Shown here: positions 1-31,607 of the stretch, piece by piece | How the letters are laid out: each line of letters begins with the position of its first letter | How positions within the stretch are numbered: the stretch's first letter is position 1 | IMG/VR virus record: IMGVR_UViG_3300008450_000258 | Coordinates: 1-31,607 of that record | Length of the DNA stretch: 31,607 nucleotides | Source: a virus | Strand: one strand, 5' to 3' | Position numbers and translations under genes: made by a program | Notes under the pieces: model-generated | Database searches by the model: none | Told to the model about the DNA's origin: nothing | What the model saw: only the letters and a program-made list of their open reading frames with translations

Positions 1-5
1 AGCTC

Positions 6-245
6 ATGATCCTTCAGGGCCGACCTGGCCTTTGGGACGACTGGCTGCAGTTCCAGGTCGACGCAAGAAAGCGCAGGGAGTCTGCGGCTCGAGAAGAGCA
101 GGCCCGGCTCCTGGTTAAGCGCAAGAAGATTCAAGACTTCATGGAAAAGGCGCTGCTGGCTTTTTGGCTGGCAGTGCTGGCCGTTGTCGTCACCGGCATG
201 GTCGTCGGCGCGGCGTGGCTGTACACGATGAAAGGTAGGTTCTGA
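6..245 (+). CDS. small single-pass membrane protein at the head of the lysis cassette
   Basis: A 79-residue protein. The N-terminal half is charged and probably helical, rich in Arg, Lys, Glu and Gln up to about residue 45. One hydrophobic segment (about residues 47-72, ALLAFWLAVLAVVVTGMVVGAAWLY) is followed by a short basic tail. Its stop overlaps the holin start by one base (TGATG), so the two are translationally linked. The only start seen is five bases from the window edge with no visible ribosome site, so the gene may begin earlier. Its place in a lysis cassette suggests a holin partner, antiholin or spanin-like helper. No lipobox or recognised family was seen, so the function is unknown. 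Confidence 0.6.
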   Translation: MILQGRPGLWDDWLQFQVDARKRRESAAREEQARLLVKRKKIQDFMEKALLAFWLAVLAVVVTGMVVGAAWLYTMKGRF

Positions 246-748
246 TGCTTTCTCTTCTCTCGACCCTCGGCGGACTTCTGATCTCCGGCCTGCCCAAGCT
301 CCTGGAGTATTTCCAGGACAGGCAGGACAAGGCCCACGAACTGGCGCTCGCGCGCATGCAGGGCGAGATCCAGGCCCAGATGATGCGCGAAGGGTTCCTG
401 GCCCAGCAGCGCGTCGAAGAGATCCGCACCGACCAGGTGGCCATGCAGACCGACGCCCAGATGACCGTGGCGGCCCTGGAGCACGACCAGAAGGTGCTCG
501 ATCGGGCCAGCACCTGGGTGGCCAATTACGTGGGCACAGTGCGGCCGACGGTCACCTACATCTTTGTGCTCGAGCTCGTGGCCATCAACGTCTACATGAT
601 GTATTGGGCGCTGTCTCAGGACAATTTGATCACCAGCATGGACCACATCAAGATTTTTGCCGACGTCATCTTCAGTTCTGACGAGATGGCCATGCTGGGC
701 GGAATCATCGGGTTCTGGTTTGGGTCCCGGAACTGGAACAAAAAGTGA
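245..748 (+). CDS. phage holin, GTA 3TM-type
   Basis: A 167-residue protein with an amphipathic N-terminus (residues 1-23) and a long charged helical stretch (24-90). It has a membrane segment after the RPTVTY signature (about 101-122) and a second one near the C-terminus (about 147-160), ending GFWFGSRNWNKK. The Arg-Pro-Thr segment and the terminal Gly-Phe-Trp-Phe-Gly-x-Arg pattern are typical of the 'holin of 3TMs for gene-transfer release' family. Such holins open the inner membrane so that a cytoplasmic endolysin can reach the peptidoglycan. The stop overlaps the next gene, a lysozyme, by four bases (GTGA), the usual holin-endolysin coupling. Family assignment is from memory of motif and context. 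Confidence 0.82.
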   Translation: MLSLLSTLGGLLISGLPKLLEYFQDRQDKAHELALARMQGEIQAQMMREGFLAQQRVEEIRTDQVAMQTDAQMTVAALEHDQKVLDRASTWVANYVGTVRPTVTYIFVLELVAINVYMMYWALSQDNLITSMDHIKIFADVIFSSDEMAMLGGIIGFWFGSRNWNKK

Positions 749-1248
749 ACCTGAGCAAAGTCGGTGCTACGTTAATGCACCGATACGAAGGTTTCCGCAG
801 TAAGCCGTACCTCTGCCCGGCCCACATCTGGACGATCGGCTACGGCCACGTCCTGTACCAGGATCAGATCCGGCTGCCCATGGTCCGCAAGGAGGGCCGC
901 CCCGGGCTGATCCGCAAAGAGTACCCGCTTAAACCGGAGGACAACCGTGTCTGGACCAAAGAAGAGATCAACCGACTATTCGAAAAAGACGTCGCAGCTT
1001 TTGAACGCGGTGTTCTTCGACTTGTTCCCAGCAGTGCTGGCAGCCAAGGCCGCTTTGACGCTCTTGTCTCTATCTCCTTCAATTTTGGGTTAGGCAACCT
1101 GCAGCGGTCATCGATCCGCATGCGGGCCAACCGGGGCGATCACGAAGGGGCGGCCGAGGCGTTCATGCTTTGGACCAAGGCTGGCGGCCGGGAGCTGCCA
1201 GGGCTGGTCCGGCGCCGGCTGGACGAGAAAAGACTGTATCTGAGCTAG
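745..1248 (+). CDS. endolysin, lysozyme of glycoside hydrolase family 24
   Basis: A 167-residue T4/P22-type lysozyme that would cleave the MurNAc-GlcNAc bond of peptidoglycan. The catalytic signature is visible as Glu15 (RYEGFR), Cys24 (YLCPA) and Thr30 (WTIGYGH), which fits the family pattern E-8aa-(D/C)-5aa-T with Cys replacing the T4-type Asp. The later segment FDALVSISFNFGLGNLQRSS is also typical of GH24. There is no signal peptide or signal-anchor helix at the N-terminus, so release should depend on the holin just upstream. The start is GTG at 745, overlapping the holin stop. Length is normal for the family. Confidence 0.93.
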   Translation: MNLSKVGATLMHRYEGFRSKPYLCPAHIWTIGYGHVLYQDQIRLPMVRKEGRPGLIRKEYPLKPEDNRVWTKEEINRLFEKDVAAFERGVLRLVPSSAGSQGRFDALVSISFNFGLGNLQRSSIRMRANRGDHEGAAEAFMLWTKAGGRELPGLVRRRLDEKRLYLS

Positions 1249-1257
1249 GAGAATTTG

Positions 1258-1503
1258 ATGAGTGCAGCCTGGACCAGGAAGGAAGGCAAGAATCCCGAGG
1301 GTGGCCTGAACGAAAAGGGGCGCCGCAGCTATGAGAAGCAGAACCCTGGCTCGGACCTCAAGCCGCCCCAGCCCGAGGGTGGTTCTCGTAAGCGTAGCTT
1401 TTGCTCGAGAATGAAAGGGATGAAGGCCAAGTTAACCAGTAAGAAAACCGCCAACGACCCAAACAGCCGAATTAACAAGGCTTTGAGGAAATGGGCTTGT
1501 TAA
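1258..1503 (+). CDS. DUF6321-like small basic phage protein
   Basis: An 81-residue, strongly basic protein that starts MSAAWTRKEGKNPEGGLNEKGRRSY and contains RKRSFCSRMKGMKAKLT and a C-terminal ALRKWAC. This order (W-x-R-K-E-G-K-N-P-x-G-G-L-N-E-K-G, then S-F-C-x-R-M-x-G-M, then L-R-K-W-x-C) is the pattern I associate with DUF6321, a widespread phage family of unknown function. I chose the ATG at 1258 because AGGAG at 1247-1251 lies six bases upstream; a TTG two codons earlier is closer to the site than ideal. It follows the lysozyme directly and precedes a strong terminator, so it is the last gene of the lysis unit. Confidence 0.75.
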   Translation: MSAAWTRKEGKNPEGGLNEKGRRSYEKQNPGSDLKPPQPEGGSRKRSFCSRMKGMKAKLTSKKTANDPNSRINKALRKWAC

Positions 1504-1515
1504 AGTAAAATGTTC

Positions 1516-1563
1516 GCGGGCCTCGTGCGCCCGCAAAAAGCCGCCGTCCAGGCGGCTTTTTTA
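1516..1563 (+). terminator. tandem hairpins ending in an intrinsic terminator
   Basis: Two hairpins follow each other. The first is GCGGGC (1516-1521) pairing with GCCCGC (1529-1534). The second is AAAAGCCGCC (1536-1545) pairing with GGCGGCTTTT (1551-1560) around a five-base loop, and it continues into a T run to 1562. The second has the classic form of a rho-independent terminator and lies 30-60 bases after the lysis operon. It separates lysis genes from the virion genes that start at 1578. Confidence 0.88.
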
Positions 1564-1577
1564 TTTGTGGAGCAGCC

Positions 1578-2585
1578 ATGGCTACAGCTAATAACCCCTT
1601 CGATTTAAGTACCAACGACACCGGCAACCTGCTGGGCGCCGCCACCCAAGGCATTGCCGCGGCCGAGACCACGGGCTACAACGCCGCCATCGCTGGCTCA
1701 CAAGGCTACAACGCCGCCTCCGCAAACGCGCAGGGCTACAACGCCAATCAGGCGGCTACCACCAACTGGAACGTCACCGCCCCGCAGACGGTGCAAAGCC
1801 AGGTGCAGGGGATCATCGCCTCGAATTCCCCGCTCATGCAGCAGGCGCAGACCGGCGCGCTGCAGCAGATGAACCAGCGCGGGCTGATGAACTCGAGCAT
1901 GGCGGTCGGTGCGGCACAGGATGCCGTCATTCGGCAGGCCCTTCCAATCGCCCAGCAGGACGCCCAGACGTACAGCCGTTCCGGCGAATTCAACGCGAAC
2001 GCCGCCAATCAGATGGCGCAGTTCAATACCGGGGCGGAAAACACAGCTCGGCAATTCGGTGCAAGCGCGTCGAACCAGGCGAGCCTGGCCAACCAGGCTG
2101 CGCAAAACACCGCGGCGCAGTTCACCGCCGGCGCGTCGAACCAGGCTGCGCTATCCAATCAAGCCGCGCAGAACACCGCGGCGCAGTTCACCGCCGGTGC
2201 GGCCAACACGGCGTCGCAGCAGTACGCGCAGAGTTTGAATGCGACGGTCAACAAGATGATGGACCAGAGCATGCAGATTGCCCTGGCCAACGCCGACGCC
2301 AACACCAAGATCGAACTGCAGAACATCGACGCGCAGACCCGCAAAGACCTGGCCGCAACCGAAGCCGCGTACAAAAATCAGATGCAGGCCTCGGCCAGCG
2401 CCAACGAAATCTTCCAGCAAGTCTCGAAGAACATCGCTGACCTTATGGCTAACTCAGACCTGGAAGTCGATGCCAAGCAGGCTGCGGTTACCGCGCAGAA
2501 AAATTACCTGCAGAGCGCGCTCAATGTTCTTAGCACCACCTCTGGCATCCCTGGACTGAAGAACCTCATCACGTTCACCGGATGA
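1578..2585 (+). CDS. Ala/Asn/Gln-rich repeat protein, probable internal virion protein
   Basis: A 335-residue, low-complexity, probably all-helical protein. Residues 31-60 are three 10-residue units sharing GYNA. Residues 164-207 are two nearly identical 22-residue units (ASNQA-LxNQAAQNTAAQFTAG), and a third, partial copy follows. The C-terminal third (about 220-320) is a regular charged coiled-coil-like region. The start ATG is preceded by GGAG. It is the first gene after the terminator and overlaps the next ORF by four bases (ATGA). I do not recognise a named family. Composition and place in a block leading to the giant ejected-type protein suggest a minor structural or DNA-ejection protein; that is inference. 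Confidence 0.7.
   Translation: MATANNPFDLSTNDTGNLLGAATQGIAAAETTGYNAAIAGSQGYNAASANAQGYNANQAATTNWNVTAPQTVQSQVQGIIASNSPLMQQAQTGALQQMNQRGLMNSSMAVGAAQDAVIRQALPIAQQDAQTYSRSGEFNANAANQMAQFNTGAENTARQFGASASNQASLANQAAQNTAAQFTAGASNQAALSNQAAQNTAAQFTAGAANTASQQYAQSLNATVNKMMDQSMQIALANADANTKIELQNIDAQTRKDLAATEAAYKNQMQASASANEIFQQVSKNIADLMANSDLEVDAKQAAVTAQKNYLQSALNVLSTTSGIPGLKNLITFTG
1668..1757 (+). repeat. three 10-residue GYNA coding repeats
   Basis: Codons 31-60 of the gene at 1578 consist of three in-frame 30-bp units, each carrying Gly-Tyr-Asn-Ala at the same position (glycines at residues 33, 43 and 53). The DNA keeps the same GGCTACAACGCC core in all three. Confidence 0.8.
2067..2198 (+). repeat. two tandem 66-bp coding repeats
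   Basis: Two consecutive 66-bp (22-codon) units share a long nearly identical stretch beginning AACACCGCGGCGCAGTTCAC at 2106 and again at 2172. The third unit is partial and degenerate. The high DNA identity suggests recent duplication or slippage. Confidence 0.8.
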
Positions 2586-2980
2586 CCGACGAGGAGCTGA
2601 TCGAGCCGATCGTCAAGGCGATCGAGCGGGAATCAGGCCTCGGGCGAGACACGATTCAGGCCTACCTGGCTGCCTGGGAAGCGGTCCCGGCGGTGGTGGG
2701 CGGCAAGCACGTAGCAACCGCAATCTTGCGTGGCACGGAAATCCACTTCGCGCTGGTCGATGGGTGGAGGCCGCAGTCTTGCCATCGCGGGGCGATCAAA
2801 GAGTTTCTGGCGCCGCTGCTCGATAGGCGTGGGTTTCTGACCACGCGGATCTTGCACGGCAAGCCGGAGCAGAAGACGTTTGTGAAACGCGTGGGTTTCA
2901 AGCCCACCTGGCAAGACGGCACCTTTGAGTACTACATGCTTGGCCGCCTGCCGTTTGAAAGGAAAAACGATGCTAGTTAA
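2582..2980 (+). CDS. GNAT-fold-like phage protein
   Basis: A 132-residue protein. The C-terminal half reads like the last strands of an acetyltransferase fold: RGAIKEFLAPLLDRRGFLTTRI, then FVKRVGFKPTWQDGTFEYYML. The pattern F-x-x-R-x-G-F followed by a short beta strand is usual for GNAT-like phage proteins that sit among internal virion genes. A clear acetyl-CoA loop (R/Q-x-x-G-x-G/A) is not obvious; SCHRGAIKEF may be a degenerate version, so catalysis is uncertain. Its ATG overlaps the previous stop, and its end overlaps the start of the next gene by 11 bases, so it belongs to the virion-protein operon. Confidence 0.6.
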   Translation: MTDEELIEPIVKAIERESGLGRDTIQAYLAAWEAVPAVVGGKHVATAILRGTEIHFALVDGWRPQSCHRGAIKEFLAPLLDRRGFLTTRILHGKPEQKTFVKRVGFKPTWQDGTFEYYMLGRLPFERKNDAS

Positions 2981-4094
2981 AACCATGCCCCAGCCGTTGC
3001 CGGCCGGCTACCAGAAGACCTACCTGTCCGTGGCCATGAGCCGCGCCTACAGCATGGACAACCCCGTGGGCGACCCGTTCGGCGGTCCAGCGTATGGTGA
3101 AAAGAATGGCCCCGTGGCGGCCATCGCTTTGCCAATGTTGACTATGGCTGGCACCTACGCCGCGGCGGGTTCCTTCGCTGCCATGACGCTGATGCAGGGC
3201 CTTACTTTTGCTGGCGCCGCACTGAGTCTTGCCGGCACGGTGAGCGGTAACAAGACTCTGTCCAAGATCGGCATGATCGCTGGCGTTGCTGGCGGCGTCG
3301 GCATGCTCGCTGAAAGCGTGATGGGCACTACCATTGGCGGCACGCTAGGAGAGACCTTTGGGGGCGCCGGGAGCGCCGGAAGTACCGCAAGCGGCGCCGG
3401 CCTTTCACAAACTCCTGGGTCGGGGGTGGGCAGCCAGACGCCCGTTGTCGAAGGTCAAATGGTCGACGCGGCCGCTGGCCCAACCGCAGATCTGACCAGC
3501 GCTTCGGCCTCCTACGCAGGCGGAAACATTAACGCTGGTCCTGGCAGTGCAGCGGCGGGAAGCATTAATGCTGGCCCGGGCAGTGTGGCTGCGCCGTTGA
3601 ACGCCGGCCCGGGTGCACCGATTGATCAGTTTGGTACGGCTGCTGGTGCGCCCTTTGACGCTATGGGCAATCCGACTGCCGCGACCTCACAGATCGCTTT
3701 GAATTCCAGTCCCGGCCCCGGCGCCACTGGTGTTGGCGCTGAAGCGGCAAGTAAAGGGTTTGGGTCCGAATTCATGCAGTTCGCCAACAAGAACCCAATG
3801 ATCACCATGATGGGCTTCCAGGCGGTTGGTGGTCTGTCTGACTATCTGTCCGGCAAGACCGACGCCGAGATCGACGCCTTGCAAGCACAGATCGGTTACG
3901 CCGATGCTCGGGCGATGCAAATTCAGGAGCAGCTCGCGCTAGAGAAACAACGCCGCGCCAATCTCAATGCCGGGTATCAGCAAGTCAACACCGGCATCAA
4001 CGTCAACCCCAACGCATCGATACAACTCCCCTGGACCCCGCCGCCGCAGCCCCAGCAGGGATTAATTGCCGGCAACATGCCGCCCAGAGGGTAA
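2970..4094 (+). CDS. Gly/Ala-rich membrane-active virion protein (putative)
   Basis: A 374-residue protein. A hydrophobic Gly/Ala-rich region (about residues 43-125) contains several possible membrane helices, including ALPMLTMAGTYAAAGSFAAM and IGMIAGVAGGVGMLAESVMG. It is followed by a low-complexity linker with three NAGPG repeats (DNA near 3531-3615), a short helical segment and a Pro/Gln-rich tail. I start it at the ATG at 2970, which has AAAGGA just upstream; a frame-open TTG at 2925 has no such site. No named family is recognised. The composition resembles phage internal proteins that enter the host membrane during DNA ejection, and the neighbours fit that role. Confidence 0.68.
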   Translation: MLVKTMPQPLPAGYQKTYLSVAMSRAYSMDNPVGDPFGGPAYGEKNGPVAAIALPMLTMAGTYAAAGSFAAMTLMQGLTFAGAALSLAGTVSGNKTLSKIGMIAGVAGGVGMLAESVMGTTIGGTLGETFGGAGSAGSTASGAGLSQTPGSGVGSQTPVVEGQMVDAAAGPTADLTSASASYAGGNINAGPGSAAAGSINAGPGSVAAPLNAGPGAPIDQFGTAAGAPFDAMGNPTAATSQIALNSSPGPGATGVGAEAASKGFGSEFMQFANKNPMITMMGFQAVGGLSDYLSGKTDAEIDALQAQIGYADARAMQIQEQLALEKQRRANLNAGYQQVNTGINVNPNASIQLPWTPPPQPQQGLIAGNMPPRG

Positions 4095-4104
4095 GGAGAA
4101 GAAC

Positions 4105-4605
4105 ATGGCAGAAGGAATTATTCAGGAAAACATGGGTCGCCCAGAAGGCGAAGAACTCACGTTTGAAAACGTCAAGGAAAAAATTCAGATTCCGCCAGAG
4201 CTGCAAGACGCTTACGACCGCGTGGTCGTTGCTGGCATGAAGGTGATGTTCTCCAAGGAATCGCACAAGTTCATGCTCAAAGAGATGCAAGGCCAGGGGC
4301 CGGTGGCCGAGCGCCTGGGCAAGGGCATCGCTGGGCTTATGTTGATTCTGTTCAAAGAGTCAAACGAAACGATCCCGCCAGAAGTGATTATCCCTGCCGG
4401 CATTGAACTGCTCATGCGGGCTGTTGATTTTGTTCGCCGCACCGATTTGGGCGAAGTCACAAACCAAGACATCGGGGATGGCATGGAAATTATGGTGACC
4501 ACCATCCTTGAAAACTTCGGCGTAAAACCGGACCAATTCCGGCAAATGGTTAGCCAGTTTGACAACACCAATGTAGACGCTGCTGCGCAGCAGATGGGAG
4601 CCTGA
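4105..4605 (+). CDS. virion-region protein of unknown function
   Basis: A 166-residue acidic protein, mostly predicted helix, with a moderately hydrophobic middle (GKGIAGLMLILF, then EVIIPAGIELLMRAVDFVRR). I do not recognise a family. The ATG at 4105 is preceded by AAGGAG at 4093-4098, which decides the start over an upstream TTG at 4066. It lies ten bases after the preceding gene and one base before the next, inside the operon of internal virion proteins. A minor structural, chaperone or assembly role is plausible but unproven. Confidence 0.65.
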   Translation: MAEGIIQENMGRPEGEELTFENVKEKIQIPPELQDAYDRVVVAGMKVMFSKESHKFMLKEMQGQGPVAERLGKGIAGLMLILFKESNETIPPEVIIPAGIELLMRAVDFVRRTDLGEVTNQDIGDGMEIMVTTILENFGVKPDQFRQMVSQFDNTNVDAAAQQMGA

Positions 4606-4606
4606 C

Positions 4607-5365
4607 ATGAGCCTGGGCGGATTAATCGGCGCCGTGATGAAACCCGCGGCCGAGGCTGGTGCGAAGTACGCCGAAAAGCGCATGGACATCGACATCAAAA
4701 AAGAACTGGCTGCCGCGGAATCAGAGATGCGTCTGCGTGAAGATGAGGTTAGACGCCAGCGCGACATCCGCGACATCCCCGTGAAAGGCGCCGCAGAGAC
4801 CGGCGTTGCGGTTGACCGCACAACTGCGGTCGGGCAAGCCCAGACCGGCGTCGACGTGGCGCGCGAAGACGCGCTTCGGCCTGGCAAAGTCGCGACTACT
4901 AAATCCACAGCGCTGGCTACGGGTGAAGCTGAGCGGGAGAACCTGGCTGCGTACGGCCGTGACGCAGGCGCCCGCGCCGGCGCACGAGCAAAGGCCGGCG
5001 ACAGCGAGTCACTTGCGTCAAAGATGCAGGCGCGCCTGGCCGGCCTGGGGATCGACGAGAAACAGAAGATCCAGGCGCTCATCACCGAGTACGAGAACCC
5101 CAGCACCAGCCCAGAGCGCAAGGCTCAGATCAAAGACTCGCTCACCGTGCGCGGAATTATCAAGCCGGGCGAGTTCGACACCGAGAAGGTCACGACCGAG
5201 ACCACGGACGACGCGGGCAACGTCACGAAGACCGAGCGCACGCAGCGCCGGACTTCCTCCACCACACCACCGAAAGGAACAAGCGGACCGAAAGAAGGAG
5301 ATGAAGGCACCTCGAAGAGCGGCAAGCCAATCGTCTATCGCAACGGCCGGTGGGAGTATCAATAA
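4607..5365 (+). CDS. charged coiled-coil virion-region protein
   Basis: A 252-residue protein. A short N-terminal segment (MSLGGLIGAVMKPAAEAGAKYAEKR) leads into long charged helices rich in Ala, Glu, Arg and Lys (residues 25-180). A Thr/Lys/Gly-rich tail (about 190-245) ends GKPIVYRNGRWEYQ. The ATG has GGGAG at 4596-4600, six bases upstream. It stops directly before the start of the giant gene. The family is not recognised; the long helices and position fit an internal scaffold or ejection protein acting with the giant protein. Confidence 0.66.
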   Translation: MSLGGLIGAVMKPAAEAGAKYAEKRMDIDIKKELAAAESEMRLREDEVRRQRDIRDIPVKGAAETGVAVDRTTAVGQAQTGVDVAREDALRPGKVATTKSTALATGEAERENLAAYGRDAGARAGARAKAGDSESLASKMQARLAGLGIDEKQKIQALITEYENPSTSPERKAQIKDSLTVRGIIKPGEFDTEKVTTETTDDAGNVTKTERTQRRTSSTTPPKGTSGPKEGDEGTSKSGKPIVYRNGRWEYQ

Positions 5366-8300
5366 ATGGCGTTGGTTCCCGAAGACGATCTCCCAGAAGG
5401 ACTCGCCCCACGCGGGCTTGCGGTACCAGACGACGATCTGCCAGGTGCCCCGACCAAAGAAAAGGGCTTCGTCTCCAACGTCGGCGATCTTCTGGTCGAG
5501 GGCGGCAAGAGCGCGATCGCTTCGGCCCAGGTCTCGCCCGCGGTCATCAGCGGCGAGGGCGTACAGGACAAGGCTGGCCTGATTGCGCAGCAGCTGGCTA
5601 AGCCCCAGACCGATCAGCCCAAAGAACTGCGGGAAGCCAAGGGCGCCTTCAAAGACGAGGGCGAAGCCTGGGAGAAATCCCAAGGATTCCTAGAAGGCGC
5701 TGGCGCTGTCGGCCAGATGCTCTTCGAAGTCGGCCGCCAGGCCGTCACAAACCCCAAGGGCGTGGCCTATATGCTCTCCGAGCAGGCAGCCAACATGGCC
5801 CCCGCCATCGTCGGCATGATCGCCGGCGGCAAGACCGGCGCCATGGTCGGAAGCGTTGCCGGCCCCAAAGGCGCGGCAGTCGGCGGCGTAGCCGGTGCCG
5901 TTGGCGGAGCCTTTACCGGCCAGGCGCCCCTTGAGATCGGCTCTGAATTTATCGGCCTGGTCGGAAAAGAGCTTTCCGCTCGAGGCCTGGAGCCGACCGA
6001 AGCCAACGTCGCCGCTCTATTGCAAGACCCCGAATTCACACAAGGCGCGATCAACGACGCACGCGTTAAAGGCGCCACGACCGCTGGTATTGACGCCGCT
6101 CTTACCGTTGCCTCTGGTGGTATCGCCACCGGCCCCCGGCGTGCAGCACTCAAGACGGCCACCGAAGAGCTCGGCGCAGGCGCCGATGCGGCGCAGATTG
6201 CCAAGCGCGCCGGCGAGATCCTGGACCAGCGCACGCTTGGGCAGAAGGCGACGACTGGCGCCACGGCCGTTGGCGTGGACGTGGCTGGTGGCGGTCTGTC
6301 AGAGGCCGGTGGCCAGCTGGCGGCGTACGGCCAGGTCGACCTGGCAGACGTCGGCTTGGAAATGCTCGGCGAGCTGGGCGGTGCGGCCATCGAAGTGCCG
6401 GCCGCAGGCTATTCCGTCACCCGTGACCAGATCTCACGCCAGCGCCAGGCGCAGGCGCAGCAGCTTTTACAGCAGGCACCCGACGCCGCCACCGCAGCGG
6501 CCGCTGCCAACGAGCTGGCAGGATCAGTGGCTGATCTCGAGGCAGCTGTAAGCCAGTACTTAACACCTGGCGGTGCCATTCCCACGCCCGAGCAGGCAGC
6601 CGCCGCCCCCGCCGGTCCCCGCGAAGACCCGACCCGGGCAATGATCGACCGGCAGGCTGGGCTCATCGCTGAGGCCCAAGCCGCGGGTACGGAATTCGAC
6701 CGGCAGATGGCCCTGGACCAGGCCCAGGCTGCGCTCCCACAGCCCCAGGAAGGGCGCTCTGCTGGGTACGTCGACCTCACCCCCATGAACGACATGCAGG
6801 CGCAGCAGCGCCTGGCAATCCTGCGCGACGAGACCGCTCGGTCAGGTGGTAATGCGCTTGCATTGGCCATCGTTCCGCACCCGGCGCAAGAGGGCCGCTT
6901 TGCCATCGGCACGCAGGCCCTGCCCGATCTCAACCTCCCCACCACGACACCCACAGTCACACCCGATCAGGCCCAATTCCAGATCGAATCCGCTGCCTTG
7001 GGCGGACAGGTTAGCCAGGCTCGCGCTGAGGACAGCGCGACTCGCGGTCCGGTCATTGACCGTGCACTGAAGAACGTCGAAGAGCGGGGCGGGGTGGCTA
7101 CGCCATCCGAGGCGCGGATCTTCCAAGAGGCCGGCATTGGCCAGCCCTACGACCGCGTCGATCCCGCCCTCGAGCCGGGTCCCGCGCCGCTCATCGAGAC
7201 CGCCGGTGCTGCGCGTGAATCGTTCACGCCCAACCAGCAGCTGGCAGATCAAGAGGTCCAGGCCGACCAGGCCGCCCGCCGCCAGGCTGACCTCGCCCAG
7301 CGTGAGCGCACGACCCAGGAGCAGATCACAGCTACCAGCCAGCCGCAGGCTGCACCCGACGCTGGCCAGGTGATCTCTGCCCTGGTCACACCTGGCACGC
7401 AGCGCTCGGCCGAGCAGGTGCGCCTGGTCAATCAGGCCCGCAGCCGCTACAGCCCCCAAGACTTCAGCATCCTCGAGCGCGCCGCCACGGCACCGTTCCA
7501 GCTGGACACGCAAGAGCGGATGCGCTTGCGTGAGCTGCGCAACCCGCCGGCTGTGCCCGAAACGAGCACGATCGTGCCCGAAACAGGCACGGGCCTCATG
7601 GGCACCCGCGTGGCCGCGCGCCTGGGGCAGCCCAGCAATGGCCGCATTGTCACGACCAACGCCAAGTTCTCCACGCAGCGTATAGACGGCAAGATCACGA
7701 TCAACGACAGCGGCACGCAGCACGAGGTCCGTGTCGTCGAGCCAGCCCGCATGGGCACCGAAGGTCGTCTGCTGCAGCAGCTCGCCAGGATCTTCAACAA
7801 GCGCCTGATCGCATTCGAATCTGACACGCTGCAGGTCGACGGCTTTGTGCGCGACGAGGACAACGGGGCGATCTATATCAACGCCAAGGCTTCTGTCTCG
7901 CCGCTGGCCGTGTTCGGCCACGAGCTCACGCATCAGCTCAAGCGCGACAACCCGCAGGCCTACGCTGCCCTGGAGGCCGTCGTTCAGCGCGAGCTGGGCG
8001 AGGGCGCCATGGCGCAGTTCGAGAAGGACTACGGCGAGGGCGCCAATCTGGAGGAAATAACGAGTGACCTAGTCGGCAACCGATTCCAGGAGACCGACTT
8101 CTGGCAGTCGGTGTTTGACGAGATCGCTGCCCAGAATTCAGAGCAGGCCCGCAACATCGTCTACCGCCTGGCCGCTGCAATCACCCGTGCGGTCAACGCA
8201 TTCATGAAGGTCGTACGTCAGCCTGGATTCCAGTCTGACCAGTACGTCAAGGACCTCAACGCCGTGAAGGTGGCGGTGCGCCAGGCCCTGACCACCTACG

Positions 8301-11300
8301 CCCAGCAGCAACGCCCTGCCACCGAGCAGGCTGCAGAGACAACGGCAGAGCCGGCCCAGCCGGCGGCCCGGCCCAGCATGGCCGAGCGGCTGCGTGAGGC
8401 GGCTCGTGCTGCTCGCACAGAGATGGGCGAGACAGTCACGGCAAGTAAGGCACGCCGCGGTGGCGTGGTCGAGCAGGCCGGCGAATTCACGATCCGCACC
8501 CAGAAAGACGGCACGCTGGGCGTCAACGGAGACCCCGAAGCGATCCGTGCTCTGCTGCCCGAGGGCATCGCTGGCCGCGTTGTACCAGGGGGCATGGTCT
8601 TTACCACCGCCGCCGCGCCGCGTGTGCGCGCTGCGCTCGAGGGCCGCAAGCTGGCCTACAGCCGGGCAGGGCAGGTGACCGAAAAGCTGCCCATGAAGGA
8701 CGGCAAGTACGTCGGCGCGCCGGAGAAGTTCAACACCCCGGGCAAGATCACGCAGCTGCGCAAGTGGCTCAACCGCCTGGCCCGCGAAGGCGAGGCCGGC
8801 CGCTACTGGTACGAGAACAGCAGCCGCGAGGTGCTGGCCATGGTCGGCGGCAACGTCACAGAGGCCCGCAAGTTCGTGGCCCTGCTGTCGATTTACTCGC
8901 CCCAGGCGAAGGTCGACGCCAACTCCACGTTTGCCCTGCGCGCATGGGCGCAATACAAGGCCGGCCAGCCGATCAGCGTCAAGACTGGCGTGCAGGACCG
9001 CAAGGCCCAGGAGGCGCTCGACGACGTCGACGCATTCTGGTCCGGCGAGAAGACCGGAAACTTCTTCTTCAACCTGCTGCGTGAGATTGACCCCAGCACG
9101 GCTGGCAAGCAGGGCGCCACGATCGACATGTGGATGATGCGCGCCGGTCAGTACAGCAACGACGCGCCGACTGCCACGCAGTACGCGTTCATGGAGAACG
9201 AAACCAACCGCCTGGCGCAGGAGCTGGGCTGGGAGCCGCAGCAGGTCCAGGCTGCGATCTGGGTAGCGATGAAGGCCCGCATGGAAAACGCGGGCGTGAA
9301 AAAGCGCACCGAGGCGAGCAGCGAAAAGAAGGGCTGGATTCGCTACGAGTACCCGCTCAAGAACGGAAAGCCCCGCAAGACGCGGGTGATTGTCGATGCG
9401 CAGAAGCACCGCGACAACTGGCTCAAGCACGCCTTCGAACACGACCCCACGAAGGACGACACGCAGCAGGCGAAGTTCGACTTCAGCGACGGCTTACGGC
9501 GCCACGTCGGCCAACTGTCCTGGGAGGCCCGCCCTGGCCGTTCGACCAACGTGCTGCCGGGGGTCAATGACGCCCCGTATGAACAGCAGGTCGAGTTCCA
9601 GCAGGCCGTGCAGAAGGCGCTGCTCGATGAGAACGGTATTGACCTGCTGGCCTACAAGCTGGGCATGCTCATCGACGGCCCGGACATCTTGGCGCCAGGT
9701 GTGTGGCAGGGCGAGATTGCCGCCGGCATGCAGAAACTTGTGGCGCTTGCGCCTGCCAAAGGTGATGAAGGCAAGACCAGCATCGACCCGGCGCAGAAGA
9801 AAGCCATTGAGACCTACGCCGCGATGCTGGGGCTGCTGCTGCGCCAGGAGGGGGTGGGTTACCACCGTCCTTTCTACAACTCGGCAAAGAGCGCCAACAA
9901 CGGGGTGGACCTGGTTGTCGGTCGTACCCTGTCTCCGGCCGAGGCACAAAGCCTGTGGGCGGCCATCGACCAGCGCATGCGTGCTGAAGGGGTAGAGAAC
10001 TGGGAGAACAGCGCCGGAATGATCTCGTCGCCCACCGGCATGCGAGTTGTAAATTTCGGTGCCGTAAGTGACAATATCGCTTTCAGAGAATTAGTAAGGG
10101 ACGCTGCCGAAACGCTGGCGATTGATGAGGTAGAGCTGCAGAGCTTTGCGAGCGACGGCGACCTGGTATTTAACGACTGGAAGGAAAGCCCAAATGGCGA
10201 AGATTATCGATCGCGGATACGCGAAGCCTACGGACCCGATCTACTCGAATGGGCCGGAACTGTTCTCGCCCCGCGCGTTCAGGCCGTCTTCAACGAGTTC
10301 AGCTCCCGATACGGCTGGGGAGACCCCGGCCGAGTCGACACCCTCTTCGACCAGCCAGCAGCAGAAGCCGGGCCAGCCCAAGAAGTAACCAGCACCGACC
10401 CCAGCGCCGGCGATCAGAACCTACAGTTCAGCCGGCGCCGCAAGCCTGCACCCAAGAAGACAGTCAAGGCCTACAAGCTCTTCCGCGTCGACGCACGCAA
10501 ACCTGGTCAGCTCTTCCCGCTCTTCGTCAACGCCAACGACCCGGTCGACATCGGTGTCTGGCTGGACGCTGACGAGGGCCCGCTGACCGAGAAGGGCAAA
10601 GTCAAATCGAAGATTGGCGAGCTCGCCTACCGTCCCGGTTGGCATGCTGGCGATGTGCCTATTGCAACGCACATTGGCGGCAAGTCCGACCCGTCTCTGA
10701 CTGCGCCAGACGTCAGGCCCGAGAACCACGTCTGGGCTGAGGTCGAGATGGCCGCCGATCGCGACTGGCAGAAGGAAGCCAACAAGCGTGGCACCAACGC
10801 CCAGGGCAAGCTGATCGCAGGCAAGGCCCACATCACGGACCAGATCCCGACCGACGGCTTCTACCGATACAAGACCAACCCCAACATGACCGGCAACTGG
10901 CTCATTGGTGGGTCAATGAAGGTCAACCGTATCCTGTCGGATACAGAGGTCGAGCGGATCAACGCCGACGCTGGCGTGGAAGACCTGCCGCGTGAGCAGC
11001 CGTTTGACGCGGAGAAGTATGGGTTTGGTAAGGCCAAGCTCAGCCGCCAGCGCACTGGCCCCTTCTACTCGCAGCTGGCCGAGGCCATCGACCAGGTGCC
11101 CGAGCGCCTGGCCACGCAGCCGGCTGCTCAGTGGAAGGCCTGGCTTGCTAGCAATGCAAGCAAGCTCGGGGTCAAGAAGGATGAGCTCGAGTGGTCCGGT
11201 ATCAACGACTACCTGGACCTGCGCGGCAAGGACAAGGTCTCTAAGGACGAGATCGGCGAGTACCTGGACGCCAACAACGTGCAGGTCAAAGACGTGCTCT

Positions 11301-14300
11301 ACGACGACCAGATCGGAGAGAACACCAAGTTTGGTGAGTTCCAGCTGCCGGGTGGTGAGAACTACGCAGAGCTAATGCTGCAGCTGCCCGACTCCGTCAC
11401 CAAAGCCCGCGGCATTTCTGATTACCGCGTGCCGCAGATGCACCGCTACGGCAAACGCGACGCGGACTACAACCGCCTGCTGCACGTTCGCTTCAATGAC
11501 CGCACCGACGCCGACGGCAACCGCGTGCTGTTCATCGAAGAGATTCAATCCGACTGGGCGCAGGAGGGTAGAAAGAGAGGGTTTGCCAAGGCTGGCGATA
11601 AGGCCTACGAAGTGCGGTTAAGCATGAACGGGGCGCGGGTCAACGCCGATGGCCAGGCCGTCTTTGCCACCCGCGAAGAAGCGCAAGAGCTTGCCGATAG
11701 AACGTCTGGCGCTCCGGCTTTCATGAATGCAGAAGTTGTTGAAATCGAAGCGCGCGGCGTATCGCAAGCCCCCTTCGTGCAAGACACCAAAGCCTGGGTC
11801 ACCCTGGCCGTCAAGCGCATGCTGGTCTTTGCCGCAAGAAACGGCTACGACAAGGTGGCGTTCATCAATGGCCAGCAGTCAGCCGACCGGTATGACTTGA
11901 GTAAGCAAGTCGATCGCGTTTCGTACTTCCCGGATTCGCAAATGGTAGTTGCTTACAAAAATGGCCGAATCGCAGCCGAGAAAAAAGTAGCTGACGAAAA
12001 CGAACTAGCTGATGTCATCGGTAAAGACGCTGCGCGCAAAATTCTTGAACAGCCAGTAGAAGAAGTGGTTAACGCCCGCGGCAATCAAGCTCAAAGTTTG
12101 TCCGGCGTCGACCTCAAGGTCGGCGGCGAAGGCATGATCAAGTTCTACGACCAGATCGTGCCCCAGGTCGTCAACGACGTGCTCAAGAAAGTCGGCGGCG
12201 GCAAGCTCGAGCCAACCACCCTGGTCAACCAGGAAGGCGACTTCGACGCCGAGGATCTCGGCAACGCAACGCAGGCAGAGCTCGACCAGCTGGCAGCCGG
12301 CGGCGTGGCGATGATCCAGCCAGGCTTCACCATCACCGACGAGATGCGCGAGAAGGTCGAAGACGGCATGCCGCTCTTTTCCCGCAAGCGCAACTACGGC
12401 ACGCTGACCGCAGCCCAGGAGCAGGCGCTGCGCAACGTCGGCGGCATCGTGCCCACGCAGACCGTCAAGCAGCGCGCCGCAGAGCTCAAGCAGAAGTTCA
12501 GCCGCAGCTGGTTCTCCGGCATCTTCGACCAGTTCGCGCCGCTCAAAGAAGTCGACCAGCGGGCCTACATGCTGGCCCGTCTGTCCAAGGGTTCCGACGG
12601 GGCCCTGGAAGCGCTGATGCTCTACGGCAAACCGTTCATGAACGGCGACGTGCCCGACGTCAATGTCAACGACAAGGGCTTTATCCACGTCATGGCCAGC
12701 CTCAAGGGCGAGCACGACCGCTTCCTCTGGTGGGTGGCCGCGCAGCGGGCCGAGAACCTCAAAGCCCAGGGCCGTGAGAACCTCTTCACCGACCAGGACA
12801 TCAGCTCGCTGAAGTCGCTCAACCAGGGCAACTTCGACGACGGCACGCCAAGGGCCCAGGCCTACGCCAACGCCCTGGTCAAGATGAACGAGTTCAACGA
12901 CGCGGTGCTCGCGATCGCCGAGAAGTCCGGTCTCATCGACAGCGCGGCGCGGCAGCTCTTCAAAGACATGCCCTACGTGCCGTTCTACCGGGTCATGGAA
13001 GACGGCCTCGAGGGGCCGAGCTTTAGCTCCGGCCTGGTCAACCAGCAGGCCTGGAAGAAACTCAAGGGCGGCACGCAGAAACTCAACGAGGACCTGCTCT
13101 CTAACGTCCTGCTCAACTGGGCCCACCTCTTCGATGCGTCTGGTAAGAACCGCGCAGCGGTGGCATCCATGCAGGCCGCAACCCAGATCGGTATCGCGCA
13201 GCCCGTGGCCGCCGGCACCAAGGGTGCGGTCAAGGTCATGGAGCAGGGGCAGACCAAGCACTACACCATCGACGACCCCTACATCATGGAGGCCGTCACC
13301 TCGCTGAACTACCAGGCCCCTGGATTCTTCCAGCCTTTCAGCACGTTTAAGAAGTGGCTCACGATCGGCGTCACCGCCAGCCCGACCTTCAAGATCAAGA
13401 ACCTGATCCGCGACTCCCTGCAGGCCATCGGCACCACGGACCTGAGCTACAACGTGGCCAGCAACGTGATGAAGGGCTTCAAGCTCGGCAGCCAGGACAC
13501 CCAGACCTTCGCATCCATGCTCGCCGGCGGCGGCCTGATCCGCTTCGGCTCCATGCTCGAGGGCACCAGCCGCACGCAGTACCTGATCGAGCGGCAGGGC
13601 GGCATTCTGCTCAACGAAGGCGGCTGGAAAAAACTGCAGCGCCAGATGACCGGCCTGGTCGAGGCCTACGCAGAGGTCGGCGATCGCCTGGAGAACGTCA
13701 ACCGGGCAGCGCTCTACGACCGACTGATCGCCAAGGGCTACAGCCAGGCCGAGGCCAACTTCATGGCCCGCGACCTGATGGACTTCAGCCTGCAGGGCCG
13801 CTGGCCGGTGGTTCGTTTCCTTGCCCAGTCGGTGCCGTTCCTGAATGCCCGACTTCAGGGTCTGAGCAAACTTGGGCGAGGGGCCAAAGAGGACCCCCGA
13901 CGGTTCGGCTATGTGGTCGGCGCCGTGGCGATGGCCAGCATTGCGCTGATGCTCGCCTACGAGGACGACGAAGACTGGAAGAAGCGCCCCGATTGGGACC
14001 GCGACGCCAACTGGTGGTTCAAGATCGGCGACACCGCCTTCCGTATCCCGAAGCCCTTCGAGATTGGCGCCATCGGCACGGTGGCAGAGCGCACCTGGGA
14101 GATGGCGTTTAACCAGGAGATGACCTGGAAGCGCTACCGCGCTCGCCTGAGCCACATGCTCTTCGAGACGTTCGCGATGGACCCCACGCCGCAGCTCATC
14201 GTGCCGATCTCCGAGATCTACGCCAACCGGGAAGGGTTCACCGGCCGCCCGATCGAGGGCATGAGCCTGGAAAAACTGCGCCCCGAAGACCGGGCCACCG

Positions 14301-14875
14301 AGAGCACCTCCAGTGTCGCCCGCATGCTGGGCCAGATGGGGCTACCCAGCCCGGTGTCCCTCGTCAAGGGCAGCTACGAGAAGCTCTCGCCGGTGCAGAT
14401 CGACCACCTCATCCGCGGCTACTTCGGATGGCTAGGCACGACGGCCAGCAACATCGTGGACTTCGGGCTGCGGCCGCTAATGGGTCGTGGCGAGCGGCCT
14501 GAGTACCGCCTGAAAGACGTCTTCGTGGTGGGCAACTTCGCCGAGGGTCTACCCGCAGGCTCGAGCCGCTACGTCGACCAGCTCTATGACCAGGCGCGTA
14601 TCATCGAGCAGGCCTACATGAGCTACCGCGACGCCGTGAAGAAGGGCGATCGGGAGCAGGCCAAAGAACTGCTGGCAGAAGAGGGCGACAAGATCCGCGC
14701 CTACAAGGCGATCAACCGGATCTCGGACCAGGTGTCAGAAATCAACCGCAAAATTCGGCAGATTGAAGCTAGCAAGACCCTGTCTGCAGAGACCAAGCGG
14801 CGGATGATTGACCAGCTGTCTCAGCGCAAGAACGCCATCGCCCAACGCAGCCAGCGGTTCGCTGCGATCGACTGA
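5366..14875 (+). CDS. giant 3169-residue polyvalent virion protein with metallopeptidase motif
   Basis: One uninterrupted 9.5-kb frame starting at an ATG with GGGAG at 5352-5356. Regions in order: V-P-x-D-D-L-P repeats at the N-terminus; a glycine-zipper membrane segment (about 143-200); Gln/Ala-rich helices; a zinc metallopeptidase motif HELTH (852-856) with a possible third ligand Glu896 or Glu897; a helical domain (about 1115-1560); a basic module (about 1688-1880); a conserved EEIQSDW...YDLSKQV...KFYDQIVPQ module (about 1890-2330), frequent in large polyvalent proteins of phages and conjugative elements; and a C-terminal LPD38-like region (about 2650-2960) with KNLIRDSL, PFLNARLQGL and a membrane segment near 2850. 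Short FSR-type motifs mark several junctions. By analogy with Bcep22-like phages it is probably packed in the virion and ejected with the DNA. N4-type RNA polymerase motifs were not seen. Confidence 0.85.
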   Translation: MALVPEDDLPEGLAPRGLAVPDDDLPGAPTKEKGFVSNVGDLLVEGGKSAIASAQVSPAVISGEGVQDKAGLIAQQLAKPQTDQPKELREAKGAFKDEGEAWEKSQGFLEGAGAVGQMLFEVGRQAVTNPKGVAYMLSEQAANMAPAIVGMIAGGKTGAMVGSVAGPKGAAVGGVAGAVGGAFTGQAPLEIGSEFIGLVGKELSARGLEPTEANVAALLQDPEFTQGAINDARVKGATTAGIDAALTVASGGIATGPRRAALKTATEELGAGADAAQIAKRAGEILDQRTLGQKATTGATAVGVDVAGGGLSEAGGQLAAYGQVDLADVGLEMLGELGGAAIEVPAAGYSVTRDQISRQRQAQAQQLLQQAPDAATAAAAANELAGSVADLEAAVSQYLTPGGAIPTPEQAAAAPAGPREDPTRAMIDRQAGLIAEAQAAGTEFDRQMALDQAQAALPQPQEGRSAGYVDLTPMNDMQAQQRLAILRDETARSGGNALALAIVPHPAQEGRFAIGTQALPDLNLPTTTPTVTPDQAQFQIESAALGGQVSQARAEDSATRGPVIDRALKNVEERGGVATPSEARIFQEAGIGQPYDRVDPALEPGPAPLIETAGAARESFTPNQQLADQEVQADQAARRQADLAQRERTTQEQITATSQPQAAPDAGQVISALVTPGTQRSAEQVRLVNQARSRYSPQDFSILERAATAPFQLDTQERMRLRELRNPPAVPETSTIVPETGTGLMGTRVAARLGQPSNGRIVTTNAKFSTQRIDGKITINDSGTQHEVRVVEPARMGTEGRLLQQLARIFNKRLIAFESDTLQVDGFVRDEDNGAIYINAKASVSPLAVFGHELTHQLKRDNPQAYAALEAVVQRELGEGAMAQFEKDYGEGANLEEITSDLVGNRFQETDFWQSVFDEIAAQNSEQARNIVYRLAAAITRAVNAFMKVVRQPGFQSDQYVKDLNAVKVAVRQALTTYAQQQRPATEQAAETTAEPAQPAARPSMAERLREAARAARTEMGETVTASKARRGGVVEQAGEFTIRTQKDGTLGVNGDPEAIRALLPEGIAGRVVPGGMVFTTAAAPRVRAALEGRKLAYSRAGQVTEKLPMKDGKYVGAPEKFNTPGKITQLRKWLNRLAREGEAGRYWYENSSREVLAMVGGNVTEARKFVALLSIYSPQAKVDANSTFALRAWAQYKAGQPISVKTGVQDRKAQEALDDVDAFWSGEKTGNFFFNLLREIDPSTAGKQGATIDMWMMRAGQYSNDAPTATQYAFMENETNRLAQELGWEPQQVQAAIWVAMKARMENAGVKKRTEASSEKKGWIRYEYPLKNGKPRKTRVIVDAQKHRDNWLKHAFEHDPTKDDTQQAKFDFSDGLRRHVGQLSWEARPGRSTNVLPGVNDAPYEQQVEFQQAVQKALLDENGIDLLAYKLGMLIDGPDILAPGVWQGEIAAGMQKLVALAPAKGDEGKTSIDPAQKKAIETYAAMLGLLLRQEGVGYHRPFYNSAKSANNGVDLVVGRTLSPAEAQSLWAAIDQRMRAEGVENWENSAGMISSPTGMRVVNFGAVSDNIAFRELVRDAAETLAIDEVELQSFASDGDLVFNDWKESPNGEDYRSRIREAYGPDLLEWAGTVLAPRVQAVFNEFSSRYGWGDPGRVDTLFDQPAAEAGPAQEVTSTDPSAGDQNLQFSRRRKPAPKKTVKAYKLFRVDARKPGQLFPLFVNANDPVDIGVWLDADEGPLTEKGKVKSKIGELAYRPGWHAGDVPIATHIGGKSDPSLTAPDVRPENHVWAEVEMAADRDWQKEANKRGTNAQGKLIAGKAHITDQIPTDGFYRYKTNPNMTGNWLIGGSMKVNRILSDTEVERINADAGVEDLPREQPFDAEKYGFGKAKLSRQRTGPFYSQLAEAIDQVPERLATQPAAQWKAWLASNASKLGVKKDELEWSGINDYLDLRGKDKVSKDEIGEYLDANNVQVKDVLYDDQIGENTKFGEFQLPGGENYAELMLQLPDSVTKARGISDYRVPQMHRYGKRDADYNRLLHVRFNDRTDADGNRVLFIEEIQSDWAQEGRKRGFAKAGDKAYEVRLSMNGARVNADGQAVFATREEAQELADRTSGAPAFMNAEVVEIEARGVSQAPFVQDTKAWVTLAVKRMLVFAARNGYDKVAFINGQQSADRYDLSKQVDRVSYFPDSQMVVAYKNGRIAAEKKVADENELADVIGKDAARKILEQPVEEVVNARGNQAQSLSGVDLKVGGEGMIKFYDQIVPQVVNDVLKKVGGGKLEPTTLVNQEGDFDAEDLGNATQAELDQLAAGGVAMIQPGFTITDEMREKVEDGMPLFSRKRNYGTLTAAQEQALRNVGGIVPTQTVKQRAAELKQKFSRSWFSGIFDQFAPLKEVDQRAYMLARLSKGSDGALEALMLYGKPFMNGDVPDVNVNDKGFIHVMASLKGEHDRFLWWVAAQRAENLKAQGRENLFTDQDISSLKSLNQGNFDDGTPRAQAYANALVKMNEFNDAVLAIAEKSGLIDSAARQLFKDMPYVPFYRVMEDGLEGPSFSSGLVNQQAWKKLKGGTQKLNEDLLSNVLLNWAHLFDASGKNRAAVASMQAATQIGIAQPVAAGTKGAVKVMEQGQTKHYTIDDPYIMEAVTSLNYQAPGFFQPFSTFKKWLTIGVTASPTFKIKNLIRDSLQAIGTTDLSYNVASNVMKGFKLGSQDTQTFASMLAGGGLIRFGSMLEGTSRTQYLIERQGGILLNEGGWKKLQRQMTGLVEAYAEVGDRLENVNRAALYDRLIAKGYSQAEANFMARDLMDFSLQGRWPVVRFLAQSVPFLNARLQGLSKLGRGAKEDPRRFGYVVGAVAMASIALMLAYEDDEDWKKRPDWDRDANWWFKIGDTAFRIPKPFEIGAIGTVAERTWEMAFNQEMTWKRYRARLSHMLFETFAMDPTPQLIVPISEIYANREGFTGRPIEGMSLEKLRPEDRATESTSSVARMLGQMGLPSPVSLVKGSYEKLSPVQIDHLIRGYFGWLGTTASNIVDFGLRPLMGRGERPEYRLKDVFVVGNFAEGLPAGSSRYVDQLYDQARIIEQAYMSYRDAVKKGDREQAKELLAEEGDKIRAYKAINRISDQVSEINRKIRQIEASKTLSAETKRRMIDQLSQRKNAIAQRSQRFAAID

Positions 14876-14879
14876 TTCG

Positions 14880-14950
14880 TGTGCAGATTTTGTGCAGTGA
14901 CGGGGTCAAACAACTGCACACAAGAGCGTACAAGGGCGTACTAGAGCGTT
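14880..14950 (+). repeat. direct and inverted repeats beside attP, candidate integrase arm sites
   Basis: TGTGCAG occurs at 14880-14886 and 14891-14897, 11 bp apart, and inverted as CTGCACA at 14914-14920. TGTGCAGT and ACTGCACA form a perfect 8-bp inverted pair. Three adjacent 10-bp units follow: CAAGAGCGTA (14921-14930), CAAGGGCGTA (14931-14940) and CTAGAGCGTT (14941-14950). Short repeated sites with helical phasing next to a core site and int are typical of arm-type integrase or excisionase sites. The assignment is inference. Confidence 0.55.
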
Positions 14951-14987
14951 GATTTTTTGAGGTTTTGTTCTGTATGTCTATGTACGT

Positions 14988-15002
14988 TGGTGCCCAGGAG
15001 AG
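14988..15002 (+). other. candidate attP core matching a tRNA-Leu 3' end
   Basis: TGGTGCCCAGGAGAG reads on the minus strand as CTCTCCTGGGCACCA. That is the form of a tRNA 3' end: part of the T stem, the acceptor strand CCTGGGC, discriminator A and CCA. CCTGGGC is the acceptor strand expected for leucine tRNAs of the GCCCAGG type. It lies about 110 bp before int and next to repeated sites, where attP is expected. No complete tRNA is present; the match ends in the T stem. A search of host tRNA-Leu genes would decide it. Confidence 0.55.
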
Positions 15003-15053
15003 TCCTCGCATTGCACGCCTAAGTACTTGATTGTATTATTCCCGCCTGAGGGC

Positions 15054-15085
15054 GTGTGAAGATTCTGTCCATCGGATCTTCACAC
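15054..15085. promoter_or_regulatory. perfect 10-bp inverted repeat upstream of int
   Basis: GTGTGAAGAT (15054-15063) and ATCTTCACAC (15076-15085) are perfect reverse complements separated by 12 bases, ending 24 bases before the integrase ATG. No T run follows, so it is not an intrinsic terminator. It could be a protein-binding operator or an mRNA hairpin that limits integrase expression. Confidence 0.6.
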
Positions 15086-15109
15086 GAGCAACGCCGTACA
15101 GGAGGGAAC

Positions 15110-16129
15110 ATGGCAAGCGTTAAACCGTACAGAGAGGGCTGGCGGGCAGTCATTCGCCGGGTGGGTTACCCGGTCAGATCGAAGATCTTCAAGATCAAGA
15201 AGGACGCCGATGCGTGGGCTCGAGAGATCGAGTCCAGCATGGACAACAACAAGTACCGGGACCTGGCCAAGGCCAAGGAGCACACGGTCGGGGCGCTCTT
15301 CGAGCGCTTCCGAGACGAGGTCTGCCCGCATCGCAAGGGTGCGCGGTGGGACCGGGTCCGAATCAACTTCCTGCTCAAGACCGCAGAGTTCACCAAGCGC
15401 CGGCTGGACCAGCTGCGGTTCGAAGACATCCGCGACTGGCGCGACGCCAGGCTTAAGAAGGTCTCCCCGCCTTCGGTCAACCGTGAGATGAACCTCATCT
15501 CCGGCATCTTCAGCCACGCCATCGAGGAGTGGTCCGCACCCCTGGCCGGCAACCCCGTGCACATGGTCAGCCGACCCAAGGGCTCCGATCGCCAGCGCAA
15601 CCGGCGCTGGTACGACGATGAGCTGCAGGCGGTCCTAGACGCCGCCAAATGGGACGAGAAGGTCAAGCCAAGGACCGGCAAGGAGATGATGCCGTGGGCC
15701 CTCCTGCTGGCCCTAGAGACGGCAATGCGGCCCAGCGAGCTGACCGCGCTCAAGGTCTCAGACTTCCACCCCAAAGAACGCTGCGTGCGGCTAGTCGACA
15801 GCAAGAACGGCGAGGGCAGGGACGTGCCCCTGTCGACCAAGGCCATGCAGTACCTGGCCTTTCTGACAGAAGGGCGGCGCAGCGGCGAGCTGATCTTTAT
15901 CGTGAGCTGGGAAAGCCTGGGCGCCTACTACCGGGACGCCCGCAAGAAGGCCGGCATGGCGGATTCAGATCTGCGGTTCCGGGATCTGCGGCACGAGGCC
16001 ACGACGCGCCTGAGCCGCAAGTTCAGCAACCAGCTGGAGCTGGCTGCCGTGACCGGGCACCGGTCACTGCAGTCCTTGAAGCGCTACTACAACCCCACCG
16101 CGGCCGAGCTGGCCAAGCGGCTGGACTGA
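15110..16129 (+). CDS. int: phage integrase, tyrosine recombinase
   Basis: A 339-residue site-specific recombinase for integration at the attachment site. The N-terminal part (about 1-60) resembles an arm-binding domain; residues about 60-155 form a SAM-like core-binding domain; the catalytic domain follows. Visible residues are Arg207 (AMRPSEL), Arg291-Asp-Leu-Arg294-His295, His317 (TGHRS) and tyrosines 326-327 (LKRYYNP), of which one is the nucleophile. The usual His of the H-x-x-R box is Arg291 here. The ATG at 15110 is preceded by AGGAGGG; an in-frame GTG at 15056 lies in the inverted repeat and lacks such a site. Its 3' end overlaps the convergent HTH gene by 43 bases. Confidence 0.93.
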   Translation: MASVKPYREGWRAVIRRVGYPVRSKIFKIKKDADAWAREIESSMDNNKYRDLAKAKEHTVGALFERFRDEVCPHRKGARWDRVRINFLLKTAEFTKRRLDQLRFEDIRDWRDARLKKVSPPSVNREMNLISGIFSHAIEEWSAPLAGNPVHMVSRPKGSDRQRNRRWYDDELQAVLDAAKWDEKVKPRTGKEMMPWALLLALETAMRPSELTALKVSDFHPKERCVRLVDSKNGEGRDVPLSTKAMQYLAFLTEGRRSGELIFIVSWESLGAYYRDARKKAGMADSDLRFRDLRHEATTRLSRKFSNQLELAAVTGHRSLQSLKRYYNPTAAELAKRLD

Positions 16130-16479
16130 GCCACCGCCGTGACCTGCGCGTGCAGGGCCTTCTTGGCCCTGTGCTTGCGCTGTTTCTCGGCGTCGGTCAT
16201 GCGCTGCCGTTTGACGTCCTTGCCGGCGCCCAGCTTGTAGATCTTGGTCACGTCCCGGCCATGTCCGTCTTTGTCCCACATGCAAATGTGGGCGGCGCCA
16301 GCCCGATGCAATTCGCGGGTGTACTGAAGCACGGTCACGTAGTGCAGGCCGGTCATCTCGGCCAGCTCCTGGCAGGAGTACGTGCCCTCGAGTAGCAGCT
16401 TGATGAGCTGCGCCTGGGTGATGGCGTTGATCTTGATGATCCGCCGGCCGGTGTTGTTGGGTGGGGGTGATCTAGTCAT
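16087..16479 (-). CDS. winged-helix-like phage DNA-binding protein
   Basis: A 130-residue protein. Residues about 18-62 (ITQAQLIKLLLEGTYSCQELAEMTGLHYVTVLQYTRELHRAGAAHI) look like a winged helix-turn-helix, with recognition helix near HYVTVLQYTRELH. A beta hairpin (ICMWDKDGHGRDVTKIYKLG) and a basic C-terminal helix (KRQRMTDAEKQRKHRAKK) follow. Such proteins are common in phages of beta- and gamma-proteobacteria, usually as small regulators. I prefer the ATG at 16479 because GGAGGG lies eight bases upstream; the GTG at 16488 is too close to that site. It is the most distal gene of the leftward block and converges on int with a 43-base overlap. Confidence 0.72.
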   Translation of the reverse strand: MTRSPPPNNTGRRIIKINAITQAQLIKLLLEGTYSCQELAEMTGLHYVTVLQYTRELHRAGAAHICMWDKDGHGRDVTKIYKLGAGKDVKRQRMTDAEKQRKHRAKKALHAQVTAVAQSSRLASSAAVGL

Positions 16480-16822
16480 GGTCGCCACCCTCCGACAGGT
16501 CCACCTCGTACGGCACGCCAGAGACCCGGTGCTTTGCGTCGGGCGCCTCCCTGGGGCCAGTCAATAGTTCCGTCTTGCGGTAGCACACGGCGCCGATCCA
16601 GGACCCCAGCGCGTTGCCGTAGTAGCCCTGGCACCAGCAGTCTTCGCCGCACGGCCCGCGGGGGTAGGTGGGCATGAGCAGGCGGTGCTTGACACACAGG
16701 TCCTGCAAATCAAATCCGTCGATACCAATCTCATCTGGCCATTCGGCGAGCAGCTCCTGCGCGAACAGGCGCAGCGCGGCCAGGTCGCTCTTGGCCCGGG
16801 TCAACTCATCACTCAAGCTCAT
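16472..16822 (-). CDS. Cys-motif phage protein of unknown function
   Basis: A 116-residue protein with an N-terminal helix (SLSDELTRAKSDLAALRLFAQELLAEWPDEIGIDGFDLQDLCVKHRLL). A short cysteine cluster follows: PCGEDCWCQGYY, then VCYRKTELL. The Pro-Cys-Gly-Glu-x-Cys-x-Cys arrangement with a later Cys-Tyr/Phe-Arg recurs in small proteins of many phages and may bind a metal; no activity is known to me. It overlaps its upstream neighbour by 14 bases and the downstream HTH gene by eight, so it is translated as part of the leftward operon. Confidence 0.65.
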   Translation of the reverse strand: MSLSDELTRAKSDLAALRLFAQELLAEWPDEIGIDGFDLQDLCVKHRLLMPTYPRGPCGEDCWCQGYYGNALGSWIGAVCYRKTELLTGPREAPDAKHRVSGVPYEVDLSEGGDHD

Positions 16823-16988
16823 CTTCGGTCTCTCCTATCTGCACGTCTTCGGCCGGCATCTCGATGGTCCAGAACTGGTGCTCGCAGTTAAAGCAGAAGC
16901 GGCGGCGTTTGCTCCACCGCGGCTGCTCCGGTATGACCCTGGTCTCCCTGACCTTCGTGTAGTGGTGTTCGCAACTTGGACAATTCAT
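16809..16988 (-). CDS. small zinc-ribbon protein, NrdR-like N-terminal pattern
   Basis: A 59-residue protein with two Cys pairs, CPSC near the N-terminus and CFNC about 30 residues later, flanking a basic hinge (PRWSKRRRF). The spacing and the phrase RRRFCFNCEHQFWTIE resemble the zinc ribbon at the start of the NrdR repressor, but the ATP-cone domain is absent. It may bind nucleic acid or protein; nothing more can be said. I start it at the ATG at 16988, which has GGAGGG upstream; the longer reading frame from 17027 has no such support. The next gene upstream overlaps it by about 100 bases. Confidence 0.65.
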   Translation of the reverse strand: MNCPSCEHHYTKVRETRVIPEQPRWSKRRRFCFNCEHQFWTIEMPAEDVQIGETEDELE

Positions 16989-17157
16989 TTCTTCCCTCCT
17001 GTTTCCCTCGTTCAAAAGCAATCTCATAAAACCTGCGCAGCTCCTGGTAGTTCGCCGGCTGCAGCGTGTCGACGTGAATCTTGTGCGAGTGCCACACCAC
17101 CCGCGTCTTTGAGAAGCCGGCCTGCCGGGCCAGGGCCTCGAGCTCCTGGTCAGTCAT
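16888..17157 (-). CDS. hypothetical phage protein
   Basis: An 89-residue frame starting MTDQELEALARQAGFSKTRVVWHSHKIHVDTLQPANYQELRRFYEIAFERGKQEGR. The N-terminal two thirds look like a normal small helical phage protein. The last 33 codons run over the zinc-ribbon gene in another frame and are low in complexity (GQGDQGHTGAAAVEQTPPLLL). Starts at 17184 (GTG) and 17178 are also possible; I chose the ATG at 17157 because GGGGA precedes it and it overlaps the upstream stop by eight bases, like its neighbours. The family is not recognised. Confidence 0.5.
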   Translation of the reverse strand: MTDQELEALARQAGFSKTRVVWHSHKIHVDTLQPANYQELRRFYEIAFERGKQEGRNELSKLRTPLHEGQGDQGHTGAAAVEQTPPLLL

Positions 17158-17458
17158 GTCGATCTTTCCCCGTTTCATCGACACGTTCTTGGCTCATGTC
17201 GATGGCGTGTACAGGTGCAAGGTACAAACCAACATCGCCAGCCTGCGGCTTTAGGCCAAGATTAACTTTCCACTCGGTCATGCCTTGCGATGCAACCGCT
17301 GACATGTGGGCTAATTCTTTTTCCCAGATCCACGCCACCGGCTCCGGTTCAGGCTGCGCTAGTCGGTCACGCAGAGCTATGGCTGCTCGTAGTTGAATAT
17401 CAGGGTTGTCGCTGTCTAACGCATCCAACGCCCTCTGCATCAGTTCACGGTCTCTCAT
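17150..17458 (-). CDS. phage protein of the RLAQPEPEPVAW family type
   Basis: A 102-residue protein. It opens with a helix (MRDRELMQRALDALDSDNPDIQLRAAIALRDRLAQ), followed by PEPEPVAWIWEKEL and ends in a segment with VGLYLAPVHA. This layout (helix, Pro-Glu-Pro-Val-Ala-Trp, then a late Leu-Tyr-x-Ala-Pro) is common in small accessory genes of temperate phages of Gram-negative hosts. Its function is unknown to me. The start overlaps the upstream stop by four bases (ATGA). Confidence 0.62.
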   Translation of the reverse strand: MRDRELMQRALDALDSDNPDIQLRAAIALRDRLAQPEPEPVAWIWEKELAHMSAVASQGMTEWKVNLGLKPQAGDVGLYLAPVHAIDMSQERVDETGKDRHD

Positions 17459-17649
17459 TTCTCACCCCTTGCTCTGATTGCTTTGGCACATTCATTCCCA
17501 TCAACATAGCGCACCATGTCGTCAACCAACTTCGCACACGCCTCACGCTCTGCTTGTATTGCCTGCTCTAGCTTTTGGCGTAACTCATCCCTCTGCGCTC
17601 GTATGCACTCAGGTCTGTCGCAGTAGTAACTACAAGTGTGGATGCTCAT
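17455..17649 (-). CDS. small Cys-rich helical phage protein
   Basis: A 64-residue protein. Its N-terminus MSIHTCSYYCDRPECIRAQRDEL has three cysteines (C6, C10, C15) with nearby His4, a possible metal site. A continuous helix, LRQKLEQAIQAEREACAKLVDDMV, follows. The C-terminal AIRARGEK is also common in phage accessory proteins of this kind. It overlaps both neighbours by four bases (ATGA junctions), so translation is coupled. No function is known. Confidence 0.62.
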   Translation of the reverse strand: MSIHTCSYYCDRPECIRAQRDELRQKLEQAIQAEREACAKLVDDMVRYVDGNECAKAIRARGEK

Positions 17650-17885
17650 CTCTTCCCTCCCACGTACACCGTCACCCCGTCCAGGTCCGTGACGGTCTGA
17701 ATAATTGGCAGCGCCACGTCGTACTGCTGCCCCCGCATCACCACCTTCCGCACAGTGAGCTGCTCGAGCTGGCGGTCTAGCGCCCGCTGGATCTCGAGGT
17801 AGTGCCGGTGCTGCTGGTAGAGCAGCTCCTGGCGCAGCTGCTCTACCTCCCGCTGCAGCGCCTCCTTAGTCTTCTGGCTGCTCAC
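17646..17885 (-). CDS. coiled-coil phage protein of unknown function
   Basis: About 79 residues from the GTG at 17885. A heptad-rich helix (KEALQREVEQLRQELLYQQHRHYLEIQRALDRQLEQL) is followed by a small beta-rich end (TVRKVVMRGQQYDVALPIIQTVTDLDGVTVYVGGKR). The frame stays open up to 17972, but that extension is low in complexity (RRRPSTCGSSSRPRSGT) and would overlap the upstream gene by more than 100 bases, so I use the GTG start with a 20-base overlap. The start is uncertain because no good ribosome site is visible. Confidence 0.5.
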   Translation of the reverse strand: MSSQKTKEALQREVEQLRQELLYQQHRHYLEIQRALDRQLEQLTVRKVVMRGQQYDVALPIIQTVTDLDGVTVYVGGKR

Positions 17886-18057
17886 CTGGTTGCTCAAACT
17901 GAAACCGTTCGTAGAGTTCGTTCCAGATCTCGGCCTGGATGAACTGCCGCACGTGCTCGGCCGGCGGCGCATCGTCGTGCTTGTGCGCCCGGTTCCAGCC
18001 CAGGTTGATGCCGTTCTCGATGCACTGCTCCAGCACGGGGATAAGACGCGGCTTCAC
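17866..18057 (-). CDS. conserved small phage protein
   Basis: A 63-residue protein beginning MKPRLIPVLEQCIENGINLGWNRAHKHDDAPPAEHVRQFIQAEIWNELYERFQF. The pattern M-K-P-R-x-I-P-V-L-E-x-C-I-E-x-G-x-x-L-G-W-x-R-A-H-K-H recurs in short genes of many temperate phages of proteobacteria. No function has been assigned that I know of. It overlaps the upstream stop by four bases (ATGA). Confidence 0.68.
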   Translation of the reverse strand: MKPRLIPVLEQCIENGINLGWNRAHKHDDAPPAEHVRQFIQAEIWNELYERFQFEQPGEQPED

Positions 18058-18428
18058 TCTTCTACCCTTTCATACGTGGCCTCGAAGATGTCCGGCTTGC
18101 ATGGGTAGTGTTCGCCCTTCACGCCGGTAATAATCCAGTCGCCGGGGCAGACGATGTGGCCACCTTCCAGCGTGTCGATCCAGCCGTGGTTGTGCATGAT
18201 CTCGCCGCACTTGTCGCACTGACGCTCGCCTGCGTAAGCCTTGTCCGGGTGGCGGAAGTAGCGCACGATGTCGCCTTCCCACTTCATCTGTTTGCGATGC
18301 TCCGGCGAAAACTGCACGAGGTCGCCGGCTGCAAACCCGTCGTGCGTCTTGCTGTAGTCAAGTGGGTGATCGCCGTTCTTAAACCATTGCGTGGCCTCAA
18401 TGACCACGGGCTTCTTTCTAAATTTCAT
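18054..18428 (-). CDS. conserved phage protein (MKFRKKPVVIEA family)
   Basis: A 124-residue protein starting MKFRKKPVVIEATQWFKNG and containing GWIDTLEGGHIVCPGDWIITGVKGEHYPCKPDIFEATYE. This is a widely conserved phage and prophage family, easily known by its ends, but with no established role. An inserted loop has CDKCGEIMHNHGW, a possible metal site together with the later Cys residues. The start overlaps the upstream gene's stop by four bases. Family recognition is good; function is unknown. Confidence 0.78.
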   Translation of the reverse strand: MKFRKKPVVIEATQWFKNGDHPLDYSKTHDGFAAGDLVQFSPEHRKQMKWEGDIVRYFRHPDKAYAGERQCDKCGEIMHNHGWIDTLEGGHIVCPGDWIITGVKGEHYPCKPDIFEATYERVEE

Positions 18429-19075
18429 TCCTCACCCCTCCCGTCGTACATCACCGTGCTGGTATCCCCCAAGCGCCACTTCGCGCGCTGCTCGACCCGG
18501 TACTTCTTGGTTGCAACTTTGAAATCGGGAAACTTCATCTCGCTGGGATTGAACGCCGGATCAAAAAATCGGCAGCGATTGTTCGGCTGCAGCGCGATCT
18601 GCCCGTTATCCAACGTAATGACGTTGTAGCTTTTGTGCTCGTCGACGGTCTCGCTGAAAGTGAAATCAGGAATGCGCGGGTCGGGATTGCAGGTATCCAG
18701 CGTGAACTGATACACGCCCGCGTGTTTTACTTTGTCCTTCCCAAGGAACTCGCACCGCAGACCTTTAAGTAGGGGCTTCTCAACTACCGTCACGTAGTAC
18801 GACAGTGCGTCCCAGATCTGCAGCACATCTAGGGGCAACATCTGGCAGCCAATCAAGTAGTCGACCGGGCGCCACAGAAAAGCGTCGATCGGCAGCTTGT
18901 CGTAGAGCGCGCCGTACTCCGGCAGATAAGTCTCGAAGCGGAAGGCTTCGCCGCGGTGCGCCTTGACGCTGCACCAGATGCCCTCGACTACTTCGCCTTT
19001 GCCGCGCTCGAAGTCGTACAGGTACTCGGCGCGGACGAATACCTTCATGGGTGGTAAGGGGCATACAAAATTCAC
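18425..19075 (-). CDS. hypothetical protein, first gene of the int-proximal accessory block
   Basis: A 216-residue protein with mixed strands and helices, no membrane segment and no family that I recognise. Motifs worth noting are FRFETYLPEYGALYDKLPIDAFLWRP and LDNGQIALQPNNRCRFFDPAFNP. The GTG at 19075 is chosen because GGAGG lies six bases upstream; a later ATG at 19048 lacks one. It is the first gene after the AT-rich divergent spacer and feeds a chain of ATGA-overlapping genes to its left, so its promoter probably lies in 19076-19154. Confidence 0.6.
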   Translation of the reverse strand: MNFVCPLPPMKVFVRAEYLYDFERGKGEVVEGIWCSVKAHRGEAFRFETYLPEYGALYDKLPIDAFLWRPVDYLIGCQMLPLDVLQIWDALSYYVTVVEKPLLKGLRCEFLGKDKVKHAGVYQFTLDTCNPDPRIPDFTFSETVDEHKSYNVITLDNGQIALQPNNRCRFFDPAFNPSEMKFPDFKVATKKYRVEQRAKWRLGDTSTVMYDGRGEE

Positions 19076-19154
19076 GCAGAACCTCCGTTTTCAGTAAGCA
19101 AATACTTCAAGGAAATTACCTATAACTGTAATAAATCTGTGAAAATCTTGGGCC
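19076..19154. promoter_or_regulatory. AT-rich divergent intergenic region, likely two promoters
   Basis: This spacer separates the leftward accessory genes from the rightward GNAT gene and is clearly more AT-rich than its surroundings. A rightward -10-like TATAACT starts at 19121. ATTAC (19115-19119) and GTAAT (19128-19132) form a short inverted pair around it that could be an operator. No -35 element is convincing on either strand. GGAGG for the leftward gene lies at the left edge. Confidence 0.45.
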
Positions 19155-19580
19155 ATGGTTCGGTTCAGGAAGGTTGACGCCCGCACACCCAAGATCCGAG
19201 AGCAGCTCCTGAAACTCCAACAGGCCTGCCTGCCTCATGACGACCCGGTCTTCCCAGAGACGGGGCAATGGTGGCTGGGGTACGCGAACCGACAGCCGAT
19301 CGCCTTCTGCCTGGTCAAGCCCTCCAAGTACTGGCTCGACACGGCCTACCTGGCCAGGAGCGGGGTGCTCTTTTTGTGGCGAGGCAAGGGCCTGCAGAAG
19401 CGAATGATCCGAATCCGGGAGCGGCACGCCCGGGCCAGGGGCTACACCTGGATGGTGTCGGACACGACCGAGAACCCGCCCAGCGCCAACAGCCTGGCCC
19501 GCATGGGCTACCAGATGTTTGACCCCAGCATGCCGTGGGGCACCGAGACCAGTCTCTACTGGAGAAAGCGCTTGCGTTAG
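19155..19580 (+). CDS. GNAT family N-acetyltransferase
   Basis: A 141-residue protein with the acetyl-CoA loop RGKGLQKRM (Arg76-Gly-Lys-Gly79-Leu) after a beta strand, then VSDTTENPPSANSLARMGYQMF. The last part has the Asn-Ser-x-x-x-x-x-Gly-Tyr/Phe pattern of the GNAT C-terminal half. It should move an acetyl group from acetyl-CoA to an unknown acceptor. It is the first of two rightward genes inside a leftward block, with its own AT-rich upstream region, so it may be expressed independently (a moron). Substrate cannot be inferred; protein or nucleotide modification and resistance roles all remain open. Confidence 0.82.
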   Translation: MVRFRKVDARTPKIREQLLKLQQACLPHDDPVFPETGQWWLGYANRQPIAFCLVKPSKYWLDTAYLARSGVLFLWRGKGLQKRMIRIRERHARARGYTWMVSDTTENPPSANSLARMGYQMFDPSMPWGTETSLYWRKRLR

Positions 19581-19978
19581 TGCCATTTAAGGACCCCGAG
19601 CAGCGCAGAGCCAGACAAAAGGAATATGCGAAACGCTGGTACGAAAAGAACCGCAAGCAGCACATTGCTACCGCGGTCAAAAACAACCGGGCGCGCCGCG
19701 AGCAGTGGCTCGAATTCAAGGCGCGGCTGAGCTGCACCAAGTGCGGGGCCCGGCACCCAGCGATCATTGACTTCCACCACATCGTTCGCGACGAGACCTA
19801 CCGCTCGGTCTTCAAGCTCGCCGGCGACGGGCGTATTGCCGCGGCCATGGAAGAGACCAAGAAGTGCATCCCGCTTTGCGCGAACTGCCACCGCATCCTT
19901 CACTTCGATGAGGCGACCGAGCGCAAGCGCCGGCGCCGGAAGAAGCGGAAAAAGAAGAAGTCGCACGACGGCCCTTAG
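19580..19978 (+). CDS. HNH endonuclease
   Basis: About 132 residues from the GTG at 19580, which overlaps the GNAT stop (TAGTG). A basic helical N-terminus leads to SCTKCG (Cys52, Cys55), DFHH (His66, His67), then LCANCHRILH (Cys100, Cys103, His104, His108). This is a zinc-finger HNH nuclease with the beta-beta-alpha metal site. The C-terminus is an extreme basic tail (RKRRRRKKRKKKK) that probably binds DNA. It is neither next to a terminase nor inside a visible intron, so a free-standing homing-like or nicking enzyme is possible. The start is uncertain; the frame is open upstream. Confidence 0.82.
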   Translation: MPFKDPEQRRARQKEYAKRWYEKNRKQHIATAVKNNRARREQWLEFKARLSCTKCGARHPAIIDFHHIVRDETYRSVFKLAGDGRIAAAMEETKKCIPLCANCHRILHFDEATERKRRRRKKRKKKKSHDGP

Positions 19979-20166
19979 CGCTGGCGCAGTTTCTCGATCC
20001 ACTCGACCACGTCCTGCTCGAGCCACAGCAGGCGGTTGGTGCCGGGTATGCGCAGCCTCGGGGGCAGCGTCTGCGGGCGGCGGCGGACGTCGGTCTTGAT
20101 GGTGCTCACCGACCGCCCCAGCAGCGGGGCCAGGTCCTCCGGGGTGAGGGTTTTAAGGCTGGTCAT
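19975..20166 (-). CDS. small helix-turn-helix protein, AlpA/Xis-like
   Basis: A 63-residue protein. LTPEDLAPLLGRSVSTIKTDVRRRPQTLPPRLRIPGTNRLLWLEQDVVEWIEKLRQ has the MerR-like winged-helix layout used by excisionase and AlpA-type proteins: a helix, recognition helix (STIKTDVRRR), wing (LRIPGTNRLLW) and a helix ending DVVEWIEKL. It could be the recombination directionality factor that partners int, or a transcription regulator. It lies far from int, which is unusual for an excisionase. It overlaps the convergent HNH gene by four bases and the upstream DUF3310 gene by 14. Confidence 0.7.
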   Translation of the reverse strand: MTSLKTLTPEDLAPLLGRSVSTIKTDVRRRPQTLPPRLRIPGTNRLLWLEQDVVEWIEKLRQR

Positions 20167-20422
20167 TCTTGGACTCCAGCTCGAGAAGCAGGTCGACGAA
20201 ATGCTTGATCTTTTCCAGGTCCCGCTTGCCGCCCTTGTCCCGCCAGCGGGTGGCGTACTTGATGATGCAGCCCTCGATAAACGGAATGTTGTTGGCGTGG
20301 ATGTATTCCACGGGCTGGATCTTTAACTTGCGGTAGTGGTCCCCGCCGACCTGCTGCTGCAGGGCGTTGTCGGGTTTCGGTGGTTCTGCCCAGATGTACG
20401 GCGCGGTTGTAACCATGGTCAT
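20153..20422 (-). CDS. DUF3310 family protein
   Basis: An 89-residue protein with the full DUF3310 pattern: QVGGDHYRKLKIQPVEYIHANNIPFIEGCIIKYATRWRDKGGKRDLEKIKHFVDLLLE. The family is very common in phage replication regions and is often labelled a nucleotide-kinase-like or SaV-like protein; the true function is unproven. It starts on the polymerase stop codon (TGATG), so translation is coupled to the polymerase. Confidence 0.9.
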   Translation of the reverse strand: MTMVTTAPYIWAEPPKPDNALQQQVGGDHYRKLKIQPVEYIHANNIPFIEGCIIKYATRWRDKGGKRDLEKIKHFVDLLLELESKNDQP

Positions 20423-22440
20423 CAGTCGATCTCCTTCATGTAGTACTGCGTTTCAAATCCATCGCCGCGCAGCGGCAGCTCCGGCGCCCAGGGGATCGGG
20501 CGGCCCATGATTTCTTCGGCCTGCTTCAGGGTCCACGGCCCGGCCTCGGGCACCTCCATGACCACCTCGTCGTGCACGGTGAAGAGCTGTTCGAACTGCG
20601 CCTCATCGAGTGCCAGCATGGCCTCGGCCAGACAGTCGCGGGCAATCGCCTGAGTGATGTTCTCCAGCAATTTGCCCCCGTAGGTGGGCAGCCGTTCCCA
20701 CTTCTTGGTCTTCTGGTCCATCCCCTCGTACGTGAGAGAGCCGGCGCTGGCCACCACCCACCGGCTGCCGTCGGCCTTCTCGCGGTACAGGTCCTCGCCC
20801 TCGATGCGCGGCTTGACGTAGGCCAGGTCGCGGCCCGAGGGCAGAGTGATGAAGAGGAAACCAGAGACCCAGGCGAAGCACAGCTTGGCGCGGCCGCCTG
20901 CGATCGGCAGCTCGACCTTGCCGCGCGTGCGCAGTGCCCGCTTGGCTGCATCCTCGAGCGCGTACCAGAGATCGACCACCTCGGAATTGGCCTCGCGCCA
21001 GGCCTGCTTGATCGGCTCGAGCTCTTCCTCCGGCACGCCCATCTCCAGGGCGCCCATGGTCTTCAGTGCACCGGCCCCACCCTGGTACCCCAGGGCGAGC
21101 TCGGCGACCTTGCCGCGCTGCCGGTAGGGGCTCTTCTTCGTCACGCTGCCAGCGGGCAGCTTGAACATCTGCTCGGCCGAGGCCTCGTAAATCTTGCCGT
21201 GCGTGCGGAAGACTTCAAGGCGCCACTCGCACCATGCCAGCCACGCCACCACGCGGGCCTCAATGGCGCTGAAGTCGACCGCAATGAGCTTGTGCCCCGG
21301 CCGAGAGATGAACGCAGTTCTGATGAGCTGTGAGAGGGTGTCGGCCACGCTGCCAAAGAGCAGCTCAACCGACGACAGGTCACGTTTCTTTATCAATTCC
21401 CGGGCGAGGTTCAGATCCTTTAACTTGTTCTGCGGTAGGTTCTGAACCTGGACCAGGCGCCCGGCCCAGCGGCCGGTGCGGTTGGCGCCGTAGAACTGGG
21501 TGAGCCCGCGCACGCAGTCGTCGCCGCCCATGACCCGGGACATGGCGTGGTACTTCGACACGCTGGTCTTGGCCAGCTCCTGGCGCAGCTCGAGCACCCG
21601 GCGAACGACGTTGCTGTCGGTTGCTTGCAGCAGCAGGGGCACAGTCTTTTTGGTGAGGTCGGCGATCTCCTCGTCTTCTTCCTCCTGCAGCCAGGCCAAA
21701 AGCTGCGCCCGGCTGTTGGGATTGGACAGGCCTGTGAGGTCCATGGCCTCCTGGGTGAGGCGGTCCCGCACAACGGTGTCGCACTCGATTGCGGACTCCA
21801 CGAGAACGCGATCGACTAAGACCCCCTTGTTCATCATTCGCTGGTCCAGATACCAGAGTCGCCATTCCTTGGCGGGCACCGGGAACTTGTCAATCTTGCG
21901 GGCAATCTCCCGCTCAGCCACGACGTCGCCTGCGCAGTAGTCCTTAAACATCTCCCACTTCTGCGGGTCGTGATGCGGCTTGTTGCGCGTGCGGCCGCCG
22001 TTGCTCTTCGTCGGTTTGCAGGGCAGGCAGAAGTAGCGGATCAGCGCCCAGCCGGTGTTCTTCTTCTGCTGGTCTGCCGACAACCCAACAACCCGGCCAA
22101 CGTCAGCCAGGTTGCCGGGCAGTCCCAGGTACAGGGCGTGCACGCTGGTGCACTCCCACTGCTCGAGGGCCATGGGCCGGCGGAAGTGCCGGCTCAGGCA
22201 GGTGGTCTCGAAGGCCGCGTTGTAGGCAGTCTTCTTGACGGCCGGGTCCCACATCGCCCGCTGCACCCGATCGGGCAGAGCTTCGCGCTGCGCCAGGTCG
22301 ACAACCTGGACCGGCTCCTCGTCAAACGCATAGCCAAACAAGAGGACCTCGAAGTCGGACGACTCCACGTAGCGGTGCATGCCCGCCTTCTTGAGGTCCA
22401 CACTGCTGTAGGTCTCGATGTCGATTCGAAGGACCGTCAC
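20422..22440 (-). CDS. DNA polymerase, family A
   Basis: A 672-residue replicative polymerase of the phage family A type. The N-terminal 3'-5' exonuclease domain has Asp7-Ile-Glu9, the NAAFE region (74-78) and Tyr168-x3-Asp172. The polymerase domain shows TGRWAGRLVQVQNLP (322-336), motif A VDFSAIEARV (Asp389), motif B RQRGKVAELALGYQG (Arg440/Arg442, Lys444, Tyr452) and motif C VHDEVV (His623-Asp624). All key residues are present, so it should be active with proofreading. No 5' nuclease domain is present, as expected for phage enzymes. It overlaps both neighbours by a few bases. The VapE-type primase-helicase that probably works with it is encoded on the other early arm. Confidence 0.96.
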   Translation of the reverse strand: MTVLRIDIETYSSVDLKKAGMHRYVESSDFEVLLFGYAFDEEPVQVVDLAQREALPDRVQRAMWDPAVKKTAYNAAFETTCLSRHFRRPMALEQWECTSVHALYLGLPGNLADVGRVVGLSADQQKKNTGWALIRYFCLPCKPTKSNGGRTRNKPHHDPQKWEMFKDYCAGDVVAEREIARKIDKFPVPAKEWRLWYLDQRMMNKGVLVDRVLVESAIECDTVVRDRLTQEAMDLTGLSNPNSRAQLLAWLQEEEDEEIADLTKKTVPLLLQATDSNVVRRVLELRQELAKTSVSKYHAMSRVMGGDDCVRGLTQFYGANRTGRWAGRLVQVQNLPQNKLKDLNLARELIKKRDLSSVELLFGSVADTLSQLIRTAFISRPGHKLIAVDFSAIEARVVAWLAWCEWRLEVFRTHGKIYEASAEQMFKLPAGSVTKKSPYRQRGKVAELALGYQGGAGALKTMGALEMGVPEEELEPIKQAWREANSEVVDLWYALEDAAKRALRTRGKVELPIAGGRAKLCFAWVSGFLFITLPSGRDLAYVKPRIEGEDLYREKADGSRWVVASAGSLTYEGMDQKTKKWERLPTYGGKLLENITQAIARDCLAEAMLALDEAQFEQLFTVHDEVVMEVPEAGPWTLKQAEEIMGRPIPWAPELPLRGDGFETQYYMKEID

Positions 22441-22643
22441 TCGCCGTCGCCTTTCTCCTCGACGGGCTTGGGCGCAGCAGCCAAGGCGGCTTCGGCCAAG
22501 GCATTCATCTGGGTCTTGTACTGCGCCCAGATCTCCTGCACCAGGTCGTCGACCTGCTCATGGGGCAGCTTGCGCAGCGCCCCGATGACCAGATCAACAC
22601 CGGCCGGCACCATCTTGATGTTCAGGATGGGTGGTTGCGTCAT
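22437..22643 (-). CDS. small protein coupled to DNA polymerase
   Basis: A 68-residue protein starting MTQPPILNIKMVPAGVDLVIGALRKLPHEQVDDLVQEIWAQYKTQMNAL, with an Ala/Lys-rich end. The first 50 residues look like a small alpha/beta fold. It overlaps the polymerase start by four bases and its upstream neighbour by four. Similar short proteins often sit next to replication genes in phages, but I cannot name a function. Confidence 0.6.
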   Translation of the reverse strand: MTQPPILNIKMVPAGVDLVIGALRKLPHEQVDDLVQEIWAQYKTQMNALAEAALAAAPKPVEEKGDGE

Positions 22644-23107
22644 TGCTTCTCCCCGAATTCAACGATCGCCTCGGCATGCGCGATCGCGTCAACCTTCTGT
22701 GCAAGAGAACCTGACAGACGGATTGAAAGCGTGTCGCAGATCTCGAGGATTGCCTTCGCCAAGTAGCGGTTACGGTCGCGGCCCAGCGCCGTGCCGCGGT
22801 GCTTCTTCGTCAGCCTGGCGTTATCCCAAGGCACGCCGGTGCCCTTGCGCGCGTCGACAATCGAGCTGACGACCACCGTAAACCCGAGCGTTTCGGTGGC
22901 AATGGTGGCCAGGATGGAGTGCGGCGTGGCCCGGTATTTCTCGGCGTTGTCCTCGATGAATTTCCAGAGCTTGTATCGCCGGTTCTGGTCCAGCCCCTGG
23001 CGGGACTTGCGAATGCGCTTTGCGGTTTGAAAGTCTGGGATCTGAATCGATATACCTTCCCCCGAAAACTTGCCGCCCGTTGGCTGCGTGATTGTTTGGT
23101 CGTACAT
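22640..23107 (-). CDS. unrecognised replication-region protein
   Basis: A 155-residue soluble, basic protein: RIRKSRQGLDQNRRYKLWKFIEDNAEKYRATPHSILATIATETLGFTVVVSSIVDARKGTGVPWDN, then RLTKKHRGTALGRDRNRYLAKAILEICDTL. I do not recognise the family. The region KLWKFIEDNAEKY...SILATIATETLGF looks like a helical DNA- or protein-binding unit. It lies between the DUF2815 SSB-like gene and the polymerase pair, and is coupled to the latter by ATGA, so a role in replication or its control is the natural guess. Confidence 0.6.
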   Translation of the reverse strand: MYDQTITQPTGGKFSGEGISIQIPDFQTAKRIRKSRQGLDQNRRYKLWKFIEDNAEKYRATPHSILATIATETLGFTVVVSSIVDARKGTGVPWDNARLTKKHRGTALGRDRNRYLAKAILEICDTLSIRLSGSLAQKVDAIAHAEAIVEFGEKQ

Positions 23108-23119
23108 GGCAGAACCTTT

Positions 23120-23662
23120 CTACGACAAGAAGTCGTCATCAACTGCAGAGAAGTCATCCTCGGCACGTGCGCGGCCGGACAGCGGCTCGCCGTCTGCAAC
23201 CTTCTGCACGTTGTTCAGACCCGCGGCAATGCCGCGATTGCCGGCCTGGTTGTACGGGTAGAAGTTGACCGACACGCGGCCATACACGCCGCTGTAGATC
23301 TCTCCTTGGTCCAGGATGGGGTTGACCTGCGCGTCCACCACGCCGGGTTTCTGCTTGCTGCTGGCGTTGATGAACCAGTGGCCCTTGTACTCGGGCGCGT
23401 CGCGCTCGGTGTCGCCGTCACGCAGTGGCACCTTCAGGCCCGGGGGAATCTTGCCGCCCCACACGCTGATGCCTGCCTGCTTGGCCGCCTCGATGGCAGC
23501 CTTGACCTTGTCGACCGTTGCCGTGTCCGACTTCGGGATCAGGATGCAGACCGAATACTTGGGGTCTTTTCCTTCTTCCTGGGCACGGGGCTGGAAGACG
23601 TTGACGTAAGACAGCCGGGCCTTGCCGGTTACTACTTTTGTAGCTGATGGTTTTGTGCTCAT
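23120..23662 (-). CDS. DUF2815 single-stranded-DNA-binding-like protein
   Basis: A 180-residue protein with the DUF2815 pattern: TGKARLSYVNVFQPRAQEEGKDPKYSVCILIPKSD near the N-terminus and EIYSGVYGRVSVNFYPYNQAGNRGIAAGLNNVQKV near the end. It closes with an acidic tail, DDFSAVDDDFLS, like the partner-binding tails of single-strand-binding proteins. DUF2815 is regarded as an OB-fold SSB or annealing protein of phage replication modules, nearly always beside DUF2800 and a family A polymerase, as here. It would coat replication intermediates. The 26-base gap to the DUF2800 gene keeps both in one transcript. Confidence 0.9.
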   Translation of the reverse strand: MSTKPSATKVVTGKARLSYVNVFQPRAQEEGKDPKYSVCILIPKSDTATVDKVKAAIEAAKQAGISVWGGKIPPGLKVPLRDGDTERDAPEYKGHWFINASSKQKPGVVDAQVNPILDQGEIYSGVYGRVSVNFYPYNQAGNRGIAAGLNNVQKVADGEPLSGRARAEDDFSAVDDDFLS

Positions 23663-23688
23663 GTGGTTTCCTTTCCTTGTGAGCTGGT

Positions 23689-24876
23689 TTACTTGAAGTC
23701 TTCTGCAGCGGACGCCACAGAGCTAAGCGCTGGTCTCTTGTCCGACTCTTTGACCAGGGTGGGTTTGCCCGTCGGCTTGACGATCAGACCATCAAGCAGC
23801 TGGGCGAACTTCTTTTTGCCGAGCAGGGTCTCCATGGCCGTGATCCCGCGCAGGCTGCGCTCGTAGATCACCGCCTCTTCGATGCCCGACTCGACGAGCT
23901 TGGCGGCCACCGCGTCGTGGTCGCTGTACTTGCGGTTGGCGCGGCCCTCGACGAGCTTGAACCCAGGCCAGGTCTGGCCATGCTCCTCGGCCTGCTTGAG
24001 CGCGTAGGCCTGGACCTCGCCGATCCACTTGGCCACCGCGTCCCCGCGGTCCAGAACCTGCAGGATCTGCTCCTGCGTCAAGCGCTCGGGTTCGACCAGG
24101 GCGAAATCGGCCTTGGCCAGCGCCATTGCGTAGGTCCCGCGTGCGGCGCAGGTGAACCTGGCCTTGCAGAAGCAGCTCGTGCAATGGTCCCCGGCGACGA
24201 ACTCACCCTTGCCATCCCATGCCAGCTGCGCACGGGGCACGACCTGGCTGACCGCCCAGTCCAGCAGCTCGTCTACCGATATGGCCTCGGAGTCATAGTT
24301 GTTGAGCCGGGGCTGCAGCACCGTCATGCGCACCGTCTTGGCCGGATACAGGTGGGCCAGCTCGTTGTAAGCGCCCAGCCCATAGAGCCGCATCTGGCTG
24401 TTGTCCTGCGCGCTGACCGGCACGCCCTTGCCGTACTTCAGATCGAGCACCTCGATCAGGTCGTCGGTGACGATGACCAGGTCGCCCGTACCGAACCCTT
24501 CAGGCACCCAGGGGCTGAAGTCCAGCCGCTGCTCGACCAGGATGATCGGGTCCTTGCACTGTGCACGCGCCGCGTCAATACGTTCGACCGCAACCGCTGC
24601 CGCTGCGGCGACGTAGTCCTGTAGCTCCTGGGACCACAGCATGTTCCGGCGCAGCACGCGCCAGTTCTCGGTGTAGTCGTCCTTGCTGATGAACCCGGCG
24701 GCGTAGCGGATCTCGTTCTCGAAGACCGTGTGCGCGTAGGTTCCTTCAGCTGCATAGGGGCTTTGCTCGTCTTCGAACTGCTCCTCAGCCTTGGCGCTGG
24801 GGGTGCAGGTCATCCACTTCTCAGAGCCGCTCGCGGACAGCTTGGCGTGAGCGCGGATGGGTATTACCTTGGTCAT
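23689..24876 (-). CDS. DUF2800 Cas4/RecB-like nuclease
   Basis: A 395-residue PD-(D/E)XK nuclease family protein. Visible elements are LSASGSEKWMTCTPS with Cys24, AEGTYAHTVFE (His49), VEQRLDF (Glu115), GTGDLVIV (Asp132), EVLDLKYGKG (Asp145, Lys147) and QMRLYGLG (Gln161, Tyr165). A cysteine cluster follows at Cys232, Cys235, Cys237 and Cys243, which with Cys24 probably holds an iron-sulfur cluster as in Cas4 and AddB. It is expected to be an exonuclease of the phage recombination and replication module, acting with the DUF2815 protein just downstream. Length is usual for the family. Its 3' gap to DUF2815 is short, and it overlaps the upstream ORF by four bases. Confidence 0.9.
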   Translation of the reverse strand: MTKVIPIRAHAKLSASGSEKWMTCTPSAKAEEQFEDEQSPYAAEGTYAHTVFENEIRYAAGFISKDDYTENWRVLRRNMLWSQELQDYVAAAAAVAVERIDAARAQCKDPIILVEQRLDFSPWVPEGFGTGDLVIVTDDLIEVLDLKYGKGVPVSAQDNSQMRLYGLGAYNELAHLYPAKTVRMTVLQPRLNNYDSEAISVDELLDWAVSQVVPRAQLAWDGKGEFVAGDHCTSCFCKARFTCAARGTYAMALAKADFALVEPERLTQEQILQVLDRGDAVAKWIGEVQAYALKQAEEHGQTWPGFKLVEGRANRKYSDHDAVAAKLVESGIEEAVIYERSLRGITAMETLLGKKKFAQLLDGLIVKPTGKPTLVKESDKRPALSSVASAAEDFK

Positions 24877-25055
24877 ACAACGGCCTTTCCGAACCTAGAC
24901 AGGTCCACTGGTTTGGTCTTTCGGCGAGGTGGCTTGGCCTTGGTGAAAGGCCAAACGTCGGGCCTGTCGAGTAGCCCCAGCGAATGCCAGAGCTGGGCCA
25001 GGCGCCGCTGCTCGTCGGTTAGCGGGGCTGCTTGTTGGCCCACAGTTCCAGGCAT
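24873..25055 (-). CDS. small basic hypothetical protein
   Basis: A 60-residue protein: MPGTVGQQAAPLTDEQRRLAQLWHSLGLLDRPDVWPFTKAKPPRRKTKPVDLSRFGKAVV. It has one helix (TDEQRRLAQLWHSLGLL) and a basic, proline-containing tail. No family is recognised. It overlaps the DUF2800 start by four bases (ATGA) and its upstream neighbour by 37, so it is probably translated as part of the same operon. Confidence 0.5.
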   Translation of the reverse strand: MPGTVGQQAAPLTDEQRRLAQLWHSLGLLDRPDVWPFTKAKPPRRKTKPVDLSRFGKAVV

Positions 25056-25282
25056 GTCATCTCCAATGCCGCGCTCGGCGGGTTGGTCTTCAGGCTGTCG
25101 TCACCACCCTGCCGGTAGGCGTCGATCACGTCCTGCGCGATGTAGGGCTGACCAGGCTCGGCCGTGAGCTTGCTTAGGGCCATGGCCACCAGGGCGGTGA
25201 AAGTCACGCCCATGATCACGCCCAGCCAGTAGTTGCCATTGGCGTGCCGCTGCGCGGTGATGTAGTCGTTTAGATGATCCAT
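25019..25282 (-). CDS. small single-pass membrane protein
   Basis: An 87-residue protein with a hydrophilic N-terminus (MDHLNDYITAQRHANGNY) and one membrane helix at about residues 19-37 (WLGVIMGVTFTALVAMALS). A soluble domain containing AQDVIDAYRQGGDDSLKTNPPSAALEMTCLELWANK follows. The ATG at 25282 is preceded by GGAGGG seven bases upstream, which rules out the in-frame ATG at 25297. The function is unknown; early membrane proteins of phages often act in superinfection exclusion or host takeover. Confidence 0.6.
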   Translation of the reverse strand: MDHLNDYITAQRHANGNYWLGVIMGVTFTALVAMALSKLTAEPGQPYIAQDVIDAYRQGGDDSLKTNPPSAALEMTCLELWANKQPR

Positions 25283-25398
25283 TGCGCGACCCTCCATGCC
25301 AGGCCGGCGAACGCGCCGACCACTGCCGCCATACCTACGAAAGACAGGACCACCGCGATCAGCAGCAGGCCGACGTCTAAGAAGCCGGTGTGTTTCAT
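25270..25398 (-). CDS. 42-residue membrane peptide
   Basis: A tiny protein from the ATG at 25398: MKHTGFLDVGLLLIAVVLSFVGMAAVVGAFAGLAWRVAQWII. Nearly all of it is one long hydrophobic stretch with a Gly/Ala-rich middle, probably one or two membrane helices. The longer frame to 25452 reads through the upstream gene and is unlikely. It overlaps both neighbours by a few bases in the leftward operon. No function can be assigned. Confidence 0.55.
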   Translation of the reverse strand: MKHTGFLDVGLLLIAVVLSFVGMAAVVGAFAGLAWRVAQWII

Positions 25399-25595
25399 TG
25401 TTGGGTTCCCTTCGTCGATTGGTCTTTGAACCACCGCAGCGCGTCCTTGCACACGTGTTCGGCGTTGGCAGCCAGGTAGCTGCCGATGATCAGAGCCGCG
25501 GTTGGCGCGTCGCCCAGCGCCGATGGGTCGTCAAGGTGGCCCTCGAGTTCGACCGACTCGCCGGCGTCCTTGATGGTGATAGTTACTGTGGTCAT
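25395..25595 (-). CDS. small phage protein of unknown function
   Basis: A 66-residue protein beginning MTTVTITIKDAGESVELEGHLDDPSALGDAPTAALIIGSYLAANAEHV. It has an N-terminal beta strand pair and a later helix, the usual form of a short conserved early phage protein of unknown role. It has ATGA-type overlaps with both neighbours. Confidence 0.6.
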   Translation of the reverse strand: MTTVTITIKDAGESVELEGHLDDPSALGDAPTAALIIGSYLAANAEHVCKDALRWFKDQSTKGTQQ

Positions 25596-26011
25596 AGCTG
25601 CTCCGCGTTCTTCAAGAGCTCGGCGTACTTGTCCGCCGGAACGTCGGTGAGCTTGGCCGCGCCGTAGCCGGACAGCAGCGCCTTGACTTCCTTGCCCTTG
25701 CCGCCCTGGCTGAGGCTGGCCAGCTTGGCGCGGACCTCTTCCAGGGTTACGTCAGGGGCCGAACCTTTCGCAGCGGCAGAAGTCTCGGAAGGTGCAGGCG
25801 CCGACGCGGACTCCGAGCTCGGCGAGCTGTCGGTAGTGGCAGGGGCGGCCTTTGGGGCCTTTGCCTTTTTTGGTTCGGCCGGCGCCTCGACTTTCACTTC
25901 GACCGGCTCGCCGGTGGACGCGACCGTCACCTCGCTGTTGAACTGCTCCAGCAGGCGGATCAGCTGGGCCAGCTGCGACGGGGTCTTGGGGGTTAGGGTT
26001 ACTTGAATCAT
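25592..26011 (-). CDS. phage protein with two small domains joined by a disordered linker
   Basis: A 139-residue protein. Residues 1-45 are a short alpha/beta unit (MIQVTLTPKTPSQLAQLIRLLEQFNSEVTV). Residues about 46-88 are a low-complexity Ala/Pro/Ser/Lys linker. The C-terminal domain, VTLEEVRAKLASLSQGGKGKEVKALLSGYGAAKLTDVPADKYAELLKNAEQL, is a helical unit known from many phage early regions, without known function to me. The ATG at 26011 has AGGAG eight bases upstream and is preferred over the ATG at 26017, which is too close to that site. It overlaps its downstream neighbour by four bases. Confidence 0.65.
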   Translation of the reverse strand: MIQVTLTPKTPSQLAQLIRLLEQFNSEVTVASTGEPVEVKVEAPAEPKKAKAPKAAPATTDSSPSSESASAPAPSETSAAAKGSAPDVTLEEVRAKLASLSQGGKGKEVKALLSGYGAAKLTDVPADKYAELLKNAEQL

Positions 26012-26026
26012 TGCCATCTCTCCTGG

Positions 26027-26200
26027 TTATTCCTGGGGTTGTTGTATGGGTGGGTAATCCAGCGGAAGCTCGAGCTGTTGCTGCTGCTCTGCGCGGATTC
26101 TTTGGAACGTGACCCTGAGGTCCGTCTCTTTGGCCGGGACGTACTTGAAGTCCGGGTCGTCGAGCCGCGGTCTAGCCGGGCTTTTGTTTTTGTCCTGCAT
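26027..26200 (-). CDS. 57-residue first gene of the leftward early operon
   Basis: A 57-codon frame from ATG (26198-26200) to TAA (26027-26029), with AAAGGA five to ten bases upstream. The protein starts MQDKNKSPARPRLDDPDFKY, continues VPAKETDLRVTFQRIRAEQQ and ends in a Pro/Gln-rich tail. Its L-D-D-P-x-F-x-Y-x-P-A-x-x-T-D segment matches a small early protein that I have seen repeatedly in temperate phages next to the immunity region; function unknown. It is the first gene after the candidate leftward promoter and operator, and its stop is 15 bases before the next ATG. Confidence 0.68.
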   Translation of the reverse strand: MQDKNKSPARPRLDDPDFKYVPAKETDLRVTFQRIRAEQQQQLELPLDYPPIQQPQE

Positions 26201-26243
26201 GAGGTTCCTTTCTTGGATGCGGGTTAGGTCTGCTTACTGCCGG

Positions 26244-26260
26244 GGATAGTAGCACTATCC
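26244..26260. promoter_or_regulatory. leftward operator (OL) over a candidate leftward early promoter
   Basis: GGATAGT (26244-26250) and ACTATCC (26254-26260) form a perfect palindrome with a three-base centre. On the minus strand, TTGCAC (-35-like) lies 18 bases before TACTAT (-10-like), which falls inside the palindrome. The site is 44 bases upstream of the first leftward gene. A repressor bound here would block the promoter. Two related sequences lie at 26807 and 27058 by the repressor and cro genes. Confidence 0.6.
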
Positions 26261-26302
26261 TTTTCGGGCGTGCAAATACCACGCACCTGCGTACACCAAC
26301 GG

Positions 26303-26806
26303 TCAGGGTTGGGTAAGGACCTTAACTACGGCGGCAAGCGCGTCGGCTGGCGTTTCGGCCGATATGACCGAGGCCTTCGTGCCGACCAGGACCAGGTGCG
26401 CCTTGGTCCCGTTCTGCTCGGCTGCGAGCTGCGCCAGCTTGGCCGCGATCTGGCCAGGGGTTTGCGCGAACAGGAACAGGTGATTGCCCTGGCGCAGGTC
26501 CGGCAAGACGTCCGGCTCTGGCGCCGGGGGCGGGCCGCTACCGGTAGTGACCCCGCCGAACTCGCCCGTCAGTTTCCACAGCGCGTTGACGTCGGCGGCG
26601 TCGTTCAACAGCCACTCGAGCGGGGCGCCCGTCATCTTGCTGATGGTGATCAGGTGATCGGTCGTGGGCTTGGTCCGGTGCTCGGCCTCGGCCGCCTCCC
26701 ACAGGGCCACCGCGCCGCGGGTCACGCCGCAGTGCTTGGCCAGGTCTGCCTGGGTTAGGTCGGCGAACTTGCGCGCCTGGCGCAGTCTTTGCCAAAGCTC
26801 GGACAT
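26303..26806 (-). CDS. CI-like phage repressor without a LexA-type peptidase domain
   Basis: A 167-residue protein. Residues about 6-67 form an XRE helix-turn-helix (LRQARKFADLTQADLAKHCGVTRGAVALWEAA) with the usual later helices (HLITISKMTGAPLEWLLND). After a Pro/Gly linker (88-104), the C-terminal part is NHLFLFAQTPGQIAAKLAQLAAEQNGTKAHLVLVGTKASVISAETPADALAAVVKVLTQP, a small alpha/beta unit with no S24 Ser-Lys dyad or Ala-Gly cleavage site. It therefore should not self-cleave with RecA. The ATG at 26806 begins the HTH domain properly; the extension to 26878 has no family character. Facing cro, it is the probable lysogeny repressor. Confidence 0.83.
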   Translation of the reverse strand: MSELWQRLRQARKFADLTQADLAKHCGVTRGAVALWEAAEAEHRTKPTTDHLITISKMTGAPLEWLLNDAADVNALWKLTGEFGGVTTGSGPPPAPEPDVLPDLRQGNHLFLFAQTPGQIAAKLAQLAAEQNGTKAHLVLVGTKASVISAETPADALAAVVKVLTQP

Positions 26807-26821
26807 GATAGCCCCGCTTGT
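26807..26821. promoter_or_regulatory. operator-like sequence touching the repressor start codon
   Basis: GATAGCCCCGCTTGT begins at the base next to the repressor ATG. It shares 10 of 15 positions with the site at 27058-27072 and keeps the TAGC...GCT core of the operator set, although its right arm is degraded. Its position suggests autoregulation at the repressor's own start. It also covers the place where its ribosome site should be. Confidence 0.42.
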
Positions 26822-27057
26822 GTAGAGCGGCGGAGTGTGCAGCGGGACTGGGTAAAGAGCAAGCGCAGAGTGGTGCATTTGGGGGTAACCCTAAATCGGT
26901 CCTCACGTAAAACGATTGTTCTAAGCCACTGATTGGATGTGGCAAAGCCGGACCGCCGGCTCTGTTCGCCAGTGTCTACGTACGTACGTTGATGCCTACC
27001 ACCTTCGCGGTATTCGGCCGGTCGCAGCTGACGAACGGCAAGCGCTGGCGGACGAGA

Positions 27058-27074
27058 GTTAGCCACGCTATCAT
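27058..27074. promoter_or_regulatory. rightward operator and -10 element of the cro promoter
   Basis: GTTAGCCACGCTATC (27058-27072) is an imperfect palindrome (TAGC-CAC-GCTA) that agrees with the leftward operator at 10 of 15 positions. It overlaps TATCAT (27069-27074), a five-of-six match to the -10 consensus; a clear -35 is missing. With this -10, transcription would start at or very near the cro ATG at 27083. The rest of the repressor-cro spacer (26822-27057) shows only a run of ACGT units at 26976-26990. Confidence 0.52.
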
Positions 27075-27082
27075 TCGCGGCT

Positions 27083-27307
27083 ATGACTACAGCCGAAATC
27101 ATCAAAACGCTAGGGGGCCCGGCCAGCATTGGCCGGCAGTTGGGTCTTCGTGGCCAGGCGGTGAGCCTTTGGATTCGCGCCGATCGGATTCCCGTCGACC
27201 ATGTGCCTCAGCTCGAGCGCATCGCGAAGCAGATGGGCGCGCCCGTGCGGGCCGAGCAGATGCGCCCGGACGTGGAGTGGTCCGTCATCCGAGGCCAGGG
27301 TGGATGA
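27083..27307 (+). CDS. Cro/YdaS-like antirepressor-type regulator
   Basis: A 74-residue helix-turn-helix protein: AEIIKTLGGPASIGRQLGLRGQAVSLWIRADRIPVDHVPQLERIAKQMG, then the characteristic end VRAEQMRPDVEWSVIR. This matches the YdaS/Cro-like family that sits opposite the repressor in many temperate phages and opens the rightward early operon. It is expected to bind the same operators as the repressor and favour lytic growth. The start has no clear ribosome site, and the candidate promoter would give little or no leader. It overlaps the next gene by eight bases. Confidence 0.85.
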   Translation: MTTAEIIKTLGGPASIGRQLGLRGQAVSLWIRADRIPVDHVPQLERIAKQMGAPVRAEQMRPDVEWSVIRGQGG

Positions 27308-27494
27308 GGTCCACCTGACCCTGAACGCCGCCGTGCTGAATCTGATTCTCCGCGGTGAAGACGTCGCCGTGCCGATCGAGGGCCTGGGACTACGGGTAGT
27401 GCTCCGCGGCGATAACGATCTCGTGGCCATGCGTCAGCAGATGGAACACCTGGCTCTGATGCAGAGCCTGCCCACCCCCCGCAGCATCAACTGA
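27300..27494 (+). CDS. small early protein after cro
   Basis: A 64-residue protein from the GTG at 27300: an alpha/beta N-terminus (DEVHLTLNAAVLNLILRGEDVAVPIEGLGLRVVLRGDNDLVAM) and a short helix ending HLALMQSLPTPRSIN. The GTG lies just before the cro stop and has GAGG a few bases upstream, so it is probably coupled to cro. No family is recognised. Confidence 0.6.
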   Translation: MDEVHLTLNAAVLNLILRGEDVAVPIEGLGLRVVLRGDNDLVAMRQQMEHLALMQSLPTPRSIN

Positions 27495-27505
27495 AAGGAG
27501 AAACC

Positions 27506-27661
27506 GTGAAAGACAAGCCGTTCTGGGACAAAGAGAACCCCAAAGACAAGCCCAAGAAGTTGACCGCGGCGCAGAAGCTCGCGGCCAAGCGCAGGGCGAA
27601 GGAGGCCGGCCGCCCCTATCCCAACCTGGTGGATAACGCCGCGGCGGCGCGCAAGAAATAG
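27506..27661 (+). CDS. 51-residue conserved basic phage protein
   Basis: A 51-codon frame from the GTG at 27506, preceded by AAGGAG with a five-base gap. The protein starts MKDKPFWDKENPKDKPKKLT and continues AAQKLAAKRRAKEAGRPYPN, then LVDNAAAARKK. The last part (A-x-Q-K-x-x-A-K-x-x-A-K-x-A-G-R-P-Y-P-N-L-V-D-N) is a well-conserved signature of a small protein in phages of Burkholderia and relatives; function unknown. It belongs to the rightward early operon between cro and the primase-helicase. Confidence 0.72.
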   Translation: MKDKPFWDKENPKDKPKKLTAAQKLAAKRRAKEAGRPYPNLVDNAAAARKK

Positions 27662-27776
27662 TTGTTGCTGTTGCTGTTTAAGGGCTCGGGCCGGGCTAGC
27701 TACCTGGCCGACAAGGCGGTAATTCCCTCCCTGCCGCCGCCCGTCTTTTTTCCAGGGAGTGAAGAAGGGAACTTAT

Positions 27777-30131
27777 GTGAGCTTTGAAATGAAACGATTC
27801 GGCGCCGATGGCCCATCGTTGCACCGGGCCGGATGGGAAGTCATCCCAATCAAGGAGAAGACCAAGCGCCCGATCGTCAAGGATTGGCAGCACGGCTTTA
27901 CTGACCAGCAGATTGAGCAGTTCGCCCGCAACGGCTACGCCCGCGGGTCGATTGGCATGCTCGCCCGGCGCTTCCCCGGGGTCGACATTGACGTGTCGGA
28001 CAAGGCCTGCGCAGACGCGCTCGAGGCCGCCGTTCTGCGCGTGCTCGGGCCAGCCCCGATCAGGTACGGCAGCGCACCGAAGCGCCTGCTGATGTACCGC
28101 ACCGACGAGCCCTTTACCAAGGTCAAGGTCTTCCTGCAGGCGCCCGACGGGAGCACGAAGGGCGCCGACGGGAAGGACTACGCCGTGGAGTTTCTCGGCG
28201 ACGGGCAGCAGTACGTCATCTATGGCGAGCACCCGGACGGGTTCGAGTACCGGTGGCCAGGCAATGACGGGCCGGGTGAGGTCGACGTGTGGGAGCTCAC
28301 CGATCTGACGCTGGGCGGGGTGACCGGGTTCGTCGAGGCGATCGCGGAGTATCTGCCCGAAGGCTGGTCGGTGCGCCAACAGACTACCGGTAGCGCAGCC
28401 ACGGTGACGGTCTCCGGCGATGCGTTTGAGAACTACCGCCCGCCGCTTGAGGACTGGGACGCAGACCGGATCAGGGCAGACATTGCCCCGCACCTGGACC
28501 TGGGCATGGAGTACGACGATTGGATACGCGTCGGCCAGGCCTTGCATCACCAGTTCGGCGGAGCCGATGAGGGGTTCGAGCTGTGGGACGAGATGTTCCA
28601 GGACTCGCCCAAGTACGGCGGCCGGGACTATGGCTTTGACCGTTGGCGGTCTTTCAAGACGAACCGTGGCAGCCAGCACGTCGTCACGCTGGCCAGCCTG
28701 ATCAAGCAGACCAAGCCTGTACGGCAACTGGCCGTACAAAAGGAGCGCCAGGACGCGGTCGACGATCTCATTTTTGAGATAGAGCTGACCATGCGGCCGC
28801 AGGACCTGCAGGAGCAGGTGGCGGCCAAGGTGGCACACAACGCCGACCTTTCTGACATTGACCGCGAGACCATCGCCGCGGCCATCCAGGGGCGGGCCAA
28901 GGAGCTCGGCATATCCATGCCCATCGGCACGGTGCGCGGCTGGTGCCGCCCCAGGGTGCGTTCGGACTGGCCACACGTGAACGAGGACGGCAACCCGCTG
29001 TGCACTCTTGAGAACCTGCGCATCCTTCTGGCCAGGCTTGGGTACACGGTCCGATACAACGTCATCAAGAAGTCGATCGAGATCCTCATCCCCGGCGCAG
29101 CGTTTACCAGGGACAACCGGGACAACGCCGCCATCGCGCACGTCTACAGCGAGTGCGAGATCGTGCGCATGCCTACCAAGCACGTGGCGCAGTACCTCAT
29201 CACGATCGCCGATGAGAATCAGTACAACCCGGTGCTGACCTGGATCGAGTCGAAGAAGTGGGACGGCGTGTCGCGGTTGGCCGCCTTCTGCGACACGGTG
29301 CGGTCTGAGTCGCCGATGAAGGACCGATTGATCAGGAAGTGGCTCATCCAGTGCGTGGCCGCGGCCGCTTCGCCCGATGGCATCGCGAACCAGGGGATAT
29401 TGACCTTCGTCGGTCCGCAGAACATCGGAAAGACGACCTGGTTCCAGCGGCTGGCGCCGGCCGAGCTCGATGCGATCTTCACCGGCCTGACCCTGGACCT
29501 GAAGTCCAAGGACTCGATCTTTGTGGGCGTGTCGCATTGGATCGTGGAGCTGGGCGAGGTCGACGCGACGATGCGGAAGTCAGACATCAGCGCGCTGAAG
29601 TCATTCATCACCCAGCCCATGGACAAGATCCGCCGCCCCTACGCGGCCACGGAATCCCAGTTTGGGCGCCGGACGGCGTTTGGTGCCAGCGTTAATGACG
29701 AGGTTTACCTGCACGACCCGACGGGGAACCGCCGCTTCTGGTCGATCCTGGTCGAGGGCTTTGCCTTGGACCACGAGGTCGACATGCAGCAGCTGTGGGC
29801 CGAGGTGCTGCACCTGTGGCGGGCCGGGGAGCGGTGGTTCCTGTCGAAGGAAGAGGTCGGCGAGCTGAACGCACACAACGAGGACTTCACGGTGGTCGAC
29901 CCGGTGGAGGAGCGACTTGCGAGTGGGTTCGGGTGGGGCCCGGAGGTGGCGAGTTGGGAATGGGTGACGGCGACCGAGGCGCTGGTCCGGGTAGGGGTGA
30001 AAGACCCTTCGCGGGCAGCGACGATCACGGCGGGCAGGGCATTACGAAAATTGAACGGCGGGCAGAGAAGAAAGAGCAATGGGAAGGTGCTGCTCGCTGT
30101 GCCAGGGGATTTTGAAGATTTTCTAGGGTAA
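27777..30131 (+). CDS. VapE-type primase-helicase (prim-pol, PriCT and VirE domains)
   Basis: A 784-residue replication protein. The N-terminal part (about 10-180) resembles a bifunctional primase/polymerase: WEVIPIKEKTKRPIVKDW, then GVDIDVSD with the metal-binding Asp70 and Asp72, and RYGSAPKRLL. A PriCT-like segment follows (YDDWIRVGQALHHQFGG...FDRWRSF). The C-terminal helicase domain of the virulence-associated E family has Walker A GPQNIGKTT (Gly546-Lys552-Thr553), IVELGEVDATMRKSDISALKSFIT and NRRFWSI. It should prime and unwind DNA at the phage origin, working with the family A polymerase. I chose GTG at 27777 because AGGGA lies six bases upstream; GTG at 27759 and ATG at 27789 are alternatives. 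Candidate origin repeats begin 20 bases after its stop. Confidence 0.9.
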   Translation: MSFEMKRFGADGPSLHRAGWEVIPIKEKTKRPIVKDWQHGFTDQQIEQFARNGYARGSIGMLARRFPGVDIDVSDKACADALEAAVLRVLGPAPIRYGSAPKRLLMYRTDEPFTKVKVFLQAPDGSTKGADGKDYAVEFLGDGQQYVIYGEHPDGFEYRWPGNDGPGEVDVWELTDLTLGGVTGFVEAIAEYLPEGWSVRQQTTGSAATVTVSGDAFENYRPPLEDWDADRIRADIAPHLDLGMEYDDWIRVGQALHHQFGGADEGFELWDEMFQDSPKYGGRDYGFDRWRSFKTNRGSQHVVTLASLIKQTKPVRQLAVQKERQDAVDDLIFEIELTMRPQDLQEQVAAKVAHNADLSDIDRETIAAAIQGRAKELGISMPIGTVRGWCRPRVRSDWPHVNEDGNPLCTLENLRILLARLGYTVRYNVIKKSIEILIPGAAFTRDNRDNAAIAHVYSECEIVRMPTKHVAQYLITIADENQYNPVLTWIESKKWDGVSRLAAFCDTVRSESPMKDRLIRKWLIQCVAAAASPDGIANQGILTFVGPQNIGKTTWFQRLAPAELDAIFTGLTLDLKSKDSIFVGVSHWIVELGEVDATMRKSDISALKSFITQPMDKIRRPYAATESQFGRRTAFGASVNDEVYLHDPTGNRRFWSILVEGFALDHEVDMQQLWAEVLHLWRAGERWFLSKEEVGELNAHNEDFTVVDPVEERLASGFGWGPEVASWEWVTATEALVRVGVKDPSRAATITAGRALRKLNGGQRRKSNGKVLLAVPGDFEDFLG

Positions 30132-30150
30132 AGGGCAAAGGGAGGGGTTG

Positions 30151-30386
30151 TATTACCCTGACCTATTGCCCTGAGATAAGTCCTTGATTCCTCTTCCTAA
30201 AGAACCATAGGGTAATAGAGGGTAATAGATTGCTAATACATTAAGAGGAAAATGATGGGTAGAAGAGAAGAAGAGAAGAAGAGGGGAAGAATACATATAC
30301 CCCTTTACCCAGTTATAGGTATAGAAGTTCAATGCCCTGATCACCCTATTACCCTGTCGAGGGTATTGCCCTGGGGTATTGCACTG
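30151..30386. repeat. iteron-like repeats, candidate replication origin
   Basis: A 10-bp unit TATTRCCCTG occurs at 30151, 30164, 30347 and 30364, as TATTGCACTG at 30377 and as CAATGCCCTG at 30330. On the other strand, two tandem units (T/G)AGGGTAATA lie at 30208-30217 and 30218-30227. Pairs at 30151/30164 and 30364/30377 have the same 13-bp step. Between the two groups are AT-rich stretches and a 31-base all-purine run (30261-30291). The 269-bp region has no gene on either strand that I can support. Iterons, an easily opened stretch and an adjacent primase-helicase fit a phage origin. Confidence 0.62.
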
Positions 30387-30400
30387 GTCGGGGGTGACGC

Positions 30401-30694
30401 ATGAGCGAGGCCCTGGTCGAGAAGCATTTGGTCCGTCGGGTGGAGGACCGAGGGGGCAGGGCGTTTAAGTGGATCAGCCCGGGCACTGCCGGGGTCATGG
30501 ATAGGTTGGTGCTGATGCCGGTACCGCCGGAGCACCGGGCGATCGTGAACCAGTACGTGAAGCTGGTGGAGGTCAAGGACAAGAACCAGAAGACCAGGCC
30601 GCTGCAGAACCGGGTGGCGAATTGGATCAAGGCACTTGGCTTTGAGGTGCGGGTGGTCGACAGCAAGGAGCAGATCGAGGAGGTCTTGCGTTGA
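30401..30694 (+). CDS. VRR-NUC domain nuclease
   Basis: A 97-residue stand-alone VRR-NUC protein of the PD-(D/E)XK group. Visible residues are Glu7 in the first helix, Gly31-x-x-Asp34-Arg, VEVKDK with Glu57 and Lys59, and Gln69 before the last helices. The family cuts branched or structured DNA (as in FAN1), and phages usually carry it between VapE and an SNF2 or DEAD helicase, exactly as here. It ends overlapping the helicase start by four bases (TTGA), so both are probably made together. Confidence 0.92.
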   Translation: MSEALVEKHLVRRVEDRGGRAFKWISPGTAGVMDRLVLMPVPPEHRAIVNQYVKLVEVKDKNQKTRPLQNRVANWIKALGFEVRVVDSKEQIEEVLR

Positions 30695-31607
30695 AGGGGC
30701 TCGCCGACTTCCGGCCCTACCAGGCGCAGGCGCTGGACTTCTGCAGGCGTACACCAAGGGGCTACCTGGCAGCAAAGGCAGGAGCAGGAAAGACGGCTGT
30801 CGCATTGGCGTACATGGGCGAGCTGCTTTTCGATTCCTTCGAGGCGAGGCGGGTTCTGGTGGTGGCGCCGAAGCGGGTGGTGGCGCAGTGGCCCAGGGAA
30901 GCTAGGAAATGGGCTTTTGGCGGGCTTCTGAGGTTTTCCCTATACCTGGGCCCCAGGGAGGAGAGACGAGAGGCACTGGCGGCCGATACGGAGGTCTTGG
31001 TTTGTAGCTTTGAGTTCTTCCCGGAGCTGGTGAAGGAGATACGCCTGGCCGACTGGCCGTTTGACCTCGTGGTGTTCGATGAGGCGAGCCGGCTAAGGAA
31101 CGGCGGCCGCCGCGGCAGCGTGACGTGGAAGGCCATGAACGCGATCAGCGCGAAGACCCAGGCCCGGATTCTGTTGATGAGCGGTTCCCCCAGACCTGGG
31201 ACAGCGCACGAGCTGTATGCGCCGGTTTTTCTGTTGGACCAGGGCGCGAGGCTGGGGCGGACGCTAGGGGGCTTCCGAGCGGGTTACCTGGAGCCGGCGA
31301 AGAGCAACCGGCACACCGGGCAGGTCTACAGCTGGAAGCTGCGAGCCGGGATGGAGGCGGCGCTGTATTCCCGGGTGGCCGACCTGTACTTCGCGGTGTC
31401 GCCAGACCTTGGGTTGGAATCGGTGGTGGTTGACCGGTACGTGGGGCTGCCTGCTTCTGTGGAGCAGGCCTGCCTGGACTTACAGGCGAATCAGGTGCTG
31501 GACCTGGACGAGCTGGAGCTCACGGCACCGAGCGCGGGCACGGTATCGGGGAAGCTGCACCAGATGTGCCAGGGGGCGGTCTTCGACGACTACGGGTCGG
31601 TGGTGGA
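30691..31607 (+). CDS. SNF2-type superfamily 2 helicase (partial, runs off the window)
   Basis: The first 305 codons of a helicase, open at the window end. Motifs in order: the N-terminal FRPYQAQALDF (Q-like motif), Walker A KAGAGKTAVAL (Gly33-Lys34-Thr35), VVAPKRVVAQW (motif Ia), DLVVFDEAS (Asp130-Glu131-Ala-Ser, Walker B) and LLMSGSPRPG (164-168, motif III). GTAHELYAPVFLLDQG is the SNF2-like continuation. The second RecA-like domain lies beyond the window. The start is the TTG that overlaps the VRR-NUC stop; no ATG lies before the first motif. It is expected to remodel replication or recombination intermediates with the adjacent nuclease. Confidence 0.9.
   Translation, partial: MKGLADFRPYQAQALDFCRRTPRGYLAAKAGAGKTAVALAYMGELLFDSFEARRVLVVAPKRVVAQWPREARKWAFGGLLRFSLYLGPREERREALAADTEVLVCSFEFFPELVKEIRLADWPFDLVVFDEASRLRNGGRRGSVTWKAMNAISAKTQARILLMSGSPRPGTAHELYAPVFLLDQGARLGRTLGGFRAGYLEPAKSNRHTGQVYSWKLRAGMEAALYSRVADLYFAVSPDLGLESVVVDRYVGLPASVEQACLDLQANQVLDLDELELTAPSAGTVSGKLHQMCQGAVFDDYGSVV

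Follow-up and report, generated by a model that had tools for sequence, protein, structure and literature searches.

According to the main text of Iyer et al. 2017 (PMC5512222), a phage polyvalent protein joins a number of unrelated enzyme-like domains in a single chain, with zincin motifs, LPD38 and GNAT domains among them; such proteins lie on the late-gene side of temperate phages, and have been argued to be injected with DNA and possibly processed by their own zincins. Mass spectrometry has detected a DarB-like giant, gp69, in virions of the Bcep22-like phage JC1, a temperate podovirus in which a single giant gene ends the virion module (PMC9144972, sections consulted). Brig1, as described in the consulted part of PMC11078745, is a host-encoded and primarily monofunctional DNA glycosylase of the uracil-DNA-glycosylase superfamily acting in phage-host conflict. 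A further point of reference is provided by the Ogg2/AGOG-type DNA glycosylase/AP lyases (MjOgg, 3knt/3fhf; TmOgg, 3n0u; Pa-AGOG, 1xqo; and 9o00).

The protein described here, of 3169 residues, has the domain mixture and late-gene position of the polyvalent class and differs from the proteins treated in the main text of PMC5512222 by a DNA-glycosylase-like domain. This domain shares a predicted fold and an invariant Lys and Asp with the Ogg2/AGOG-type enzymes, but differs from them in sequence (about 10–15% identity), in a degenerate hairpin, in an insert between Lys and Asp, and in its fusion to an obligate partner domain within a giant phage protein. It shares with Brig1 a possible setting in phage-host conflict, whereas it is phage-encoded and has a predicted HhH fold and a lyase-type lysine. 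JC1 gp69, which was found in virions, is used here as an analogue only. By score the domain belongs to Pfam DUF7178 and PHROG 3842, to which the libraries assign no function and to which we add a placement in the HhH-GPD fold. The polyvalent class is already known, and the glycosylase domain within it appears to be new: the main text of PMC5512222 never uses the word 'glycosylase', gp69 has no glycosylase annotation in the consulted sections of PMC9144972, and PMC7824862, in the parts consulted, contains 'polyvalent protein' and 'glycosylase' in unrelated places only; both terms also occur in PMC7159879. A search largely of non-subscription literature yielded no printed account of a DNA glycosylase within a polyvalent protein, no mention of DUF7178 and, by title or abstract start, no virion-delivered glycosylase.

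The window, meaning the whole stretch of 31,607 nucleotides analysed, is part of the 59,867-bp contig IMGVR_UViG_3300032116_000210, with 2 mismatches in 31,607 bases. The giant gene occupies positions 5366–14875 on the plus strand as an uninterrupted frame with an ATG at 5366 and a stop ending at 14875. Its codon-position G+C of 0.67/0.44/0.80 is gene-like, whereas that of the long antisense frames inside it is not, and the chance of a frame of this length at the stop-triplet frequency of the window is ~10^-29, confirming the 3169-residue gene of the original prediction as a real open frame. Its neighbours are an endolysin gene (745–1248, plus strand) and an integrase gene (15056–16129, plus strand) indicative of a temperate phage, with a DNA polymerase and a primase/helicase farther along and an exonuclease, a gp2.5-like protein and a repressor also among the window proteins. 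Farther upstream the contig carries genes for a portal/head-tail adaptor, for a major head protein and for tail proteins; the head and portal proteins have distant relatives in other phages, including marine phages. The genome is that of a temperate tailed phage. Among cultured relatives is the prophage in Halomonas sp. NO4 (L208). PADLOC matched 0 families and NCBIfam three, none of them near its cut-off. Two plus-strand genes overlap at 19155–19580 and 19535–19978, one for a separate small acetyltransferase and one for an HNH endonuclease, in surroundings that lie mostly on the minus strand.

Membership of the known polyvalent class is supported by the presence of several unrelated functional domains in one chain, namely LPD38, DUF7178, a GNAT fold and an HExxH module. 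The N-terminal 1030 residues had no tblastn match in the phage collection. A glycine-zipper-like GxxxG stretch (residues 145–190; 5798–5935, plus strand) has GxxxGxxxG repeats from residue 150 to ~185, as had been predicted, although the Pfam glycine zipper scored 16.9 against a cut-off of 25. The membrane segments proposed alongside it were only partly borne out, since only residues 2847–2865 (13904–13960) form a hydrophobic segment whose Kyte-Doolittle mean over 19 residues reaches 1.4 or more. The predicted HELTH metallopeptidase motif (852–856; 7919–7933) lies in a zincin-like module at residues 780–1005 (7703–8380, plus strand), and six aligned relatives retain both histidines, the Glu between them, and the downstream E896/E897 and D901 without exception (6/6), as is the pattern in zincins. 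A profile of this module yielded no convincing solved metallopeptidase among PDB sequences, the sole metallopeptidase being MMP-2 at E 1.8. Among the 37 first-found giants, an HExxH motif lies upstream of the glycosylase domain in 28 and downstream in only 4, and is absent outside that domain in 5, two of which are truncated frames (L007, L029).

Following the zincin-like module, a small alpha/beta stretch (residues 1029–1100; 8450–8665, plus strand; AlphaFold pLDDT about 75–95) precedes the glycosylase-like domain. Towards the C-terminus, residues 1897–2342 (11054–12391, plus strand) adopt a GNAT acetyltransferase fold with insertions in a predicted model of residues 1885–3080 (best match 9obo, Z 10.1, 127 aligned, rmsd 3.1); each of the 50 matches listed for this region is titled as an acetyltransferase or GNAT-fold protein or, in some cases, is one that we take to have this fold. 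The consensus contains a GRKxG-like loop, a candidate acetyl-CoA-binding motif. The C-terminal region (PHROG 18222, residues 2347–3162; 12404–14851, plus strand) includes LPD38 at residues 2868–3054 (13967–14527, plus strand), whose Pfam score of 126.8 bits (E 1.4e-36) exceeds the cut-off of 27, in agreement with the LPD38-like end proposed earlier. A 2684-aa 'putative portal' of Achromobacter phage CF418P1 (L246:3556–11610) matches the C-terminus of the giant with its own C-terminus at 39%, and its name looks wrong.

The region of about 1115–1880, which the original prediction could describe but not name, lies within residues ~1109–1889, which comprise at least three modules. Two have library matches, DUF7178 (1134–1304, E 1.2e-12, above cut-off; PHROG 3842 at 1143–1306) and PHROG 30118 (1698–1887), and none of the PHROGs matched along the protein, 18222 included, carries a function in its library. 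Residues 1031–1890 as query against IMG/VR returned 37 loci, one of which (L002) is the same phage as the window. Identity is 44–76% in 32 of the 37 and mostly confined to about 1036–1660, while the flanks fall to 20–41% in some giants and are unalignable in others, apart from two stretches of L001 and module-adjacent ends; the stretch therefore behaves as a portable cassette. Conserved positions in 34 aligned copies (L002 and L029 left out by choice, two loci below the cut-off) fall mostly inside the DUF7178 part. It was from such positions that the glycosylase reading came, ahead of any fold search, and the first motif lead leaned on what we took to be Endo III motifs.

Structure prediction points in the same direction. 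In the AlphaFold model of residues 1010–1890, residues 1109–1309 are confidently modelled (block pLDDT 76–98, mostly at least 87) and all-helical. VIA-align listed 50 matches, of which 17 lie near residues 1507–1596 (small, ferredoxin-like proteins) and 33 over 1109–1322. Of the latter, 32 carry the names of DNA glycosylases with the OGG/AGOG/EndoIII/MutY fold, and the remaining match is a 'conserved hypothetical' structural-genomics entry (1xg7), presumably AGOG; the uracil-DNA-glycosylase superfamily was not represented among the 50 listed. The best match is MjOgg 3knt, with 161 of 206 residues aligned at rmsd 3.4 and a Z of 10.8, below the 13 that helical models may reach by arrangement alone according to the tool's own warning; TmOgg (Z 10.5) and Pa-AGOG (Z 9.7) are further matches. 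The HhH-GPD fold is thus seen on a predicted model as opposed to an experimental structure. Foldseek alone, with the whole model against the PDB, returned nothing at E < 0.001 and listed chiefly efflux pumps and small ferredoxin-like proteins, matched at low probability. We relied on VIA-align and sequence profiles because an 881-residue, partly disordered model swamps single domains in Foldseek, and absence from a fold listing was not treated as proof of absence. Against viral models Foldseek gave 20 matches below E 0.001, most of them to uncharacterised phage proteins; farther down the ranking, at E 0.047, stood Endonuclease III of Halogranum tailed virus 1.

Searches of all PDB sequences (threshold E up to 10) with three DUF7178 profiles found Ogg glycosylase/lyases in four of four matches for profile A4 (best E 0.041), three of three for A6 (best E 0.014) and three of five for A9 (best E 0.052), where designed proteins made up the other two. 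Every natural PDB protein recovered is thus an Ogg glycosylase/lyase, at weak E-values of which even 0.014 is non-significant alone; the three profiles share sequences, and three of the PDB matches are almost identical variants of a single protein. With a profile of the entire 1010–1683 module there were three weak PDB matches, 0 of them glycosylases. Since hhalign of DUF7178 against an Nth/MutY profile was non-significant (probability 0.7%), we do not claim closeness to Endo III, and since 0 of 18 family members match Pfam HhH-GPD (PF00730) at E up to 10, we keep DUF7178 as its own family on the same fold. A DNA-level search for the domain in phages at E up to 10 gave only noise.

Further evidence comes from residues expected in an active site. 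A set of 83 domains was collected from 66 of the 69 matches in 76 partner-search loci (three too short were dropped), the window and 16 sequences of alignment A6, and 72 of these were distinct. K1229 (9050–9052) and D1254 (9125–9127) are invariant in all 72, and only S1178, F1233 and W1299 join them as fully invariant columns. In glycosylase/lyases of this fold the Asp is catalytic and the Lys serves as the lyase residue, and both are present in the sequences of all 72. The canonical G-x-G hairpin of the HhH motif is not retained, the window having SGE and one glycine being kept in 63 of 72. The short relative prophiGD54-2 gp151 has 18 residues separating Lys and Asp, as does the displayed part of 9o00, and the window protein has a seven-residue insert in this interval. 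The dN/dS of the domain is about 0.02–0.20 in nine codon-aligned pairs, some with saturated dS, and its dN is the lowest among the cassette's three parts in 8 of 9 pairs. Taken together, residues 1109–1312 (8690–9301, plus strand) look like a domain with the predicted fold and catalytic Lys/Asp of OGG-type DNA glycosylase/AP lyases. The original prediction had regarded the unassigned middle as a good place for new activity, and this predicted domain agrees with it; the case it had set against itself, in which every module matches a known fold lacking enzymatic residues, does not hold for a domain with this Lys/Asp pair.

The glycosylase-like domain and the adjoining partner domain (residues 1313–1660; 9302–10345, plus strand) form one unit, judging from their co-occurrence in sequence. 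Residues 1313–1660 alone retrieved 76 loci, many from contigs already found, and the glycosylase domain lies directly upstream in the same frame in 66 of the 67 that have at least 230 residues of that frame upstream, the exception being L315 (E-values computed on 76 sequences only). Proteins of ~700 residues from L311, L312, L314, L301 and L307 comprise little beyond this pair. The partner is modelled at low confidence, with a weak ferredoxin-like portion near 1507–1596. A relationship to 2fyh/PH0099 was considered at E 0.066 and 0.15 and dropped when a larger profile gave 0.38 (2fyh alone). Among 16 scanned cassette-bearing giants, ART-PolyVal and LPD38 each occur in 6, MuF_C in 2, and inorganic pyrophosphatase, Zeta_toxin, LPD22 and LPD37 in one each.

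Stand-alone DUF7178 relatives of ~200 aa also exist, and depositors have named them 'glycosylase' (Triumph, Cece), 'N-glycosylase/DNA lyase' (prophiGD54-2), hypothetical, endonuclease or, seemingly wrongly, portal protein. One of the latter, Tunturiibacter phage Tunturi_3 gp111 (L230:5902–6495), is a stand-alone DUF7178 glycosylase-like protein annotated 'portal protein' and encoded directly downstream of a gene annotated as an ATP-dependent DNA ligase. In Microbacterium phage Cece an SprT-like protease gene lies three genes upstream of the DUF7178 'glycosylase' (L206:128–589 and 1426–2049), a hint of a DNA repair context. Roseobacter phage CRP-901 gp68 (L233:5029–6399), which lies in a structural region and contains GHKT and DLH motifs, may be a more distant relative, its match being short and weak.

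The third module, residues 1696–1889 (10451–11032, plus strand; PHROG 30118), is strongly conserved, at 43–81% identity to the window copy in 24 aligned relatives chosen from 191 matching IMG/VR stretches, of which 80 were kept. It has a confident, beta-rich model and a motif, GWHAGD...YRYKTNPNMTGNW, that is conserved across IMG/VR phages, and it has neither a Pfam match nor a convincing PDB profile match. In Roseobacter phage CRP-212 the match lies inside a 1203-residue protein with the portal on one side and the coat on the other. The module is perhaps an enzyme or a head-morphogenesis domain.

We posit, at a probability of roughly 60%, that the giant belongs to the polyvalent proteins and carries a divergent OGG-type DNA glycosylase/AP lyase cassette that is delivered with the genome and acts on DNA at entry. 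The giant protein of this temperate tailed phage would most likely be packaged and delivered with its genome, and action at entry is suggested by analogy with injected polyvalent proteins and with the virion giant of JC1. In the two-domain cassette in the middle of the protein (residues 1109–1312 and 1313–1660), the first domain, if it works as OGG enzymes do, would flip a damaged or modified purine out of DNA and remove the base with Lys1229 as nucleophile and Asp1254 as its partner, after which beta-elimination would nick the strand. Given its obligate linkage, the partner domain probably binds DNA or shapes specificity, and the zincin module just upstream may, as has been argued for its class, cut the cassette free. 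Its action on DNA would fall within the first minutes of infection.

Should the enzyme be active, it has not quite an even chance of serving to process or repair the phage's own DNA as it enters, and a lesser chance of attacking modified bases in the DNA of the host or of a rival; we keep both readings, with repair slightly ahead. The clean-up of the phage genome is favoured because the closest folds are repair enzymes, while no pocket residue of the predicted domain could be tied to 8-oxoguanine; a conflict role is favoured because of the domains that accompany the cassette. Repair of the phage's own DNA therefore fits at least as well as the anti-host role that had been suggested for such modules. 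In its strongest form, which we regard as tentative, the conflict role would make DUF7178 and its partner a dedicated DNA glycosylase/AP lyase cassette, injected within polyvalent proteins as an invasion weapon that removes modified purines from host or competing-phage DNA and leaves nicks, mirroring Brig1 and matching, on the attacking side, what glycosylases do in defence; the zincin upstream would free it or remove crosslinks between DNA and protein. The cassette does sit in injection-type proteins with effector-like domains (ART-PolyVal in 6/16, Zeta_toxin in 1/16, GNAT in the window protein), its conservation in 32 of 37 loci far exceeds that of its flanks, and the consulted part of PMC11078745 shows with Brig1 that a glycosylase is able to decide phage-host conflict. 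Against it stand the nearest folds, which are repair enzymes for oxidised guanine, the existence of stand-alone relatives of about 200 aa, and the want of a known modified target.

The remaining explanations deny the domain this chemistry. The HhH fold is also used as a DNA-binding platform, and a catalytically dead domain could tether the protein to the entering genome, in line with the nucleic-acid-binding domains that PMC5512222 reports in the polyvalent class; an active-site Lys and Asp invariant in 72 of 72 domains, with only five columns fully invariant, make this unlikely. Less probable still is a base-modifying enzyme that alters phage DNA instead of excising bases. Related scaffolds occur in hypermodifying phages (compare the thymine-pyrophosphorylase or hydroxymethyluridine-kinase families), but the Lys/Asp pair is the signature of glycosylase-lyases, and no DNA-hypermodification gene was seen among the scanned window proteins and eight scanned upstream proteins, a subset of the genes. 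We consider it just as improbable that a small helical domain resembles the fold by chance and that the module does something else, as the lack of a significant Foldseek match in the PDB and the non-significant hhalign to Nth/MutY might suggest, since the predicted structure, the sequence profiles, the residues of the active site and the names that depositors gave to relatives all agree.

The reading of the domain as a glycosylase/AP lyase gives a Pfam family of unknown function a likely activity that can be assayed directly, and widens the possible cargo of polyvalent proteins by base excision. If the enzyme is active, the phage would carry either a repair kit delivered with its genome or an entry weapon against modified DNA, and neither would have a precedent among virion-delivered proteins in the literature searched.

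Follow-up and report, generated by a model that had tools for sequence, protein, structure and literature searches.

A conserved iteron cluster downstream of vapE as a probable phage replication origin, with the VapE winged helix as its predicted reader

The C-terminal domain of SaPI Rep recognises an iteron origin located directly downstream of its own gene (PMC7581432). Cch2 of SCCmec is a helicase of the self-loading type that uses its C-terminal domain to bind direct repeats situated past its own gene, in the intergenic region (PMC7581432). In P4, a single protein, alpha, binds the origin repeats by its winged helix, unwinds, and primes (PMC4234260). The origin of pRN1 lies downstream of the replication gene, and it is a stem-loop, not iterons, that was shown there; the same paper, in which phage BIP-1 was also used, suggested that proteins combining Prim-Pol, SF3, and winged-helix parts assemble at stem-loops (PMC4234260). 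Many phages and satellites encode VapE proteins without an annotated place of action.

The window analyzed here is a 31,607-nucleotide virus fragment (IMG/VR record IMGVR_UViG_3300008450_000258, positions 1 to 31,607), which ends inside a helicase gene following a VRR-NUC gene. The spacer between vapE (ending at 30131) and the VRR-NUC gene (starting at 30401) is 269 bp long (30132-30400), with a GC content of 45% vs 62% for the window. Judging from its sequence, from the protein model, and from the analogy with described systems, this spacer is very probably the replication origin of the phage, bound by the winged helix of VapE itself. The features are as follows.

27759-30131, plus strand: VapE-type primase-helicase, 790 aa, proposed initiator (Pfam PF09250, PF08707, PF05272)
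29901-30104, plus strand: winged-helix coding part, about residues 715-782, proposed iteron reader (H-E-H-H-E-E order, two models)
30125-30140, minus strand: two partial iterons, AGGGTAAAG (30125-30133, over the vapE stop codon) and AGGGCAAAG (30132-30140) (from the sequence)
30151-30160, plus strand: iteron 1, TATTACCCTG, left block (motif scan)
30164-30173, plus strand: iteron 2, TATTGCCCTG, left block (motif scan)
30177-30189, minus strand: second conserved box, TAAGTCCTTGATT, matching the IHF consensus WATCAANNNNTTR perfectly
30208-30217, minus strand: iteron 3, TATTACCCTA, central tandem pair, kept at about +79/+88 in relatives (motif scan)
30218-30227, minus strand: iteron 4, TATTACCCTC, central tandem pair (motif scan)
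30228-30329, no strand: AT-rich, purine-biased gap from the central pair to the right block, candidate unwinding element (base composition)
30330-30339, plus strand: iteron 5, CAATGCCCTG, right block, 2 mismatches (motif scan)
30347-30356, plus strand: iteron 6, TATTACCCTG, right block (motif scan)
30364-30373, plus strand: iteron 7, TATTGCCCTG, right block (motif scan)
30377-30386, plus strand: iteron 8, TATTGCACTG, right block (motif scan)
30401-30694, plus strand: VRR-NUC-type nuclease, 97 aa (PHROG endonuclease, 2.6e-21)
30691-31605, plus strand: SNF2/DEAD-type helicase, cut by the window end (Pfam PF00176, PF00270)

The original prediction of at least eight TATTRCCCTG-like units, direct and inverted, was confirmed: the spacer holds eight non-overlapping units with ≤2 mismatches (shuffle maximum 4), seven with ≤1 mismatch (shuffle maximum 2), and four exact copies (shuffle maximum 1), and each of these counts was equalled by 0/1000 dinucleotide shuffles of 30132-30400. 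A test free of any motif agreed, in that the best 9-mer occurs seven times in the spacer (shuffle maximum 4) and the spacer alone exceeds five best-9-mer copies among 523 sliding 269-bp pieces of the window. No exact copy was found outside the spacer, either in the window, where all four lie inside it, or in a near-identical 59,867-bp contig. The repeat geometry is also as had been described, with 13-bp steps at 30151/30164 and 30364/30377 and, at 30208/30218, an exact 10-bp tandem pair opposite in orientation to the other units. The left units (30151 and 30164) and the right units (30330, 30347, 30364, and 30377) point one way and the central pair is reversed, giving a layout of left block, central inverted tandem pair, AT-rich gap, and right block. 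The GC content of the 100-bp piece starting at 30231 is about 37%, and in 16 relatives the segment from +100 to +175 averages 70% AT, vs 54% for +0 to +60 and +175 to +235. A purine-only tract, AGAAGAGAAGAAGAGAAGAAGAGGGGAAGAA, occupies 30261-30291 inside the gap.

This layout is conserved. Eighty viral loci were gathered with a VapE helicase profile. Sufficient sequence was available for 30 close relatives: in 26 of them the best 9-mer of the post-vapE spacer beats all 40 shuffles, and the remaining four (L020-L022 and L037) only tie with the best shuffle. Units recur at about -8 (the partial unit over the vapE stop codon, which is kept), +9, +20, and +33, followed by the opposite pair and, after the AT-rich gap, by right-block units at about +180 to +205; a VRR-NUC relative follows the spacer in the 16 close relatives with sequence there. 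The comparative check attached to the proposal of an origin, namely that the repeats be found in the syntenic spacer of close relatives, was thus passed, with the same layout. The GC skew check proposed at the same time was consistent with an origin and uninformative: four long contigs have positive peaks around vapE and the following genes, with the cumulative minimum several kb off or elsewhere, and the skew, being confounded with gene strand, was given no weight as evidence.

Clusters also lie directly after vapE in VapE phages or satellites of Paenibacillus, Staphylococcus, Streptococcus, and Rhodobacter (phage RcIroh), and in several prophage loci of bacterial genomes. Among cultured phages, Mica, Persinger, ECO1230-10, Alexa, and AH2 each carry their own cluster within non-coding DNA; that of Mica (L012, 8042-8281), Persinger (L013, 7289-7543), and ECO1230-10 (L015, 7263-7524) is found 2-3 kb past the primase gene, ahead of the lysis genes. 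No clear non-coding cluster was found in Mano, FoX1, and phiWae15 within the stretch searched, nor in the Stenotrophomonas prophage loci (L106-L108, L110, L111, L113, and L114) within 3.8 kb after the vapE relative. These loci, the four ties with shuffles, and the clusters located at a distance from vapE weigh against the reading of the spacer as a VapE-bound origin. The strongest repeat of PPpW-3 (L017, 6011-6191) lies within a gene, as a tandem array of sixteen units of 12 bp (GACGCAGCC...).

The iteron motif varies among lineages, while it is uniform inside each spacer. The window and many other relatives have AGGGTAATA, and other forms were seen in L024/L025 (AGTGCATTA), L040 (GGGGTAACT), L052 (AGGGTCATG), L055/L064/L066 together with cultured phage Alexa (AGTGCAACC), and L086/L093 (AGGGACACT). 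Such concerted change of all copies points to a factor acting in trans.

VapE is the favoured candidate for this factor. Its domain order is Prim-Pol, PriCT_2, VapE-like helicase, and C-terminal winged helix, the helicase core being of the AAA+/SF3 type according to the Pfam VapE domain and the model. An AlphaFold model of residues 403-790, covering the helicase and the C-terminus (pLDDT 90), ends in the winged helix, and by far the closest PDB entry to this model is 7PDS (Z 26.3, rmsd 4.6, 376 residues), which is PriRep1 with dsDNA, a molecule named 'Similar to D. nodosus vapE', followed by NrS-1 (Z 14.2) and the SaPI5 primase-helicase (Z 11.8). In a PDB sequence search with VapE, 7PDS was the sole match. 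A fold search for naming with the winged helix only returned just generic winged-helix proteins (Z ≤5.1) and was dropped.

The divergence of the iteron motif between loci was compared with the divergence of protein parts for 37 non-redundant loci. With motifs oriented by hand and Mantel p-values that are optimistic for sequences related by shared ancestry, iteron divergence correlated with winged-helix divergence at r 0.66 and with that of the helicase core at r 0.48; the partial correlation was 0.52 (p about 0.0005) for the winged helix given the helicase, vs 0.04 (p 0.3, not significant) for the helicase given the winged helix. The strongest signal for any 20-residue stretch comes from the wing together with the last part of helix 3 (r 0.71, partial 0.57). 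Of 300 random sets of more variable columns taken elsewhere than in the winged helix, none matched its correlation, either for the whole set or for subsets, and the link survives without ambiguous motifs, inside the close clade, and outside it. VRR-NUC, encoded on the opposite side of the spacer, had no significant link to the iterons once the winged helix was allowed for (r 0.23, p 0.11). Residue-to-base mutual information was also tried and rejected, as the sequences were too few and the top pairs mixed winged-helix and core residues. We therefore propose, on this indirect evidence of co-variation, that the C-terminal winged helix of VapE is the predicted iteron reader. Because the iteron sequence tracks the winged helix specifically, VapE itself is more likely to be the binder than a new protein; the original prediction had named VapE or another early protein, possibly a new one, and it is the first part that is favoured.

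By analogy with SaPI Rep and Cch2 (PMC7581432), we infer a path from binding to melting and priming. Copies of VapE would attach to the 10-bp iterons by way of the C-terminal winged helix and form helicase rings, on the left block and on the right block, to either side of the central inverted pair. The rings would open the AT-rich gap, where the fused primase would start synthesis, to be extended by the phage family A DNA polymerase.

Other functions of the repeats have to be weighed against this putative origin. The repeats might be operators through which a repressor, a Cro-like protein, or VapE controls the downstream nuclease and helicase genes, given their position ahead of the VRR-NUC and helicase genes and the presence of CI-like and Cro-like genes near the spacer. 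Promoter and terminator scans found nothing, however, the sigma-70-like promoter scan covering 29900-30600; the divergent regulator intergenic region (26879-27082) contains no match with ≤2 mismatches; quite different genes follow the cluster in other phages; and the motif tracks the VapE winged helix. We consider operators unlikely.

It is also conceivable that the spacer is an origin at which a separate phage or host protein, such as another HTH protein or DnaA, binds the iterons and VapE is merely recruited. The O protein of lambda is a separate initiator of this kind. RepA of the PLE satellite (PMC7145576) is a further precedent. The co-variation, however, is specific to the winged helix and does not extend to the rest of VapE, the C-terminus of VapE is confidently modelled as a winged helix, and the DnaA box TTWTNCACA occurs in 0 of 16 spacers, so that we regard a separate binder as quite unlikely.

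The NrS-1 primase-polymerase recognises an 8-nt sequence that occurs twice in its genome (PMC7102993), and the C-terminal region of NrS-1 is among the fold matches of VapE. The repeats could similarly be primase start sites on a single-stranded template and not double-stranded binding sites. In L006, L007, L008, and L009, the helicase and winged helix are 62-66% identical to those of the window, but their N-terminal primase parts could not be aligned with it, and L006/L008 gave no match to a Pfam primase catalytic domain. The primase part appears to have been exchanged in these four loci. Against start sites, the same iteron family is retained alongside different N-terminal parts (Prim-Pol in the window vs those of L006/L008). 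Given also that the motif tracks the winged helix and that 8-10 clustered copies exceed the need of one start site, priming sites are very unlikely. Action of the spacer through a large stem-loop, as proposed for Prim-Pol/SF3/winged-helix proteins with pRN1 and phage BIP-1 (PMC4234260), is the least probable of all, for although the spacer folds as DNA somewhat better than shuffles (z -2.2), it forms several small hairpins, a large (about 100-nt) pRN1-type stem-loop after the replication gene was not found in that fold, the iterons are mostly direct repeats, and what is conserved is their copies and spacing.

Beside the iterons of the predicted VapE-bound origin, the second box (TAAGTCCTTGATT) sits between the left iterons and the central pair. 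IHF-consensus sites number 26 in 75 post-vapE spacers, vs 1.1 expected from shuffles and 6/1164 in upstream 300-bp pieces, and nearly all of the 26 share one position and orientation. The only other strict match in the window is at 15020-15032. A similar CCTTG box, AANNCCTTG, was found in 10/14 spacers of Firmicutes phages (0.6 expected) and in 5/5 spacers of the AH2/RcIroh group (0.2 expected); in Mano-like spacers it was found in 1/29, and the looser form AANNNNTTGAT in 12/29 (1.6 expected). To our knowledge, IHF is not known in Firmicutes, and because the similar box is present in their phages, IHF may not be the reader of the box. Single-linkage clustering of the N-terminal primase parts merged types and was not used for the second box. 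It is possible, although we hold the scheme as a whole to be rather doubtful, that VapE phages of Proteobacteria and Firmicutes follow one origin plan, in which the VapE winged helix would read lineage-specific iterons, a small number of residues in helix 3 and the wing being enough to predict its specificity, and in which a conserved portion of the initiator or of the primase, not IHF, would read a slowly changing box (AANNCCTTGAT / YAANNNNTTGATW) beside the iterons.

If these spacers are origins, sequence alone would be enough to predict the origin of hundreds of phage genomes, and the naturally occurring matched pairs of iterons and winged helices would make initiator specificity directly testable. 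The earlier remark that VapE phages have no well-described iteron was partly right: no paper linking VapE with iterons and a replication origin turned up in a literature search that covered few subscription papers and so does not imply absence, but the PriRep1 match and the described iteron origins of SaPI Rep and Cch2 (PMC7581432) show that the kind is known. The novelty lies in how widely such clusters are spread among VapE phages, in the co-variation of motif and winged helix, and in the second box.

The best explanation, by analogy, is that the spacer and VapE belong with the SaPI-type initiator helicases having downstream iteron origins. Multiple short repeats stand directly after the helicase gene (eight units, kept in relatives), an AT-rich region lies between the iteron blocks (about 70% AT in 16 relatives), and PriRep1 (7PDS) is the best structural match of the VapE model. 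Unlike the SaPI origin, which was compared by its description, the present cluster belongs to a genome of the tailed-phage type with an initiator fused to Prim-Pol, its repeat sequence is different, and its iterons run in both orientations, with an inverted tandem pair at the centre. The putative origin of SCCmec Cch2 differs in having only three 5-nt iterons and a separate primase and in not being that of a phage, while P4 alpha and its ori, likened here by description, differ in that the P4 primase is of the Toprim type. Burkholderia phage AH2 (Casjensviridae) likewise has a Prim-Pol gene followed by a spacer with at least ten AGGTCCGAA units on both strands, but in Pfam its helicase part is matched by DUF5906 instead of by the VapE model, and the motif is different. 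The replication proteins ORF904 of pRN1 and that of BIP-1 resemble VapE in combining Prim-Pol, an SF3-type helicase, and a winged helix. Because the present spacer has small hairpins only and the conserved features are the iterons, stem-loop assembly as a rule for this class (PMC4234260) is called into question. In Bordetella phage BIP-1 itself (L099), two direct TTTGCCTCG units and two inverted copies are located about 450-560 bp after the gene, with an AT-rich centre, and these repeats, which were not discussed in that paper, offer an alternative to the stem-loop origin proposed there.
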